Shown here piece after piece: positions 1 to 64,000 of a DNA stretch of 64,000 nucleotides. The position numbers and the translations under genes were made by a program. The notes beneath the pieces are model-generated. The model was not told where the DNA came from. It worked only from the letters and a program-made list of their open reading frames with translations, and made no database searches. How positions within the stretch are numbered: the stretch's first letter is position 1; every line of letters begins with the position of its first letter. Where the stretch lies: NCBI GenBank assembly GCA_016350165.1, contig CP066225.1:620001-684000 (forward strand), given 5' to 3'. The DNA is from Planctomycetota bacterium (GTDB lineage: Bacteria > Planctomycetota > Phycisphaerae > Phycisphaerales > Phycisphaeraceae).

Positions 1-327
1 ACAGCAAAAAACGAACCCATGATCACAACCGAAGGTCAATCCTCAATCCGCACGCAACTCATCGAATGTGATTACTTCAAACTCGATCGCTTTATCGCAA
101 AAACTGATTTCACCGACAACATCAACGAATCAGAACCAGTCGTCTGGATGGTTCTTGAAGGCGAAGGTCACTTCAAATGTGACGCCTCACCTCACGTCGC
201 TTTTGAAAAAGGTCAAACACTCCTCCTCCCACCCGGTATGAGCAATTGCTCAGTCGAAATGACCGCAGGCACAACTTGGCTTGAAGTCACTTTCCCACAA
301 GCAGCCAAAGACAACCGCATCGCATAA
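1..327 (+). CDS. manA: Mannose-6-phosphate isomerase, C-terminal part (5' end outside window)
   Basis: The reading frame is open from the first base, so the gene begins upstream and only about 108 C-terminal residues are seen; the ATG at 19 is internal. The fragment reads as a compact beta-rich cupin: a WMVLEGEG strand-turn, a FEKGQTLLLPPG turn and a short final strand, matching the C-terminal domain of class I phosphomannose isomerases. That enzyme interconverts mannose-6-phosphate and fructose-6-phosphate in the cytoplasm. The catalytic metal-binding part lies outside the window, so the call rests on the tail only. The neighbouring convergent GH130 gene, also linked to mannose use, fits. 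Another sugar-phosphate cupin is possible. Confidence 0.7.
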   Translation, partial: TAKNEPMITTEGQSSIRTQLIECDYFKLDRFIAKTDFTDNINESEPVVWMVLEGEGHFKCDASPHVAFEKGQTLLLPPGMSNCSVEMTAGTTWLEVTFPQAAKDNRIA

Positions 328-350
328 TATCTAATCATCAATTAGACACT

Positions 351-380
351 AAAAAGGCTCACGTTTTTGTGAGCCTTTTT
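351..380. terminator. Bidirectional intrinsic terminator
   Basis: A perfect stem AAAAGGCTCAC / GTGAGCCTTTT with a short T-rich loop lies between the convergent manA and GH130 genes. It has A-runs on the left and T-runs on the right, so it can serve both strands. Confidence 0.85.
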
Positions 381-385
381 CATTA

Positions 386-1456
386 TCACACTGGCTTCAA
401 AGCATCAAACACATCACGTTTCTCAAACGCTGTCACCGCCGTATTCTCATCCGCTGCCCCATAATAAACATAAAACAAATCATCCCTTTCAACCACAGCC
501 GTCGGGAACACCACATTATCGACAAACCCCTTCGTCTCATATTCCTTTTTCGGCAGCATGATCGGCTCCATCGTCTGCATTATGATCTTCGTCGGATCAT
601 CCTCATCCAACACCAACACACCAGCTGTATACTTCCCAACTCCCTCTTCACCATGCGCCTTATCCGATCCATGATAAAACGTCATGTACCCCATCTTCGT
701 TAACACTGGAGGCGTCCCCCCACCAATACGATCCCTGTGCACACTTTTCGCCGCACCAAGCAACTGCTCATGTTGCCCCCAATGAATCAAATCATTCGAG
801 TACGCCATCCATATCTCAGGCCGTGAAAATCCCAACGAGGGCATTGGCCGATGCATCGCAGCAAACTGTCCATTCACTTTCTCCGGAAACAAAATCACAT
901 CCTTATTATCCGGCGGCAAAATAATCCCATGACGACTAAACGACTTAAAATCCTTCGTCGACATCAACCCCGTCGCAGCTCCATGAGGCGACACCGCAAC
1001 ATACGTCATGTAATACGTATCACCAATCCTCGTAATCCGCGGGTCCTCCAGCCCATAAACCTCATACTCACTCTCAGGACATATCGTCGCCACCTGTTTA
1101 TCAATCGTCTTCCCATCCTTCGACAAAAACACCCTTAAATGCGAGATAAATCGCAACCGAATCAGACCACTACTATTCATCTGATAGAGCCTTGGATCAG
1201 ACAGATCAACATCCTTCTTATCCAACCAATCCACCGCCATTCCATCGCCACCCTCATACACAAACCGAGGCGACGCAAACGCATCATCACGCTTATCCAA
1301 CAACTCCTCCACTACCCTCGCCACAATATAAGTATCACCACTCTCCTCATGCTGCACAACACCCGGATTAAACGCACCCACAACACGCATCCCTTCATGC
1401 GCAGGCCTCAAATCACTCGGCCTCAACATACACTCACTAAACACTCGCTTTAGCAT
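386..1456 (-). CDS. GH130 family glycosidase / beta-1,4-mannoside phosphorylase-like
   Basis: This 356-residue protein has the layout of a five-bladed GH130 beta-propeller: GAFNPGV near residue 27, the YGLEDPRIT motif followed by GDTYYMTYV, KDVILFPEK, an MHRP motif and a late GFVDNVVFPT blade. GH130 enzymes mostly phosphorolyse beta-mannosides, releasing mannose-1-phosphate, and some members are hydrolases. No signal peptide is visible, so it should act in the cytoplasm. The start is supported by an AAGGGGA ribosome site about 6 bases upstream of ATG. The neighbouring manA suggests a role in mannan or mannosyl-glycan breakdown (inference). Substrate and phosphorylase versus hydrolase action cannot be settled here. 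Confidence 0.85.
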   Translation of the reverse strand: MLKRVFSECMLRPSDLRPAHEGMRVVGAFNPGVVQHEESGDTYIVARVVEELLDKRDDAFASPRFVYEGGDGMAVDWLDKKDVDLSDPRLYQMNSSGLIRLRFISHLRVFLSKDGKTIDKQVATICPESEYEVYGLEDPRITRIGDTYYMTYVAVSPHGAATGLMSTKDFKSFSRHGIILPPDNKDVILFPEKVNGQFAAMHRPMPSLGFSRPEIWMAYSNDLIHWGQHEQLLGAAKSVHRDRIGGGTPPVLTKMGYMTFYHGSDKAHGEEGVGKYTAGVLVLDEDDPTKIIMQTMEPIMLPKKEYETKGFVDNVVFPTAVVERDDLFYVYYGAADENTAVTAFEKRDVFDALKPV

Positions 1457-1574
1457 CGATGTTCCCCTTATGCTTCTCTTCTAATGCTATCGACCATCAT
1501 CCCGCACCCATACACCATTCTCCACTTAGGAAAATCATAGTGCCCTCCCCCTCCCATTTTTCTCACCTTCCAAT

Positions 1575-1608
1575 AAAAAAACCGCCAGCCTTACGACTAG
1601 CGGTTTTG
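1575..1608 (-). terminator. Intrinsic terminator of the dipeptidase gene
   Basis: Inverted arms AACCGC and GCGGTT bracket a loop. On the minus strand the stem is followed by a run of T (AAAAAAA on the plus strand), just after the dipeptidase stop codon. Confidence 0.75.
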
Positions 1609-1629
1609 TTCATTCAATCATTATCTGAA

Positions 1630-2730
1630 TTAGCCCGGCAGATACTTCATCCAGAACCGTGACCAGTTCTTATGGAAGAACTTCTCAATATCACCATCCT
1701 TAAACCCGCGCCCGGACAACACGTCCGCAAACTTCTGCAAATCACGGTACGTATCAACCTCAGTCGGAATCCAATCCGCACCAAAGCCGCCATCCATATC
1801 AGTACCAAAACCAACATGGTCCGTATTCCCAGCCAGATCACAAACCCTCACCACATGATCAGCTAACTCATTGATAGACACATCATGCGGAATCACGCGA
1901 TCAAATTGACCACGAATCATCGACACACAAAGTACCGCACCAATCACACCATCCCTCTCAATAATCGTCTTGAACTGTGCATCCGTCATCTGTCTCGACG
2001 AATCCGCAATCTCACGACAATTCGTGTGCGTCGCAATCAAAGGCCCCTTATACGTATCAACCGCCTGCGCAAAACTTTCATCCGCGATATGCGATAAATC
2101 CAACACAATCCCAAGCCGATCCATTTCCTTCAACAACTCAAAACCCAACTCCGTCAAAGGCCCATCAGGTTCCTTTGCCGTCGTTGTACCACAACCAAAA
2201 CGCGAATGACCAAAGTGAGCAAGCGAGATACAACGCAACCCTTGGTCATACCAAAGCTTCGTCTGCTCAACACTATAAATCGGGTCCGCACCCTCCATCA
2301 TCACAATCAAACCAATCGGCAAGTGATCCGCAACCGGATCATCCGATTCTTCCCACAACTCTATATGAGCCTCAAGCTCAGCCTTGTTCGAAATAATACG
2401 AACCTCACCCAGCTCTTCCATCAGCTTATAGTAAGCAACCTGCGACTGACCAATCGAGTGCGCCATCGTCGGACACGGATAATCAGCATCCTCCCTCAAG
2501 ATCGTTCTGTTAGGATCACAGCCCGGCTTACAACGAATAAAAATCGTCGTCACAGCAACCGCTGTACCCGCCGCCCTAAGCTCCGGAAACGACAATGTAC
2601 AAGTACCGCGTTCCGATGGATTATCCTTGCTCTCCCGCCCTCTGATCTCCTTCACACTTAAACGCTGATCACGTTCATACACAAGCGCCTGCATCGCCAA
2701 ATCCAAGTGGCCATCAAAAAGTAAATGCAT
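1630..2730 (-). CDS. Membrane dipeptidase-like metallopeptidase, family M19
   Basis: A 366-residue protein matching the renal dipeptidase family (M19), TIM-barrel enzymes with a two-zinc site that cleave dipeptides. Visible metal-site motifs are DGHLD at residues 6-10 (His8, Asp10), MMEGADP (bridging Glu), the LSHI and ATHTNCR histidines, and GFGTDMDGGFG near the C terminus. There is no signal peptide or lipobox, so despite the family name it is probably cytoplasmic. Length is normal for bacterial members. The next gene upstream on the same strand is separated by only about 40 bases, so co-transcription is likely. Some M19 members act on D-amino-acid dipeptides or lactones; the substrate cannot be read from sequence. 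Confidence 0.88.
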   Translation of the reverse strand: MHLLFDGHLDLAMQALVYERDQRLSVKEIRGRESKDNPSERGTCTLSFPELRAAGTAVAVTTIFIRCKPGCDPNRTILREDADYPCPTMAHSIGQSQVAYYKLMEELGEVRIISNKAELEAHIELWEESDDPVADHLPIGLIVMMEGADPIYSVEQTKLWYDQGLRCISLAHFGHSRFGCGTTTAKEPDGPLTELGFELLKEMDRLGIVLDLSHIADESFAQAVDTYKGPLIATHTNCREIADSSRQMTDAQFKTIIERDGVIGAVLCVSMIRGQFDRVIPHDVSINELADHVVRVCDLAGNTDHVGFGTDMDGGFGADWIPTEVDTYRDLQKFADVLSGRGFKDGDIEKFFHKNWSRFWMKYLPG

Positions 2731-2771
2731 TTATATTACCTTGCTTAACTTCGTATCTAATTTCCAGTGCA

Positions 2772-3131
2772 TCATAAAGTCACACCAAAACGCTTCAGCG
2801 TCACCAACATCCCCAAATAGCATACAAACAACACGCACGTAGCTAAACCCAGCGCAGGCAAAAAACTCATTTTCTTCAAAAACCAAGGCAAAACCAAAAA
2901 GAACGGCAACGACGGCAGCACATACCAAAACACATCAAACGACAACCTCCCCACTGCATCCTTATCCTTCGTGTCAACATACAACCACACCATCGCCATA
3001 TACGACACCAACGGCAGCGACGCTAACAACGCCCCAATCCAAGTCACCCTTTTCGAAATCTCCGCAATCAAAACCACCAGCGCAGCCGTCACCAAAAACT
3101 TCACAATTTCCTGTCCGCCATATCCCAGCAT
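2772..3131 (-). CDS. Small DUF3147-like integral membrane protein
   Basis: A hydrophobic protein of about 119 residues with four predicted membrane segments and the core IAEISKRVTWIGALLASLPL, typical of the DUF3147 family of unknown function. I chose the ATG at 3131 because a GAGGGGG stretch lies upstream and the N terminus (MLGYGGQEIVKFL) then lines up with the family. A GTG at 3182, directly abutting the stop of the esterase gene, would add 17 residues and is the alternative. It sits between the esterase and dipeptidase genes on the same strand with short gaps, so an operon is likely. No catalytic motif is visible. Confidence 0.75.
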   Translation of the reverse strand: MLGYGGQEIVKFLVTAALVVLIAEISKRVTWIGALLASLPLVSYMAMVWLYVDTKDKDAVGRLSFDVFWYVLPSLPFFLVLPWFLKKMSFLPALGLATCVLFVCYLGMLVTLKRFGVTL

Positions 3132-3182
3132 CGCAGGCTCCCATTCCCCCTCTTCAAGACCACTTAAGATCCATCGCTTCAC

Positions 3183-3983
3183 TTACTTCAAATGACGCTC
3201 CAAAAACTTCATCGCCAAATCAAACCACTTCCCAATACTTTCATCTCCCTCCGCCAGCCCCAATCCATGTCGCCCCTCTTCAAACACGTGCATTTCCACC
3301 GCCACGCCCTTCTCACAACACGCCTCCCCAAACATCATCGCATTCTTCACATTCACCGACCCATCCGTCATCGTGTGCCAAACAAACCCCGCAGGCCCAT
3401 CCTCTCTCACCCTCAAATGCGTACTGATCGCCGCCCTCGCCGCTTCACTCGCTCCCTCACCCAACAACTCCTTGCAAGAACTTCCATGTGACGACTCGCC
3501 CACCATATCAATCACTGCATAACACAACACCCCCGCGTCAGGCCTCGCACACACATCCTTCAAATCATCTTCTTCATTCGTGCACTCATCCCACATCGTC
3601 ATCATCATCGACGCCAGATGACCACCCGCGGAAAAACCAAGCACCGCAACTTTCTCACTGCAAACACCATACTTTTCACCATCCACCTTAATCATACGCA
3701 TCGCTCTTTGCGCATCATTCAAAGGTTCAGGATGCCGCGTCGGCGAAACACGACACTTCAATACCGCCGCATCAAATCCATACTCATTCGCAGCTTTCGC
3801 AACATCCACCCCCTCATGATCCGCATGCCGCACATAACCGCCGCCCGGGAAAATCAGCACCGTCGCATTCAAACCATTCTTCTTCTCAGCAGGATAAAAC
3901 GACAAACTCGGCAGCGCATCTATCGCCTGATTAGCCCATACCGTCACCCGTTCCGTTTTATTTTGCGCAGCAGATATTTCCAT
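3183..3983 (-). CDS. Alpha/beta-hydrolase esterase (BD-FAE / acetylxylan esterase-like)
   Basis: An alpha/beta-hydrolase of about 267 residues. From the ATG at 3983 it shows an oxyanion-hole motif FPGGGY (residues 45-50), the nucleophile elbow GFSAGGH with Ser118, and a late RHGLG that supplies the catalytic histidine. This pattern is typical of small carbohydrate esterases that remove acetyl or feruloyl groups from plant polysaccharides, and of related lipases. No signal peptide is seen. Upstream in-frame starts exist at 3992, 4010 and 4013 (TTG), none with a strong ribosome site, so the N terminus is uncertain by up to 10 residues. A TATAAT lies within this ambiguous region and might be a promoter element. 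The stop codon abuts the DUF3147 gene. Confidence 0.8.
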   Translation of the reverse strand: MEISAAQNKTERVTVWANQAIDALPSLSFYPAEKKNGLNATVLIFPGGGYVRHADHEGVDVAKAANEYGFDAAVLKCRVSPTRHPEPLNDAQRAMRMIKVDGEKYGVCSEKVAVLGFSAGGHLASMMMTMWDECTNEEDDLKDVCARPDAGVLCYAVIDMVGESSHGSSCKELLGEGASEAARAAISTHLRVREDGPAGFVWHTMTDGSVNVKNAMMFGEACCEKGVAVEMHVFEEGRHGLGLAEGDESIGKWFDLAMKFLERHLK

Positions 3984-4034
3984 GCAACGCATTATACCCG
4001 CCACACGCATCAACTAAACACAATCTTCATTCAC

Positions 4035-4691
4035 TTACTTCCTGCGCAACATCAACAACCCACCCAACGACAGCATCGCCAAAACGCCAGGCTCAGGAAT
4101 TGCTACAAAATTAGGTATATAAATCCCAAAAAACTGTTCCTCATCATCACCACCAACAGGCAATCCGCCTGATGCATACCGAAACACAATCGCCAAATTC
4201 CCATCCTCGCCCGGCTCAGGTAACGACGCACCATCTATCCCATACTCAGGCTTATAGTCATAACCGAACACAAACGTTGCATCATTATTCGGCGCAGCAT
4301 TCGTCAAAAAATCATACTCAACCTCATAACCCCATTCCGGGCCTGGCCAAGAAACCTCCGTTGCATACGGCGAATACATCGTCCCATTCATATAGTTATA
4401 AGATGCACCCGTCCACACAGGCTTATTAAACGGCTTATGAATCACCTGCCACATATTCATTACATGCAACAACACCACCTTCGCGTGACCCTGCGATGAA
4501 CTCACCGTATACCGCACCCTCCGCTTCGCGGTATCCACACTCGTCATCGTTGTCACACTGATCGATTCACCCGATGCAGCATCCGCCCCAAATTGCTCAT
4601 CCGTACTCCACGTATAAACCGCACCCTCCGCATAATTCATACCCAAAACCATCACCCCAATCATCATCACAACTAACAGGCGCATAGACAT
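4035..4691 (-). CDS. PEP-CTERM sorting domain protein
   Basis: A secreted protein of 218 residues. An N-terminal signal peptide (roughly residues 1-23) is followed by a beta-rich, aromatic body without a recognised domain. The C-terminal tag is complete: the PEP motif in AIPEPG, a hydrophobic helix, and a basic LRRK end. In bacteria with exosortase systems such tags are cut and the protein is anchored or released at the surface. No exosortase gene lies in this window. The start has a good ribosome site (TGAGGAAAGATC-ATG). Function beyond surface sorting is unknown. Confidence 0.85.
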   Translation of the reverse strand: MSMRLLVVMMIGVMVLGMNYAEGAVYTWSTDEQFGADAASGESISVTTMTSVDTAKRRVRYTVSSSQGHAKVVLLHVMNMWQVIHKPFNKPVWTGASYNYMNGTMYSPYATEVSWPGPEWGYEVEYDFLTNAAPNNDATFVFGYDYKPEYGIDGASLPEPGEDGNLAIVFRYASGGLPVGGDDEEQFFGIYIPNFVAIPEPGVLAMLSLGGLLMLRRK

Positions 4692-4857
4692 GATCTTTCC
4701 TCAAATTCAATTCCAAGACATGATTCATCATGATTAAATCATCAAACCTTCTATGCTACATCATCTCCGGTGAATCCAATTCAAGGGAATACCATACTTT
4801 TCAAAATACTTTTTGTCTCTTGTTTTGCAGCCTATTTCTACCTCAACAGTTCATGTC

Positions 4858-4892
4858 ATAAAAAAACCGCCACGATTCATCGCAGCGGTCCT
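4858..4892 (-). terminator. Intrinsic terminator of miaB
   Basis: Read on the minus strand, ACCGC..CGATG and CGT.GCGGT arms form a stem with a small loop followed by seven T, about 55 bases after the miaB stop codon. Confidence 0.8.
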
Positions 4893-4947
4893 TCAATTTC
4901 ATTTCACATTTTCAGCGTCTAAATCATCGGCTAATTCAGTAGAAAAA

Positions 4948-6555
4948 CTACTCGCTGACCTTCGCAGCTTCCGTCAACTTACCAAACAGCGTCAGCGGGG
5001 CAGCCTTATCAATCTCAACATCAACCGTCTGCCCGATTAGTTCAGATGAACCATCAAAACAAACAATCAAATCGCCCGCCGTACGACCAGCCAGCTGCGT
5101 AAACTCAACTTCAGTTTCCGATGCTTCCCAACCCAGCGTCACACTTGGATCAGCCGTATTCCCCTGCGCCTTCTTCGTCTTCGTCGAAACGCTCTCAACA
5201 AACACAGGCACAGTCTTACCCACATAACCATCGTGGATCTCTTGACTGATCTCAGCCTGAATCGCAAGCAATTCATTATTACGACGCTTCTTCGTTTCAT
5301 TCGAGATATCATCTTCAAACCTTGTAATCGCAACCGTATCAGGTCGAGGCGAATACTTGAAGATAAACGAATTCTTAAACTTACAATACCGCAGCAACTC
5401 CGCGGTTTCCTTCTGATCTTCTTCAGTCTCAGTCGGGAACCCGACAATGATATCCGTCGCCAACTCCGCGTCAGGCAAATACTCACGCACACGATCAATC
5501 AAATCTTTAAACTCTTCAACCGTGTAACCACGGTTCATCAACTTCAAGACCCGATTCGATCCTGATTGCACCGGCAAGTGCAGATAACGACAAATACGCG
5601 GACGATCCTTAATCACCTGCAAAATGTCATTACCGAAATCACGAGGCAACGATGTAATAAAACGCAATCTCTCAAGGTTCGGCAAATCATCATGAATCCG
5701 CGCCAACAAATCAGCAAACGAAACAACCCCATCACTAAAGATAGGCGACGCGCCACCCGTCCCGCGATTCGGCGAAAGAATCTGACCAACCTGCGGCTGA
5801 TGCACGCCTTCAATCGTCACCGTCGAATTCAAATCGTAGTGATAATGGTTCACCGTCTGACCGAGCAGCGTAATCTCACGCACGCCCTGCTCTACAAGCT
5901 TCTTACACTCTTCAAAAATATGATCCGGATGACGGTGCACCTCGCGACCACGTGTGTTCGGCACAACACAGTACGTACAGAACTTGTTACAGCCACGTGT
6001 AATCCGCACATACGCAGCACCATCATGATTGCTCGCACTAAACGAACGTGATAAATCCAGATTCTCAAGATTATCCGCTGCTGCCGAATAGGTCGCTGAC
6101 CGACGATGTGTATTGCCCTGCAATGCAACGTGTGCATTTCGCACGCCACCACGATCATCGATGTGCGTTTTCATCGTGTTATCGATGAGCATCGGTACCT
6201 GATCCAACTCGCCCGGGCCACATAAAAGGTCTACCTGTGGGTGTTTACGAACCATATCTTTCCCGTCACGCTCCGCCATGCAGCCGAGAATGCCCAGAAT
6301 TACATGTGGGTTTTTCTCTTTGTGACTTTTTAGTTCTCCGACACGGGACCAGACCTTGTTTTCTGCGTGCTCACGCACGGAACAGGTGTTGTAGAGGATC
6401 ACGTCAGCGACTTCCCAGTCGTCAACGAATCGGTAGCCCATTGCTTCGAGTTGACCTTGCACCAGATCGGAGTCGAGGACGTTCATCTGGCAACCAAAGG
6501 TTTTGAGGTAGACGGTCTTAGTACTTGTATTTTCAGACGTTATGTTCATGGTCAT
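4948..6555 (-). CDS. miaB: tRNA-2-methylthio-N6-dimethylallyladenosine synthase MiaB
   Basis: This radical-SAM methylthiotransferase modifies position 37 of tRNAs that read UNN codons. Visible are the N-terminal UPF0004 domain with KTFGCQMNVLDSD, NTCSVREHAENK and LGCMAER cysteines, the radical-SAM cluster motif RGCNKFCTYCVVP, the GFPTETEEDQ motif and a C-terminal TRAM domain. From the ATG at 6555 (a second at 6549) it has about 535 residues, longer than the usual 440-470. The surplus comes from a polar linker before the radical-SAM motif and a second insert ahead of the FADLLARI segment. It is the last gene before a convergent spacer and carries its own terminator. Confidence 0.95.
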   Translation of the reverse strand: MTMNITSENTSTKTVYLKTFGCQMNVLDSDLVQGQLEAMGYRFVDDWEVADVILYNTCSVREHAENKVWSRVGELKSHKEKNPHVILGILGCMAERDGKDMVRKHPQVDLLCGPGELDQVPMLIDNTMKTHIDDRGGVRNAHVALQGNTHRRSATYSAAADNLENLDLSRSFSASNHDGAAYVRITRGCNKFCTYCVVPNTRGREVHRHPDHIFEECKKLVEQGVREITLLGQTVNHYHYDLNSTVTIEGVHQPQVGQILSPNRGTGGASPIFSDGVVSFADLLARIHDDLPNLERLRFITSLPRDFGNDILQVIKDRPRICRYLHLPVQSGSNRVLKLMNRGYTVEEFKDLIDRVREYLPDAELATDIIVGFPTETEEDQKETAELLRYCKFKNSFIFKYSPRPDTVAITRFEDDISNETKKRRNNELLAIQAEISQEIHDGYVGKTVPVFVESVSTKTKKAQGNTADPSVTLGWEASETEVEFTQLAGRTAGDLIVCFDGSSELIGQTVDVEIDKAAPLTLFGKLTEAAKVSE

Positions 6556-6838
6556 CGTGCTTGCTCGGGGTAACACAGGTGGGTACACAGGGGGATATCG
6601 TGTCGAGCCCAATATTGTAGCACAGAGCCCGGGAAGTTCGTAACTCCCATATCAAGCTGATTAATTGGATGAAATGCACTGCATCTCGAGTCGAAATGAG
6701 ACTGATTGCGAACGGAATATGTGGATGACTTACAACAATTGTTGATGCATGGATTTTGTTGATTTCGCGCAAGTCATGATGCTCATGAATGCTTGTCAGG
6801 TATGGAGTTGTGTAAGGCCCGAGAATATTGGCGGCGGC

Positions 6839-7417
6839 ATGGTCAGAAGGACGATAATTGACTTAACTATGCTCAGATTGCGCGCTATTAGTTTTGAACG
6901 CTTTGTATCCGCTATGCCGGGTTGGTTGTTCATGCTTGCCGCGATGGCGATTATTGGTGCGGTTTTGATCGTGCCACAATGGCTGAGCTGCCGGGAATTG
7001 GCATGGCGTGCGGAGGTAATGAAGGCGCAAACCCAGCGATTGGAAGATCTACACGGACGATATATTGCGTTTCTGGATGCTTTGAATAACGAGGATCTGG
7101 ATTTATATGAGCAGTTGGCGTTCAGCGAATTGCGGCTGAAACCTGAGGGAACTAATTTCGTAATGGTCCGTAATGGCTTAAGTTACGTGCCAATCTCATC
7201 GGGACACCGCGAAGGCAATTCGATTGAAAGGCAGCTGACGGTGTCGATGGATGTGGTGGGCGAAGAGGTTGAGCCGCTAGAACCGATCAATACGCGACTG
7301 GTGAGAATGACGACTAAAAAGAAGAGCCGCATCGTATTGCTGGTGATGGGCTTAGGCTGCTTGGTGCTTGGGCTGTGGCCTAGCGAGCATATCTATGACA
7401 ATGGCGACGAAGCGTAA
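6839..7417 (+). CDS. Hypothetical two-span membrane protein
   Basis: A protein of about 192 residues from the ATG at 6839. It has one membrane segment around residues 27-47, a short coiled-coil-like stretch (about 50-80), a soluble middle, and a second membrane segment around 163-181 with a short acidic tail. I recognise no family. The frame is open further upstream to 6749 and another ATG lies at 6869; none has a convincing ribosome site, so the start is a best guess. It is divergent from miaB and followed by a long repeat-bearing spacer. The membrane-coil-membrane layout would suit a scaffold or assembly factor, but nothing proves it. Confidence 0.6.
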   Translation: MVRRTIIDLTMLRLRAISFERFVSAMPGWLFMLAAMAIIGAVLIVPQWLSCRELAWRAEVMKAQTQRLEDLHGRYIAFLDALNNEDLDLYEQLAFSELRLKPEGTNFVMVRNGLSYVPISSGHREGNSIERQLTVSMDVVGEEVEPLEPINTRLVRMTTKKKSRIVLLVMGLGCLVLGLWPSEHIYDNGDEA

Positions 7418-7500
7418 AACAGATGTCGCTGGGTCGCTGATTTTCCGCAATACTTCTGGCTGCGGTAGCACACAAAATTACCAAAAGTGAATGAAAAGCG

Positions 7501-7687
7501 GCGCGAAAACGCGCTTTTGTGCGCGCGCTTTTTGAATTTCACTGGTTTACCCGTACCCAAGAATTGCAAGAAATGAAGAGAAACGACCAAAGAATCGCGC
7601 GCTTTTGCAAGAAACGGGCAAAGAATCGAAAAGTTGTCATTTTAAAACAAAGGACTTACGAACGATGATGTGCTTTTGTGCGCGCGG
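7501..7687. repeat. GTGCGCGC-bounded intergenic repeat, copy A
   Basis: The 450-base gap 7418-7867 has no gene. It holds a GCGCGAAAACGCGC palindrome (7501-7514), then TTTTGTGCGCGCGC at 7516, a purine-rich interior with two near copies of AAACG..CAAAGAATCG, and a second TTTTGTGCGCGCG at about 7675. The same arrangement returns at 32.8 kb and, inverted, at 61.2 kb. The matching edges and similar A/G-rich interiors point to one repeat family. No transposase is present. The rest of the spacer shows nothing clear. Confidence 0.5.
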
Positions 7688-7867
7688 TATTTCCTCAAAT
7701 CCTCTTACACCTACTGAACTGACAATGGATGCATATGCTGTACGCAAGAATGTGATTCAGGTTTAAGTAATACAAATCAGATCTACAGCGCGCATGAAAA
7801 TTGAAGCTGACACGCATGTCGAATTGTACTGATGCCTAACTCTGTGTTAGACAGAAATGATTCAAAA

Positions 7868-8599
7868 TCAATCGCTTTGCACGATGCTGTTGGAGTAGGT
7901 TGAGAGGGTCGCATTGGAAGCGTTGTTATTACTGGATTTTGGTTCAAGTATTTTTGTGACAGGTTTCAGAGGTGGTCGCGGAATGGGAAGCAATTTGATG
8001 TACTGGACAGAACGATAGCTGTTACGCGCAATATCGCGAACACAGAATAGGATTTGCGCGCCTGCAAAAAGTGCGACCAATTCGAACATAACGAGTACTG
8101 ATGCTGCACCAAGAATGAGAAGTAGTTGCGGGAAGGTTAGGCCGAGGATATTACTGCCAATGGCGGTAAGGTATGAGAAACCGACAAAAATGCCGAGAAT
8201 TGAGACGGCATAGAGTGCGAGTGAGATGTAACCGAGGAACATGCAGGTTGTGCCAAGAGTTTTGATAGCATGGTATGCAGGAATGTTCTCAACTTCAGCC
8301 TGCGCTTTGGCGAGTTCATCAAGTTTGGCTTGTTGACGTTTATCTTCCTGCTCTTGTTCTTTGCGTTTAATGAGTTCTTGAGCTTCGGCTTCTTTTTGTT
8401 GTTTTTGAATAGTTGCTTCAGCTTTTTCACGGACGCCTGGGACGAAGACATAGTGGCGACATTTGGGGCACGTATCGGTTTGGCCAGCATCGTCGAGTGG
8501 CGAGATAAGCTCGGTGAGGCAACGCGGGCATTGATAGATGACGTTTGTTTTGCCGAGGATTGATTTTGAGACTTTGTACTGAGCCGTGAGATTATCCAT
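7868..8599 (-). CDS. Zinc-ribbon, coiled-coil, two-span membrane protein
   Basis: A 243-residue protein. Residues 20-50 form a zinc ribbon (Cys24, Cys27, Cys44, Cys47). Next comes a charged coiled coil rich in Lys, Glu and Gln (about 58-105), then two long hydrophobic segments (about 115-185) and a Ser/Asn-rich tail. The ATG at 8599 is preferred over an upstream in-frame start because GTGGAGG lies 5 bases before it. No enzyme motif is visible. The ribbon-then-membrane layout resembles the array at 47.7-53.3 kb, though without clear sequence match outside the ribbon. Function unknown. Confidence 0.75.
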   Translation of the reverse strand: MDNLTAQYKVSKSILGKTNVIYQCPRCLTELISPLDDAGQTDTCPKCRHYVFVPGVREKAEATIQKQQKEAEAQELIKRKEQEQEDKRQQAKLDELAKAQAEVENIPAYHAIKTLGTTCMFLGYISLALYAVSILGIFVGFSYLTAIGSNILGLTFPQLLLILGAASVLVMFELVALFAGAQILFCVRDIARNSYRSVQYIKLLPIPRPPLKPVTKILEPKSSNNNASNATLSTYSNSIVQSD

Positions 8600-8828
8600 G
8601 ATGCCTCCACGTGATAGTGGCATGAAAGCGGGGACGCGAGGATGGATGAAGTTCCAGCCGAACTGATAGGCATGGTGTTCAAAGCGACCAACCGCAATGA
8701 AATATGAAGCGAGGCACGAAAAAAGAAGCAATTCTGCCTTAGAAAAGGTCGGAGAATCAGGTTGATCGGTATGAATTTTGGGCATATGTACGCCAAACCC
8801 CTTAATGTAACAGTTTACATTCCAATAC

Positions 8829-8840
8829 TTGATCGATCAA
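8829..8840. promoter_or_regulatory. 12-base perfect palindrome upstream of two divergent genes
   Basis: TTGATCGATCAA is a perfect 12-base palindrome in the spacer between the zinc-ribbon gene and the sulfatase gene. It could be an operator; a chance palindrome cannot be excluded. Confidence 0.25.
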
Positions 8841-9027
8841 TCGTATTTTGCACTTTAATGACTGATATTCATCTTAAACAAGCATTTGCATGTAAGATCT
8901 TCCAATTCATTTCTATACTGTTTTTATAGCTTTATATTCATTAAAAGGCAGCTAATCAGAATCTTTTATGGATGAATTACCAAATAACGGACAAAAGACT
9001 TGATTAGGAGAAGAAGGGTTATTATTA

Positions 9028-9041
9028 TGTAATCGTTTTCA
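9028..9041 (+). promoter_or_regulatory. Possible LacI-family operator upstream of sulfatase
   Basis: TGTAATCGTTTTCA has the central CG and near-symmetrical arms (TGTAATC / TGAAAAC) typical of LacI-family operators. It lies about 140 bases before the sulfatase start, a sensible place for sugar-responsive control. Assigned from consensus only. Confidence 0.3.
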
Positions 9042-9179
9042 TGATTTAGCGGAAATTACACGCATCATCATTGTGGACTGGAAGATAGATTGTGAATCGC
9101 AGTGGCTGTTGGGTTTCGAGTGTTTGCTGCGAATTGAAGGGTTTGAGTAACGCATCATCTTATATTGGAGAGAGGATTC

Positions 9180-10928
9180 ATGGGCTATTGGAAAGATTTT
9201 GGCGCACCAACGCTAGTCGCGGTTGGGAGTATGGGATTATTTTCGTCATCATTGGCCACTGCAGCGACCGCTGGCGAAGGAATGCCAAATGTGGTGTTCA
9301 TTTTGGCTGATGATATTGGGTATGGTGATTTGGGTTCTTATGGTAGTAATCTCGCGACACCCAATATTGATAAATTGGCATCACAGGGAATGATGTTTAC
9401 TGATTGCCATTCACCTGACGCATTGAGTGCACCGACGAGGTTCTCGATGATGACAGGGAGCAATCCATATCGAAACGGGCGACCTGGGGGAAGCTGGAAC
9501 ATCAATAACAGTTCTGCGTTCAGTGCAAATGCATCGCATACTGCGGCTGGTAAACATTTGACAGTTGGCGATGTGATGCAGTCGGCTGGTTATAAAACAG
9601 CGTTTTTTGGCAAGATGCACTTTGGTGGTGATGCTTATACGACAAGTGATGAACTTGTGCGTGATCAAAGTCAGATCAATGAGATTGATATGAGCCGCAA
9701 GATTGATGACTCGATCAATGAACATGGGTTTGATTATTCATATGGTTTGCAGAGTGGTATTCAGTATGCACCTTATGCATTTTTTGAGAATGGCAAGTTT
9801 GCACCAATTGATCCGAGTAAACCTGCGGATAATAGTAGCGTGCATTTAGTCCCTAGAAAAACAGTCGTTTCGGGACCTAATGGTGATTCACAGACGGCTG
9901 GTCCTAATCCTGCGTTAGCTGATGTTGATTACAATTCTAGTCAGGTTGGTATTCAGTTGTCGGATAAGGCTGTTGGCTTTATTGACAATCATTTAGAGAA
10001 CGATGGCGATAAGCCGTTCATGATGTATTACGCAAGTCAGGCGATTCATGTCCCTCATACGCCGCCGATTGATTTTGATGGTGACCCAAGCACAATTGAC
10101 CAACCAGTGAAAGGCGCGACGGGTGGCGTGACTTCTGACATGATTCTCGAACTTGATATGCAAGTTGGGAAGTTGATGGATAAGTTGGAAGATGAAGGTA
10201 TTGCTGAAAATACACTTGTGATCTTTACGAGTGACAACGGTGGTTTAGATCCGTATAAGACATCTGCAGCATATGGTGATGTGGAACACGATTCGACTGG
10301 TGAATTGCGTGATTGGAAGTCGAGTGTTTATGAGGGCGGTCATCGCGTGCCGTTCATAGCAAAGTGGGGCGATGGAACAGATGCAGGTTCGATTATTACG
10401 CCGGGCAGTACAAGTGATCAGACTATCGGTGGGATAGACTGGGTTGCAACGATGTATGACTTGACAGGTCAAGCTGTGATGGCTGACCAAGCGATGGACA
10501 GTGCTACGCTTTTGCCTGAATTATTAGGACAAAATGATGAAGTGATCCATGAGATGTTCATGTCATTTGGTGGTCCTGGTAAGACTGGGCCTGATGCATT
10601 GAACAAGAAGGGCAAGGAAGCAGCTGTTCGTTTGGGCGACTTGGTATTACTTGTAACGAATGATGGCACGGCGATTGAACTTTATGACCTCGGTAGTGAT
10701 CTCAAGCAAGAAATCAATCTGATTGATCAGGCAGAATATGCTGATGAAGTTGCTGTGATGCGTGAGTTTTATCTAGATCATAATGAACAGACGGAAGCTC
10801 GCACGACAGAGGCTTTAGATTTCAGTGATCCGAATGTACGAACATCATGGACAGCAGTCCCGGAGCCAAGCACAGCTTGGTTGGTACTGCCAAGCATGCT
10901 GCTTCTTGCAAAAAGAAAGAAAAAATAA
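9180..10928 (+). CDS. Secreted sulfatase with serine-type active site and PEP-CTERM tag
   Basis: A 582-residue arylsulfatase-family enzyme. A signal-like hydrophobic N terminus (residues 1-31) is followed by the metal-binding LADDIGYGD (Asp44, Asp45) and the modification motif SAPTR with Ser83 in place of cysteine. Serine-type sulfatases need an anaerobic radical-SAM maturase to make formylglycine; no such gene is seen here. A later FTSDNGG supplies further metal ligands, and the C terminus ends in a PEP-CTERM tag (AVPEPS, hydrophobic helix, KRKKK). The enzyme probably removes sulfate from algal or host polysaccharides at the cell surface (inference). The ATG at 9180 has GGAGAGAGG just upstream; a TTG 15 bases earlier is less likely. 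Confidence 0.9.
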   Translation: MGYWKDFGAPTLVAVGSMGLFSSSLATAATAGEGMPNVVFILADDIGYGDLGSYGSNLATPNIDKLASQGMMFTDCHSPDALSAPTRFSMMTGSNPYRNGRPGGSWNINNSSAFSANASHTAAGKHLTVGDVMQSAGYKTAFFGKMHFGGDAYTTSDELVRDQSQINEIDMSRKIDDSINEHGFDYSYGLQSGIQYAPYAFFENGKFAPIDPSKPADNSSVHLVPRKTVVSGPNGDSQTAGPNPALADVDYNSSQVGIQLSDKAVGFIDNHLENDGDKPFMMYYASQAIHVPHTPPIDFDGDPSTIDQPVKGATGGVTSDMILELDMQVGKLMDKLEDEGIAENTLVIFTSDNGGLDPYKTSAAYGDVEHDSTGELRDWKSSVYEGGHRVPFIAKWGDGTDAGSIITPGSTSDQTIGGIDWVATMYDLTGQAVMADQAMDSATLLPELLGQNDEVIHEMFMSFGGPGKTGPDALNKKGKEAAVRLGDLVLLVTNDGTAIELYDLGSDLKQEINLIDQAEYADEVAVMREFYLDHNEQTEARTTEALDFSDPNVRTSWTAVPEPSTAWLVLPSMLLLAKRKKK

Positions 10929-10950
10929 GTAAGTTTTGACGAGATAATAG

Positions 10951-10993
10951 AGCAGTATGTACCCAGCCCACAAAATGGTACATGCTGCTTTTT
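10951..10993. terminator. Intrinsic terminator of the sulfatase gene
   Basis: AGCAGTATGTACC pairs with GGTACATGCTGCT over a 13-base loop, followed by a T-run that reaches the stop codon of the convergent hydrolase gene. Confidence 0.85.
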
Positions 10994-12135
10994 TATTCAC
11001 TTGCATGATCTAACGCATGAATAGACATGTTTTTCATGTAGTTGCGCACAAGGAGAAATAGGCTTTCAGCTTCCAGTGCGAGACCTTGACATGCTTGAGT
11101 GTGACCAGCGTTGCAAAGGAATGTAAAGCCGAAATCGAGACTAGGGCAAAGTAATACGTAGGCATAAAAAGTGCCGCACCAACCGCTTGATCCGCTGACC
11201 TGCAAGCCATGAAGATCGTGAATATTCCAGCCAATTGCATAAAAAAGGCTGGAAGGAGGTGTGTGCAATGCTTGAATGGATTGAGAAGAGAGAATGCCGT
11301 CGATACCGACAAGGCCTTTGAGATGCTCACGCAGGAATACAGTGTGATCAATCACCGAAAAGTTGATATTGCCAATGGGTGAGATTGAAAGTGGATGAGG
11401 ATAACGTTCGTGAGGTGGCAAGTCAGTAATCGCAATGACGGGGCTATCGAAGGGCATTTTCAAGGCTTTTTTATTGTCTATGTATTGCTGATCAAGGAAG
11501 CAATGGCCATGAGGTTGCTCCTTGCTGATGAGGGTCGGTTCGCCTATGGAAGTGGTGATCTGCAATGGGGCGAGAATATTTTGAGTGATAAGTGATGGCC
11601 AATCGGTGCGTGTGATTTGTTCTGCGATTGTGCCTGCGATGAGGTAACCTGCGTTGGAGTAATTAAAGGTGCCGGGGGTATAATCAGAGTGTTCATGAAG
11701 AAGATTTTCGGTGCACTTAATGCGTCCTTCGGGGGTGTAACGATTCTTATCATTTGCGTCTTTAAGGCTGAGCATGACGGACAAGCCTGAGGTGTGATTG
11801 AGGAGTGAAGCAAGTGTCGCGTTTTGGTAACGATGAGGGATTTCGAAATCAAGTTTTGATTGCAGATCACTGAAAGGTTGGTTCCATCCGAGAATGCCCT
11901 GCTCTACCAGTGATGCGATGCATGTACCTGTGACGGCTTTGCCACAGGAGCCGATGCGGAATTGATCGTTGATTGTGACTGGGTCGCTGTGTTTGCAGTG
12001 ACGTAAGCCAGAAGCGATGGTGAAGTAAGTTTGTTGACTTGAAAACAAGCTAGCGACGATGCCTGGGATTCGATGAGCGGTATGTGCGTGAGTAAGTTGA
12101 TGAATAAACTCTTGCTTCAGTGAATCAGTAATCAT
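10993..12135 (-). CDS. Beta-lactamase-fold serine hydrolase (family S12-like)
   Basis: A 380-residue protein of the class C beta-lactamase / DD-peptidase / esterase fold. The SxxK motif is GSCGK (Ser63, Lys66), the second motif is YSN in FNYSNAGYL, and LLNHTSGL is the usual conserved loop. No signal peptide is seen, so an intracellular esterase or peptidase is more likely than a true antibiotic-degrading enzyme. The ATG at 12135 is backed by a very strong CCGGAGG ribosome site; an in-frame start at 12174 is rejected. The next gene upstream is its paralogue, sharing the GSC-K box and overall order, so tandem duplication is likely. Confidence 0.85.
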   Translation of the reverse strand: MITDSLKQEFIHQLTHAHTAHRIPGIVASLFSSQQTYFTIASGLRHCKHSDPVTINDQFRIGSCGKAVTGTCIASLVEQGILGWNQPFSDLQSKLDFEIPHRYQNATLASLLNHTSGLSVMLSLKDANDKNRYTPEGRIKCTENLLHEHSDYTPGTFNYSNAGYLIAGTIAEQITRTDWPSLITQNILAPLQITTSIGEPTLISKEQPHGHCFLDQQYIDNKKALKMPFDSPVIAITDLPPHERYPHPLSISPIGNINFSVIDHTVFLREHLKGLVGIDGILSSQSIQALHTPPSSLFYAIGWNIHDLHGLQVSGSSGWCGTFYAYVLLCPSLDFGFTFLCNAGHTQACQGLALEAESLFLLVRNYMKNMSIHALDHASE

Positions 12136-12243
12136 ATTACCTCCGGAATAGGTATAGATATGTGTCTTTATCAATTAGACGCATGTTGATACTGATATTT
12201 GCAAAGATATTTGAGTGAAGAAAAGAAAAAGTAAAAAAATGCG

Positions 12244-13350
12244 TTAATAAACGAGTTGTTCTTTGGCGTAGTCGAGGGTTTGAAAGAGGCTGTGGATCAT
12301 TTTTTGGCATGCGACGACGGCTTGGATGTGGCCGGTGTTGGTTGCGAGAGTGAGGCCGGTGTTTTGGCCAACAGAGAGAATGGTGTGTGTATAGAAGGCA
12401 CCGCCCCAACCGTTGACTTGGCTGACTGGGATTTTATCGATGACGGAGTTTGTCCAGCCGAAGGAGTGCTCGGCGGCTTGGGTGTGCATGTGACGGATGA
12501 GGGTGGGCGAAATGAGCGTGTAGGTGTTCATGAAGCTGTTGAGGTGCATTTGGAGAAACTTGATGTAGGCGGGGATTGAGAGGTGAAGATCGCCTGCAGG
12601 TTGGAGGATTGGGTGAATGTATTGCTGACCGTTTGGGTAGGGAACGACTTCTGTATCACGAGGTAATTTTGCGATGTCGTTCATGTGGAGGTTGGTTTGG
12701 TTTTTGTAACAATGGCCGTGAGGTTGATTGGAGTTATTGAGGGATGGGAGGCCCAGACCGGCGGTGATATTGAGGGGTTTAAAGATGTACTCATAAAGAA
12801 GTTCGGACCAATCGCGATTGAGTTTTTGTTCAGCGAGTGAGCCGAGGATTGCGTAGCTTGCGTTTGAGTATGTGAAGTTGCTGGGTTTTGTGTGAGCAGG
12901 TTTTGAAAGAATGGATTGGGTGAAGGCAAGGCGTTGCTCGCGTGATGAGCCGGTAATGGGAGGGAGTGAATCGAATTCACTGTCATCGATAAAAGGCGGG
13001 AGGCCTGCGGTACATGTAAAAAGTTGGCGGAGTGTAATATTTTTGTAATCGGATGAGATATCAGGAACAAGAGAGCTGAGATACCTAAAAAGTGGTGCAT
13101 CCCAAGTGAAGTAGTTTTGTTCAACTAATACGGCAAAGAGAGTTGCGGTGATAGGTTTGCAGCATGAGCCAAGATGGAAATTGTCATCGATTTGGATTGG
13201 GTCGGCCTGATTAATATGACGTTTGCCGAGGTTGATGATGGTTGAACGTTTGTAGTCGTAGATACCAAGAACGAGGCCGGGGATGCGGTTTTCCTGCATC
13301 ATGTTTTGAAGCGAGCCAATAATGTGAGAGCGTTGCTCCTCAGCGATCAT
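12244..13350 (-). CDS. Beta-lactamase-fold serine hydrolase, tandem paralogue
   Basis: A 368-residue serine hydrolase of the same fold as its downstream neighbour. The active-site box is GSCCKPIT (Ser62, Lys65), the second motif FTYSNASY, and the conserved loop reads LFTCTAGLP where most relatives have HTAG or HTSG. No export signal is visible. A GGAGGCAGTT site precedes the ATG. Shared phrases with the neighbour (IPG near residue 24, QPHGHC, IGSLAEQ/AGTIAEQ-like segments) show common descent. The substrate is unknown. Confidence 0.85.
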   Translation of the reverse strand: MIAEEQRSHIIGSLQNMMQENRIPGLVLGIYDYKRSTIINLGKRHINQADPIQIDDNFHLGSCCKPITATLFAVLVEQNYFTWDAPLFRYLSSLVPDISSDYKNITLRQLFTCTAGLPPFIDDSEFDSLPPITGSSREQRLAFTQSILSKPAHTKPSNFTYSNASYAILGSLAEQKLNRDWSELLYEYIFKPLNITAGLGLPSLNNSNQPHGHCYKNQTNLHMNDIAKLPRDTEVVPYPNGQQYIHPILQPAGDLHLSIPAYIKFLQMHLNSFMNTYTLISPTLIRHMHTQAAEHSFGWTNSVIDKIPVSQVNGWGGAFYTHTILSVGQNTGLTLATNTGHIQAVVACQKMIHSLFQTLDYAKEQLVY

Positions 13351-13465
13351 AACTGCCTCCGTTTTGGTAGAGATGACCGCCTGAATTTACATTAGATATG
13401 CGTAAACAGGCAAGAAGAATCTTGCTATTGTTATATGGAATTGGTGATTTGGTATGTTGGGGAAC

Positions 13466-13930
13466 TTATTCGGCGAGGTCGGCCATGAGTTCAGTTACTT
13501 CGGTTTTACCTTCGTTCTTAACCCAGTCTTTGAGGCCTGCACGATAGTTGTAGACGTTGCCGTAACCGAGGTTGAGCAGACGCTTGCATGCAGCGGTTGA
13601 AAGGTTGTCGCGTACTTCGCCTGAAGAGTAGACGATGATTATTGGTTCACCGAGCAAAAGTTGTTCGCGGCGACGGATGTTTGGAGTATAGATGTTGAAA
13701 GCACCTTCGATGTGCTTATCTTGAAATTTTTCGAAGTTGCGTACGTCGAGGATGACGACGCGTTCTTCTTCTTGTGAGGTGAGTTCTTCGACCTTTGCAA
13801 AGTCTGCGAACATGAGTGTTTTGTCACTGACTTTTTTATTGAGCGTGCAACCAGCAACGAGCACGAGCGTGAGGCTCATGAAAGTGATGCTAAAGATGGT
13901 GAAGGTTGAACGTTTGAAACTCGTCAGCAT
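13466..13930 (-). CDS. Rhodanese-like lipoprotein lacking the catalytic cysteine
   Basis: A 154-residue protein with a lipoprotein signal ending in LVAGC (Cys28), so it should be anchored to a membrane from the outside. The rest is a single rhodanese domain: VVILDVRNFEKFQDKHIEGAFNI, then the IIIVYSS loop and a final GLKDWV. Active rhodaneses carry a cysteine in that loop; here it is Ser102-Ser103, so sulfur transfer is unlikely and a binding or sensing role is more probable. It stands alone between hydrolase genes. The fold call is firm; the loss of activity is inferred from the one residue. Confidence 0.85.
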   Translation of the reverse strand: MLTSFKRSTFTIFSITFMSLTLVLVAGCTLNKKVSDKTLMFADFAKVEELTSQEEERVVILDVRNFEKFQDKHIEGAFNIYTPNIRRREQLLLGEPIIIVYSSGEVRDNLSTAACKRLLNLGYGNVYNYRAGLKDWVKNEGKTEVTELMADLAE

Positions 13931-14214
13931 TTTTGTGCTCCGTCGTTATGATCACAGTCTCAGAGTATGGATCGGCTGAGGGCTGCTTTAGTGGTCATTT
14001 TTTAACCGATAATGAAGCGTAAATAAAGTGCCTGTACTCTCAATACGCATGAAAGTTGATGAGGGATCGGCCAAGACGGGCATTGTACACAATAGACAGG
14101 TATTAAGTGCGGGAGATGCTCATTTGAGGCGTATTTGGGGCCAAATAGAGGGATATTAGCTCGATTTTACGAAACACGAGAGAGTAGATTTATGAGTGTT
14201 TAACGGGCATGTGA

Positions 14215-15339
14215 TCAGGCGAGATCAAGTTCTTCATAGAGGGTTTTGAGAATATTGAACATGCGTTTGCGGTGTGGGAGTTCGCCGGGCGTACCGTTGC
14301 AGACGACAGCGACGACGAGGCCATGATGAGGGTCGGCGAAGGCTGAGGAAGATTGATAGCCTGAGTGTCCGAAGGTGTCATCAGAGGCATGTGGACCATA
14401 GCCATAGTGAAGATCGTTGTCGCCGTAGCGTTTGGAATCAAGAAGGAAGCCAAGACCCCAGTCGATGGTTTGCTGGAAGGTTTTGTCGAAGAGTCCTTCG
14501 CGAATACGTGAAGTGAAGTAGCCGACGGTTTCTGGTTCAACGATGCGAGCACCGTTGTGGTCGCCGCCGTGAAGAAGCGCTTCGTAGAAGATACCTAACT
14601 GGCGCATAGGACCGTAGCCGTTACCGCCGGGACGCCCTCCAGTGACCCAAGCTTTTTCTGATTCCCAATCACCTGCTGGTCCACCTTTTGTACCGTTGTC
14701 ATCGAAATTTGGCATGATGGCGATGCGGTCTTTAAGACGGTCATAAGTATCATCTGACATACCAACGTAACAGTCAGTCATACCAAGTGGCTTGAAGATG
14801 TTGTCACGAAGATATTTTTTGAAGAGCGTGCCTGAAACAGTTTGCACGATATATGCGAGAAGATACCAAGAAGTGTGCAGATGATAGCCTGCGGTTTCGC
14901 CGGGAATCCAACGTGGTTCGGGACGTGCATTGCAGATCTTATCAACGACACGTGCGATATTATCTTTTGGATAGTGGTAAGGCACAACACGGATGCCTGC
15001 TGTGTGCGTAAGAAGATGCTTGATGGTGATTGTGTGCTTGTTGTGCTTTGCGAAATCAGGGATGTATTCAGCGACAGGCGCATCAATGTCTATGTTACCA
15101 CGCTCGTATTGCTGCGCGACTGAGATTGCGGTGATTGGTTTTGAAGAGGAGAGCCAAAGGTTGAGCGTATCGGTTTGCATGGGAACGCCGGTTGAAGCTT
15201 CACCTACTGCAAAATCTGCGACAGGTTCTTCATTGAGAGAAGCGTAGACTTGCGCACCCGAGTGAAGTAAATCTGCGATACCTTCTTCAAGAAGTTCTTT
15301 GAGTCGGGGTAACACAATATGAGGCGTTGTTGTGGTCAT
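14215..15339 (-). CDS. Beta-lactamase-fold serine hydrolase (class C / EstB-like)
   Basis: A 374-residue protein with the SxxK motif SSSKPIT (Ser64, Lys67), the HTAGI loop, a tyrosine motif in TAGYHLHTSWYLL, and a clear third box GHSGYQSS. The third box is better kept than in the two neighbouring hydrolases, and the sequence is different enough to be a separate subfamily closer to esterases. No signal peptide is seen. A GGGAAC stretch precedes the ATG. It is monocistronic, with a 280-base gap before the rhodanese gene. Confidence 0.85.
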   Translation of the reverse strand: MTTTTPHIVLPRLKELLEEGIADLLHSGAQVYASLNEEPVADFAVGEASTGVPMQTDTLNLWLSSSKPITAISVAQQYERGNIDIDAPVAEYIPDFAKHNKHTITIKHLLTHTAGIRVVPYHYPKDNIARVVDKICNARPEPRWIPGETAGYHLHTSWYLLAYIVQTVSGTLFKKYLRDNIFKPLGMTDCYVGMSDDTYDRLKDRIAIMPNFDDNGTKGGPAGDWESEKAWVTGGRPGGNGYGPMRQLGIFYEALLHGGDHNGARIVEPETVGYFTSRIREGLFDKTFQQTIDWGLGFLLDSKRYGDNDLHYGYGPHASDDTFGHSGYQSSSAFADPHHGLVVAVVCNGTPGELPHRKRMFNILKTLYEELDLA

Positions 15340-15703
15340 GTTTTTGTTCCCGGTTACTGCTTACAGGCATGTGCAGCACCAGATGATTCAAATTACACTC
15401 ACCCACATTTTGAACGATTAAGCGTTCATACAGGCTCAATCTATTCTACAGACTCGGACCGTGTTGGCTATGTTTTTACGCAAATTATGCGTTACACAAT
15501 CTAATGCCAATTGATCGCAAAACTTGAAAAGAAGGTCGTATCTAATCAAGTGTTTGACTGTTGTTAACTTTTAAAGCGGTATTTTATAGTGTAGCGTGTT
15601 GACCAGTAGGTCGTTACATAGCACTTATATATCAAAACTGAGATTGACTACATAAAGCTATTGTTACATACCTGCTACGAACAATAAAATTACTCTCAAA
15701 AGA
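15340..15703. other. Intergenic spacer without a gene
   Basis: About 360 bases between the divergently placed hydrolase gene and the nuoF terminator. It is AT-rich with no convincing reading frame. It probably contains the hydrolase promoter, but I see no clear -35/-10 pair. Confidence 0.4.
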
Positions 15704-15728
15704 CAAACGCTCCTGAGAGGAGCGTTTG
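15704..15728 (-). terminator. Terminator of the nuoDEF operon
   Basis: Arms AAACGCTCC and GGAGCGTTT form a perfect nine-pair stem, followed on the minus strand by a T-rich stretch just after the nuoF stop. Confidence 0.8.
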
Positions 15729-15738
15729 GGAGGTTGGC

Positions 15739-17103
15739 TTAGTTGTTGTTGTTTGCTACGGATAGCGAAACAAAGCGGTTTTTCTTGACGGCTGCTTCGA
15801 ACTCGTCCCAGAACTTGTTAACGATTGTTCGGACAGCCCAGTTTGCACCGTCTGAGAGGCCGCAGATTGTAGTGCCGGGCATGATGCCCATTGAGCTTGC
15901 GACTTCAAGAAGAAGGTCAAGGTCTTTAGTTGTACCGTCACCTGCTTCGATGCGGGTCAGGATTTTGTAGAGCCACTCGGTACCTTCACGACAAGGCGTA
16001 CACTGGCCACAAGATTCGCGAGCGTAGAAACGCGCGAGGTTGCGAGCACAGGAGATCATTGAGTAACCTTCTGGGATGACTGTGATACATGCGGTACCGA
16101 GGCCGAGGATGCCGTAAGGTTTACCGATATCGAAGTCGAGTGGCGCATCGTATTCGTCTTTAGTCAAGACACCCATGGAGATACCGCCGGGGATGGCAGC
16201 TTTGAATTCCATGCCGGGGAGCATGCCGCCTGCAAGTTCTTCGATGCAGTAAGACATTTTTACGCCGAGATGCTCTTCATAAACATCAGGACGAACGACG
16301 GGACCTGAGACGCCGATGAGTTTTGTGCCGAAGGAAGCCGGTACATGTGGTGGTGCACCTTCTGGGCGACCTTTGCCGAGTGTTTTAAACCAGTCGGGGC
16401 CGTTTTCCATGACATGAGGAACACATGCAAGTGTTTCAACGTTGTTGACGATGGTTGGGCGAGCGAATGCACCAGCTACAGCTGGGAATGGTGGTTTAAT
16501 ACGAGGCCAACCACGCTTGCCTTCGAGCGAGTTAAGGAGGCCTGTTTCTTCACCACAGACGTAAGCGCCTGCACCACGATGAAGGAAGAGATCTGGGTTA
16601 CGACCGTTGATTTGACCTAACCGTGAGTTAGGACCAAAGATACCATTGTCATATGCTTCTTTGAATGCACGTTCGAGGATTGCACGCTGATCATGGTACT
16701 CACCACGCATATAGAAGTATGCTGTGTCCAGTTGGCAAGCGTACATACAGATAGCGATACCTTCAACGACCTGATGTGGATCGTAATCGATGAGCAAGCG
16801 GTCTTTGAATGTTGCTGGTTCAGATTCGTCTGCATTAATCGCGAGGAATCTGCGGCCTCCATCGACTGGTGGAAGGAAAGACCACTTCATACCAGCAGGG
16901 AAGCCGGCACCACCACGTCCACGGATTTCCGCGGCTTTAATTTCATCGATGACAGCGGTGCGATCCATTTGGAGCGCTTTGTCGAGAGCCTGGTATCCGC
17001 CGGTTTTAACGTACTCGTTGTAATCAACGTAGTGACGGTCTTCGTGTCGGCCCCAAGGCTCAGTCGGAATACGCTTTGTCAGTACTGGTTGTTCTAGCGC
17101 CAT
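15739..17103 (-). CDS. nuoF: NADH-quinone oxidoreductase subunit F
   Basis: A 454-residue complex I subunit that binds NADH, FMN and one 4Fe-4S cluster and takes electrons from NADH at the tip of the membrane-facing arm. Visible are the nucleotide-binding GRGGAGFPAGMKW, the INADESEPATFKDR FMN motif, GAYVCGEETGLLNSLEG, and the cluster motif SCGQCTPCREG with a later cysteine in TICGLSDG. Length is normal. It is the last gene of nuoD-nuoE-small gene-nuoF. nuoG and the membrane subunits other than nuoH are not in the window. Confidence 0.97.
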   Translation of the reverse strand: MALEQPVLTKRIPTEPWGRHEDRHYVDYNEYVKTGGYQALDKALQMDRTAVIDEIKAAEIRGRGGAGFPAGMKWSFLPPVDGGRRFLAINADESEPATFKDRLLIDYDPHQVVEGIAICMYACQLDTAYFYMRGEYHDQRAILERAFKEAYDNGIFGPNSRLGQINGRNPDLFLHRGAGAYVCGEETGLLNSLEGKRGWPRIKPPFPAVAGAFARPTIVNNVETLACVPHVMENGPDWFKTLGKGRPEGAPPHVPASFGTKLIGVSGPVVRPDVYEEHLGVKMSYCIEELAGGMLPGMEFKAAIPGGISMGVLTKDEYDAPLDFDIGKPYGILGLGTACITVIPEGYSMISCARNLARFYARESCGQCTPCREGTEWLYKILTRIEAGDGTTKDLDLLLEVASSMGIMPGTTICGLSDGANWAVRTIVNKFWDEFEAAVKKNRFVSLSVANNNN

Positions 17104-17199
17104 CGTTTACTCTCGGTATTTAGGAGCAGCAGTTGTTCGATGCTGCTGGCTTTATACATCGTTTATCCCCGTACCCAATCCCACGACACCCTACCCCAC

Positions 17200-17400
17200 C
17201 TATTTGTTTTCATCAGACTGGTTTTCGCCTTTGATTTCGATTTCTTCAATCGTTGTGCGGCGAAGTGTTACGTTTGGACCAGCCTGCTTTTCTTCAACGG
17301 TTTTACTGATCGTCTGCTTCTTTGATTGTTCTTCAACAGGTTTGGCGACATGATGAATCATGAGGCCGGTGTTGCGACATAATCGGGTGAACCAATTCAT
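17200..17400 (-). CDS. Small protein encoded between nuoE and nuoF
   Basis: A 66-residue basic then acidic peptide starting MNWFTRLCRNTGLMIHH, with a polar, Lys/Glu-rich remainder. The ATG has GAGAGGTGAGTG just upstream. It lies in the 478-base interval between nuoE and nuoF, 27 bases after nuoE, so it is almost certainly co-transcribed. I recognise no domain. The place in the operon suggests a complex I accessory or assembly factor (inference). Confidence 0.65.
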   Translation of the reverse strand: MNWFTRLCRNTGLMIHHVAKPVEEQSKKQTISKTVEEKQAGPNVTLRRTTIEEIEIKGENQSDENK

Positions 17401-17427
17401 CACTCACCTCTCAAAGAAGTTAGCATA

Positions 17428-17949
17428 TCAGTCAAGATTCTTGAGCACTTCAATGAAGTTATCAGGTGTGATTTTCTGCTGAATGTCTTCATTGATCAGA
17501 CCGCAAGGAGCGTCACCGCAGTAGCCAAGGCATTCGACTTTCATGAGGGTGAACTTACCGTCTGGTGTTGTTTCACCGACTTGAATGTCAAGGAATTCAG
17601 CGACACGATCAGTGAGTGAAGGTTCACCCATGATCTCGCAGCTGATTGATTGGCAAAGCCAAATGACATACTTGCCTTTTGGTTTTAGCCAAAATTCTTC
17701 GTAGAAGCTGGCGGTGTCCATGACTTCTGAAGCTGGAACTTCGAGGAAGTCTGCGATTTCTTCGATCGCTTGCGGTGGCAACCAGCCTACTTTTTCCTGC
17801 ATTGCATGAAGCAGAGGAAGCGAGGCCGCCTGACGACGTGGATAACGATCGACGACTGGAGTGAGTTCCTGCTTCATCTCATCATTGAGATAAGGCTCAC
17901 TTTGACGTTCGATGTGAGCGCCGGCTGAATTTTTGGTGATCCATGCCAT
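17428..17949 (-). CDS. nuoE: NADH-quinone oxidoreductase subunit E
   Basis: A 173-residue thioredoxin-fold ferredoxin subunit of complex I. Its 2Fe-2S ligands are in LCQSISCE and VECLGYCGDAPC. The helical N-terminal part (YPRRQAASLPLLHAMQEKVG) is typical. It works with NuoF in NADH oxidation. It is transcribed from nuoD towards nuoF. Confidence 0.96.
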   Translation of the reverse strand: MAWITKNSAGAHIERQSEPYLNDEMKQELTPVVDRYPRRQAASLPLLHAMQEKVGWLPPQAIEEIADFLEVPASEVMDTASFYEEFWLKPKGKYVIWLCQSISCEIMGEPSLTDRVAEFLDIQVGETTPDGKFTLMKVECLGYCGDAPCGLINEDIQQKITPDNFIEVLKNLD

Positions 17950-18037
17950 GGATACTGTTCCCGTTTACAAATTCAAGTTTTACCAACGTTCTTGCTGCTG
18001 TTACAGGCGATGCAGTAGCGACGTTGTTGGCACAGAC

Positions 18038-19321
18038 TCAGCGGTCGAGCTGGCCTGCAATAATATTAATACTGCCCAAAATAGCAGGGATATCTGCGAT
18101 CATGTGGCCTTCGGTAATCTTACTGAATACCGAATAGTTCACGAAGCAAGGCGGACGTGTTGCCGCACGCCAAGCAGATGGGCCACCGTCAGACACGATA
18201 TAGAAGCCCGTCTCGCCGTCAGCGGTTTCGGTCGCACAGTAAGTTTCCGCGATCGGAGCTTCCCACTTACGGTTTGTCATGACGAGTTCGAAGTGCTGAA
18301 TGAGCCCTTCGATTGAGCCATAGACAGAAGACTTGTCAGGTATGGTCATCTTGCCATCATCATCAACGTTAACAGAGCCCCCAGGGATGTCGTCAATAAG
18401 TTGTTTAATGATGTGTACCGATTGCTTCACCTCTTCAAGGCGAATCAGGTAACGTGCGATACAGTCACAAGTCGATGCGACTGGGATTTTAAAATCGACT
18501 GCACTTGAACCTTGGCCATCCCAATTATCTTTGTAGCAAAGATATGGGTTATCTTTACGCACATCGCGTTTTACGCCGGATGCTCTAGCCATAGGGCCAG
18601 TGAGTGACCATGCGATTGCTTCGTCATGTGAGATTTTACCAACGCCGACGGTACGATCACGGAAGATTTTATTGTTGTTTAGCAGACGTTCGATGTCGTC
18701 GATGGCTGGTGGAAGCTGTTCATCAATGAACTTCTTCACGAGCTTCTTGAACATTTTCTCGTCAGGCAAATCTTGTGAGAGACCACCTACACGTGTCCAG
18801 TCACAGTGAAAACGCTGGCCGGAGATGTAGTCGACCAAATCGTTAATGTGTTCACGAACATTGAAGCAATAAATAAAACCAGTGAAAGCACCAAGGTCCA
18901 ATGCAGCAGCTGCGAGGCTGAGCAGGTGAACTTGGATACGTCCGATTTCTGCCATGATCGTACGGATGACTTTGCAACGAGGCGTGAGGTCGATGCCGAA
19001 GAGTTTTTCAGCAGCGGTATGCCAAGCGATATCCTCAGCGATCGGTGATATATATTCCATACGACTGACAACCGTGACATACTGGTTGTAGTCGAGTTTT
19101 TCACCCAACTTTTCAAAGCCAGAGTGGAGGTAGCCGATATGGGGGATTGCACGAACAATACGTTCGCCGTCTAATTCGAGGACGATACGCAATGTCGTGT
19201 GGGTTGCTGGGTGCTGCGGGCCAAAGTTGAGTAGCCAACGGTCACCCTGTTCCGATGCCTTATCGTTAAGATAAGGCGTCGTTTCGCAATCGGTATCAAA
19301 TGGTTTGAGCTCGTATGGCAT
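18038..19321 (-). CDS. nuoD: NADH-quinone oxidoreductase subunit D
   Basis: A 427-residue 49-kDa-type subunit that helps form the quinone-binding pocket of complex I. Motifs include NFGPQHPATHTTLR, IGYLHSGFEKLGE, the helix EIGRIQVHLLSL, and the C-terminal segment ending in the universally kept LGSINIIAGQLDR. It is the first gene of the local nuoDEF cluster; nuoC and nuoB are not upstream, where a divergent queG starts instead. Confidence 0.97.
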   Translation of the reverse strand: MPYELKPFDTDCETTPYLNDKASEQGDRWLLNFGPQHPATHTTLRIVLELDGERIVRAIPHIGYLHSGFEKLGEKLDYNQYVTVVSRMEYISPIAEDIAWHTAAEKLFGIDLTPRCKVIRTIMAEIGRIQVHLLSLAAAALDLGAFTGFIYCFNVREHINDLVDYISGQRFHCDWTRVGGLSQDLPDEKMFKKLVKKFIDEQLPPAIDDIERLLNNNKIFRDRTVGVGKISHDEAIAWSLTGPMARASGVKRDVRKDNPYLCYKDNWDGQGSSAVDFKIPVASTCDCIARYLIRLEEVKQSVHIIKQLIDDIPGGSVNVDDDGKMTIPDKSSVYGSIEGLIQHFELVMTNRKWEAPIAETYCATETADGETGFYIVSDGGPSAWRAATRPPCFVNYSVFSKITEGHMIADIPAILGSINIIAGQLDR

Positions 19322-19598
19322 GTGGTTTCTGCCTGTATTGCCGTGTATTCGCGCCAGAGCCCGTCAGAGGGCACTCCTGAACATCGGATTGTAATGCGTC
19401 ACAATCGGCTCGCCAAACGAGACAACCATTTAGGGCGCCGAAATGTCGATCAATCGCCGATGTTAATCTAGCGTGACTATCATGATCGTGTAGCTGAATT
19501 GTATGGTTTCAGCATGTGATTTTCACACCGTGATGCGTCATAATAACCTAAGTTGCAGGTACCTACAGGATGTGCATAACTCGTGGCAGGCTTTTAAG

Positions 19599-20831
19599 AT
19601 GCCGACAAAGCCGCGATCATCACAGCAGCAAGAAATCATGCCCGACCAGCCCCCAAAACAACTTCAGCATCAGCAGATCATCGAACTCGCCCAACAGCAC
19701 GGCTTCGTACTGGCTGGCATTGCCTCTGCGAACCCAACAAAATACCCCGATGCCCTCAAACAGTGGATCGACAACGGCATGCACGGTGAGATGGATTACC
19801 TCGCGAATCACCTAGATGTACGCCTCGACCCAAACAACCTGCTCAAAAATGCCCAGTCGGTCATCTGTTTAGCGGATGCTTATTTCCCAATTCTGCCAAA
19901 TAAAGCTGATTCTCCTGCTTCATCGGCAGATCAGCCTAACGAAAATCCTGTGAACCAGCCTCATAATGAACAGATTTCAGGGCGTGTCGCTCGCTATGCA
20001 TGGGGTAGCGATTACCACAAAGTGCTCAAGAAACGTCTGTTCAAGATTGCGGATGAATTAAAAACTCTGTTCCCAGACCATGAATTTCGCTGCACAACTG
20101 ATACTGCCCCGATTCTTGAACGTGAGTATGCCACAGCAGCGGGGCTCGGTTGGACAGGCAAACACACACTGCTCATCCACCCCAAACTTGGCTCGTACCT
20201 TCTGCTCGGCACCATCGTGACCACACTTCCCCTCCCCACGACCGAACAGGTCGGCTACCCTGCCCCAAATATTGCTCCTGACGATCACTGTGGATCATGC
20301 ACACGCTGCATCGATGCATGCCCCACACAATGCATCTCATCCGACGGTTACTCACTCGATGGCTCCCGTTGTATCAGCTACCTCACCCTCGAACATCGCT
20401 CAGAAATCCCCATCGGATTCCATGATCAGATCGGCGAATGGATTGCCGGCTGCGATGTCTGCCAAGAAGTCTGCCCACACAATCGCCACGGCAACCATGC
20501 CCCACTCGACAAGCTCATCGATGCCTACAAACCCAAATCTCATCTTGCTGCTGGTTTACCGCTCTACGAAATACTCGATTGGACAGCAGACGATCGCCAA
20601 CAAACCTTCATGGGTTCAGCGATCAAGCGTATCAAGCTCAATATGATTCAGCGCAATGCCATCGTCGCTCTGACCAACCAACTGATCAATCAAGAAGACC
20701 ACCATCTTCTTATTGGCTTGAAACAAAAACTTATTTCAATCGCGCAAGATGATGGCGACGATATGGTGAGAAAGACAGCAATTCAATCTATCCAACGGAT
20801 AGAGGAGTATCTCGAATCAAATCACGACTAA
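19599..20831 (+). CDS. queG: Epoxyqueuosine reductase QueG
   Basis: This cobalamin-dependent enzyme carries out the last step of queuosine synthesis in tRNA, reducing epoxyqueuosine. The sequence shows the DTAPILEREYA catalytic segment, two 4Fe-4S motifs (CGSCTRCIDACPTQCI and CDVCQEVCP), the SRCISYLTLEH segment between them, and a C-terminal HEAT-like helical tail. Family alignment places the N terminus just before LQHQQIIELAQQHGF. ATG codons at 19599 and 19638 both fit; the longer frame back to 19503 is less likely. It is divergent from nuoD. Confidence 0.93.
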   Translation: MPTKPRSSQQQEIMPDQPPKQLQHQQIIELAQQHGFVLAGIASANPTKYPDALKQWIDNGMHGEMDYLANHLDVRLDPNNLLKNAQSVICLADAYFPILPNKADSPASSADQPNENPVNQPHNEQISGRVARYAWGSDYHKVLKKRLFKIADELKTLFPDHEFRCTTDTAPILEREYATAAGLGWTGKHTLLIHPKLGSYLLLGTIVTTLPLPTTEQVGYPAPNIAPDDHCGSCTRCIDACPTQCISSDGYSLDGSRCISYLTLEHRSEIPIGFHDQIGEWIAGCDVCQEVCPHNRHGNHAPLDKLIDAYKPKSHLAAGLPLYEILDWTADDRQQTFMGSAIKRIKLNMIQRNAIVALTNQLINQEDHHLLIGLKQKLISIAQDDGDDMVRKTAIQSIQRIEEYLESNHD

Positions 20832-20837
20832 TTAACT

Positions 20838-22967
20838 TTAGAATTTGGCATTATTCTCAACAGCCTTCAACTTCGACTTGAATCCTTGCACCAATTGTGG
20901 CGGCAAGCCACCCCGCTCTGCTAAAGTTACGACTTCACGCAAGTATTTGATTGCAGTCACACGATCACCAGTCTTTGCATACCCCACAGCAACAACAGAC
21001 ATATTTCCAATCACCGGCATGTATCTCGGGCTGATCACATTCGCTTGCTTCAATATCTTCCAAGCTTCTCTCAACTGCCCGTTCATTGCATACCCCTGCC
21101 CCAAACCATTCATCACATCCACTCGGCCAGGTTCAAGTGACAATGCCTTACTCATCATCTCTATCGCTTGATTAGCGTGCAGGTTTTTCAGGTAAAAAGT
21201 GCCCAAATTGTAGTATGCATCGGTCAGCCCCGAATCTAACTCGATTGCTTTTTTAAATGCTTCAGCAGCTTGTTCGTTCTTGTTTTGTATCGCATAAACC
21301 AAACCAAGATTGTTGTAAGCTGTCGCGTATTCGTCGTTCAATGCGATCGCATCATTAAACTTCAGTTCAGCTTGATCAAGCAGTTTAAGCGTCCAGTATG
21401 CGCGACCAAGGTTGTAGTGATAATGAGCACTTTGGTCATTCTTCTTGATCGCCCGTTGGAACAATGATGCTGCTTCCTCAACAAAGTCCTGATCCAACCG
21501 AATCTTGCCAATACTGTTCAGTGTCTCAGCATGCTCAGGAATAATCTCAAGCGTTTTACTAAAGCTCGCCAATGCGATGTCTGATTGCCCATCCTCATCA
21601 TAAGCAGCACCTAGGTTATGCCACCCTCTCGCATTGAACGGCACCCTCTCAACGACAGACGACCATATCGAAATCCCCGAAGAATACTCAATATTTCTCA
21701 CATAAGTAAGAAATACCAACGTAGCTAACACAATCGCAATCCCGCCACCTTCAACGAGCGTTCTTAACGAACCACTCGCAATCAATTTCACTAATAACCA
21801 ATCAACAACAAATACAGTCACACAGATTACAGCGATAAGTGACAGATACATACGATGCTCAAAGATAATATCGATGATCGGCATGAAGCTGGAAGTGGGT
21901 CCCAAAATCAGGAAGAACCACATGCCACAGAAACCCCACCATTTCATCCGTGCGATGCCATAGAAACTTGCGAGCAATAAAACACCTACCACGCCACATG
22001 TCATCCACCAGGTCGGATCATTCTCACGCAGTATCGCAGGAACCACACCGTTGTAGTAATCCAGCACTAAAGCGTCAGGCCAAAACGCTAGCTTTAAATA
22101 ATAAGAAACAATCACTTCACCCTGCGATAACAGATACTGCATCGGCGTCAGTACTTTGGAATCAAAACCGGCGGACGCATCACCCGCAACACTCTCAACG
22201 TGCATCGTCCACGCAATCACACCCCAGCTTGCGATCAGGCCAACGTAGTACAAACCACGTTTTTTGACCATTTCACTCCAGCTTTTTGCGATAAAACAGC
22301 GATCAAACAGTACAGCCAATATCGGTGCCGTGACCATGACCTGCTTCGTTGCCATCCCAAGAAAACACGCAACAATACCCAACACGCCCCAGACGATCGC
22401 TGTTTCTTTCTTTTCACTCTCTGAAAGTCTAATTAGCGAATAGATGACGGTGATGTAGAACAAACCCATCAATGATTCATGTCGTTGAATCACGTATGTG
22501 ACTGCTTGTGTTTGTAGTGGATGAACCAGCCACAAGCCAGCGACAGCAAATGCGAACCAATGCGCATTCTTTTGTAATCGCTCACCAAATCTTCCCACCA
22601 TCAACACTCGCCGCACAATACCGAACAGCAGCAGTGCGCCACTGATATGCACGATGGTATTGAACAGGTGGTAACTCCAAGGATCAGCACCACTGATTAA
22701 GCCATTGATATACATCGTCGCATCTGCAATCGGGCGCGATGTAAACCAAATATGATTCAGGAAATCGCCCCAGCTCATCCCAACGTATCGCTCAACACGC
22801 GGCACATCATCCAGAACAAACGGCACATACATCGAATTCGCATATGCCAGCACCCCTAACACAACCATCAACAGCGGCAACACGTGATGCCATTTCACGC
22901 CAGCATCACTAACAACAGAACTACCTTCTGCCAAATCTGTTTTTGTCGCCACTTCAGTCTGATTCAT
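20838..22967 (-). CDS. TMTC-like polytopic membrane protein with C-terminal TPR repeats
   Basis: A protein of about 709 residues. The first 430 or so form many membrane spans with the lumenal acidic motif FVLDDVPR after the first span and HPLQTQAVTYVIQR, the signature of the TMTC / GT-C group, which in eukaryotes transfers mannose to proteins. About eight TPR repeats follow (for example AYNNLGLVYA and DAYYNLGTFY). Bacterial members are poorly studied; a glycosyltransferase role is an inference. The ATG at 22967 overlaps the end of the acidic zinc-ribbon gene by 14 bases, so translation is probably coupled. A longer start at 23024 is unlikely. Confidence 0.8.
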   Translation of the reverse strand: MNQTEVATKTDLAEGSSVVSDAGVKWHHVLPLLMVVLGVLAYANSMYVPFVLDDVPRVERYVGMSWGDFLNHIWFTSRPIADATMYINGLISGADPWSYHLFNTIVHISGALLLFGIVRRVLMVGRFGERLQKNAHWFAFAVAGLWLVHPLQTQAVTYVIQRHESLMGLFYITVIYSLIRLSESEKKETAIVWGVLGIVACFLGMATKQVMVTAPILAVLFDRCFIAKSWSEMVKKRGLYYVGLIASWGVIAWTMHVESVAGDASAGFDSKVLTPMQYLLSQGEVIVSYYLKLAFWPDALVLDYYNGVVPAILRENDPTWWMTCGVVGVLLLASFYGIARMKWWGFCGMWFFLILGPTSSFMPIIDIIFEHRMYLSLIAVICVTVFVVDWLLVKLIASGSLRTLVEGGGIAIVLATLVFLTYVRNIEYSSGISIWSSVVERVPFNARGWHNLGAAYDEDGQSDIALASFSKTLEIIPEHAETLNSIGKIRLDQDFVEEAASLFQRAIKKNDQSAHYHYNLGRAYWTLKLLDQAELKFNDAIALNDEYATAYNNLGLVYAIQNKNEQAAEAFKKAIELDSGLTDAYYNLGTFYLKNLHANQAIEMMSKALSLEPGRVDVMNGLGQGYAMNGQLREAWKILKQANVISPRYMPVIGNMSVVAVGYAKTGDRVTAIKYLREVVTLAERGGLPPQLVQGFKSKLKAVENNAKF

Positions 22968-24825
22968 CCAACATTCTTTCACGGAAGATCGCAGCAATTT
23001 CACCGATCGTGTAAACCGCTGCACATCCAGTCAGCCCGATCAGCAGCCACATGAGCGAAGTCATGAAGCCTGTATCGGGTCCGGTCATTTCATCCGTCAA
23101 TCGCACCGCCCCAATAATCAAGACGATACCCATGACGCGTAAAAATAGGCTAAGCGCCCACAAAACAAAATACGGCTCCCCGCCCTTTACAGTTCGCCCA
23201 ACACCATCAACAACACGTTTCACGCCTGTCTCCCCACCATATCCAGACTCATGCAACACAACACGCTGCTCTTCAACCTCATGCTCAACCTTCGCCACTT
23301 CGTGAGCCTTACCAAAACTCTCTTCATGACTTTCTTTCACCTCATTAACACTAACGTCTTTCTGGCCCAAATCCACAGCCTCAACAGAAGCAATCGCCTC
23401 CTCCATCTCCTTTCGCTGAAGCACTTCAACTTCATCAATCCCAACATCCACATCCCCCTCATCAGATTCAGTCAGCTTCAACTCCTTAACCAGCACAACC
23501 TCACCCTCAACAGATTCAGGCTCGCCTGCATCATCAATCTTGCCTGATCCATCCAATGTGATCGCCAAACGTGGACCACTTGGCTTAGGCGATTTTCTCA
23601 ATACCAACTTAGACGAATCATCCTCTTCAACACCCTCCTTAACTTTATCCTTCAAATCCGTGTCAGATAGCAGAGCACCCCCCTCAGCCTCATCTCCTTC
23701 AAATAACCCCAGTTGTTCTGCATCATCACTCGTCTCAGATTTCATCTCCACCATCACTGGTTCATCAGCTGCAATTTCTTTTTCCTCAGTCGCAACTTCA
23801 TCATCAACCTGTTCGCCAACTTTTTCAACAACTTCAACTACCGCTGACTTTTCTGCTCCCACATTTATTTCTGCAACTTTTCCACGCGTCTCACTTTCTG
23901 CCTCATCAGCTTCCTTCTCTTCCTCAGCGGCCCCCGCCATCACTTCCTCGTCAACAGTTTCATCAAAAACCAATTCCTCTTTCCCTGCAGCTTCAACCTT
24001 CTCTTCATTTAGTTCTTCAACTTCCTCTACACTCTCATCCTTTAACACCACCTTTTCATCAGCAGCCTCTTCAGCCACCTTCTGCTCAACAACTGCTTCC
24101 TCTTCCTTCATCTCAACTACTTCTTCAATTTCATCCGCAACTTCCACGACACCCTCTTGCTCAGGTGCCACATCCTCCTGTTTTTCTTCAGCCACGACCG
24201 CTTTGCGTTTCTTCCTGCGACGTTTTTTCTTTGCTTTTACAGGTTTTTCGACTTTTTCTTCTTTGTTTTCTTCAACCACATCCTTCTTTTCAGTTTCCTT
24301 TGCAGCCGAAATCTCCCCCTGCTCTACCTTCTCTCCTCCCTGTTCTACGACTTCTTCTTCGACTTGCTCTCCCTCATCCATCTTCACCACATCATCAGCA
24401 ACATGCTCTTCAACAACCTCTTCAGATTCCTCTACCTGTTCCTCTACAACCGCATCATTTTGCTGCTCGCTCACCTCACGGGGCGCGTCATCAGTCCCCA
24501 ATTTTTGTTCCACAACCTCTTCACATGCCTCTTCCTTTTCCACCACTTCCACAAGCTGATCATCCACAGGCACATCGACCTGCTCAACTGCTACTTCTTC
24601 TTGAACTGCAGCTTTCTTAGCAACCTGCTTACGCGATTTAGATTTCTTCTGACTCGTTGCACGTTTTTGCTTCTTAGGTTTCTTCGCTGGCGGAGCCTGT
24701 TCCTTCGCATCTTCAGGCACAACCTGCATCATATGACACTTCGGGCACTTCACAGTCTTACCCTGCGTATCGTTCGGAACCTTCATGATTGAATCACAGT
24801 CTGTGCAGCGAAATCGAAGTGGCAT
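22954..24825 (-). CDS. Zinc-ribbon membrane protein with long Glu/Val-rich acidic linker
   Basis: A 623-residue protein in three parts. Residues 1-40 hold a zinc ribbon (CTDC and CPKC pairs), then a short very basic Lys-rich stretch. About 450 residues of low-complexity sequence dominated by Glu, Val, Asp and Ala follow, and the last 80 residues contain two membrane spans. The acidic part should be extended and strongly charged, possibly a coiled or polymer-like spacer or cation binder. The ATG at 24825 has GGATAGG upstream and is preferred to 24870. It overlaps the TMTC-like gene. The ribbon recalls the 47.7-53.3 kb family. No function is known. Confidence 0.75.
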   Translation of the reverse strand: MPLRFRCTDCDSIMKVPNDTQGKTVKCPKCHMMQVVPEDAKEQAPPAKKPKKQKRATSQKKSKSRKQVAKKAAVQEEVAVEQVDVPVDDQLVEVVEKEEACEEVVEQKLGTDDAPREVSEQQNDAVVEEQVEESEEVVEEHVADDVVKMDEGEQVEEEVVEQGGEKVEQGEISAAKETEKKDVVEENKEEKVEKPVKAKKKRRRKKRKAVVAEEKQEDVAPEQEGVVEVADEIEEVVEMKEEEAVVEQKVAEEAADEKVVLKDESVEEVEELNEEKVEAAGKEELVFDETVDEEVMAGAAEEEKEADEAESETRGKVAEINVGAEKSAVVEVVEKVGEQVDDEVATEEKEIAADEPVMVEMKSETSDDAEQLGLFEGDEAEGGALLSDTDLKDKVKEGVEEDDSSKLVLRKSPKPSGPRLAITLDGSGKIDDAGEPESVEGEVVLVKELKLTESDEGDVDVGIDEVEVLQRKEMEEAIASVEAVDLGQKDVSVNEVKESHEESFGKAHEVAKVEHEVEEQRVVLHESGYGGETGVKRVVDGVGRTVKGGEPYFVLWALSLFLRVMGIVLIIGAVRLTDEMTGPDTGFMTSLMWLLIGLTGCAAVYTIGEIAAIFRERMLDESD

Positions 24826-24939
24826 CGTCTTACCTATCCGTCGAAATGGTTCATCCTTGATATCCCCCATAAGTCCACATCACCATCATACACGAAACAC
24901 TCAATACAGGCAGTATCTATTTACACTACAAAATCGCAT

Positions 24940-24982
24940 AAAAAAAGCAGAGCTTCAAGTTGCCTCAAAGCTCCGCTTTAAT
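24940..24982 (-). terminator. Intrinsic terminator of fabI
   Basis: Minus-strand arms AAAGC.GAGCTT and AAGCTC.GCTTT with one mismatch enclose a 12-base loop and are followed by seven T. Confidence 0.8.
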
Positions 24983-25018
24983 TTTCCAATGAGTCCCTAC
25001 CCCCTTCTCATTCGCTGC

Positions 25019-25807
25019 TTACACACCAAGAATGCTGAAGCCGCAGTCAACGTGCACTGTCTCACCAGTCACGCCACTCGACATATCACTCAGCAGGTAA
25101 ACAGCTGTATCACCAACTTCTTCACCCGTATTCGCACGCTTCAACGATGCGCGGCGACACTGATGAGCAATCATCTCATCCATACCACCAACACCAGCGC
25201 CAGCCAACGTCTTGAACGGACCAGCACTAATGCAGTTCACACGGATATTACGGTCTTTATCACCAAGCTCATAAGCCAGATAACGCGTCGTATGCTCAAG
25301 ACATGCCTTTGCAACACCCATCACGTTATAACCTGGTGCAACGCGCTCACCGCCGTAGTAGCTCAAGCTGATGATCGAACCACCATCAGGCATCAATTCC
25401 ATACCACGATTAGCCATCGCCAAAAGTGTGTACGCACTCGTATCCATCGCATTTTTATATACGTCACGAGGCGTCTTGTGGAACATATCAAACTTCAAAT
25501 AATCCTTATCCGCAAAAGCGATCGAGTGCACAATAAAGTCAATCGTGCCAAACTCTTTCTTCACCTTCGCAAAGATCGCGTCCAATGACTCATCACTATT
25601 CGCATCACAAGGACACATCCAAGGCTCTTCAATACCCAAATTCTTTTGAATCGTTTTCTTCACACGCTGTTCCATCTTACCAATTGGCAAGAACGCAAAC
25701 AGACACTCAGCCCCTTGCTCGATCAACTGCTTCGCACAGTAGTACGCATAGCTACGATCGTTCGCCACACCAAACACAATCCCTCTTTTACCATCCATAA
25801 GACCCAT
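25019..25807 (-). CDS. fabI: Enoyl-[acyl-carrier-protein] reductase (NADH) FabI
   Basis: A 262-residue short-chain dehydrogenase that reduces the enoyl-ACP double bond in the last step of each fatty-acid elongation round. It shows the atypical FabI nucleotide motif GIVFGVANDRSYAYY, the HSIAFADK segment, and the Tyr-x6-Lys active site in GYNVMGVAKA, plus GPFKTLAG and the final GFSILGV. The ATG at 25807 is preceded by CAGGAGG, so the upstream in-frame start at 25840 is rejected. It stands alone with its own terminator. Confidence 0.95.
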   Translation of the reverse strand: MGLMDGKRGIVFGVANDRSYAYYCAKQLIEQGAECLFAFLPIGKMEQRVKKTIQKNLGIEEPWMCPCDANSDESLDAIFAKVKKEFGTIDFIVHSIAFADKDYLKFDMFHKTPRDVYKNAMDTSAYTLLAMANRGMELMPDGGSIISLSYYGGERVAPGYNVMGVAKACLEHTTRYLAYELGDKDRNIRVNCISAGPFKTLAGAGVGGMDEMIAHQCRRASLKRANTGEEVGDTAVYLLSDMSSGVTGETVHVDCGFSILGV

Positions 25808-26081
25808 AAGCGGCCTCCTGTTTCTCTTTAAAATTTCCATTTTCTATAACTGCCCACCTCATTCAGCGAACAGGTTTGAAGGCAAGATTATACCTAAACC
25901 ACAAAATCTTACACGACTCTCCTCCCCAGACCCCTTATCCCCTCGCCAATCATATGACCTCCCCCTTTTCGGCCAATCCCTCCCACTGTATATTGAACTG
26001 CCCCAAAACATCCTCAACAACCTTCCTCATTACCTCAAAAACCCATTTTTTCGCCCATTTATACAAACCAAGAGTGTTTTC

Positions 26082-27383
26082 ATGCGTTCATTCATTCCAC
26101 TGCTTCTATTCTCCACACTTCTCCTCACATCCCCATTGCATGCATACGAAACCCTCCACACCAATTGGCGTCCCATCCAACTCGCCAAAGACAATGGGTC
26201 CTCCCCCACCCCCCTCGCAATTCAACACCAAAAACTCGTCTCCACATGGGCCAAAGCCGACATCGACATCACCGTCCTTCCCACCGTCACATTCAACTCA
26301 ACCTACTACCACACCATCCTCGGCGACCGCAAGAAACAAGACGAACCAAACGAACGATTCAAACGCAATCGCATCTACAAAAAAGAAGACACCGTCGTTG
26401 AACAATTCCTCAAGCAAACCAACGGCAACAAACCAACCTACAACACATTCTTCCTCAATTACCTCACCGGTGGTAACGCCAAATGGTTCATCGAAAACAA
26501 CTACGCCAAAGGCCACTCAAGTTACGGAAACAACCGCAACTTCATGATCGGTGGACTCGGCAAAGTTATCGCACATGAAATCGGACACAGCTTCAACCTC
26601 AACCACGTCAAAGATGATGACAAAAGAAACCTCATGCGAAGCAGCGTCAAATCAACTCAACTACACGATTGGCAAATCCGCAAAGCACGCCGTTCAGGTC
26701 TCGACCTCAAACTCATGACATTTAAAAAACGTTCACTCCCCGAACAACCCAAATCCGAGTTCCTTCTTCACGAAGATTTCTCATCCGTCACACTCACCAG
26801 CAACTGGTCTTCATCAAACCCCGACTCCCAGCCAATCGTCACTGATAAACACAACACACCAAAACAATGGGCCGGCGCTCCCGAATTCCCAACCAACGGC
26901 AACTACCTCGCCTTTACCCAAAAACAAGAAATCACCACCAAACTCCCTCAACCCGCCTCAATCATGCCTCCATTCACCATCGGTTTCAATCTTTATGCAA
27001 ACAAACCTGCAAACAAAAAACAAAACATCCTCCGCCTTCACATCAATGGCACCAAACAGCTCATTTCCATTCAATTCAACAGCGATTCATACGTCCACTT
27101 CCGACACGGTAAAATCGGCATCAAGCTTCACACCAAAGATCAAACCAACCCATTAAAACCCGATCAATGGAACGACATCAAAATCCTCATCTTCGGTAAC
27201 CACACCGCTCAACTCATCATCAATAACAAAAAACTCACACCGGTCATGCACTTCAACCGATCTAAAAAGATCGAATCAGCCATCACTGCACTCACTTTTG
27301 AAGCCTTCAGAGATACATCTCAATTTATCGACAACCTCTACATCGATGCTCAACCCGCTACCCCTCAACCTGCACAAAAATAA
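26082..27383 (+). CDS. Secreted metzincin-like zinc metalloprotease with lectin-like C-terminal domain
   Basis: A 433-residue protein with a clear signal peptide (residues 1-21, ending LHA). The catalytic part carries HEIGHSFNLNH, the HExxHxxxxxH zinc motif, although the glycine usual in metzincins is an asparagine. It is followed by NLMRSS, a likely Met-turn. The last 200 residues begin with LLHEDFSS and look like a LamG/concanavalin-type beta sandwich, which often binds sugars. It probably degrades or processes proteins outside the cytoplasm. No PEP-CTERM tag is present. The exact peptidase family cannot be fixed by eye. Confidence 0.8.
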   Translation: MRSFIPLLLFSTLLLTSPLHAYETLHTNWRPIQLAKDNGSSPTPLAIQHQKLVSTWAKADIDITVLPTVTFNSTYYHTILGDRKKQDEPNERFKRNRIYKKEDTVVEQFLKQTNGNKPTYNTFFLNYLTGGNAKWFIENNYAKGHSSYGNNRNFMIGGLGKVIAHEIGHSFNLNHVKDDDKRNLMRSSVKSTQLHDWQIRKARRSGLDLKLMTFKKRSLPEQPKSEFLLHEDFSSVTLTSNWSSSNPDSQPIVTDKHNTPKQWAGAPEFPTNGNYLAFTQKQEITTKLPQPASIMPPFTIGFNLYANKPANKKQNILRLHINGTKQLISIQFNSDSYVHFRHGKIGIKLHTKDQTNPLKPDQWNDIKILIFGNHTAQLIINNKKLTPVMHFNRSKKIESAITALTFEAFRDTSQFIDNLYIDAQPATPQPAQK

Positions 27384-27446
27384 ATACAAACCAATCACAA
27401 ACGCTCCACAGCGCTTCCCGATATAATTAGGCAAAGGAGCGATCAC

Positions 27447-28373
27447 ATGGACAACGCCATCCTCAAAGATCTCATCTCCAACTTACGTGAGCACAACCTC
27501 AACGTACTCAATATCAACGTACGTCAGAACAACCAAACCATCGCAGAATACGACTTCATCCCACAAAAACCTCACCTTCTTTGGTCCATCTCAAAATCTT
27601 TCACATCCATGGCCGTCGGCATCGCACTCCACGACAACCACTTCAAACTCACCGACCATCTCATCGATTTCTTCCCCGACTACGACTACCCACGCGACAA
27701 CCCATACCTTCAACAAATCACCATCCGCGATCTCCTCACCATGGGAACAGGCCACGACACCTGCCCTGTCCTTCAAGCCGACTGGAGCAACAACGCACAA
27801 TGGGACATCGCACAACTCTTCTTCGACGAACCTATCATCCACAAGCCCGGCTCACACTTCATCTACGACAACTCCGCTGGTTACATGCTCTCAAGAATTA
27901 TCTCACTCACAACTAATCAACAGTTAGACGATTACTTATACACCAAAGTCTTTCAACACCTCAATATCCCAAAACCAAAATGGAATACCTGTCCCCAAGG
28001 CCACCCGCAAGGCTTCTCAGGCCTTCATCTCCCCATCAATCATCTCGCTACCTTCTCCCAACTCATCCTCGACCAAGGCATTCATCAAAACCAACAACTC
28101 ATACCCTCAGACTACATCGCTCAAGCAACCATCAAACAGATCGACACCAACAAATTCAATCCAGACCACGCCACCGCCGACCATCATCAAGGCTATGGCT
28201 ACCAATTCTGGATCAACGCCTACCCAAACTCTTTCCGCATGGACGGCCTCAACGGCCAATTCGCCATCTTCCTCCCCGACAAAAACACCGTCATCTCAAT
28301 CATCTCCAACGAACCTGACAACATGATGAAAATCCTCGACCTAACTTGGCTCCACCTCACAAACAAACTCTAA
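27447..28373 (+). CDS. Beta-lactamase-fold serine hydrolase
   Basis: A 308-residue serine hydrolase with SxxK as SISK (Ser47, Lys50), a YDN second motif in FIYDNSAGYML, and a third box modified to DGLNGQF. No signal peptide is seen. It starts at an ATG with AAAGGAGCGATCAC upstream. It is the fourth member of this fold in the window but not closely related to the 11-15 kb set. Substrate unknown; esterase or peptidase action is likely. Confidence 0.82.
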   Translation: MDNAILKDLISNLREHNLNVLNINVRQNNQTIAEYDFIPQKPHLLWSISKSFTSMAVGIALHDNHFKLTDHLIDFFPDYDYPRDNPYLQQITIRDLLTMGTGHDTCPVLQADWSNNAQWDIAQLFFDEPIIHKPGSHFIYDNSAGYMLSRIISLTTNQQLDDYLYTKVFQHLNIPKPKWNTCPQGHPQGFSGLHLPINHLATFSQLILDQGIHQNQQLIPSDYIAQATIKQIDTNKFNPDHATADHHQGYGYQFWINAYPNSFRMDGLNGQFAIFLPDKNTVISIISNEPDNMMKILDLTWLHLTNKL

Positions 28374-28438
28374 CCACAAACTCTCCCAATACCGGGCTCC
28401 TTTATATATAATCTCACCAAAACCTCCGGAGCCAAAAT

Positions 28439-28957
28439 ATGTTCACGAAAAAATCAACACTCCTCTTCTCCCTCCTCGGCGTCCCACTCGGCATCACCCT
28501 TCTCCTCGCCCAACACTACATACAATTTTCATTCTTCGAATCTCATCCAATCTTCATTATCTTCTTTAGTATCGCGATACTCATTTCATTGCCATTCACG
28601 CTCATGATGATCAACCTCTATCTTCGAGCATACTTCCTCTCCGAACAGCAGCACTCATCTGAACCTTCACCCGACACCAACAATTCCACTCAATACATCA
28701 AACGAATATTCCAATCGCTTTACTCACCTGGAAATCCCAAAATCCAGCGCTATGCAAAAATCATGATTTGGGGCTTCAACATCTCTCCACTATGGGCCAC
28801 TTTATTCCTCATACTTTGCATCTACCCCTTCAACCCCACACCACTTCTTTTCTCAATCACCCTCACAGCCCTCTACATCTTCTCATACATTCGCTTTAAC
28901 AAACTCTCCCAGCAACAAGCTCCAACCGATAAAATCCATCAAACTTCCGGAGCCTGA
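28439..28957 (+). CDS. Hypothetical four-span membrane protein
   Basis: A 172-residue hydrophobic protein with two membrane segments in the first 65 residues, a polar loop and two more in the last third. I recognise no family. A CCGGAG ribosome site lies 7-8 bases before the ATG. It is followed after 2 bases by a larger membrane protein with the same kind of ribosome site, so the two are an operon, possibly with the preceding hydrolase. Confidence 0.65.
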   Translation: MFTKKSTLLFSLLGVPLGITLLLAQHYIQFSFFESHPIFIIFFSIAILISLPFTLMMINLYLRAYFLSEQQHSSEPSPDTNNSTQYIKRIFQSLYSPGNPKIQRYAKIMIWGFNISPLWATLFLILCIYPFNPTPLLFSITLTALYIFSYIRFNKLSQQQAPTDKIHQTSGA

Positions 28958-28959
28958 GC

Positions 28960-30501
28960 ATGTCACGAAAATTTTTCTCCTCAATCAAACCCATCTTCCT
29001 CTCGCCCATCGCCCCATCCTATGCACTCTCTCATGCAAACAGCATCCCTTTCATCTTCACATTTATCTTCGCTCTACTCGCCAGCATCATCGCAGCCCCA
29101 TTGATCCAAGCTGCCAACAATGCCTATCAAATCCAAACACTAGCTGAAGCCATTAGATTACTCGTTAGACATGTACAATTCCTTTTCACTGCCGAATCAT
29201 ACATCAATCCACCAGCCCTATTTCTCACCATCGCCTACACGCTCGCCATGCTTCTCCTCGCTTTCCTCCTCACCCCACGCGCAGCCGTCCCATACCAAAA
29301 TCTCCGCCAAGCTTATCGCATCTCAGTCAAACATTTCACAATCATCACCCCCGCGCTATACCTCACCATTATCGCCCTGCTCTTCTTTTCAAACTTCACA
29401 CGTTTCTATCAGTCATACCAAGTTCACCAAAACCTTCAGCAATGGCAACAACAGCACCCTCACCCACGCCAACAACGAATCACACAAAACCCAACAAAAA
29501 CAGTCATCACCAACGACACAACCTTACAGCAACAAACCAATGCATGGATGATTCGTCGAAATGAGGCTGAAAGAACATTTGAAAAATCATCCGCCTACAC
29601 CCGCGCATACACCATCGGCAGCTTCATCGGTGTCAACGGATGCATTCTCGCTAGCCTCTTCTTTCTTATGATCTTTCGCGCCTTCGCCACGCAAAAACAA
29701 CTGCAATATAAGCCTCAATCTCGTTGGCCCGCAATATGCGAAAGTTGCAGCTATCACATTTTCAGTATCAAAACCAACGACTCACAACATCCCGAACCCA
29801 CCTGCCCTGAATGTGGCCACCCCATCTCCTCATCACTCAACCCGATTCATCGCATAGACGACCCCTTCACCTCTGCAGCCACCTTCAAACAAAAAACATT
29901 TGCACCATTCAAACTCGCATTCCTTTTCTTATTCAAACCATCCAAACTCGCAAACCAGCTACAACCTCATACCTCTTCCTTTAAACATCACCAACTCGCA
30001 AGACTCGCCTTCTACTCCATCCCCATTCTCACATTCATCGCACTAACATGTGGCTACGCCGCCTCACATCCCAATCTCTCTTTTCTCTACGAAATCAACA
30101 ACCGTTTCGGCTTCTACAACTACTTCTACTTCGAAGCTTATAGCCTCACCATTATCTCACTCATCTTCACCTACCTCCTGATTCAAATCATCGCTTTCAT
30201 GAACGCACTAACCCTCTCCCTACTCTACCGCAAAGCAAACCCATACTTCGCAATAAAACTAGCCAACCTCACAGCCCCAGCCATCATCCTCCTCGCCTTC
30301 TCACTCACACTTCTTAGCAACATCATTTTCCGCGTCTACCTCGCCCTGCCAACAGATTTCACAAACGCTCTCCCATTCCAGCTCTCCAACCTTTTCTTTT
30401 TCCGCAGAATCCTCTGGCTCACCTTCACCTTACTCGGCCTACTCTACATCCTCTCAAACACCATCCGCATACTTCGCAAAACTAGGTTCACAAACATCTA
30501 A
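28960..30501 (+). CDS. Hypothetical polytopic membrane protein with internal zinc ribbon
   Basis: A 513-residue protein with several membrane segments on both sides of a cytoplasmic-type zinc ribbon near residues 265-290 (CESC and CPECGHPI). A Gln-rich soluble stretch (about 155-200) lies before the ribbon. I recognise no named family; ribbons of this kind are common in planctomycete membrane proteins. It lies 2 bases after the smaller membrane protein gene and has its own TTCCGGAGCC ribosome site, so it is probably translated in concert. No function can be assigned. Confidence 0.65.
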   Translation: MSRKFFSSIKPIFLSPIAPSYALSHANSIPFIFTFIFALLASIIAAPLIQAANNAYQIQTLAEAIRLLVRHVQFLFTAESYINPPALFLTIAYTLAMLLLAFLLTPRAAVPYQNLRQAYRISVKHFTIITPALYLTIIALLFFSNFTRFYQSYQVHQNLQQWQQQHPHPRQQRITQNPTKTVITNDTTLQQQTNAWMIRRNEAERTFEKSSAYTRAYTIGSFIGVNGCILASLFFLMIFRAFATQKQLQYKPQSRWPAICESCSYHIFSIKTNDSQHPEPTCPECGHPISSSLNPIHRIDDPFTSAATFKQKTFAPFKLAFLFLFKPSKLANQLQPHTSSFKHHQLARLAFYSIPILTFIALTCGYAASHPNLSFLYEINNRFGFYNYFYFEAYSLTIISLIFTYLLIQIIAFMNALTLSLLYRKANPYFAIKLANLTAPAIILLAFSLTLLSNIIFRVYLALPTDFTNALPFQLSNLFFFRRILWLTFTLLGLLYILSNTIRILRKTRFTNI

Positions 30502-31095
30502 GCAGTTCAACCCGTAAAACAAACAAGCAGCTAAAACCACTATCAACAAAGCATATTTAAAAATATTAACCAACCTTCACTTCAAGTAATCACATCCCAC
30601 AGCAATACTGCAAACTAGATCATTCCCAAATTGCTATTTTCTGCATATCACATTACCAACTCTTACTTCGCTGCTCCCAACGTATCACTAGGCACCATAC
30701 ACCCACAGAATATCATCACCATAGTTGATTACCACAACCAACTTTCCATCACTACCCTCCAATCTCTTTCGACCTCATCAAGTACCACTTTTCCCCCACC
30801 CAGTCATCTGCACATAAGATTCTCTATTAGATAATCTTTCCCCCGACCATCCGCTCATTAACCTTCTCACCATCCATCTATTACCCCTCTATCACCCACT
30901 CACCAACCACACACCATCCCTACCACCCGTTCATTACCATCATTTCCTCCTGTATTTCTCTCTACAACCTGCCCACCCCGACACCAACTATATCCTCCAA
31001 TACTGCCTACCCTTTGATTATCTTTAGTGTAATGATTAATATAGTTACAATTTTATTTCAATAAATATGCAATACCCACAAACCCAATATAAAAA
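30502..31095. other. C-rich, G-poor spacer without a gene
   Basis: About 590 bases between the membrane protein operon and the rpsD terminator. From about 30840 to 31010 the plus strand is almost free of G and dominated by C, A and T. No convincing gene, hairpin or RNA is seen. Confidence 0.4.
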
Positions 31096-31127
31096 CAAAA
31101 CCCACAGACTTGCATCTGTGGGTTTTG
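31096..31127 (-). terminator. Intrinsic terminator of rpsD
   Basis: AAAACCCACAGA pairs perfectly with TCTGTGGGTTTT over a 6-base loop, with a T-rich minus-strand tail, just after the rpsD stop. Confidence 0.85.
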
Positions 31128-31153
31128 CATTTGTTTCGATCTGAATGATCTGA

Positions 31154-31756
31154 TTAGCGATAGAATTCGATAATCAAGTTCAGGTTCACGTCGAATGGGA
31201 TCTGGTCAGATGTTGGCACTGCAACGATCTTCGCAGTCAAGCTCGATGGGTCAAAAGTCAACCAGCCCGGGACATCATGTCCAGCCATTGATTCCAACGC
31301 TTCACGAACGCGAGACTTCATCTTATCCTTCTTGACGGTGATAACATCGCCAACCTTCACTTGGTATGAAGGGCGGTCAACTTTCTTACCGTTAACAAGA
31401 ACGTGACCATGAACAACAACCTGACGTGCAGCCCAGATAGAACGTGACCAACCCAAACGGCGGACAACGTTATCCAAACGCTGCTCAAGCAAACGCATCA
31501 GAACTTCACCGGTGTTACCCTTGGTGCGAGTCGAAAGCTTGAGATAGTTACGGAACTGTTTTTCAAGCACGTTGTAATGGTAACGAAGCTTCTGTTTTTC
31601 GTTCAAACGTACACCGTAGTCACGAAGACGACGGCCACGGAAACCGTGAACCCCTGGAGGATTCAACTGACGCTTAGTTGTGTGCTTTGGAAGGTCAGCG
31701 ATTGGTACGCCGACACGACGGGAAAGTTTAACCTTTGGACCAGTGTAGTTGGCCAT
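31154..31756 (-). CDS. rpsD: 30S ribosomal protein S4
   Basis: A 200-residue primary 16S rRNA-binding protein that starts assembly of the small subunit body. It shows the N-terminal KVKLSRRVG start and an S4 RNA-binding domain (RLDNVVRRLGW, ARQVVVHGHVLVNGKKVDRPSYQV). The N-terminal zinc cysteines found in some S4 forms are absent, so this is the zinc-free form. It is a single gene here, away from the usual rpsM-rpsK-rpoA cluster. Confidence 0.97.
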   Translation of the reverse strand: MANYTGPKVKLSRRVGVPIADLPKHTTKRQLNPPGVHGFRGRRLRDYGVRLNEKQKLRYHYNVLEKQFRNYLKLSTRTKGNTGEVLMRLLEQRLDNVVRRLGWSRSIWAARQVVVHGHVLVNGKKVDRPSYQVKVGDVITVKKDKMKSRVREALESMAGHDVPGWLTFDPSSLTAKIVAVPTSDQIPFDVNLNLIIEFYR

Positions 31757-32260
31757 AGATATTCATCTCGTTTCCGAGACGCTCCATCAAAATGCTCATG
31801 CGGCGCGGCCGCGGCTACGGCTTACCACAAGGGAACTTCAGGGCCACCATGACCCTGCTGTGAGTCACATATTACACCCGATACTGGGTTTACGGTCAAA
31901 TCCACTCCACTTTATCACCCCATTTTAGCTCATTCCAGCCCATATTCTGGGGATTCAACGTCAAATAGTTGTGCATTGATACTGATTCGTCGAGTCGAAT
32001 GACTGGGTTGAGATGCGTTGATGGCTGGGAGTTGGGATCGGAGTGGCCTATATGTTGGAGTAGCAGTGATTTGGTAGCCAAGGGTTAATGGGATCTGGGG
32101 GATTTGGGGCAACGTGGATGTTGATTTGGGGCAACATTTGGGCTTATTCGGCCAAATATCGGGATTGGGGTGGCTAACTTAAATTATTGTCTTTTAATGG
32201 GTTGTGTGATTTGTGATGTCGGTGATGGGTGTGGCATGGGGTGTGCTGGTGGGGATTGGT
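31757..32260. other. Spacer with rpsD leader and lipoprotein promoter region
   Basis: About 500 bases between divergent rpsD and the lipoprotein gene. Near 31798-31825 there is a GC-rich stretch (GCGGCGCGGCCGCGGC) that could fold in the rpsD leader, and GATTTGGGGCAAC occurs twice (32101 and 32123). S4 controls its own mRNA in some bacteria, but I cannot identify a known leader fold. Confidence 0.3.
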
Positions 32261-32626
32261 ATGAAGATGCGCATGTTGAATATTTTGGTTTTTGGGTTGC
32301 TCATTAGTCTTGCGGGCGGGTGCGCGACGATGCGGTCGTCGTGCGGTTCATGTGGGTCGTGTGAGAAAACTGTGGCTGGGAGCAGTTATGGTAAATCGTA
32401 TGCACTGAACTCTGCGACGATGGACCTGCTTTCCACAAACAATGACCAGCAAATGAGTTACTACTCGCGAAATGACAAGCAACCTTATGCGTATGGGTCG
32501 TATTCGAAACCGACGGCTGAGCGGGTGGTGGAATACAACCACCAATCAACATATACCAACGGCAATCGGGTGTACTATCAAGATCGCAGCTACACGACGA
32601 TGCGGCGCGAGTATTACAGACGGTGA
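32261..32626 (+). CDS. Small lipoprotein with GSCGSC motif
   Basis: A 121-residue protein with a lipobox (ISLAGGC) right after a short hydrophobic signal, then a cysteine-rich SSCGSCGSC patch and a Tyr/Ser/Asn-rich remainder without known domain. The ATG at 32261 has GGGGATTGGT upstream; an in-frame start at 32213 is less likely. The tyrosine-rich body suggests an envelope or spore-coat-like structural protein, but this is a guess. Confidence 0.65.
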   Translation: MKMRMLNILVFGLLISLAGGCATMRSSCGSCGSCEKTVAGSSYGKSYALNSATMDLLSTNNDQQMSYYSRNDKQPYAYGSYSKPTAERVVEYNHQSTYTNGNRVYYQDRSYTTMRREYYRR

Positions 32627-32799
32627 GTCACCGGAAGGTTTGGGGTGGCGAAATGGTTGTAGCTGGTGGAGGTTTGCAAATTAATGATTTCGGATGGTGA
32701 AGACCGGCGGGCTGACAGCCGACGGCTATTTTTGTGTTGGGGAATCGTGGTTGAGAAAAGTGAGATATTGCGACTGAGTTGCTGTGGCGTTGCGTATTT

Positions 32800-32980
32800 G
32801 TGCGCACGTTTTTTCCATTTCGTCCGTTTTCCCTTAGTTGGAAGTGATTCAAAACAGCACAAAAAGAGCAAAAAACGGTGAGGTTTGGGTCAAAATCGGA
32901 AAGAAATGATCAGAAATCGTTAGAAAACGACAGGTCAAAAAGTCCAAAATGCGTGATTGTGCGCGCAAACGCGCGCCTAC
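32800..32980. repeat. GTGCGCGC-bounded intergenic repeat, copy B
   Basis: TTTGTGCGCACG at 32798 and ATTGTGCGCGC at 32957 bound a purine-rich interior. The right edge continues as GCGCGCAAACGCGCGC, like the GCGCGAAAACGCGC of copy A. Just after it, TACTGTATGAACAGTA forms a hairpin (from about 32982). After the left edge both copies read TTTTT..ATTTC....GTTT.CCC. It lies in the gene-free interval 32627-33517. Confidence 0.5.
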
Positions 32981-33207
32981 TTACTGTATGAACAGTAGGT
33001 TGAAATTTTGGTTTTGAGGTTGGCTAGATTGAGGTGACATTGCTTTTTGCGGGGTGGAGGTGGTGAGTTAATGAGCACGACGTGCGTGGCCTATCGGCTA
33101 TTGAATTTGTTTTAGTATCGTGGAAGTGCATTAGATTAGTACCGGTGCATCCGAATGAAACAAGCTGAGAGACATCGGATTGTAACTAACCGTCGATTAG
33201 ACTAAAC

Positions 33208-33227
33208 AAAAGTTTCTGACACATTTT
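33208..33227 (+). repeat. REP-like motif, divergent copy
   Basis: AAAAGTTTCTGACACATTTT resembles the AAAGGTACCTGACACCTTT motif at 34429 in the same orientation. Motifs of this type are seen in repetitive extragenic elements linked to RAYT transposases (established knowledge); no such transposase is in the window. Confidence 0.45.
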
Positions 33228-33345
33228 CGTCCTTTGCACTTTTCTTACCCAGCTTTTTCTCATCCTTGTATGCCAATCGATTGTTCGTTAACATGATTGC
33301 GTCATGAAACACTAATCAAAAACAACTAGATCTTTTTCCTTGCCT

Positions 33346-33378
33346 AATGGATTTCTGAGCGACATAAAGAAATCCATT
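33346..33378. other. Inverted repeat upstream of methyltransferase
   Basis: AATGGATTTCT and AGAAATCCATT are perfect 11-base arms around an 11-base loop, about 140 bases before the methyltransferase start. It could be a terminator-like or regulatory leader hairpin. Confidence 0.4.
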
Positions 33379-33442
33379 GGATCTTGTATGTTTTCATATC
33401 CACGAAAGTGGTTCATGATCCAACACATCTATTAAATAAATT

Positions 33443-33460
33443 CCACGAAGTATTTCGTGG
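33443..33460. promoter_or_regulatory. Leader hairpin before methyltransferase
   Basis: CCACGAA-GTAT-TTCGTGG is a perfect 7-pair hairpin followed by a T-rich stretch, 58 bases before the start codon. It could act as an attenuator or mark the end of an upstream transcript. Confidence 0.4.
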
Positions 33461-33517
33461 TTGTTTATGTCCTATACAATTTTTCCTGAGAATATATCAA
33501 ATAAGGAGTTCATATCC

Positions 33518-34345
33518 ATGAACACCGACATCACTACAAATACAGAATCCCAATCATTCTGGGATGACGAATACAAAATCCCTTGGCATGAAGCTGATTT
33601 CAGCCGCCGCATGCTTAATGAACATCTGACACAGGAACATGATCTTGCGAGCCGTCGGTTCGAGATCATTGATCGACAGATTGAATGGATTGAGAAATCG
33701 ATACTTACTCATGCACCTTCGAACATCTTAGATCTTGGCTGTGGACCTGGACTATACGCACAACGCCTTACAGCTAAAGGTTATGAGGTTTTGGGAATTG
33801 ATTTTTCACCTGCATCTATTGATTATGCAAAAGAGCAGAACCAATGGCCTGAGAGATGTATTTTTCGCTTGGGAGATATCCGATCTTTTGATTATGAAAA
33901 AGATCATGATCTCGCCATGCTTCTTTACGGTGAATTAAATGTCTTTTCGCCATCAGAAGCGGAAATGATTTTACGTAAAGCGAATGCTTCATTAAAGCCA
34001 GGCGGACGATTGATTGTTGAATTCCAAACGCATGAAGCGATTCAGAAAAATGGGGAGAATGAAAGCATCGAACAGCAATGCGAAAAGGGATTATTTTCTG
34101 ATCAACCTTACACTTGCTGCATTGACAGCAGTTGGTTTCCAAAGGACCAGATTACGGTGCAATATTTCCGAGTAATAGAGCACCACAACGAGAAAACAAG
34201 AACTTACGTCAATACGCAACAAGCTTATTACGATCAAGCTTTGATTGAATTGCTACAAAATGCAGGCTTCAGCGACATTGGACAAGAATCAAGCTGGCCT
34301 TGTGAAAACGATGGGTTCCAGCTATGGTCGGCTGTTCTTCCATAA
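33518..34345 (+). CDS. Class I SAM-dependent methyltransferase
   Basis: A 275-residue Rossmann-fold methyltransferase. Motif I is ILDLGCGPGLYA, the acidic end of strand 2 is VLGIDFSPAS, and a post-I aspartate lies in LGDIRSFDY. A LKPGGRLIVEF segment is the usual strand near motif III. The substrate cannot be named; small-molecule or unspecified acceptors are typical for this type. The ATG at 33518 has AAGGAG about 10 bases upstream; the frame is open to 33461 but that start overlaps a hairpin. It is less C-rich and more AT-rich than neighbouring genes, and REP-like motifs lie on both sides, so recent acquisition is plausible. Confidence 0.82.
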   Translation: MNTDITTNTESQSFWDDEYKIPWHEADFSRRMLNEHLTQEHDLASRRFEIIDRQIEWIEKSILTHAPSNILDLGCGPGLYAQRLTAKGYEVLGIDFSPASIDYAKEQNQWPERCIFRLGDIRSFDYEKDHDLAMLLYGELNVFSPSEAEMILRKANASLKPGGRLIVEFQTHEAIQKNGENESIEQQCEKGLFSDQPYTCCIDSSWFPKDQITVQYFRVIEHHNEKTRTYVNTQQAYYDQALIELLQNAGFSDIGQESSWPCENDGFQLWSAVLP

Positions 34346-34374
34346 TTATTAGAGATTAATTCAATCTATCAATC

Positions 34375-34412
34375 AAACATGGAGAGAGGTATTGCTTCTC
34401 TCCATGTTTAAT
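34375..34412 (+). terminator. Intrinsic terminator of methyltransferase
   Basis: AAACATGGAGAG pairs with CTCTCCATGTTT around a short loop, followed by a T-rich tail, about 30 bases after the stop. Confidence 0.85.
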
Positions 34413-34428
34413 TTATTGTAGATAAAAC

Positions 34429-34447
34429 AAAGGTACCTGACACCTTT
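34429..34447 (+). repeat. REP-like motif, left end of Imm42 module
   Basis: AAAGGTACCTGACACCTTT lies 50 bases before the Imm42-like gene. An inverted copy closes the other side at 35039-35057. Confidence 0.6.
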
Positions 34448-34496
34448 ATTCTCTATAAAGAACATAGAGTCTAAAAGGAAAAGAAGGAATAGTAGC

Positions 34497-35024
34497 ATGT
34501 TAGTTGGAAATCCGAGTAGATTTGCTGTTGAAATAAACGTGCAGACTACAGAACATAGACCTTGGATTTTTGGTACGTTTTACTTTTGGATTAATAGTAT
34601 AAGATTTGGCGATCCAGAAGATACTGTTGCGTTAAATGGATGTATTAATTGGGCGATAGGGTTTCTTAATGTGCCACCCGATCTTACGAACGAAAAACTA
34701 TACAATTTCCCATTATTAACAATATGGTCAATATTTATAGAGGAAAACGTAGACGCTATCTATCAAGAAATTGATTATGAAATATCTGATTATTTTATGG
34801 AAGAATCTAAGTTTTTGATGACACATATAGGAATGAGTTCGTTCGAGAGTAGTGGAGATGAGTTTATTTTAATAAAAAATGATAAGGGTCTAGAACGTTT
34901 AATTTATAAATCCGAGAATACTCCAATGGGAGAAATTATATTGAGGAGGAATGAGTTTGAAGAAGTTCTTGAACAGTTAGTTATAAACAACGTTGAGCTT
35001 GGGCAAATTGATTACTTGAGGTGA
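34497..35024 (+). CDS. Imm42-like immunity protein, orphan
   Basis: A 175-residue soluble protein beginning MLVGNPSRFAVEINVQ, with a WIFGTFYFWINSIRFGD segment and an acidic C-terminal half. The start and spacing recall the Imm42 family, immunity proteins that neutralise toxins of polymorphic toxin systems; I judge this from memory of the family pattern. The gene is far more AT-rich than its surroundings. No toxin gene is adjacent. It lies between inverted REP-like motifs, which suggests arrival as a small module. A stand-alone immunity gene could protect against toxins of neighbouring cells. If the family call is wrong it is a hypothetical protein. Confidence 0.5.
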   Translation: MLVGNPSRFAVEINVQTTEHRPWIFGTFYFWINSIRFGDPEDTVALNGCINWAIGFLNVPPDLTNEKLYNFPLLTIWSIFIEENVDAIYQEIDYEISDYFMEESKFLMTHIGMSSFESSGDEFILIKNDKGLERLIYKSENTPMGEIILRRNEFEEVLEQLVINNVELGQIDYLR

Positions 35025-35038
35025 CAACAAAATCAGAC

Positions 35039-35057
35039 AATGTGTCGGGTACTTTTT
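35039..35057 (-). repeat. REP-like motif, right end of Imm42 module
   Basis: AATGTGTCGGGTACTTTTT is an inverted, slightly diverged copy of the motif at 34429-34447. Confidence 0.6.
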
Positions 35058-35174
35058 ATGAAACTTTTCGTAAAATCATAACTTGGCCATATGGCTTATG
35101 GATTTAGCGCACAAGAATGGATGCAAAACAGGGTAGAAAAGCTGTCAGAGATGCTCTATAGAAACCATCTTCTA

Positions 35175-36455
35175 CTATTCTTTAAGTGGTTCGATGAGGA
35201 TTAGGCGTTCGGTTGATTCTTTGGATGGAGGTTCGATCCACATGGTGGCGGTGATTCGTTGGTCGTTTGGAAGTGTGACGCGGATGCGGTGGGAGCCGGC
35301 GTAGACTTTGAAGTTGGCGTTACCGAGCTCGTCGGTGGTTTGTCTATCGTTTGTCCACCACTGTTTTTTAAGCATTTTTTCGAGTACTGCGCCTGTTGCG
35401 GTGAGTTGGCCGTCGGTTGTTATGAGGGTACCTATCTGGTCGTTAGGCGAATTGGGTGATGGTGTGATGTTTGAGAAGTAAACGCCTTGAACTGCTTTCT
35501 CTGCGAAGAGAAGGCGGAGCATCATTTCCAGGTTCAGGGCTGCGCCGGCTTCAGATTCACCTGTGACGTGAAGTGAACTGATGACGACGTTCATGTTGAC
35601 GGTGTTGAGCCATGCGAGTGAACGTGACATGACGGCTGGGAGTATGACGCCGGAGACTTCCTGATCGATGGCAAGGCGATCGACGGGGATGAGTGCTTCA
35701 CGGAGTGAGGTGACTTTGGCGATCATATCGCGGCGGCGTTTGCCTAGGAGTGAGTCGCTGAAACCCATGCATAGGCTTGCCTTTGGTGCGTCGGCTTTGG
35801 CTTGTTCGAAGAGTTGGCGAATGATTCCGTTGCCGAGAGTTTGGCCGAGGAAATCACGGTCTAACACACCGCTGTATACATCGAACTCATCAACGTGTGC
35901 ACCGTATTCGAGCATGATGAGGCGGACGTAGCGTTCGAGCATGGTTGCGAGTGAGCGGCCTTTGAGGGGGACGGTCCATTCGGGGTTGAGACCTTCGTCG
36001 GAATGAATGAGTGTACCCCAACGGATTTTCATGCCCCATGCGTTTGCGAGGTCGATGGCTTGGCGTACTTTTTTGGTTCGCATGCCTGCGTTCATGGCGG
36101 GTTGGAGGTCGCCCCATTGGGTCATGTTTTGGAGTGAGAGTGCGTTGAAGCAACGCCAAACGGGTTGGGAGCCGTCGAGTTCGAGGCCTGCTTGTGCGAG
36201 GCCATCTTTGGGGAGGACGACGCCCCATGTGAAGGCATGACGTTGTTGAGTGATTTGAACGGATGCGTTGTGGACGGGGTTGCCGTTGTGGTCGAGGACG
36301 ATGACGCGAACATCGCGCATGCGGTTTTGTTTGATTTGTTGTTCGGTTTGATCGACCCACTGGCCGCGCAGGACTTGGGCGTGGGCTGCTGTTGTGAAGA
36401 GCAGTGAGAGGGTGAAGAGGAGAAGGGTTGTAGTGATGATTCGTTTGGCGATCAT
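35175..36455 (-). CDS. Secreted GH10-like protein without catalytic glutamates
   Basis: A 426-residue protein with a signal peptide (residues 1-26, ending AHA). After a short beta-domain (VIVLDHNGNPVHNASVQI) comes a TIM barrel like family 10 xylanases: FTWGVVLP, FNALSLQNMTQWGDLQP, MKIRWGTLIH and VDEFDVYSG. In active enzymes the last would end in an acid/base Glu (DVVNE) and a later strand would hold a nucleophile Glu (ITELD). Here the aligned places read VYSGV and ISSLHV, so both are missing. It may be a carbohydrate-binding or structural pseudo-enzyme. The C terminus has a second small beta-domain (GNANFKVYAGSHRIRV). Confidence 0.75.
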   Translation of the reverse strand: MIAKRIITTTLLLFTLSLLFTTAAHAQVLRGQWVDQTEQQIKQNRMRDVRVIVLDHNGNPVHNASVQITQQRHAFTWGVVLPKDGLAQAGLELDGSQPVWRCFNALSLQNMTQWGDLQPAMNAGMRTKKVRQAIDLANAWGMKIRWGTLIHSDEGLNPEWTVPLKGRSLATMLERYVRLIMLEYGAHVDEFDVYSGVLDRDFLGQTLGNGIIRQLFEQAKADAPKASLCMGFSDSLLGKRRRDMIAKVTSLREALIPVDRLAIDQEVSGVILPAVMSRSLAWLNTVNMNVVISSLHVTGESEAGAALNLEMMLRLLFAEKAVQGVYFSNITPSPNSPNDQIGTLITTDGQLTATGAVLEKMLKKQWWTNDRQTTDELGNANFKVYAGSHRIRVTLPNDQRITATMWIEPPSKESTERLILIEPLKE

Positions 36456-36541
36456 GTGGCTCTAATCATCGCATTGACGGTTCTGTATTTTGGATTAGAA
36501 CGGTCAAATCGGTTTGTCTGTTTTGTCCTATAACGAGGGTG

Positions 36542-38059
36542 TTAGCCTAATACTTCCATCGCCTGAGAGAGGGTGGTGACTTGAACGAGCTTGGCCCCAT
36601 TTGGCGCTTTTTCGCGTGTTTTGGGGCAAATAATGTTTTTGAAGCCGAGTCGGGAAGCTTCATGGATGCGCTGGGTGAGTTGTTGGACGTGACGAATTTC
36701 GCCACCGAGGCCGATTTCACCGATGGCACACCAGCCTGATTGGAGGGTGCGGTTCATGAAACTACCTGCGATGGCGAGTGCTGTTGCGAGGTCGGCAGCT
36801 GGTTCAGCGACGCGCATGCCGCCGACGGATGAGGCAAAGATGTCCTGGTCGGCGAGTCGTAGGCCACCACGCTTTTCGAGGACTGCAATGAGCATGGCGA
36901 GTCGGTTGCCGTCGAGGCCTGAGACTTTGCGTTTTGCGGATCCGAGGAAGCCGGTGGCGGTGAGGGCTTGCATTTCGACCATGAGACAACGTGAGCCTTG
37001 AAGGACGGGGCTGATGACAGAGCCTGATCGTGGTTCGTATTCGCCGGCGAGGAGGCCGCCGCCTTGAACTTGCTGGAGTCCTGAGCCGGTCATTTCGAAG
37101 AGGCCGACTTCGAGGGTAGTGCCGAAACGGTTTTTGATGCCACGAACGACGCGGTGTGAATGGTAGCGATCGCCTTCGAAGTAGAGGACGCAATCGACCA
37201 TGTGTTCGAGGAGGCGTGGACCTGCGAGTTGGCCTTGCTTGGTGACGTGGCCGACGAGGAGGAGTGCGGTGCCTGAGGCTTTGGCGAAGTAGACGAGTTC
37301 GAGGCAGCATGATCGTAGTTGTGTGACGGAGCCGGGGGCGGCGGAGAGGTCGCCTTTGTAGATCATCTGAATGGAGTCGATGACACAGACGGTGGGTTGG
37401 ATCTTGCGTGCTTGTTCGACGATGCGAGCGAGGTTGGTGTCGGCCAATATATACATGCCACCGCGGCCCCCTGTTTCGTCGCCCCCCCCTATTGCGTTGG
37501 ATTTATCTTTCAAATCCGATTTTGAAACTGCGCGCGAGGTGGATGCACCGAGGCGTTCTGCTCGGAGTTTTAGTTGTTGGACGGATTCTTCGGAGGTGAC
37601 GTAGAGGACGCGTTGGCCGTTTTGTGAGAGTTTGTGTGCGGCTTGGAGTAGGAGTGTGGATTTGCCGATGCCGGGGTCGCCGCCAACGAGGACAGCGGAG
37701 CCGGGGACGAGGCCTTGCTTGACGATTTTGTCGGCGGGTTCGTCGGAATCGTGATTAGCGCCGCCGAGTACGCGGTCGAGTTCACTGATGCCTGTGCTCA
37801 TGCGTTCGACGTTATCGTCTGAGGAATCAATGTCGTCAATGAGGATAGCTTTGGGTGCGTTGCCTTGCTCTGCTTCCATGCCAACGCCACTGGTCCAGAC
37901 GGCACCGGCGACGCCTCGGTGTGGGTCGAGGTTGGACGATGAGTCGGCTTTGAATTCGACGAGTGAGTCCCATGCGCCACAATCTGGGCATTTACCCATC
38001 CATTTAGCTTGTACGGCGCCGCAATCGTCACAGAGAAACTGCTTTTTGGTTTTAGCCAT
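36542..38059 (-). CDS. radA: DNA repair protein RadA
   Basis: A 505-residue RecA-like ATPase that speeds branch migration during recombination. It has the N-terminal zinc finger (CDDCG, CPDCG), Walker A GGDPGIGKST, the RadA-specific KNRFG motif and a C-terminal Lon-protease-like domain (SVGGMRVAEPAADLATALAI). A polar insert after the first ATPase helix (SKSDLKDKSNAIGGGDE region) is longer than usual. The ATG at 38059 gives the normal MAKTKKQF start; a GTG at 38119 is unlikely. It is monocistronic. Confidence 0.95.
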   Translation of the reverse strand: MAKTKKQFLCDDCGAVQAKWMGKCPDCGAWDSLVEFKADSSSNLDPHRGVAGAVWTSGVGMEAEQGNAPKAILIDDIDSSDDNVERMSTGISELDRVLGGANHDSDEPADKIVKQGLVPGSAVLVGGDPGIGKSTLLLQAAHKLSQNGQRVLYVTSEESVQQLKLRAERLGASTSRAVSKSDLKDKSNAIGGGDETGGRGGMYILADTNLARIVEQARKIQPTVCVIDSIQMIYKGDLSAAPGSVTQLRSCCLELVYFAKASGTALLLVGHVTKQGQLAGPRLLEHMVDCVLYFEGDRYHSHRVVRGIKNRFGTTLEVGLFEMTGSGLQQVQGGGLLAGEYEPRSGSVISPVLQGSRCLMVEMQALTATGFLGSAKRKVSGLDGNRLAMLIAVLEKRGGLRLADQDIFASSVGGMRVAEPAADLATALAIAGSFMNRTLQSGWCAIGEIGLGGEIRHVQQLTQRIHEASRLGFKNIICPKTREKAPNGAKLVQVTTLSQAMEVLG

Positions 38060-38405
38060 CCTTGGAGATCCTGTTGAGGTGTTTTGAGGGGAATTGGGGG
38101 TGAAAGTGGAATCAGACACGATGCTGATGGGTTTATGTGGACATGATACCCGAATATTGGCCGTACATCTGCAGTTATCGAAGCTTAAAGGGATGAAAAA
38201 TCCGATGAACTAAAGGACGTGACAATCGTACAAATAGGTAAGAAGTCGGTCCCGTTATTTGGGTGAAGTGATTACAATGGTCGGGTCCGTTGTTGGGGTG
38301 GTTGGTAGCATCGCCCTGTAAATTGGAATGAACAGGAGTCCCTGTAAGCTTGTGTGGCCCATGGATGGATGTGGGACAGGGTTTCAGTAGAGGAATGTTA
38401 ATTAG

Positions 38406-39989
38406 ATGAACAACAGAAAAATTGCTGTGAGACTCGCCTTGATCGCTGTATTTGCAGTCACGCTGATTGCGATGACGGAATTGCGAGCGCGGCCAAATTA
38501 TGTATTTGACAAGATCGGACTATTGACGACCGTACGTTCGAATCTGGTGAAGGAATATGTTGAAGAGCCAGATCAAGACAAGATGATCGACAATGCGGTT
38601 CGTGGGATGATCTCGGCGCTTGATGATCCTTATACGTCTTTTATCTCAAAGGAAGAATTGGAGCCGTTTGAAAGCCAGATCACTGGGCACTTTTCTGGTA
38701 TTGGTGCTGAGGTTGATATCAATGATCGTCGTTTGAGAATTGTGTCGCCTCTGGAGGATTCGCCTGCTTGGAAGAGTGGCGTACTTGCGGGCGATATTGT
38801 TCTGAAGATTGAAGAAGACGATACGCTGGACATGACGCTGAACGAAGCGGTTGCGAAGTTGAAGGGTAAAGCGGGGACAGATGTGACGATTACTGTGCGT
38901 CATAAAACTGGTGAAGAAGAAGCCATCACGATTACACGTGGTGAGATTAATATTCAGACAGTTCGCGGTTTCCAAAGACAGGCTGATCATTCTTACGACT
39001 TCATGCTAGATGATGAGAGTAAGATTGGTTATGTGAGAATTACTCAGTTCAACGGTAAAACTTCGAATGATTTAAAAGAAGCGATTAATGAGTTGAAAGG
39101 TCAAGGCCTTAAGGGATTGATCATTGATTTGCGTTTTGATCCGGGCGGATTGCTGACGGCTGCTGTCACGATTTCAGACTACTTTTTGCCTGAAGGACAG
39201 CGAATTGTTTCGACAAAGGGCCGCGTTGTGCCAGAGGTTGTTTACAAGGCAACCGATAAGGGTACGCTAATTGATACGGATATTCCGTTGGTTGTAATGG
39301 CGAATGAATCATCTGCGTCTGCATCCGAAATTGTGACGGGTGCGTTATCAGATAATGAGCGTGCACTGTTTGTTGGAACACGTACTTTTGGTAAGGGCTC
39401 GGTACAGGAGATTCGTGAACTGACGAGTGGTTCTGAAACTGCTGGCTTGTTGAAGTTCACGAATGCATACTACTATCTGCCGAACGGTCGAAATATCCAT
39501 AAGCGAGAAGGCAAGGACACTTGGGGTGTTGATCCGTCAGAAGGTGCATATGTTCGTATGACGCCTAAGCAGGTGGAGGAAATGATCAAGGTGCGGCGTG
39601 AGTCAGATATTCTTCGCCAGAATGATGGTGAAGGAGCTGAAGCGATTGTCGTAACACCTGAGTGGATTGATGGTACATTGAAAGACCCACAGCTCGCTGC
39701 TTCATTGAAGGCTGTTTTGGGTAAATTGGAAACAGGTGAGTGGCCAACGGTTGGTTCGACGAATCCTGATATTCTGGTGCTTGAAACGAAGCGTGATAAT
39801 CTGAAGCGTCGTAAGGCGTTCTTGGCTGACACGATCACTGAACTCGACAAAGAGCTTGAAAAGATCGAAGCTGAGATCAATGGCGAGTCCGTTGAGGAAA
39901 TTGATAATCAGACAGCTGCGATCGATCCAGAAAAGTCAGATGATGATTCTGCTGCACTGGCGACACCGACTGCTGAGCTGGTTGAGTAA
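38406..39989 (+). CDS. Carboxy-terminal processing protease, family S41
   Basis: A 527-residue protease with an N-terminal membrane anchor or signal (about residues 8-24), a PDZ domain that binds substrate C termini (GIGAEVDIND to TRGEINI), and the S41 catalytic part. The nucleophile is in NESSASASEIVTGAL and the general base lysine in TFGKGSVQ. It acts outside the cytoplasm, trimming or degrading proteins by their C termini. The last 100 residues are a charged coiled coil with an acidic tail. A terminator hairpin follows. It is next to tsaD on the same strand but separated by that terminator. Confidence 0.92.
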   Translation: MNNRKIAVRLALIAVFAVTLIAMTELRARPNYVFDKIGLLTTVRSNLVKEYVEEPDQDKMIDNAVRGMISALDDPYTSFISKEELEPFESQITGHFSGIGAEVDINDRRLRIVSPLEDSPAWKSGVLAGDIVLKIEEDDTLDMTLNEAVAKLKGKAGTDVTITVRHKTGEEEAITITRGEINIQTVRGFQRQADHSYDFMLDDESKIGYVRITQFNGKTSNDLKEAINELKGQGLKGLIIDLRFDPGGLLTAAVTISDYFLPEGQRIVSTKGRVVPEVVYKATDKGTLIDTDIPLVVMANESSASASEIVTGALSDNERALFVGTRTFGKGSVQEIRELTSGSETAGLLKFTNAYYYLPNGRNIHKREGKDTWGVDPSEGAYVRMTPKQVEEMIKVRRESDILRQNDGEGAEAIVVTPEWIDGTLKDPQLAASLKAVLGKLETGEWPTVGSTNPDILVLETKRDNLKRRKAFLADTITELDKELEKIEAEINGESVEEIDNQTAAIDPEKSDDDSAALATPTAELVE

Positions 39990-40012
39990 GCTAAAAAAAA
40001 TTGAAATGAACA

Positions 40013-40044
40013 AGCCCACAGCGTCAAAACTGTGGGTTTTTCTT
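40013..40044 (+). terminator. Intrinsic terminator of the S41 protease gene
   Basis: AGCCCACAG and CTGTGGGTT arms flank an 8-base loop and are followed by TTTTTCTTT. Confidence 0.85.
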
Positions 40045-40123
40045 TGTGAGCAGATATACGCTAAAATTATGGGTCTAGGTGAATTGCCCATTTTAATGTG
40101 TACTTGAAGTTTAAGTGGATGAC

Positions 40124-41215
40124 ATGACTTTAATCCTCGGCATTGAAACATCTTGTGATGAAACGGCGGCTTCGGTAGTGAAGGATGGCCGAGTTGTTCT
40201 TTCGAATGTGGTGGCATCGCAACACGAATTGCATGAGCGATATCGTGGCGTTGTGCCTGAGATTGCATCACGTGCGCATTTGGAAAATATCTTGCCCGTG
40301 ATTCAACAGTCGCTGCATGAAGCAGGGATTGAGCTTGATAATGTGGATGCAATTGCGGTGGGCAATCGGCCTGGCTTGATTGGATCGCTGATTGTGGGAG
40401 TATCTGCGGCGAAGGCGTTGGCGTGGTCGACGGGGAAGCCGTTGATTGATATTGATCATGTGCAAGCACATCTTTATGCGGCAGCGGTAGCGAATATACA
40501 AGATAAAAATGACCTCCCCCCTGCCCCGGAGTTTCCAGCGATTGGTTTGGTTGTGTCAGGCGGACATACGACATTGTATGAGATGAATTCGCCGCTGGAG
40601 ATCAAGGCGATTGGCAGAACAATTGATGATGCAGTGGGTGAAGCTTATGACAAAGCTGCAGTGATTTTAAAGCTGGGATATCCGGGTGGTCCTCGGATTG
40701 ATAAGCTAGCGAGTGAAGGCGATCCGACTGCATATGAGTTACCACGCTCGATGTTGAAGCCGGGCTCATTGGATTTTTCATTCTCGGGGCTGAAGACAGC
40801 ATTGCTTTATGCAGTAAGAGGAAAGCCAATAGGACGAGGCAAGTCGGCTGTATTTGAACGTGATGCGGAAGATCTGTCTAACCAAGAGATAGCTAATCTT
40901 GCAGCATCATTCCAGGCTGCTGCGATTGATGCGGTGATTAAGAAACTCAAACGTACTGTGAATCAGATGCGTAAGAATGATGAGCAAGCAAGTCCGAAAA
41001 GTTTGATCATTGGTGGTGGCGTTTCTGCGAACACTCATTTACGTGAACGAGCGACTGACTTTGCTAAACGATACCAATTGAAGTTGCATATACCGGCATT
41101 TGAGTACACGCAAGATAATGCTGCCATGATTGCTGGACTTGCAGATACACATTTCAAGAATGGACAGTTTGCGGATTTATCAATGCCTGCAATTGCGACT
41201 TCTAAGAATTTATAA
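40124..41215 (+). CDS. tsaD: tRNA N6-adenosine threonylcarbamoyltransferase TsaD
   Basis: A 363-residue ASKHA-fold enzyme that, with TsaB and TsaE, puts the threonylcarbamoyl group on A37 of ANN-decoding tRNAs. It shows GIETSCDETAASVV, the metal-binding HVQAHLYAA histidines, VSGGHTTLYEM, GRTIDDAVGEAYDKAA and FSFSGLKTALLYAV. The ATG at 40124 starts at the conserved MTLILGIETS; a GTG three codons earlier is the alternative. The gene ends 2 bases from a convergent gene. Confidence 0.96.
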   Translation: MTLILGIETSCDETAASVVKDGRVVLSNVVASQHELHERYRGVVPEIASRAHLENILPVIQQSLHEAGIELDNVDAIAVGNRPGLIGSLIVGVSAAKALAWSTGKPLIDIDHVQAHLYAAAVANIQDKNDLPPAPEFPAIGLVVSGGHTTLYEMNSPLEIKAIGRTIDDAVGEAYDKAAVILKLGYPGGPRIDKLASEGDPTAYELPRSMLKPGSLDFSFSGLKTALLYAVRGKPIGRGKSAVFERDAEDLSNQEIANLAASFQAAAIDAVIKKLKRTVNQMRKNDEQASPKSLIIGGGVSANTHLRERATDFAKRYQLKLHIPAFEYTQDNAAMIAGLADTHFKNGQFADLSMPAIATSKNL

Positions 41216-41217
41216 GA

Positions 41218-41481
41218 CTAAGCGCGTAATAGGGTTCTTGAGTCGATCTTTGTATCGACCACTATTTTCATGCCTGAAGTAAGCCAAAACTCGTCTGGAT
41301 CTTCTTCAGCATCTACTTCTTCATCATCAATGATGTATTCATCGTTTTGCTGATACGGCAACACGTCGGAAAGATCTTCATGTACAGCAACTACCGGAGC
41401 CCATAGTTCAATGAGTCCCAGAGTCACGACGATGCCAAACATAGCACCCCAACCAAGACCGACGAGTATTTGCTTTAACAT
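41218..41481 (-). CDS. Hypothetical single-span protein with acidic tail
   Basis: An 87-residue protein with one membrane segment (about residues 5-30) and a strongly acidic segment (IDDEEVDAEEDPDEF) before a short beta-like end. A GAGG site lies about 9 bases before the ATG. No family is recognised. It is convergent with tsaD and has a 200-base spacer upstream. Confidence 0.6.
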   Translation of the reverse strand: MLKQILVGLGWGAMFGIVVTLGLIELWAPVVAVHEDLSDVLPYQQNDEYIIDDEEVDAEEDPDEFWLTSGMKIVVDTKIDSRTLLRA

Positions 41482-41629
41482 GTGTTTGCCTCACAACCAA
41501 TGCTGCCAAGTCGAAGGGTAAGCGCACTTATCACGTGCAAGAAGAACCTAAAGAACCTTAGGCATAGAAGTATGAATATCTATGACTCGCATCCCCCGTT
41601 TTTATTACGGAAATCCCTTGTATGCATAT

Positions 41630-41653
41630 AAAAAAGCCCATCAGTGACGGGCA
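41630..41653 (-). terminator. Intrinsic terminator of triple TlpA gene
   Basis: On the minus strand, GCCC and GGGC form a stem around GTCACTGAT followed by six T. Confidence 0.75.
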
Positions 41654-41681
41654 TGGTGTACTTGTCTGTTTAGGCAACTTG

Positions 41682-43274
41682 TTATTGTTTTTCTACATCA
41701 AAAACTGTCTTGATTGCATCTTCGATTTTAAGATCATTGACACCAGCAGCAAGTATGTTGCCGTCACGTCCGATGATGAAATAGGCTGGATAATGAGTGC
41801 TTTTGTAGGCCTTAAAGACTGTGCCATGTTCATCCCATGCGATGGGGTATTGAATGTCATGATCCTTCATGACTTGTACCATTTTTTCACCTTTATCTGA
41901 AACACAAACACCGAGAATGACGAGGCCTTGGTCTTTATACTTTTCCATGAGCTCATTTTTTCGTGGTATCGTTTTGATGCAGTATGGGAATCCTGCACCC
42001 CAGAAATCAACAAGCACAATCTTACCCTTGAGATCTTCAAGTCTAAGTCTTGTATTACCGTTGGTATTGTGCCATTTGTTTAGACGAATGCCGGGGGCCA
42101 GCTTGCCAACCATGCTCGCATATTGTTTTCGTTCAGCTTCATCGCCTTTAAACCACTCCTTGGGTAAATCAATCTTTAGAGGTGGTGGCTGATTCAATTG
42201 CTTTTCACGTTCTATTGTTGCTTTCAATACATCTTCGACGTGGTTGGGACGCATGCCTGCTGCAACAACTTTGCCCTGACTATCGATGACAAAATATGTG
42301 GGCCAATAGTTCACGTTCCATGCATTAGCGGTTGTGTTTTGTGGATCGAAGGCTGTAGGGAATTGAACTGTATATTTTGGGATCGTTATTTTGTAAGATT
42401 CAAGATCGCTATTGCCACAGATACCAAAAACGTTAATACCTTTGTCTTTATATTTTTTGTAGAGTTTGTTTGTATCTTTAATTGAACGAATGGAATAACT
42501 TCTCTTCGTTGACCAGAACTTGATGACAGAAATTTTGTCTTTGATTTGTTCGGCTGTAATTTTGCCATTGAACCAATCTGAAACATTTAATGTTTCAGTC
42601 ATTGGCTTACCGATCATCGCATCGTATTTCGCACGTTGCTTGCCTTTACGATAGAACCATTCATCAGGGAAAGGATTCTTACCAACTTGAAGCTCGTAAC
42701 CTGTTGAAGTACTTTGCCTTTCCTTTTCTAGCAAATCTTCGATAACGTATGGAATGTAACCGGAGTGAATCCCAACACAAACAATCTTGCCATCTTTACC
42801 GACGACTGCATATGTTGGCCAACTTGAGACTTTGAAAAATTTCGACAAGCTACTGGAACGATCGCGGCCGATCGGCATCGTATAGCTTCCTGATTTCAGA
42901 ATGCTATGCATTTTTGATTGGCCACTGGAACTGCAAATCGCTGTGACAATCACGTCCTCATCTTTATAACGCTCGTAAAGCTTGTTGGTTTTAGGCAATG
43001 CCTCGATGCAATACTTACACCAAGTCGCCCAGAAATCGATAACGAGAATCTTACCATTCAGATCAGTCTGTTTGACCGGTCCATTAACCCAATTAGAGAT
43101 GCGAAAGGATGGCATTTTTTTGCCAATAAGTGCATCCATGACTGCTCTGTCATTGGCATTCCCAGAAAACCATTTTTGAGGATATGGATTTTCTTCTGCC
43201 AGCACTGGCCTAATACTGCATAAATACAATATTGCTGTAAGTAGTAATGCGAACCTTCGTGTTGTTAAACTCAT
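41682..43274 (-). CDS. Exported protein with three TlpA-like thioredoxin domains, one catalytic
   Basis: A 530-residue protein with a signal peptide (about residues 1-26) and three consecutive TlpA/ResA-like domains, each preceded by a PxxWF..DA..RA....GK.MP linker. Domain 1 keeps the redox pair WCKYC (Cys86, Cys89). The matching site of domain 2 reads STKRSYS with no cysteine, and that of domain 3 GAGFPYC with only the second one. So only the first can do thiol-disulfide exchange; the others look like binding copies. The ATG at 43274 has AGGCAGG upstream. It is 140 bases downstream of a single-domain paralogue. Confidence 0.85.
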   Translation of the reverse strand: MSLTTRRFALLLTAILYLCSIRPVLAEENPYPQKWFSGNANDRAVMDALIGKKMPSFRISNWVNGPVKQTDLNGKILVIDFWATWCKYCIEALPKTNKLYERYKDEDVIVTAICSSSGQSKMHSILKSGSYTMPIGRDRSSSLSKFFKVSSWPTYAVVGKDGKIVCVGIHSGYIPYVIEDLLEKERQSTSTGYELQVGKNPFPDEWFYRKGKQRAKYDAMIGKPMTETLNVSDWFNGKITAEQIKDKISVIKFWSTKRSYSIRSIKDTNKLYKKYKDKGINVFGICGNSDLESYKITIPKYTVQFPTAFDPQNTTANAWNVNYWPTYFVIDSQGKVVAAGMRPNHVEDVLKATIEREKQLNQPPPLKIDLPKEWFKGDEAERKQYASMVGKLAPGIRLNKWHNTNGNTRLRLEDLKGKIVLVDFWGAGFPYCIKTIPRKNELMEKYKDQGLVILGVCVSDKGEKMVQVMKDHDIQYPIAWDEHGTVFKAYKSTHYPAYFIIGRDGNILAAGVNDLKIEDAIKTVFDVEKQ

Positions 43275-43414
43275 CCGCCTGCCTTTCACATCGTATCTTG
43301 CCCGAGTTGTCTACGGCAATTGTAATAGACGCACGAATAGCTGAACAGATGTGAAATGCCAAAAGAGTCTGTTTCACTAATCGCTCTAATGAATAGTTTG
43401 TATTGCAGATTGAA

Positions 43415-43981
43415 TTACTCTGCGAAACGGCCGATACGATTAAGCTCTTGCTCGATGATTGTGATATCACCCTCAACGGCTCGCACGATGCCATCTGGAT
43501 CAATAAGAATGTAAGTTGGCCACCACTCGATACCCCAAGTTTCCATAGAAACAAGCGTGTTATCCTTTGCTACCGGGTATCGGATATCCCATTCAACGAC
43601 GGTATCGCGCATTTTTTCTTGGCCACGATCAGAGCTACAAATACCTGCAAAGCGAACGCCCCATTCACGATATTCTTCATAGAAATCGTTATTCTTTTTG
43701 ATCGCAGCAATACAGTCAGGACACCAAGTCGCCCAGAATTGAATGACGATAAACTGGTCATTAATGTTAGAAAGATCCATGTCGCCGTTGACCCAGTCGG
43801 AAACTGTCAGCCGTGGCATTTTTTTGTTAATCAGACGTTCGCGCGTTTGCTCAAGCAGGCGGCTTTGACGTTCGCCTGGCTGCTCCTCACGCTCTTCCTG
43901 AGCATGACTCGCAGTGATCATCATGACTAATATGAGTGATAAAAATGAACTCCACCAAATGAAGCCTATACGATTGTCCAT
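43415..43981 (-). CDS. Exported TlpA-like thiol-disulfide oxidoreductase
   Basis: A 188-residue protein with a signal peptide (about 1-27, ending SHA), a short Gln/Glu/Arg-rich segment and one TlpA-like domain with active-site WCPDC (Cys87, Cys90) and the cis-proline strand WWPTYILID. It should work outside the cytoplasm in reducing or exchanging disulfides, for example in cytochrome c maturation, though no partner is visible. It lies upstream of the three-domain relative on the same strand. Confidence 0.88.
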   Translation of the reverse strand: MDNRIGFIWWSSFLSLILVMMITASHAQEEREEQPGERQSRLLEQTRERLINKKMPRLTVSDWVNGDMDLSNINDQFIVIQFWATWCPDCIAAIKKNNDFYEEYREWGVRFAGICSSDRGQEKMRDTVVEWDIRYPVAKDNTLVSMETWGIEWWPTYILIDPDGIVRAVEGDITIIEQELNRIGRFAE

Positions 43982-44146
43982 GACGCATGTACCTTTCTCA
44001 CTTGCCGGCTAGGCAGTACTAACAACAAATCATATGCGTCATCTCTAGTCATTTCCCTATGATGTGCGTCTCATCCCTTTTACACCGTTTAACCCCAACT
44101 ATGCGTCATATTCCCCGATTACCGTACTTGCCATACAATCTTGCTC

Positions 44147-44956
44147 ATGTCTATCTCTCTTACATTCCTCGGCACGGGCACTTCGGCAGGTATTCCCATG
44201 ATTGCATGTGATTGTCCTGTTTGCACCTCAACCGATCCACGCGACCAACGCTCACGCCCTTCGATCCTTGTCTCCTACGATTCTGATGAAGTAAGCCACC
44301 CAATACAGTACATCGTCGATACGTCGCCTGAACTTAGACAACAATGCATCCGTGAAAACCTCAATCGCATTGATGGTGTTCTCTATACTCATGCTCATGC
44401 GGACCACATTCTCGGGCTTGATGATCTTCGACGATTCAATGCTGCGATGGATGCGCCGATCACAGTTTACGCTGAATCAACGGTACTCGAACAATTACAT
44501 CGTATTTTTCAGTACGTTTTTGAATCTCATCGCAACATCAATAAATCGTTCGTTGCAACACTCATTTCTCAGCCCATCGAAACGTATGAGCCCATTGAAC
44601 TCAATGGTGCAACATGGACACCACTACGTTTAATGCATGGCCGTTTACCCATTCATGGCTTTCGTATTGATTATCAGTCACACTCAATCGCTTATTGCAC
44701 GGATGTTTCAACCATACCACCCGAAACTTACCCATACCTCAACGATCTCGACATTCTAGTGATTGATGCACTACGTTATCGTCACCACCCAACACACCTG
44801 ACCGTCGACCAAGCACTCAACATCATTGAGAACGTAAAACCAAAGCAGGCATACTTCACACATATCACACACGACATTCAGCACGCGGATTTAGAACCCA
44901 AGTTGCCTGACAATGTGCATTTGGCTTATGACGGTTTAACACTAACGCTTGATTAG
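44147..44956 (+). CDS. MBL-fold metallohydrolase (PhnP/Elac-like)
   Basis: A 269-residue metallo-beta-lactamase-fold enzyme. It begins SLTFLGTGTSAGIPMIACDC, has the metal motif THAHADHILGLDD, later histidines in MHGRLP and the aspartate of AYCTDVSTI, and ends with HITHDI. This resembles PhnP-type phosphodiesterases that open cyclic ribose phosphates, but bacterial homologues also have other substrates. The two early cysteines (DCPVC) match a structural zinc site seen in PhnP. The ATG at 44147 is preferred to a TTG two codons earlier. Confidence 0.85.
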   Translation: MSISLTFLGTGTSAGIPMIACDCPVCTSTDPRDQRSRPSILVSYDSDEVSHPIQYIVDTSPELRQQCIRENLNRIDGVLYTHAHADHILGLDDLRRFNAAMDAPITVYAESTVLEQLHRIFQYVFESHRNINKSFVATLISQPIETYEPIELNGATWTPLRLMHGRLPIHGFRIDYQSHSIAYCTDVSTIPPETYPYLNDLDILVIDALRYRHHPTHLTVDQALNIIENVKPKQAYFTHITHDIQHADLEPKLPDNVHLAYDGLTLTLD

Positions 44957-44980
44957 GCTTCATCATAAATTTGAGGTATT

Positions 44981-45490
44981 TTAATTATTAATTATGAAAT
45001 ACTTCTTGGTTTCTATATCCCATATATCAATCAACGATTGCCATTCATCCTGATACCAAGTTGTATCTTTTGCTCGACACAATTCAACGACCATGTTGTA
45101 GCAGGCATTCATTTGCGGATCTATTGCATCAATATTTTTTGGATCTCGAATAAACCACATATCACCTCCTGCAGATACTGCTTGCTCTACATTAAATTGG
45201 AAATTAAATTCGATATGTTTCTTCATTTCTTCCGCATGTTCAGGCCATTTCCAACCGGTCGTTTCACCTTCATAAAACACACCATTTAAATCTTCCCACT
45301 GCTTCGGCCATTCGCCTTCATGCTCAATAATATACTCAGCAACAGCACCACCAATCACTTGAGCAGCCATGCGTGCATTGTAATACCGATTTATACCTTC
45401 AATCGCATTGCCTATTGAAATAAAGAAAACTACTGCGTTTACAATTAAGCTCACAACAATAATGAGTATTATCCACCGGAACCATTTCAT
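44981..45490 (-). CDS. Hypothetical protein with N-terminal membrane anchor
   Basis: A 169-residue protein with one N-terminal membrane span (about residues 3-27) and a soluble, Trp- and Glu-rich body outside the membrane. I recognise no family; the layout resembles an anchored sensor or pilin-like protein without a prepilin site. The ATG at 45490 is 12 bases inside a possible TTG start. Only 15 bases separate it from the trpC stop, so it is probably co-transcribed with trpC. Confidence 0.6.
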   Translation of the reverse strand: MKWFRWIILIIVVSLIVNAVVFFISIGNAIEGINRYYNARMAAQVIGGAVAEYIIEHEGEWPKQWEDLNGVFYEGETTGWKWPEHAEEMKKHIEFNFQFNVEQAVSAGGDMWFIRDPKNIDAIDPQMNACYNMVVELCRAKDTTWYQDEWQSLIDIWDIETKKYFIINN

Positions 45491-45505
45491 ACTGCACTTC
45501 AACCT

Positions 45506-46309
45506 CTAACCGTGTATTAGTTTCTTGAGTGCTGCACCTTCGTCGCCTTGTCGCATCAGGTGTTCACCAACTAATACTTTTGTGACGCCTGCATTCATCA
45601 GTCTTTCAACATCTTCATGTGTACGGATACCACTTTCACTCACGAGTATCTCAGGCTGCTCAACCATGTCCAGCAATCGAATCGTATGATTAATATCCGT
45701 CTTCATCTCACGCAAATTACGATTGTTGATTCCAAGCAGCATATATTTGGAATGCGGGAACCCGACATGCGGGCGCACAGCAAGCAAGCTCTCTACATCA
45801 TGCACTTCAAGCAACGTCGTCATCTTCAACTCAGTCGCCAAGATCATCAAGTCGATCAAGCGATGCACTTCCAAACACTCTGCAATCAGCAGGACCGCAT
45901 CAGCACCAGCTGCTCTTGCTTCCCAAATCTGATATTCATCAATGATAAAATCTTTGCGCAAGACTGGCAGATCAATTGCTGATCGAATCTGCTGGATATA
46001 TTTCAGATCACCCTGAAAATATTTTTCATCAGTCAAACAACTAATCGCTGCTGCACCATTGGCTTCATAATTTTTCGCAATCGCAACTGGATCGAAGTGA
46101 TCACGAATAAGACCCGCTGACGGACTCGCCTTTTTCACTTCAGCAATCACGCTCACATGATCACGCTTGGTTGTCAATGCTTTGAAAAAATTGCGAGCTT
46201 GTGACTCTGACTGTGCTCGCTCTTTCATCTCCTCCAAACTGACTGCTTCACAACGTGCAGCGACCTCAACCTTCTTGTCCTCAACAATTTGCTTCAGAAT
46301 GTCACTCAT
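45506..46309 (-). CDS. trpC: Indole-3-glycerol phosphate synthase TrpC
   Basis: A 267-residue TIM-barrel enzyme of tryptophan synthesis that closes the indole ring. Motifs include IAEVKKASPSAGLIR, the LRKDFIIDEYQI catalytic lysine strand, LLIAECL, LGINNRNLREMKTD and VSESGIRTHEDV. Other trp genes are not in the window. It starts an operon with the small anchored protein. Confidence 0.96.
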   Translation of the reverse strand: MSDILKQIVEDKKVEVAARCEAVSLEEMKERAQSESQARNFFKALTTKRDHVSVIAEVKKASPSAGLIRDHFDPVAIAKNYEANGAAAISCLTDEKYFQGDLKYIQQIRSAIDLPVLRKDFIIDEYQIWEARAAGADAVLLIAECLEVHRLIDLMILATELKMTTLLEVHDVESLLAVRPHVGFPHSKYMLLGINNRNLREMKTDINHTIRLLDMVEQPEILVSESGIRTHEDVERLMNAGVTKVLVGEHLMRQGDEGAALKKLIHG

Positions 46310-46521
46310 TATTGATCCGTTCTCGCGCTGACGCTGCTCCCACAGCGTTTTCTGTTATTTGCCAATCTCAACTGTCCCAATTGGCCGATCTCCTACTTCA
46401 AAGCATACCCCACAGAACGCACCTCGTCACACACAACTCACATGCCATGCACCGCCGATTGCCTTACAATACCCTGCCCTGACACTTTTATTATGCCATT
46501 CCTTACATATGGAGCTCCACA

Positions 46522-47052
46522 TTGCCCATTATCGGCCTCCTATCAGACTCACACGGCCAAGCCGAGCTCACACAAAAAGCCGCCAATATTTTGCTCAAAA
46601 ATCACGCAGACCTCATCATTCATCTAGGTGACATCTGCTCGACTGAAGTCCTCGACGCCCTTGCCATGCACTATCCTCCATCTCACACCAAAGCAGGCAC
46701 GCAAGTTGAAGTACACCTGGTTTTTGGCAACTCAGACTACGACTATAAATCTCTCGGTGTCTACGCTCATTCACTCGGGCTCATCGTCGATCACCCAACC
46801 GGCTACCTCAAGCTTTCAGACGGCCGCACGCTTGCCTACACACATGGCCACGAACACCGCACATTATCCACACTCATCGCCAATCACACACCATTCATCT
46901 GTCACGGCCACACACATCGTAAAACCGATTTTCAACAAGATCAGTCACGAATTATCAATCCCGGTGCATTCACACGTGTCACGATCCCCACCGTCGCTAC
47001 ACTAAATACTGACACTGACGAGCTGACGTTTCACCCCGTCCCCTCCTCGTGA
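46522..47052 (+). CDS. YfcE/MJ0936-type metallophosphoesterase
   Basis: A 176-residue calcineurin-like phosphoesterase with the five motifs DSHG, GDIC, GNSD, THGHEH and GHTHR, matching the small YfcE/MJ0936 group of metal-dependent phosphodiesterases. The start is TTG, supported by GGAG 7 bases upstream and by the lack of any in-frame ATG before the first motif. Substrate unknown. Confidence 0.88.
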   Translation: MPIIGLLSDSHGQAELTQKAANILLKNHADLIIHLGDICSTEVLDALAMHYPPSHTKAGTQVEVHLVFGNSDYDYKSLGVYAHSLGLIVDHPTGYLKLSDGRTLAYTHGHEHRTLSTLIANHTPFICHGHTHRKTDFQQDQSRIINPGAFTRVTIPTVATLNTDTDELTFHPVPSS

Positions 47053-47189
47053 TACACTGTACGAGGCCGCGCCGCTCCACAAGACGTGCCTATGATCTCT
47101 CACGCCTCTCAAAATCTACTCCGACTCAACCGCATGCACGGTAACTCAACACTAATAAACCACATATAACCACAGGATCACACCAGAAC

Positions 47190-47678
47190 ATGGACGACCT
47201 CAACGTCAGAACATATCAGCCTGAAGATCAAGCAGCTATCCTCGCGCTCTTCGATCAAGGGCTACTCGCAGGACAAGTCGCACCAAACGATACCGGTGCT
47301 GATATTGAACATATTCAAGACGCATATTTCGATTCAGATCGTCATCATTTCTGGGTTGCCACGCTTCACGACAAAGTCGTCGGAATGATCGGCGTCGCTT
47401 CTGATGAAGAACACACCGCTGAGATCCGTCGCTTACGCGTACAAAAAGATCTCCAAGACACCCCCATCGCGGCACATCTTCTCACCGCAGCACTCGATCA
47501 CTGCAAAGTACACGGCTACCTCAAGGTCCTTCTCGACACTCGCTTTGAACGCGAAGAAGCTGTCGACCTCTTCGACAAAGTCGGCTTCCAACACACACGC
47601 ACCAAAAATGTACATGGCAAAGATCTACTCGAATTCTATCTCGACATCTATCGCCAAGATGGACCATCCGAAGAGTAA
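47190..47678 (+). CDS. GNAT-family N-acetyltransferase
   Basis: A 162-residue acetyltransferase: HFWVATLHDKVVGMIGV is the usual central hairpin, EIRRLRVQKDLQ the motif A strand leading to the coenzyme A loop, here less glycine-rich (DTPIAAHLL), and LFDKVGF the motif B end. The acceptor is unknown. It lies 137 bases after the phosphoesterase gene and carries a terminator. Confidence 0.82.
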   Translation: MDDLNVRTYQPEDQAAILALFDQGLLAGQVAPNDTGADIEHIQDAYFDSDRHHFWVATLHDKVVGMIGVASDEEHTAEIRRLRVQKDLQDTPIAAHLLTAALDHCKVHGYLKVLLDTRFEREEAVDLFDKVGFQHTRTKNVHGKDLLEFYLDIYRQDGPSEE

Positions 47679-47705
47679 ACCCATAATTGCATAATAAAAA
47701 TCAGC

Positions 47706-47739
47706 AAAGCCGAGAAGCATCCGCTCACTCGGCTTTTTC
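47706..47739. terminator. Intrinsic terminator of acetyltransferase
   Basis: AAAGCCGAG and CTCGGCTTT arms around a 13-base loop, then TTTCTTTTT. Confidence 0.82.
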
Positions 47740-47763
47740 TTTTTCACTCACAATTCAAACAAC

Positions 47764-48288
47764 TTAATCAAGCATTTCTTTCAAAAATAAAATGACCACG
47801 CCAACCACAATACATATCAAAAAATGCCCAATTGTTAACTCTACACCATGTACGCGCATGATTCGAAACTTGATTGCAATCAACCCGCCAATAAACGGCA
47901 CCAATGCAGCACCCAATAAGCCAAGCTTTTTACCCTTATTGACTCCCCAATCATTAATCGAGTCACACGCATTTTCAAACATCGCTTTGAAAATATCTTT
48001 AAAACTCGCACGCCCCATCCGTCCCTTTGCCGCTTCACGACGTGATCTTCCACGCCTTCTTTTTACCGCAGCTTTACGCTCAACCTCATCTTTTTCATCC
48101 AGATAATCCAACAACACAGAATGCTCAGCTTCATTCTTTTTGGCTGTATTTCCAGATATATTATTTTCATCATCCTGCATCGGTACTATCTGTGTCATAC
48201 CACAACACCGGCAACGCACCTTCTTTCCCCCATACTCTGTTGGCACCGTCAAAAATCTTTCACACGCATGACATTCAAAACGCAACAT
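47764..48288 (-). CDS. Zinc-ribbon membrane protein, array member 1 (short)
   Basis: A 174-residue protein. It opens with MLRFECHACERFL and VRCRCCG, the CxxC/CxxC ribbon of its upstream neighbours, then an Asn/Glu-rich linker, a strongly basic patch (KRRRGRSRR), and two membrane spans in the last 60 residues. It lacks the second zinc ribbon and the C-terminal conserved block of the others, so it is a short or divergent member. ATG at 48288 is chosen because it puts the ribbon at the N terminus as in the paralogues; an in-frame start at 48318 is possible. Confidence 0.75.
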   Translation of the reverse strand: MLRFECHACERFLTVPTEYGGKKVRCRCCGMTQIVPMQDDENNISGNTAKKNEAEHSVLLDYLDEKDEVERKAAVKRRRGRSRREAAKGRMGRASFKDIFKAMFENACDSINDWGVNKGKKLGLLGAALVPFIGGLIAIKFRIMRVHGVELTIGHFLICIVVGVVILFLKEMLD

Positions 48289-48302
48289 ATCACACTTCCC
48301 AT

Positions 48303-48332
48303 AAAAAACTGCAGTCATAATCGACTGCAGTT
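48303..48332 (-). terminator. Intrinsic terminator between array members 1 and 2
   Basis: AACTGCAGTC and GACTGCAGTT are perfect 10-base arms with a 5-base loop and a minus-strand T-run. Confidence 0.85.
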
Positions 48333-48361
48333 CTCATCGTCATGTATAAATTATTCACACA

Positions 48362-49321
48362 CTACTCAGTGCCACCTGCCCCAACACGAAACGCTGTAAA
48401 CAGTGCCAAACCAAACCATAGGAAGTCCCACGGTGAAAATGAGTTTGATATACGATCAGAGTATGAGACATCTTCCAACACTGCTGGAACAAAATAATCT
48501 TTAACCGCCTGTCTTAATTCATCCTTACTCATACTATCAAGCTTTGCATCCAACTCTTCTTCAAGCTTTTTTTCAAGTTTTTCTGGCAATTCCAATTCCT
48601 CACCGTTCTCTTCAGCATTTTGGCTTTCTTCCAAAGCTGACATAACGGGCTCACTGAATTCGTTTTCCTCATGCATCATCTGAACAACAGAAACAGTTTG
48701 GGCAACTTCATTATCCTGATACATCTGCATCAATTCGCCTGTTGCTCCCCATTGAAAAATCATCAACTTTCCAATGAGCAGACCCAGCGCAGCTAACCCC
48801 GCAGCATATGTGCCCACAGCGAAACTCTGTGTACCAGCAGCAGTCGCAACCGCCAAACCAACGAGTAGCCCAATGCCCCAAGCAACATAACCAATTTCGT
48901 AATTCGTAACGATCGTAATACCCGCCCAGATCGAGCCACCAATCACAGCAATGATGCCGCCCACAACCAATGCGATCGCCAAACTACCTGCCGCTCTCGC
49001 AGCCTGTTCTTTCGCACCATCCTTCTTAATCTTGGTCTTCAGCTTCTTACCATCAATCAATCCACCACAACTCAAGCAAAGCTTCGCACCCTCACGTACT
49101 TCACTACCACAGTGCCCACACGTCGGGCCCGCCTTCGTAACTGCAGTTGAAGATGCAGCCTTCGAACTTATAGCGTCATTCAGCAGTCCCATATCATCAC
49201 CCACTGCCACCGCTTCTGGCACGCGCTGTATCGCCCCACACTTCTGACACTTCGCACGCTTACCAGCATATTCCTCAGGTACCCTAATGGCCTGACCACA
49301 ATCACAACTAAATTTTATCAT
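48362..49321 (-). CDS. Zinc-ribbon membrane protein, array member 2
   Basis: A 319-residue protein. Order of parts: zinc ribbon 1 (MIKFSCDCGQAIRVP, CQKCG), a linker, zinc ribbon 2 (CGHCG, CLSCGG), a Lys-rich patch, about four closely spaced glycine-rich membrane spans, an acidic Glu/Leu-rich helix region, then a conserved end (AVKDYFVPAVL, SPWDFLWFGLAL) with a last span. The same order returns in the next three genes. ATG at 49321 matches the MIKF start of its neighbour and has AAGGG upstream. Function unknown. Confidence 0.8.
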   Translation of the reverse strand: MIKFSCDCGQAIRVPEEYAGKRAKCQKCGAIQRVPEAVAVGDDMGLLNDAISSKAASSTAVTKAGPTCGHCGSEVREGAKLCLSCGGLIDGKKLKTKIKKDGAKEQAARAAGSLAIALVVGGIIAVIGGSIWAGITIVTNYEIGYVAWGIGLLVGLAVATAAGTQSFAVGTYAAGLAALGLLIGKLMIFQWGATGELMQMYQDNEVAQTVSVVQMMHEENEFSEPVMSALEESQNAEENGEELELPEKLEKKLEEELDAKLDSMSKDELRQAVKDYFVPAVLEDVSYSDRISNSFSPWDFLWFGLALFTAFRVGAGGTE

Positions 49322-49489
49322 GCTTTTGCCCTTAAACTTCTTTCGGAAATGCTGCAGCAACTTGCCCATACTCATGCTGCCATGCACCGCCGGAACTCTC
49401 TAATCAAATGCAAGGCTCACAACATAATCTCAAACCAGTTCCCCAACAAGTTTAATTGCTCAATATTCTCTGTTTTGCATTTTATAGAC

Positions 49490-49518
49490 AAAAAAACGCG
49501 ACATTCTCATGTCGCGTT
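49490..49518 (-). terminator. Intrinsic terminator between array members 2 and 3
   Basis: AACGCGACAT / ATGTCGCGTT is a perfect stem with a 4-base loop and a seven-T minus-strand tail. Confidence 0.88.
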
Positions 49519-49542
49519 CCTCAATTTACCTTGTTTAACAGC

Positions 49543-50574
49543 TTATTCTTTACCACGACCAACACTAAAGGCCGTTGAAACTGCAATTCCCAACCACGCT
49601 AAATCCCAAAACGACATCATCGACTTCAGTCGCTCTTCAAATGGAAGACTCTCAAGCAAAGGATTAACCATGTGCTCTATCAATAATTTTTTCTTCTCAT
49701 CATCAGTCATCTTCTTTGCGCGAGCCTGAACTTCCTTTTCCATCTCTTCAGCAATCGACGCAGGCAATGGGCTTATATCCATATCTTCTTCACCGTATTT
49801 CCTACGATCCAAAACCGTTTGCACGCGTTCACTAAATTCTTTTTTCTCTAGCATCTCAGATTGCGCAAGACTGAACTCTATCCCAGGCATCTTTATAAGC
49901 TCACTAGCAATCAAGCTCGGAACAGCAAACTGCAAAATCATCAACTTGCCAACAACCAAACCAAGCACTGCAAAGCCAGCCGCCCCAATTCCCACTGTCA
50001 TGTGCTGTCCACCAGCTAACGCCACCATCACAACACCAACCAATAACCCCACACCAATCGCCACATACCCAAGCTCATATCCAGTCACATAAACAACACC
50101 CGCCCAGATCGCTCCTGAAATAACAGCAGCAATTCCACCACCAACCATGGCCAAACCCAACCCCCCGATCTGTTTCGGCTCACCCACAACCTTCTTCTCT
50201 TTCTTTTCCTTACGCCTCGCCGCCTTCGCATCTGCTTTAACAAATTCGCCACAGTTCACGCAAAGCTTCGCACTATCTTTCACCGCTTTACCGCAATGCG
50301 GACACTTGATCATTCCATGGCCAATCAACGTCGCGCTCTCACGCTCAATCGTCGCTTCTATTTCTTCTTTGGTTTTCTTATGGTCCGATTTCACCGCTCC
50401 CTCAGGCAGCATCCCCAATTCATACCCTTCGCCATAAGCCTTATTTTCCATCTCCTCACCGCCCGCCGGCACAATATGGGCCTTCCCACATTTCGTACAC
50501 TTCACCTTCTTCCCCGCATACTCCGGCGGAACGCCCAACTTCTGATCACATACATCACAATGGAACTTAATCAT
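49543..50574 (-). CDS. Zinc-ribbon membrane protein, array member 3
   Basis: A 343-residue close paralogue of member 2: ribbon 1 MIKFHCDVCDQKLGVP with CTKCG, ribbon 2 CPHCGKAVK with CVNCGEF, a basic patch (RRKEKKEKK), four spans including GLGLAMVGGGIAAVISGAIW, an acidic soluble stretch and a conserved end (KLLIEHMVNPLLESL, SFWDLAWLGIAV). Its own terminator separates it from member 2, so the two are likely separate transcripts. Function unknown. Confidence 0.82.
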   Translation of the reverse strand: MIKFHCDVCDQKLGVPPEYAGKKVKCTKCGKAHIVPAGGEEMENKAYGEGYELGMLPEGAVKSDHKKTKEEIEATIERESATLIGHGMIKCPHCGKAVKDSAKLCVNCGEFVKADAKAARRKEKKEKKVVGEPKQIGGLGLAMVGGGIAAVISGAIWAGVVYVTGYELGYVAIGVGLLVGVVMVALAGGQHMTVGIGAAGFAVLGLVVGKLMILQFAVPSLIASELIKMPGIEFSLAQSEMLEKKEFSERVQTVLDRRKYGEEDMDISPLPASIAEEMEKEVQARAKKMTDDEKKKLLIEHMVNPLLESLPFEERLKSMMSFWDLAWLGIAVSTAFSVGRGKE

Positions 50575-50779
50575 AAAACCCCCTTCGCTAAGAAGGATTA
50601 ACCAAAATATGCCCTGTACCTTTAAGTAACTTCATACATCGCCACAATCTCAAAAACGTACAAACTCAAAACTGCAAATGATTAAAAGAAATGGCTGTCC
50701 TAAAATAAAATACCACATCCACCACGCCACCGCCATAAAAATTCACCACGACGACCAACCCCAATTAACGCCAATATCC

Positions 50780-51952
50780 CTACTCTTCACGATGCCCAAA
50801 CCCCGCCAACATAAACGCACCCAATGCACCTAACCCAAGCCAAATCAGCTCATACTGCGATACCACTGCCTTGAGTCGCTCCTGACCTGACATTCCCTTC
50901 ACTTTTGGCTCAATCCAGTACTTCTTCACCAAGCCCACCTTCTGCGCATCATTCAGCTTCCTCATTTTCTCCGCAACTTTCTCATATTCACGCTCACGCA
51001 TTTCTAATTCTTGCTTCGCTTCCCAATCCACCGCACGCAACTTCTCACTTGTCTCCCGATCAAACGCCCCTTCTGCAATCAGCGATTTCACCACCGCTGC
51101 CTCCAACATTCGCATCTCTTTCACACCACTTCTTGATCGCATTTCAGACAATCCATAAAACGCGATTCCAACCTTCCCCACACCTATCGCAAGTACCAGC
51201 ATAAGCACAGCCATCGCCCCAAGCATCCAATGTTTCGCACCACCCGCCAGCTTCACCATCACAAAAGCAATCACAAGCCCCATCACAAAAGCGATACCGC
51301 CCAATTCTTTTCCAAAAGCAACCGACACCGCAGCCCAGCACGCACCCCCAACAATAGCTGTCGATGCGCCGCCCAACATCGCGCTTACACCTGCAGCCAA
51401 TCCGCCCACAACACCTTGTCTCCCTTGTACTGCAGCTTGCTCAATCGCATCCATATCCCCAAGCACATGGCCGCAACTCACACACAGTAACGCACCATCT
51501 CTCACAACCTCACCACACTGCGGACACGTCACATCCCCCATGCCAACCCAACCTTCATTTGCCTGTTCACCGACCTCTTCAACCTGCGTAGTCGCAAGCT
51601 GCTGTAAATCCCATCCACTGCCTTCACCTGCTTCACCCTCACTTTCACTTTGCCCCATCACCGCGTCACTCAATCCATCAAACCGCTGTTGCTGTTCAAC
51701 TGTTTCCATATCCCATTCAGAATCAACCTCACCGCGTCCCATCTCAGCCTGAATGCGTTCCTGTTCCTTTTGCGCGCGTTCTAATCGTTCCTCTTCACGA
51801 CGCTTTTTTTCAAGCGTTTTTTCGTCCGTCGCCCCATCATCTTCTTGAACGTTCAATGCCTTCCCACAACCTCTGCACTTCACAACCTGCCCGATCAATG
51901 CTTCAGGAATATGCGATAAACGTTCACATTTTTCACATCGAACTTCGATCAT
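50780..51952 (-). CDS. Zinc-ribbon membrane protein, array member 4
   Basis: A 390-residue paralogue. Ribbon 1 is MIEVRCEKCERLSHIP with CRGCG. A longer charged coiled-coil linker (EKKRREEERLERAQKEQER) comes before ribbon 2 (CPQCGEVVRDGALLCVSCG), then glycine-rich spans, a Glu/Arg-rich helix and the family end (GLVKKYWIEPKVKGM, YELIWLGLGALG). It is 38 bases downstream of member 5, so those two are probably co-transcribed. Confidence 0.8.
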   Translation of the reverse strand: MIEVRCEKCERLSHIPEALIGQVVKCRGCGKALNVQEDDGATDEKTLEKKRREEERLERAQKEQERIQAEMGRGEVDSEWDMETVEQQQRFDGLSDAVMGQSESEGEAGEGSGWDLQQLATTQVEEVGEQANEGWVGMGDVTCPQCGEVVRDGALLCVSCGHVLGDMDAIEQAAVQGRQGVVGGLAAGVSAMLGGASTAIVGGACWAAVSVAFGKELGGIAFVMGLVIAFVMVKLAGGAKHWMLGAMAVLMLVLAIGVGKVGIAFYGLSEMRSRSGVKEMRMLEAAVVKSLIAEGAFDRETSEKLRAVDWEAKQELEMREREYEKVAEKMRKLNDAQKVGLVKKYWIEPKVKGMSGQERLKAVVSQYELIWLGLGALGAFMLAGFGHREE

Positions 51953-51990
51953 GTTCGCCTCTCAGGATTCTATCAATCGATTAGACTTCA

Positions 51991-53307
51991 CTACGCTGTA
52001 CGAGCAAGTACGCCTCCACAACCCAAACCAGCAATCACATAAGCACAACCAACTGCCAGCAATAACCACACAAAATCCCACACCCCAATCACCTGCATCA
52101 CATCAGACCAATACCCATGCCCAACACGCCCCGTCGCTTCACTACGTACCCAATGTTCTTTCACCACTTCAAGCCGCCCAGCTTCATCAAGACCAGCCGC
52201 TGTTTCTCTAATCTTTGAATAGAGTTCATCGGAAATCGAGCCTTCAAGCCCCGCGCCCTCTTCAAGATTATCCAATTGCTCATATTCCTCAAGCTTCATC
52301 TGCCCTTCATTCACCATCTGCATGAGCACCGCTGACTCAACCTGCATCTCCGTCACCCCACCTTCGACCACTCCCTGCAATATCCGATCCACCGTTGATT
52401 CAACACCCAACACGCCCACGCTCGCTTTACCTGCCAACATACTCAACACCACAACCACCACTGCTGTCACACCCAAATCGTTACTCGATTCCTGTGACAT
52501 CGCCCACATTACACCAGCAACCAAAACACTGATCGCAACAATCACAACCCCTGCCACATGTCCTGTCATCGATGCATACACAGCCCAACCTACAGCAGCC
52601 AACACACCAACACTCAATCCTCCCATCAAAGGCCACATCCCCAATTGCTGACGCTCTTTTCGTTTCTTTAACCACTCATCCCACCATGTACGCTTCTTCA
52701 TCTGCTCATTCAGTGGTACCCCCTTGCCTTTCTCCTCATCACGCTTCTCACGCATCCGCTCAACCACACCCTCCTGCTCACCAACACCCTCCTGCTCACG
52801 GATCGCCGCAATCTCTTCCTCACTCAACTCCCCAACATCCGAGATCCAATCCTCACCCTCAACAGCCTGCACGTTCACAACACGCTGTCCACTTTCACCC
52901 GTTTCACCCTGCCCCTTCTCAGTACCAACCTCACCCATCACCTGCTGCCGCATCTCCGCCAGCCGTGCAGCATGCAGCTGTCTTCTGGCTTCAAGTTCCC
53001 TCACATCCCACATCCCCGTCTCACCACTACCATCCTCCCGGTCTTCCTTCAGCTTCACCACCGTCTCACACAACACATCTTCATTTTCCGACCACTCATG
53101 CACACTCTTCGGCTGACCCGCCAGCAACAACTCAGGCCTCTCCCCACTATCCACACGCTCCATCCATGCCACGCTCATCGTCACGCCATACTGCCCCCCC
53201 ACAACCTTCACTTCATCCCAGCAATGAACGCACTTAACCACCTGACCTAAAAACATGTCAGGTAGCTCCATCCCCGCTCCGCAATGCTCACACATAATCT
53301 TGATCAT
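51991..53307 (-). CDS. Zinc-ribbon membrane protein, array member 5
   Basis: A 438-residue divergent paralogue with one N-terminal ribbon (MIKIMCEHCGAGMELP, CVHCWDEV), a long acidic linker of about 180 residues, a basic Trp-rich patch (RTWWDEWLKKRKERQQ) in the place of ribbon 2, several spans, an acidic helix region and the shared end (VVKEHWVRSEATG, VWDFVWLLLAVG). The ATG at 53307 has GAGGGTGACG before it; a GTG two codons earlier is also open. It starts the array and lies 190 bases upstream, on the same strand, of nothing else but after nuoH. Confidence 0.78.
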   Translation of the reverse strand: MIKIMCEHCGAGMELPDMFLGQVVKCVHCWDEVKVVGGQYGVTMSVAWMERVDSGERPELLLAGQPKSVHEWSENEDVLCETVVKLKEDREDGSGETGMWDVRELEARRQLHAARLAEMRQQVMGEVGTEKGQGETGESGQRVVNVQAVEGEDWISDVGELSEEEIAAIREQEGVGEQEGVVERMREKRDEEKGKGVPLNEQMKKRTWWDEWLKKRKERQQLGMWPLMGGLSVGVLAAVGWAVYASMTGHVAGVVIVAISVLVAGVMWAMSQESSNDLGVTAVVVVVLSMLAGKASVGVLGVESTVDRILQGVVEGGVTEMQVESAVLMQMVNEGQMKLEEYEQLDNLEEGAGLEGSISDELYSKIRETAAGLDEAGRLEVVKEHWVRSEATGRVGHGYWSDVMQVIGVWDFVWLLLAVGCAYVIAGLGCGGVLARTA

Positions 53308-53427
53308 CGTCACCCTCGAAATTCACACTTCTTACGTTCATGCAGCCCCACCCCACATAAAAAACTTCACCACCCATAAATCCCACGTACGCCAATTATA
53401 CAACACATTTACAAACCCCACCCAATA

Positions 53428-53451
53428 AAAAACCCCGCTTATGCGGGGCTT
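53428..53451 (-). terminator. Intrinsic terminator of nuoH
   Basis: CCCCGC-TTAT-GCGGGG stem followed on the minus strand by a T-run, about 50 bases after the nuoH stop. Confidence 0.88.
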
Positions 53452-53498
53452 CTTCTTATCTATTTCATCCAGTCAATCCAAACCGTTCCTCACCCTTT

Positions 53499-54797
53499 TC
53501 AGGATGCTTCAGGCAACGGGCTGAATCGTGAACCCTTCAAAGGCAAACGCTCATTCGAAGTGTCCTTAGGCAGATACATGCCAGCCAATGCTGCAATCAC
53601 TGCCATCACAATATTCATAATGCCATACCACCACCAGTTACGGAAGCCGAAGTACAACATGAAGCTTGTGACAAGCATCGTTGCGATCGTCAACGGTATC
53701 ATGCCCCGCCAAGCCATTCTCATCAACTGGTCAAATCTCAGTCGTGGCAGCGTCCATCTCACCCACATCATCACCGCAATGATGACAAACACCTTGCCAG
53801 CAAATACGCCGAACTTCACAAACGCAAGCAATACGCCCAGCATCCAGTTATCCGCCACATAATCAGGCAGCACCTTGAAGAACGGCAACACATCCCAGCC
53901 TCCCAAGAACAACAGTGCAAAGAACGCACTTGCTGTAATCATGTTCATATACTCACCCAGGAAGAACAGCGCCCACTTCATCGAACCATACTCAGTATGG
54001 AAGCCGCCAACCAACTCCTGCTCAGCCTCAGCCAAGTCAAACGGAGCACGGTTACATTCCGCCAGTGTGCAGACAAAAAACAGAATCGCCAGCAACGGGT
54101 GCATGAAAATGCCCCATGTATTGCCAGTTAAATCCAAACCAAATACACCATTCTCACCAATCTGAGCAGCAGCGATATCCGTCGTCATCGTCGCTTGGAA
54201 CATCATGATCATCACCAGCACACAAATGCCCTGAGGAATCTCATAGCTCAACATCTGGGCTGCAGCACGAACACCGCCCAAGAATGAATATTTGTTATTC
54301 GATGCATAAGAACCGACCACAACCCCGTAAACAGCCAGCGAACTCACCGCCAGAATGTAAACAACACCAATATTCACTGGTGCAGCAGTACCAAACACGA
54401 TCTGCTTGGCTGATGTACCCCAGCCAAACCAGTCAATCTCTGGAATCGCAATCAGGCCCGCCCAAGGAATCACAGCCCAGCTCAAAGTTGCTGTCAGCAT
54501 CACCATCGCAGGTGCCAACCAGAACAACCACTTATCCACACGGTTCGGCGTAAAGTCTTCTTTCAACAACAACTTCAGACCATCCGCCAACGCCTGACCA
54601 AAACCCATCATATGGATCTTCTCAGGCAAAAAGCCAAAACCAAGGTTCGTACGGTTCGGCCCAATTCGGTCCTGAATCCACGATGCCATCTTTCTTTCTA
54701 AAAAGATCAGATAAGCACACGCACCCAACGCAACGTTGAACACAACCGTGATCACCAGGAAACTTACGATAAACTGTGGCAGCCAGTCTAAATTCAT
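53499..54797 (-). CDS. nuoH: NADH-quinone oxidoreductase subunit H
   Basis: A 432-residue multi-span complex I subunit that forms part of the quinone chamber and links the hydrophilic arm to the proton pumps. It shows YLIFLERKMASWIQDRIGPN, the LADGLKLLLKED motif, CTLAECNRAPFDLAEAEQEL and TLPRLRFDQLM. The C-terminal extension of about 40 residues (KDTSNERLPLKG) is slightly longer than usual. It lies about 34 kb from nuoDEF and has no other nuo gene next to it. Confidence 0.96.
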   Translation of the reverse strand: MNLDWLPQFIVSFLVITVVFNVALGACAYLIFLERKMASWIQDRIGPNRTNLGFGFLPEKIHMMGFGQALADGLKLLLKEDFTPNRVDKWLFWLAPAMVMLTATLSWAVIPWAGLIAIPEIDWFGWGTSAKQIVFGTAAPVNIGVVYILAVSSLAVYGVVVGSYASNNKYSFLGGVRAAAQMLSYEIPQGICVLVMIMMFQATMTTDIAAAQIGENGVFGLDLTGNTWGIFMHPLLAILFFVCTLAECNRAPFDLAEAEQELVGGFHTEYGSMKWALFFLGEYMNMITASAFFALLFLGGWDVLPFFKVLPDYVADNWMLGVLLAFVKFGVFAGKVFVIIAVMMWVRWTLPRLRFDQLMRMAWRGMIPLTIATMLVTSFMLYFGFRNWWWYGIMNIVMAVIAALAGMYLPKDTSNERLPLKGSRFSPLPEAS

Positions 54798-55276
54798 TTC
54801 GTTACTCTTCGTTCAAATCCCTCTACGCAGCAAGTTGCTTATCAGGCTCTCCATCATTAATTCACTGCTCAAACAGCCAATTAACGATATTTCTGTTTCT
54901 GACGCAACGACCTACTGGTCAACGAGGAATTAATTTCGCAAAACGCATTAAACAGTTCAATATCCCCCACCATCATATCACCCCCTCACCCTCCTCACGT
55001 CCCATCACCCCTCTTTACCCCCTCAAGACTATCCCCTACCCAACTTTCTCCCATTTCCCAACACCCCGATAATCCCAAATCTCACACCCCCAGAAACTTA
55101 TCGTTCATGCCTCCCCACCCAAACAACCAGCATTTTCGATCAGCTTCCTGCGAATTATGGCATAAACCTCTACAATACGCCAAATCACTCAGCCGATTAC
55201 ACAATAGATCACACACCTCTTTCCCTCACCAACGCCTCACTCCCTCCTTCCGCACCCCATACCAATAGCACGATTT
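54798..55276. other. C-rich spacer without a gene
   Basis: About 480 bases between divergent nuoH and the first signal peptidase gene. The stretch 54960-55100 is very rich in C and T on the plus strand and nearly free of G. I see no reading frame, hairpin or RNA that I can support. Confidence 0.4.
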
Positions 55277-56968
55277 ATGACAAAAACTTCCAAAAACCAA
55301 CATCAGCACCACAACGATTCGGTCAAGGAAACCATCGAATCCATCGTCATCGCATTCATACTCGCCTTCATATTCCGCGCTTACGTCGTCGAAGCATTCA
55401 TCATCCCCACTGGCTCCATGGCCCCCACACTCCTCGGCCAACACCTCGAAATCACCTGCTCACAATGCGGCTACACATTCCCCGTTGACTCCTCAAAAGG
55501 TGCCTACGAGCCCTACCCTCCCGCCATCATCTGCCCAATGTGCCGTTTCCCAAACCCATACAACGGCCTCCCCCTCCGCAACGGCGACCGCATCCTCGTC
55601 CAAAAATACGCATACCTCTTCAATCAGCCCAAACGTTGGGACGTTGTCGTCTTCAAAACACCCATCGCCTTCAACCCCGACGGCTCCCCCGGTCCCACCA
55701 ACAACTACATCAAACGTCTCGTAGGCCTCCCCAACGAATCCATCCGTATTCTCGACGGCAACATATACACACTCTCACTCGACCCACAATCAGGCGATCC
55801 TCTCGCACAGGAATTCATGATCGCTCGTAAATCCACAAACCAAAAAGCTCAGGAAGCCGTCCTCCGCCCAATCTATCACTCACAATACATCCCACTCGAC
55901 CTCGGCAAATCCGCTAAACGTACCTTCGTCTCCAGCGGCTCCCGCTACTCCTTCCCATGGAAAACGCCTTGGGTCCCAACCTCATCCTCACTCACGCCAA
56001 CATCCCTCACCCCCTCCACCGACCTAAACCTTGATAACGCCCTCCCTCAAACCAACCCATCCCTCTGGAGCATCGACAATAAACGCTCCTACACCTACTC
56101 AGGCGACACCCCCTCCGCCATCGCCTTCGACTTCACACGTGGCTTCGAGCACACACAATCCTCCATGTACCCCTATAACGAGCTCAAGGACACCTCAGCC
56201 TTAGAGCCCATCGAAGATATCCGTCTCTCAGTCGTCGTAAACCCACAAAAAACCAATACCGACATCACCCTCTCTACCACAGCCCGCTGGAACTCACCAG
56301 ACCCACAAGCACCACCATTCATCCTCGCTGCCTCACTCTCCGAAGGCAATGCACTCCTCACAGCCACCAACCCTCAAACAGGCGAAACACAAACCCTCGA
56401 CGTCATCCCCTACCCCTCACTCCTACCCAATACCAATACCGAACTTCAACTTCGCTACATCGATCAGCAACTCTCCCTCTGGATCGATGGCTCCCAAATC
56501 CTCTCCGACTCCTATGACCTCCCACTCGACTTCCTCGCAGAACGTCGTGCCGCCGACCCAACCCCACGCATCAAAATCATCACCTCAGGCCCAACCACTT
56601 TCCACGACATCAACCTCGATCGCGATCTCTACTACGCCCCTCGCCCAACCAACGGCCTCCTCGGCCACGGCGCTATGGCTCGAACACAATCCTCCAGAAA
56701 CCAAACACCATCAGGCCCCGTCACTCGCATCGAACCCTTCGACATCGGCCCAGATGAATTCTTCTGCATGGGCGACAATTCACCATCATCTTCCGACTCA
56801 CGCGTATGGAGCGACGTTGATCCTTGGGTTGATTTCAACTACTTCCACAACACGCGTAAAGCAGGCGTCGTCCCCGGCGAACTCATGCTCGGACAAGCTT
56901 TCTTCGTCTACTTCCCCGCCCCCTACGGCTTCGTCCCCAACTTCGGCCAAATGCGATTCATCCACTAA
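55277..56968 (+). CDS. lepB: Signal peptidase I with inserted zinc ribbon and large beta-rich insert
   Basis: A 563-residue type I signal peptidase, about twice the usual bacterial length. An N-terminal anchor (about 20-40) leads to the catalytic Ser47 in PTGSMAPTLLG. Directly after it sits a zinc ribbon (CSQCG at 61-64, CPMC at 86-89), then RWDVVVFK, the catalytic Lys146 in YIKRLVGLPNE, and much later the box E motif MGDNSPSSSDSR. Between them lies an insert of some 300 residues, beta-rich and LamG-like (WSIDNKRSYTYSG, LRYIDQQLSLWIDG). All catalytic parts are kept, so it should be active on secreted proteins in the membrane. A paralogue lies at 61.6 kb. Confidence 0.88.
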   Translation: MTKTSKNQHQHHNDSVKETIESIVIAFILAFIFRAYVVEAFIIPTGSMAPTLLGQHLEITCSQCGYTFPVDSSKGAYEPYPPAIICPMCRFPNPYNGLPLRNGDRILVQKYAYLFNQPKRWDVVVFKTPIAFNPDGSPGPTNNYIKRLVGLPNESIRILDGNIYTLSLDPQSGDPLAQEFMIARKSTNQKAQEAVLRPIYHSQYIPLDLGKSAKRTFVSSGSRYSFPWKTPWVPTSSSLTPTSLTPSTDLNLDNALPQTNPSLWSIDNKRSYTYSGDTPSAIAFDFTRGFEHTQSSMYPYNELKDTSALEPIEDIRLSVVVNPQKTNTDITLSTTARWNSPDPQAPPFILAASLSEGNALLTATNPQTGETQTLDVIPYPSLLPNTNTELQLRYIDQQLSLWIDGSQILSDSYDLPLDFLAERRAADPTPRIKIITSGPTTFHDINLDRDLYYAPRPTNGLLGHGAMARTQSSRNQTPSGPVTRIEPFDIGPDEFFCMGDNSPSSSDSRVWSDVDPWVDFNYFHNTRKAGVVPGELMLGQAFFVYFPAPYGFVPNFGQMRFIH

Positions 56969-57227
56969 TCACATCATCCACACAAACACCCTCTCAAATC
57001 TTGCCCCGATCAACCACGCCATCCCCATTTCAACATCCCTACCTCTGCTCATTTTCATCTTTTACATTTCACCACCCTCTACATTTTTCCACAACAACAG
57101 CACCGAATTAACTTAAAATCAAGCCATTTCGCCTCAAAATCCTCCCAATATCACAATCGTTCTAACAAATCACGCAAGTTTCGTTACCTAACTTATCTCC
57201 TTCTAACTTCTTCAACTCGCCTCTAGC

Positions 57228-57251
57228 AGACAGACTGTCTTTTGCTATAAT
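57228..57251 (+). promoter_or_regulatory. Promoter with overlapping inverted repeat, PEP-CTERM gene
   Basis: TATAAT at 57246-57251 is a perfect -10 box. No good -35 is seen; instead AGACAG-A-CTGTCT (57228-57240) is a perfect inverted repeat where an operator could sit. Transcription should begin about 7 bases on, inside the C-tract. Confidence 0.5.
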
Positions 57252-57256
57252 CGCCA

Positions 57257-57267
57257 CCCCCCCCCCC
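57257..57267 (+). repeat. Homopolymeric C tract (11 bases) at the predicted transcription start
   Basis: Eleven consecutive C begin 6 bases after TATAAT and end 52 bases before the start codon. Tracts of this length are prone to slippage by DNA and RNA polymerases. Confidence 0.8.
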
Positions 57268-57319
57268 TTCTAGGGTATTCCCCTAGCTTCTAATTCAACC
57301 CAAACTCAGGAGACCATTC

Positions 57320-58528
57320 ATGAGAATGCTATGCAATCCATTGCCTTCACTTATCACTATTGGCATCTTTACAACTTTAACTAGTTTCAATGCCGCAAAC
57401 GCATCTCCGCTGTCTAACTATATCCAACTCTCACCAGACGACATGACAGACATCAACTACTTCGGCAGTGAAGTAGACATCTACGGCAACATCGCCGTCG
57501 TCGGTACAGAAGGTGATTCAAGCGTCGCAAACTACGCTGGTTCTGTCTTTGCTTTCAACACAATCACTGGCAAGAAAATCAGCAACTTCACACCAAACGA
57601 CGTACAAGAACGCAATTACATCGGCAGGTCTCTCGCCATCTACGGCAACACTGCAATAGTCGGGACTGACACTCAAAATAACGAAACCGGTGCCGCATAC
57701 CTCTTCGATGTAACAGCAGGAACACAACTCGCAAAACTCGCTTCCGATGACCTTTCACAAGGCGATCGTTTCGGGCACTCCGTTGATATCTTCGGTAACT
57801 ACGCCATCGTCGGTGCTGCTTCCGCACTCAACAAAAACCAAGGTTCTGGTTCCGCATATCTTTTCGACGTAACAACCGGCAACCAAGTCGCAAAGCTTTC
57901 TGCATCAAACACAAATCAAGCTTTTAGCTTCGGTCAAAATGTTGCCATCTCACAAAACACCGCACTCGTCTCAAACACCACCGAAGAAGTCGTCTATGTT
58001 TACGACGTCAACACCGGCAACGAACGCATCAAACTCTCCAGCGATGTAAATGACTACTCTGACTTCGGTAGAGAAATCGCTATCTCTGGCAACATCGCTG
58101 CTATCAGTGCCATCAGCGACGACACAGAAGCTAACGACGCAGGCGCTGTCTATCTCTTCGATACCACAACAGGCGAACAGCTCGCAAAAATTACTGCTGA
58201 TGATGCACACGCAAGCGCATTCTTCGGCATGTCCATTGATATCCAGGACAACATCCTCGCCGTCGGCGGCTTCCACGCAAAAGGCCTTCCTACAACTTAC
58301 ACATTTGACGTCAACACCGGTGAACAAATCGCTCAGTTCACTCCAACCAACTTCTACGGCGGGTCACTCAACGACATCGTCGATGTAGCCGTTTATGGTG
58401 ACACAGTCCTCGTCGGTGAACTCGACACAGGCGCATACGGCACTGCTTACCTCTACAACGTACCAGAGCCAGCATCACTCGCTCTCCTCGGCCTCGGTGC
58501 TCTCGCCATGATTCGTCGCCGTAAATAA
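57320..58528 (+). CDS. Secreted FG-GAP-like beta-propeller protein with PEP-CTERM tag
   Basis: A 402-residue protein with a signal peptide (about 1-29, ending NAS). Six to seven repeats of about 50-55 residues follow, each with the pattern YFG..V.IYGN.A.VGT then A.YLFD...G.Q.AKL, as in FG-GAP/integrin-alpha-type propellers. The C terminus has a full tag (VPEPASLALLGLG, RRRK). CAGGAGACCATTC precedes the ATG. It is probably a surface adhesion or matrix protein. The tag region is almost identical in DNA to that of the next gene. Confidence 0.88.
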   Translation: MRMLCNPLPSLITIGIFTTLTSFNAANASPLSNYIQLSPDDMTDINYFGSEVDIYGNIAVVGTEGDSSVANYAGSVFAFNTITGKKISNFTPNDVQERNYIGRSLAIYGNTAIVGTDTQNNETGAAYLFDVTAGTQLAKLASDDLSQGDRFGHSVDIFGNYAIVGAASALNKNQGSGSAYLFDVTTGNQVAKLSASNTNQAFSFGQNVAISQNTALVSNTTEEVVYVYDVNTGNERIKLSSDVNDYSDFGREIAISGNIAAISAISDDTEANDAGAVYLFDTTTGEQLAKITADDAHASAFFGMSIDIQDNILAVGGFHAKGLPTTYTFDVNTGEQIAQFTPTNFYGGSLNDIVDVAVYGDTVLVGELDTGAYGTAYLYNVPEPASLALLGLGALAMIRRRK

Positions 58529-58567
58529 TTTGGCACATATCTAACTAACTATTAGAAGTAACTAGAA

Positions 58568-58596
58568 GGAACATGCCCATGCGTGTTCCTTTTTTT
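58568..58596 (+). terminator. Intrinsic terminator, PEP-CTERM propeller gene
   Basis: GGAACA..G / C..TGTTCC stem then seven T, about 40 bases after the stop. The sequence is similar to the terminator at 59922. Confidence 0.85.
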
Positions 58597-58856
58597 CATT
58601 CCCCCTCCCCTTCGCCCCCTCATACTCCCCTCATGCAGCTCTCTTAACGATCAAATACAAACCACACGGAAACTCAGCAAAGCAATGCAGGCTCATAATG
58701 TAAATTACATTCAAAAGCGTTTCGGAGTTTCTTTATAAATCTCAGCTTTATACGCACCCAATAAACGGGCTTATAATTGCTTTTTTACCTATTTTTCCAA
58801 CCTATTCCAAACATTTAACCCCGCCATCATTTTCATGTCTTTATTAATTAATTTCC

Positions 58857-58885
58857 TTGACGACCATAATTGGGCGCTGTAAACT
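58857..58885 (+). promoter_or_regulatory. Possible sigma-70 promoter upstream of LamG PEP-CTERM gene
   Basis: TTGACG and TAAACT are separated by 17 bases, about 220 bases before the gene. The interval 58597-59107 is otherwise AT-rich without a gene. Confidence 0.35.
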
Positions 58886-59107
58886 TATTCAAATTATTTA
58901 CTGTAACTTTCAGTTTTGTAACTTACAGTTCTCCGCAATAATAGTTGTTCCTGCGAATAGATAATTAAATAAACATGCAAATAACGCTCAGCAACCCCAC
59001 TGCCGAGTGATCGATATCGTTACATCAACTCAATAAGTACTCAGCTAATTTACAAGAGACGCAATTCACCGAGTTTTTCTACTCTTCTACAAAAAACGGA
59101 GGTCCAC

Positions 59108-59881
59108 ATGAAACTAACCGCACTTATCGCAGCTGGTATTACAGCCGCAACACTTTGTGGCACAGCAAGTGCTGCCGCATTCGAACCAGACGCCAGCACA
59201 AAATACCTTTGGCACTTCGACACATCCACAACCGCTCCAAACGGTTTCGTCTTCACCCCAAGTGGCATCGACCCAGAAGACCAAGTCAGATTCAAAAACG
59301 GTGCTAACACAAGCATCACAACCGGCGCTTCCGGCCTCTACGGCGAAGCTCTCTCACACAACGGTACAAGCTACATCACCCAGGCAACATGGAGTGATAT
59401 GGGTAACATCGATATTGATTTCGACCTGAAAATCAACGCGTTGCCAGCGACTACAACAAGCAATACATACCAAACACTTTTTGAAGTCAGCAACGTCTTC
59501 AGACTTCGCCTCATGAATGCAAAAGGCAACGCCTACTACCTCAACATGTGGTTCCGTGATAACACCAACACCGCATTCTCTGCAGTCGCAAAAATCGACG
59601 GCACAAACGTCGGCGATGATGCAACATGGCAACACTTCAACGTCAAATACGATGCAGACGGCTCACTACTCGTTAAAACCGATATTGAAGAAGTCGCAAA
59701 AACCGGCCTCGGCTCAGGTAAGCTCAACGTTGTTGAAAACAGCAAGCTCACCATTGGCATCGCATACAACGGCCTCATGGATGAAGTTAGATTTGCAGAT
59801 CCAACCATCGCCGTTCCAGAGCCAGCATCACTCGCTCTCCTCGGCCTCGGCGGCCTCGCAATGCTCCGTCGTCGTAAATAA
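59108..59881 (+). CDS. LamG-like PEP-CTERM protein
   Basis: A 257-residue exported protein. The signal peptide (1-23) is followed by a concanavalin/LamG-type jelly roll (KYLWHFDTSTTAPNG, DIDFDLKINALP, TWQHFNVKYDADGSL, NGLMDEVRFAD), the usual carbohydrate- or matrix-binding fold. The tag VPEPASLALLGLGG ends in RRRK. GGAGGTCCAC lies before the ATG. It is likely surface-bound or released after sorting. Its ligand is unknown. Confidence 0.87.
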   Translation: MKLTALIAAGITAATLCGTASAAAFEPDASTKYLWHFDTSTTAPNGFVFTPSGIDPEDQVRFKNGANTSITTGASGLYGEALSHNGTSYITQATWSDMGNIDIDFDLKINALPATTTSNTYQTLFEVSNVFRLRLMNAKGNAYYLNMWFRDNTNTAFSAVAKIDGTNVGDDATWQHFNVKYDADGSLLVKTDIEEVAKTGLGSGKLNVVENSKLTIGIAYNGLMDEVRFADPTIAVPEPASLALLGLGGLAMLRRRK

Positions 59882-59921
59882 TTCGCCACACATCTAACAT
59901 ATCGTTAGAAACTAAGCACGA

Positions 59922-59950
59922 GGAACACGCCCACGCGTGTTCCTTTTTAT
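59922..59950 (+). terminator. Intrinsic terminator, LamG PEP-CTERM gene
   Basis: GGAACACG-CCCA-CGCGTGTTCC stem followed by a T-run. Confidence 0.85.
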
Positions 59951-60129
59951 TTATACCCTCCCTCCACTCTCTTCTTCTATAAATCTCTCAAGTCTCATAC
60001 AACCTCCCTTACCCCGCCATCTCAAGCTTTATCACACATACTCGCAACACCCCTTCCAATTCCCCTTACTCTTTCTCCTCCACATCCCCCCTCATCTTTC
60101 CTTCACCTTTATTGTCCTTGCGATGCGTT

Positions 60130-60700
60130 TTAAAACTCTCGCCTTATAGGCGAAACCTTTAGGTTCTTCTATTTTTAGTACAATAGCGTTCAATGGAGAA
60201 TTACCGTACAGGTTCGCATACCCGTTATGACCTAAAATATCATTTTGTCTGGGTCACGAAATATCGCAAACGGATTTTAGTTGGCGAAGTCGGGATTCGA
60301 TTGCGTGAGTTAATCCGTGGGGTTTGCCAAGCAAATGATATCGAGATTTTAGAGGGATCTGTTTCGGGTGATCATGTGCATGTGCTACTGTCTTGTCCGC
60401 CAAATAAGTCGGTGAGTAAAATCATGCAGTACATCAAGGGGCGGAGTTTGCACAAATTGATGATGGAGTTTCGGCACCTGCAAAAGCACTATAGGGCCGT
60501 CACCTCTGGGCTTGCGGTTACTTCGTAGCATCAAGCGGTAATATGACAGATGAAGTGATTCAAGAGTACATTCGCCAACAAGACAGTATTGAGCCAAGGG
60601 ATGGTGGCGATAATTTCCGAGTAACAAAAACGTGAGCGAAGGACTTTAGTCCGGAGCTTACGCAACTCCCAAACCTACCGGCTTTAGCCGGTAGTAGTTC
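60130..60700 (+). mobile_element. IS200/IS605-family insertion sequence, degenerate
   Basis: The left end has the small hairpins CGCC-TTATA-GGCG (about 60139) and AACC-TTTA-GGTT (60155). The right end has GGACTTTAGTCC (60641-60652) and CTACCGGC-TTTA-GCCGGTAG (60675-60694), the subterminal hairpins that mark IS200/IS605 ends. They bracket a transposase gene that is frameshifted. No terminal inverted repeat or target duplication is expected in this family. Exact ends are approximate. Confidence 0.8.
60193..60635 (+). pseudogene. tnpA: Frameshifted IS200-like transposase TnpA
   Basis: The frame begins MENYRTGSHTRYDLKYHFVW, with VTKYRKRIL and the HUH pair in DHVHVLL. After HLQKHY a one-base loss shifts the frame and stops at about 60528. 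In the next frame the sequence runs on as GRHLWARGYFVASSGNMTDE and EVIQEYIRQQD, the usual family C terminus with the catalytic-helix region, to TGA at 60635. It is therefore a single, recent-looking inactivation. The TnpA Y1 protein cuts and joins single-stranded ends when intact. Confidence 0.88.
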
Positions 60701-60816
60701 AGTTTCACCCTTCACTTTCAACCTTAACATTCCCTTCGTACTTTCACCTTGCCCCCATACTGCAACCTTCCCACATACTGTCACCTTCCCCCTCCTGTTT
60801 TCACCTTCCCACTACC
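60701..60816. repeat. Imperfect tandem repeat, about 19-base unit
   Basis: Units starting near 60740, 60759, 60777 and 60797 share the pattern ACT.TCACCTTCCCCCAT with small changes; the sequence before 60740 is a more worn version. The repeat directly follows the IS right end. Confidence 0.55.
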
Positions 60817-61149
60817 CGAAATGATTACCTTGCCATCATGAATTAGCTACGAACATTTCATCTAACTAACCATTAGTTATCCTATCAAAGGGAAGTTAAT
60901 ACAAATACGTACAGTTTTCACGTACATCTCCAAACCTCACCACCAATCACCGCATCGCCAATCTCGCATAACCTCCAACTCCTCCAAAACCACAACCAAC
61001 CATCCAACCACCTTCTGTCGAACTTTCCGAAAAGTTGAGGCTATCAAAATCCCTCTTATCAATAACACCCACGCCCCTTCACATAACCTGATTTTCCCCT
61101 TCAACTCAACAACCCAACCATGTCACTTAAATCGCCATTTACCGCCAAA

Positions 61150-61390
61150 GCGCGCACAATCCACAGTCCTTGTCGGTTTTTCCCAAAATCAAAACTGGCC
61201 AATTCCTGCTCATTCCGGCTCAAAACTCGATAAAACTCATCAAAACCTGCTCGTTTTGCTTCAAAACTGCCCATTTCAGCCCCATTACGACCACCACCTT
61301 CATTCCATTTTCCACAAATCGCATCCCCATACCGCAAAATAACTTATAGCAATTCATGCGGGCAATCTGCGCAAAACGCGCGCACAAAAT
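61150..61390. repeat. GTGCGCGC-bounded intergenic repeat, copy C (inverted)
   Basis: Read on the minus strand, ATTTTGTGCGCGCGTTTTGCGC opens and ATTGTGCGCGC closes a G/A-rich interior of about 230 bases, as in copies A and B. It lies in the 1-kb gene-free interval 60636-61647; the remaining part shows no gene. Confidence 0.45.
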
Positions 61391-61647
61391 AATTTCTGAA
61401 TCCACCTGAAAAATGATCCAACATGCAGCCAAATCATGTGATTCACACATGTCGAATTAGCCTCGCTTTCGTGCGCCGGCGCACACGGTCTGAAACTAAT
61501 TTGAACACTACTGCCATACCCTCGAATCGGGTACAATCGCAGCTCTCACCCGGACCCCGGAAACTTCGATGGGCGGATAAGCCACGGATTGGCCTCCCAT
61601 ATGCCCACAACCCCCGGCTAACCGCAGATATCCGACGAGGCAGCCGC

Positions 61648-63282
61648 ATGAGCATTGCGATTCTTTCAAAAAAGAAGCAGAAAAAACAAAAACAACCCAA
61701 AGAAACACTGCAGCAAACTCTGCTCTCATGTGTATTTATGTTCGCCTGCGTCCTCATTTTCCACGCCATCGTCTTTCAGCCATTCCAGATCCCATCCGGC
61801 TCCATGGCCCCTACTCTGCTCGGCAATCATCTGCGTGTCACCTGTGAACAGTGCGGCTACACCTTCAAGCTCGATTCACACATCGACAAACGCTACTTCC
61901 AAAAAGAGCCCCCCATCATCTGCCCGATGTGCGCCGCCCCAAACAGAATCAAAAACGCACAAGTCTCTTCTGGCGATAGGATTATCGTCCAAAAATTCGC
62001 TTATGAATTCACTGATCCCAAGCGTTGGGACGTCGTCGTCTTCAAAACCCCGCAACACCTGACCAACCTCGGAGGTGAGGAATCACGTGGGCCGGTGAAC
62101 GACTTTATAAAACGCTGTATCGGCTTGCCAAATGAGAACTTACGAATTCTGGATGGCAATGTTTATGTGCAGCAGCTCAAAGAGGGGGCGAATGGAGAGT
62201 ATGTCGCAGAAGGTGATTACAAGATTGCACGCAAGCACGAAAACGAAAAAGCACAGCGAGCCATGTTCGTGCCGATTTATTACTCACAGTACATCCCAAA
62301 TGACGGCGGGTATGGCTCACATCGCGTTTTCAGTGCAGGCGGTTTAAAGCAACAGTACTACTGGAGCACGCCTTGGGTGGCGGATGCAGACTCGAAGTCT
62401 AACTGGCAGTTAGACAAGGTTCGGACCTATGAATACAAGGGTAAAAGTGCTTCAACGATTACTTTTGATTTCAAGAAATCGAATGCGTACAACATTTTTG
62501 CGGTGTATCCATATAACCAGTTTAGAAGGCCGTTCTCGAATCAACATCCTGTTGAAGATATTCGATTGGGTATGAAGGTTGATCCACAAAACGGTGCTGC
62601 GGATCTTGTATTAAGTACGACTGGCCGATGGATGCAGGACGAGCGTAAGCTTTCGGCAGCGATCAATAAGGATGGGTTTGTCACACTTACGTCGAAAGCA
62701 CTTGAGGGTGACGATGAACGAGTTTTGGGGAAAGCTGAGATTAAGCCGATTACATCGATGACAGATGTTGAACTCTGGTTTATTGATCAGGAATTGGCTT
62801 TGCTTGTTAATGGTGAGATAAAGATCAGCGTTGCTTATGACATGTCGATGGATGCGGTGATGAAACGTCCTGCGGCAAGTATTACGCCGACGATTTCGAT
62901 TCAGACCAACTCACCTGTGAAACTGCATGAGGTGGAATTGGATCGCGACTTGTATTACACGAGTAAGCCTTTGAATAAGGTGGCACATGGTGGGTTGCAT
63001 CGTGAGAATGGTGCAGCGATGCCTGCGGTTGATAAGACTGAATTGGCGTTGCATGGCAATGAATTCTTTATGGTGGGTGATAACACACCATGGTCGAATG
63101 ATTCACGGTTTTGGGATAGCACGGAGCCTTGGGTGAGTGCGAACTATATGTCAGGTGATGGGGATCGTGATCGCGGGATTGTGCCACGGGAGTTGCTTGT
63201 GGGTAAGGCGATGATGGTGTTTTATCCGGGCACGCATAAATGGTTTATTCCGCACTTCGGTGACATGCGTCTAATACATTGA
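61648..63282 (+). CDS. lepB: Signal peptidase I, zinc-ribbon type, second copy
   Basis: A 544-residue paralogue of the enzyme at 55.3 kb with the same build: basic Lys/Gln N terminus, one anchor (about 22-44), catalytic Ser52 in PSGSMAPTLLG, zinc ribbon (CEQCG at 66-69, CPMC at 92-95), RWDVVVFK, catalytic Lys155 in FIKRCIGLPNE, a beta-rich insert of about 300 residues, and box E MVGDNTPWSNDSR. The ATG at 61648 has GACGAGG upstream; the long open frame back to 61423 is not needed. Base composition changes from C-rich to G/T-rich near 62.06 kb inside the gene. It is followed 8 bases later by a hypothetical gene. Confidence 0.88.
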   Translation: MSIAILSKKKQKKQKQPKETLQQTLLSCVFMFACVLIFHAIVFQPFQIPSGSMAPTLLGNHLRVTCEQCGYTFKLDSHIDKRYFQKEPPIICPMCAAPNRIKNAQVSSGDRIIVQKFAYEFTDPKRWDVVVFKTPQHLTNLGGEESRGPVNDFIKRCIGLPNENLRILDGNVYVQQLKEGANGEYVAEGDYKIARKHENEKAQRAMFVPIYYSQYIPNDGGYGSHRVFSAGGLKQQYYWSTPWVADADSKSNWQLDKVRTYEYKGKSASTITFDFKKSNAYNIFAVYPYNQFRRPFSNQHPVEDIRLGMKVDPQNGAADLVLSTTGRWMQDERKLSAAINKDGFVTLTSKALEGDDERVLGKAEIKPITSMTDVELWFIDQELALLVNGEIKISVAYDMSMDAVMKRPAASITPTISIQTNSPVKLHEVELDRDLYYTSKPLNKVAHGGLHRENGAAMPAVDKTELALHGNEFFMVGDNTPWSNDSRFWDSTEPWVSANYMSGDGDRDRGIVPRELLVGKAMMVFYPGTHKWFIPHFGDMRLIH

Positions 63283-63289
63283 TAGAGTT

Positions 63290-63883
63290 ATGGGCGATTC
63301 AATCTGCTATTTGAGAAAGTGTGAAATCAAAGCGATTCATCGCTTGTGCTGTGATATTGATGAGCATTTAGAACAAGCGAATTTTCGAAGAATTGGTGAG
63401 AAGTACAAAGCCTGGGCAAGGTGGAATGGATGTAAGACTGAGATTGTTGATTTGATTGTTCGATCAGATGTGATGATCAATCTGTACGTCTTGATTCCAC
63501 CCATAGAGGAAAATGATGAAAGCAGTAGCACATTTCAACATGCTGCAATGCAATCTCTTAAGAATATAGGTGACGCTAGTAAGTTGTATAAATTCAAGCT
63601 GTTGTCGCCACATATTAATCGCAAGCGAGTTGTTCGAGATATTATGCAAGTTGGGATACCTTGGTTCGAAAACTTAAACTCGGTTGAACGTCTAAATCAT
63701 TTCTACGATTCCCTAAAGCATCCCGGTTATTTTCAGTCGATTTCTTATCGCTATAACATGCAGTACATTGAAAAGAATGCAGACCATTTTTTCGATCCTT
63801 GCACACAATCTGATTTTGATACAGTACCTAACTACGCATATGAGCTTCTACGGTACAGCAAGCTACGGTTGCGACCATGGTAA
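63290..63883 (+). CDS. Hypothetical protein downstream of signal peptidase
   Basis: A 197-residue soluble protein with mixed helix and strand (EHLEQANFRRIGEKYKAWAR near residue 26, VRSDVMINLYVLIPP near 57) and no membrane segment. I recognise no family. It begins 8 bases after the signal peptidase stop and is probably co-transcribed. More AT-rich than the preceding gene. The last 117 bases of the window after it show nothing clear. Confidence 0.6.
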   Translation: MGDSICYLRKCEIKAIHRLCCDIDEHLEQANFRRIGEKYKAWARWNGCKTEIVDLIVRSDVMINLYVLIPPIEENDESSSTFQHAAMQSLKNIGDASKLYKFKLLSPHINRKRVVRDIMQVGIPWFENLNSVERLNHFYDSLKHPGYFQSISYRYNMQYIEKNADHFFDPCTQSDFDTVPNYAYELLRYSKLRLRPW

Positions 63884-64000
63884 AAAGTAATGTCTATTAA
63901 GTGCTTAGAATTAACTTTGCGCCAACAACATTGATAGATGTGTTTTACAGTTAATAAATTAAAACGTTGCAGGCGATTGTGGCATATTTTATTTGCGCGT

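Follow-up and report, generated by a model that had tools for sequence, protein, structure and literature searches.

ZitP of Caulobacter consists of a zinc_ribbon_5 domain, a transmembrane segment and a periplasmic DUF3426 domain. As described in two reports (PMC5182063, PMC5182065), its ribbon binds the cytosolic scaffold PopZ, and this binding needs W35, the residue four positions after the last cysteine; the NMR structure of the ribbon runs strand-strand-helix-strand-strand (PMC5182065). Here we have analysed five consecutive genes (M1 to M5) in a 64,000-nucleotide stretch of DNA from a marine planctomycete (the window), and ZitP may serve as a model of ribbon docking for them. The resemblance lies in the order of parts: an N-terminal four-cysteine ribbon, probably cytosolic and with the same strand and helix order in the M3 and M5 models, is followed by the membrane and then by a putative outside part. 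The array cores, however, have four likely membrane helices where ZitP has one, and a second ribbon is often present. There is also no tryptophan at the PopZ-binding position, which is Q, Q, H, L and V in M1 to M5 when located by counting from the last cysteine. The ribbon of the M3 model superposes poorly on that of ZitP (Z 4.0, rmsd 5.5 over 46 residues), DUF3426 is absent from the Pfam matches of M1-M5 at E up to 1, and the homology shown extends to the generic ribbon and no further.

Other ribbon proteins resemble the array in the ribbon as well. The first ribbon of the M3 model superposes on the amino-group carrier LysW with an rmsd of 1.8 over 39 residues (Z 4.0), but the array ribbons reach 14.9–19 bits against the NCBIfam cut-offs of 53.2 and 75 for LysW/ArgW, and they are fused to a membrane protein. 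TcaA, called a zinc ribbon protein in PMC10611510, shows weak NCBIfam similarity to the second ribbon region of M3, at 18.9 bits against a cut-off of 550 and limited to residues 88–127. For adventurous gliding protein X (AgmX), the comparison covers only the ribbon, which our ribbon profile matches over residues 1–36 (PDB 7zok, E 0.02). In our literature search, we recognised nothing as the family of the membrane part.

Anatomy of the array

The open reading frames all lie where the preliminary description had placed them, as five consecutive minus-strand genes of 174 to 438 residues at 47764–53307. The array is preceded upstream by nuoH (PF00146 NADHdh; 53499–54797, minus strand) and followed downstream by a GNAT acetyltransferase gene on the plus strand (PF00583; 47190–47678). 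M2 (48362–49321, 319 residues), M3 (49543–50574, 343 residues) and M4 (50780–51952, 390 residues) each carry two ribbons and then a membrane core, while M5 (51991–53307, 438 residues) carries one ribbon, a long linker modelled at low confidence, and the core. M1 (47764–48288, 174 residues, ATG at 48288) has a ribbon at about residues 2–36 and a hydrophobic tail that probably contains two membrane helices.

The N-terminal ribbon that had been proposed for all the members does align in all five, with C, C, P, G, C and C invariant, although the first knuckle of M2 is CxC rather than CxxC. In the M3 and M5 models it is predicted to form strands at 2–5 and 12–15, a short helix, and strands at 23–25 and 32–34. 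A second ribbon in M2-M4 was likewise borne out: Zn_ribbon_3 is above the Pfam cut-off of 27 in M3 (27.7 bits) and M4 (27.5 bits), while in M2 Zn_Ribbon_1 reaches 21.9 bits, below its cut-off of 25. The ribbons presumably bind zinc. PHROGs matches of M3 and M4 fall in the second ribbon region and belong to families of unknown function (best E 1.5e-6). The M3 second ribbon also gives the sole PADLOC match among M1-M5, to a homing endonuclease model (E 0.0054), and with this one match only we have set aside a role in anti-phage defence.

What we call the core is the homologous four-helix membrane domain of M2-M5, the mark of an unnamed family defined in the present analysis. It is located at 48368–48976 in M2 (residues 116–318) and 50786–51394 in M4 (residues 187–389) by profile match, at 49555–50169 in M3 by predicted fold, and at 52015–52644 in M5 by both, all on the minus strand. 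In an 11-protein search, a core profile built without this genus finds M2, M3, M4 and M5 at E-values of 9.9e-34, 1.1e-30, 1.5e-10 and 1.6e-10, respectively. The same profile gives 0.53 for M1, and 0.11 and 11 for the two further ribbon genes that had been noticed at 7.9 kb (P0006) and 22.9 kb (P0007); with the array rows included, the values are 0.037, 0.025 and 11. That is, both of these genes exist but lack the core, and without a core-profile match they are ruled out as array members. The membrane tail of M1 scores no better than its block-shuffled copies, of which 192 and 195 out of 1000 reach its score with two profiles. As far as sequence comparison goes, M1 is therefore a relative by its ribbon only and not a core paralogue, and the shuffle test rules out a truncated core copy. 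As for the C-terminal K.Y/W..P....WDF.W.G block reported for M2-M5, the homology is real, though the block itself is degenerate in M3 and M5, and our profile searches have found no named family with a role.

Neither Pfam nor NCBIfam yields a model that spans the core. A PDB sequence search with the core gives no convincing match (best E 0.58), and Foldseek finds none against the PDB and viral models at E up to 0.001. The best VIA-align hit among solved folds is to designed helical repeats at Z 7.2, a value within the chance range for helical bundles. The predicted folds of M3 (pLDDT 84.9, pTM 0.59) and of the divergent M5 (pLDDT 73.8, pTM 0.48) share the order of a ribbon, three helices of which the third is long, soluble helices, and a last helix. 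In M3, the putative membrane-spanning helices are TM1 136–164, TM2 170–187, TM3 192–227 and TM4 322–340, with soluble helices at 232–319; in M5, they are TM1 224–248, TM2 253–271, TM3 276–316 and, after the soluble helices, TM4 409–437. Conservation is concentrated in the helices, with W157 kept in 83 of the 86 core rows, G176 in 80, G180 in 81, K210 in 76 and D324 in 75. M3, the only protein for which this was counted, has 10 K+R against 4 D+E in the 24 residues that lead up to TM1, and the stretch from TM3 to TM4 carries a net acidic charge in 67 of 69 rows (17 of the 86, without the GK motif, were left out). Both are as expected for the ribbon inside and the helices outside. This charge bias, the sole basis for the topology, suggests cytosolic ribbons and an acidic helical domain facing outwards.

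Distribution and history of the family

The core is present in 57 of 294 planctomycete genomes, about one in five of those sampled. Of 51 core loci, 40 are from Planctomycetota, and the rest, mostly in metagenome-assembled genomes, are labelled Gemmatimonadota, Nitrospinaceae, Omnitrophota, Myxococcales, Alcanivorax or unnamed. With loci under the labels of five other phylum-level groups, the idea of a lineage-specific system does not hold. A profile for this domain, which has no Pfam or NCBIfam model, could annotate proteins that are now likely called 'hypothetical' or 'zinc ribbon'. Scanning genome contigs with M3 alone confirmed none of 442 stretches. None of four candidate stretches in viral contigs, nor any relative in plasmids or phages, was confirmed; on this result and on the conserved chromosomal synteny, we have rejected a mobile or viral origin.

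At least two CxC/CxxC pairs precede the core in 31 of the 86 rows (seven being the array's own), and fewer than two in the other 55. These cysteine-pair modules change at least 10 times on the core tree, a quick tree with many weak branches from which two short-core rows were dropped and in which the G025 and G034 proteins were not included. On these counts, ribbon and core look interchangeable. By eye, modules other than the ribbon precede the core in relatives, and the outer domain varies in length, with a helical unit that seems to be repeated.

In the family, the locus has the order lepB-nuoH-[core]-GNAT-trpC, and the order from lepB to GNAT is kept in OFTM326 and OFTM374. The array occupies this old family locus; two other Phycisphaeraceae have a single core copy there, P. 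corsica has three, and the present genome has four together with M1. M3, M4 and M5 each have a P. corsica orthologue; that of M3 is single and about 60% identical, and that of M4 lacks the second ribbon. By these comparisons, the array has grown by local expansion within a single family of bacterial membrane proteins, widespread and as yet unnamed, and the anatomy and history of the array are well supported. Tree tests do not reject a single clade for all seven array rows (p-AU 0.37) or for ten nuoH-locus rows (0.107), nor do they reject M2 and M3 of the window as sisters (0.0715). Repeated duplication with fast linker change had been suggested; duplication with divergence is supported by the copy numbers and by pN/pS in M4 (0.58) and M5 (0.56), which exceeds that of six flanking genes (0.09–0.41), while M3 (0.38) falls inside the flanking range because of lepB (0.41). 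The membrane part of M1 is not covered by any match in 41 genomes, the longest match spanning 1–92 of 173.

A hairpin-plus-T search, run without a shuffle control, predicts intrinsic terminators on the minus strand after nuoH (53433–53448; CCCCGC-ATAA-GCGGGG, then T6), after M3 (49497–49516) and after M2 (48309–48330), the first two with counterparts in the same places in P. corsica. Before M5 lies a -10-like element, TGTATAATTGGC (53391–53402, minus strand), the sole match in the window and, in the same place, the sole match in the P. corsica locus; no good -35 was seen. The search also flags one hairpin inside M4 of each species (51331–51291 here), which we have taken for chance, and a separate terminator scan reports the nuoH hairpin for the plus strand alone and does not list the hairpins that follow M3 and M2. 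The predicted terminators set the array apart from nuoH and divide it into M5-M4-M3, M2 and M1, so the array is probably not one operon; on these predictions only, we consider both a five-gene operon and an operon of nuoH with the array unlikely. The view of the five genes as paralogues of one system is not supported, given these three predicted units and M1, which has no core.

Possible roles of the array

We put the probability at roughly 0.4 that M2-M5 make up a membrane-anchored docking platform whose cytosolic ribbons would bind a cytosolic partner, much as the ribbon of ZitP binds PopZ, with the core as the hold in the membrane. They would be modular adaptors, each with one or two cytosolic zinc ribbons, a flexible linker, a four-helix core with glycine-rich spans and, between helices 3 and 4, an outward-facing helical domain of acidic character. 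By binding a cytosolic protein, the ribbons would dock it at the membrane, the core might pack into small oligomers that fix its position, and the outer helical domain might contact an envelope partner; duplication with change of linker and ribbon could then yield several adaptors for different clients. As for the earlier phrase 'perhaps sensing or scaffolding', ZitP gives scaffolding a structural precedent. On the other hand, the missing tryptophan speaks against docking, the conserved charged residues E167, K210 and D324 would also fit a channel or ion-coupled role, and since most rows carry one cysteine pair or none ahead of the core, docking by ribbons cannot be the core's own function.

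The charged residues fall within predicted helices or close them off at either end (E in 73, K in 76 and D in 75 of the 86 rows) and could, with the glycine-rich helices, line the pathway of a small channel, transporter or membrane-tension sensor that ribbons gate by sensing zinc or redox state. Glycine-zipper matches (2 of 16) and, in 7 of 45 rows, similarity to the phosphate transporter family PHO4 with an E-value of 0.01 or lower (best 2.5e-6) agree with this, but the E is gone from M5, and in M4 the D is replaced by E. Furthermore, four PHO4 matches viewed singly reach 15.3–21.3 bits against a cut-off of 33.7; all begin at TM1, two ending near TM2-TM3 and two running on. PHO4 (PF01384) is not among the Pfam matches of M1-M5, and we have rejected homology of the core to it on the four sub-threshold relatives; the channel reading as a whole seems quite unlikely. 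A sensing system, in which the outer acidic domain binds an envelope ligand and the state passes via the core to ribbon-bound regulators, would suit the variable, seemingly repeated outer domain and the several cytosolic modules that precede one core. Histidine-kinase-type open reading frames lie within 6 kb in 4 of 50 loci (L058, L059, L093 and L098; by neighbour clustering, with a Pfam identification for L098). Yet two of the four represent one and the same syntenic locus, genes for histidine kinases are common, and neighbour clustering of the 50 loci finds no family recurring in more than four, nor any general partner gene; we hold sensing to be decidedly improbable.

The array directly follows the only nuoH found and, in G000, nuoH lies some 290 kb away from the nuoLMN cluster; this would suit an accessory of respiratory complex I that aids NuoH insertion or assembly. 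The gene order kept in OFTM326 and OFTM374 fits this, as does a same-strand core and/or ribbon gene after nuoH in 12 of the 30 nuoH loci read out of 50 family genomes with a nuoH match (6 have the core, 5 a double ribbon but no core match, and 1 a single ribbon). However, in both Poriferisphaera species nuoH is set off from M5 by a predicted terminator and a separate promoter-like element, and of 51 family genomes 50 have nuoH and 14 the core. In the other loci, tblastn with flanks of 1.5 kb for genome-search loci and 6 kb for named loci finds nuoH beside family cores only; we hold this role to be very unlikely. The elevated pN/pS of M4 and M5, the copy numbers of 1, 3 and 4+1 among relatives and the unmatched M1 membrane part would suit weakly constrained duplicates that drift has retained at a locus prone to duplication and that have little function of their own. 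Against this, every copy is open and keeps the four cysteines of the first ribbon, the core is kept in M2-M5, M3, M4 and M5 each have their orthologue, and predicted terminators flank the three-gene unit at matching places in both species; drift appears unlikely.

Beyond the docking platform proposed for M2-M5, it is a doubtful but broader possibility that the core is an undescribed bacterial membrane domain serving as a general transmembrane platform. Such a platform would be a bundle packed through its glycines, on whose outer side the conserved E, K and D would form a charge network; it would take zinc ribbons, LIM/B-box-like fingers or small helical domains as cytosolic plug-ins and carry helical repeats outside, and tandem duplication would expand it into whole sets of proteins for docking or sensing. 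Poriferisphaera has two cultured species and, in the family, single-copy relatives, which makes it a good system in which to study what the core does.

Array members and spread of the core family

The 5,234,020-bp single-contig genome that contains the window indeed carries a five-gene array, i.e., five minus-strand ORFs at 47764-53307, with nuoH upstream (53499-54797, minus) and a GNAT gene downstream (47190-47678, plus), both bearing Pfam names. All five had been described as paralogues. Judged from sequence, this is so for M2-M5 (48362-49321, 49543-50574, 50780-51952 and 51991-53307), but not for M1 (47764-48288). In BLASTP, M2 and M3 are similar over their whole length, and M4 matches M3 (6.5e-13) and M5 matches M4 (2.5e-10) in the membrane half. 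A profile of the core, the four-helix membrane domain, was built from extra-genus relatives only and has matched M2-M5 at 9.9e-34 to 1.6e-10. It leaves M1 unmatched, as well as the two further ribbon genes that the preliminary description placed at 7.9 and 22.9 kb. M1 was rejected as a core paralogue, its tail being equalled or outscored by 192 of 1000 block-shuffled copies, and its membrane part is covered by no match in 41 genomes (longest match 1-92 of 173).

The CxxC/CxxC zinc ribbon shared by the array is a promiscuous module, since its profile matches many proteins per genome: at E up to 0.01, we have found 10 matches in the window's genome and 8 in Poriferisphaera corsica, with 5, 7 and 8 in three further genomes of the family. 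At ~799.9-803.4 kb of the window's contig (L023:1889-5417), four genes lie in tandem on the plus strand and resemble each other by eye, having a single CxxC ribbon and a membrane part of several spans apiece; none matches the core profile, whose matches in this genome are the four array members only. At ~2.83 Mb, a ribbon protein (L022:1235-2101) ends in a segment that is PH-like by eye, and P. corsica has a ribbon ORF of similar length at 171.8 kb.

The core profile was matched in 57 of 294 planctomycete genomes, or in 37 of 155 when only those of high completeness are counted; 5 of the 57 had contributed rows, i.e., compared proteins, to the profile. A scan of named genomes gave 51 loci, 40 with planctomycete titles, 6 from Gemmatimonadota, and one each from Nitrospinaceae, Omnitrophota, Myxococcales, a MAG labelled Alcanivorax and an unnamed bacterium; nearly all are from MAGs, and the lone odd labels may be binning errors. 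The profile matches 53 ORFs in 50 of these loci, some being its own seed proteins. The notion of a lineage-specific membrane system is thus abandoned: the array represents the expansion, within one genus, of a membrane family that is itself widespread. The core has found no family in Pfam or NCBIfam, where we obtained ribbon matches and weak scattered ones only, and apparently lacks an existing model there. PHO4 stayed below threshold in the rows examined.

History of the nuoH locus

The order lepB-nuoH-[core]-GNAT-phosphoesterase-trpC-mbl is kept in the Phycisphaeraceae genomes OFTM326 and OFTM374 (flanking proteins 40-69% identical), each with a single core gene, without ribbons in the former and with ribbons in the latter. 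In P. corsica, the same slot holds three core genes, the orthologues of M3, M4 (here without the second ribbon) and M5. A 25-row tree pairs the window and P. corsica copies of M3 at 100/97, M4 at 98/95 and M5 at 85/78, groups M4 with M5 (100/99), and places M2 next to the M3 pair (94/84). Given this pairing across species, M3, M4 and M5 are most likely older than the species split. M2 may have disappeared from P. corsica, or it may be a copy that arose later and evolved faster; its sisterhood with M3 is not rejected (p-AU 0.0715).

Hairpin-plus-T terminators are predicted on the minus strand after nuoH (53448-53433) and M3 (49516-49497), both with counterparts at the same place in P. corsica, and after M2 (48330-48309), by a search without shuffle control that also flags one hairpin inside M4 in each species. 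In both Poriferisphaera species, the stretch from the nuoH terminator to M5 holds the -10-like element TGTATAATTGGC (53391-53402, minus, in the window), which was found once only across the window and the P. corsica locus, respectively. The predicted transcription units are likely M5-M4-M3, M2 and M1, with nuoH in none of them.

A nuoH match is present in 50 of 51 family genomes. In the 30 loci examined from these 50 (one ending at nuoH), at least 6 have a same-strand core gene behind nuoH, at least 5 a double-ribbon gene without core match, and at least 1 a single-ribbon gene. This mixture of core and non-core genes makes it seem that the membrane part was swapped under a constant ribbon, or the reverse. 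The double-ribbon genes in the slot in L115, L119, L122, L127 and L128 have a different, shorter membrane part. In another genome, the gene downstream of nuoH (L134:1432-2073) has core-like spans by eye and its ribbon at the C-terminus, with no core-profile match. The only nuoH match in the window's genome and the nuoLMN cluster (382-388 kb) are separated by ~290 kb, and the two are likewise apart in P. corsica. Between mbl and trpC, a 173-aa protein (44981-45502) has one likely span and no clear Pfam family; the P. corsica gap has none among listed ORFs of at least 140 aa.

Core topology and possible function

M3 is predicted to contain TM1 (136-164), TM2 (170-187), a long TM3 (192-227) and TM4 (322-340), with five soluble helices at 232-319 between TM3 and TM4; the predicted helix order of M5 is the same. 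Among 86 rows, W157 (M3 numbering) is conserved in 83, G176 in 80 and G180 in 81, and the charged K210, E167 and D324 in 76, 73 and 75, respectively. The conserved E is absent from M5, and the conserved D is E in M4. Because basic residues precede TM1 in M3 and the TM3-TM4 region is acidic (67 of 69 rows measured), we propose that the ribbon is inside and the helical domain outside. The predicted direction of the helices would place E167, K210 and D324 towards the outside.

We favour, tentatively (probability roughly 0.4), a membrane docking platform, in which cytosolic ribbons would bind a putative client, the core would anchor in the membrane and probably oligomerise, and the acidic helical domain would act outside. 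ZitP is, by analogy, a useful functional precedent: it binds the scaffold PopZ through a ribbon in the cytosol, and its outside part recruits CpaM (PMC5182063, PMC5182065). Unlike ZitP, however, the array proteins lack DUF3426 and a tryptophan at the PopZ position and have four spans, which rules out membership of its family. The ribbon model superposes on LysW but poorly on ZitP, and the ribbon profile matches RPA12 (E 1.3e-4), eS27, AgmX and LysW.

Against a docking platform, ribbons are missing from most rows, and the conserved charges of the core may point to a channel. A nuoH-linked role is suggested by position beside nuoH only, and a sensing role gains slight support from 4 of 50 loci, in which a histidine-kinase-type gene is nearby. 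It is also possible that M1, and partly M4 and M5, are weakly constrained copies. Between the window and P. corsica, identity is 60% for M3, 43% for M4 and 44% for M5, with pN/pS of 0.38, 0.58 and 0.56; the flanks give 0.20 (nuoH), 0.20 (GNAT), 0.27 (phosphoesterase), 0.10 (trpC), 0.09 (mbl) and 0.41 (lepB), the last not distinct from M3, and all ratios are comparative only since synonymous sites are near saturation.

Architectures and tandem copies

Fewer than two cysteine pairs precede the core in 55 of 86 rows and at least two in 31, of which 7 come from the array itself; start codons were set mechanically, so that cysteine-pair and architecture counts are rough. This state changes at least 10 times on a quickly built tree, many of whose branches are weak. 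By eye, the core follows M3-like double ribbons (e.g., L059, L041, L075), finger-like CxxC pairs (L083, L108), a short helical domain (L066, L087), or has nothing before it. The short helical domain is UBA-like by eye in L066, L079, L087, L090, L092 and L101, loci labelled Gemmatimonadota, Nitrospinaceae, Myxococcales and others.

Tandem core copies occur in four other lineages: OFTM373, where two overlap and a third is ~1.5 kb off, and L077, L007 and L048, with two each. At L070:5974-7280, there is a four-base overlap between two core genes that lack ribbons, which suggests that tandem copies are translationally coupled.
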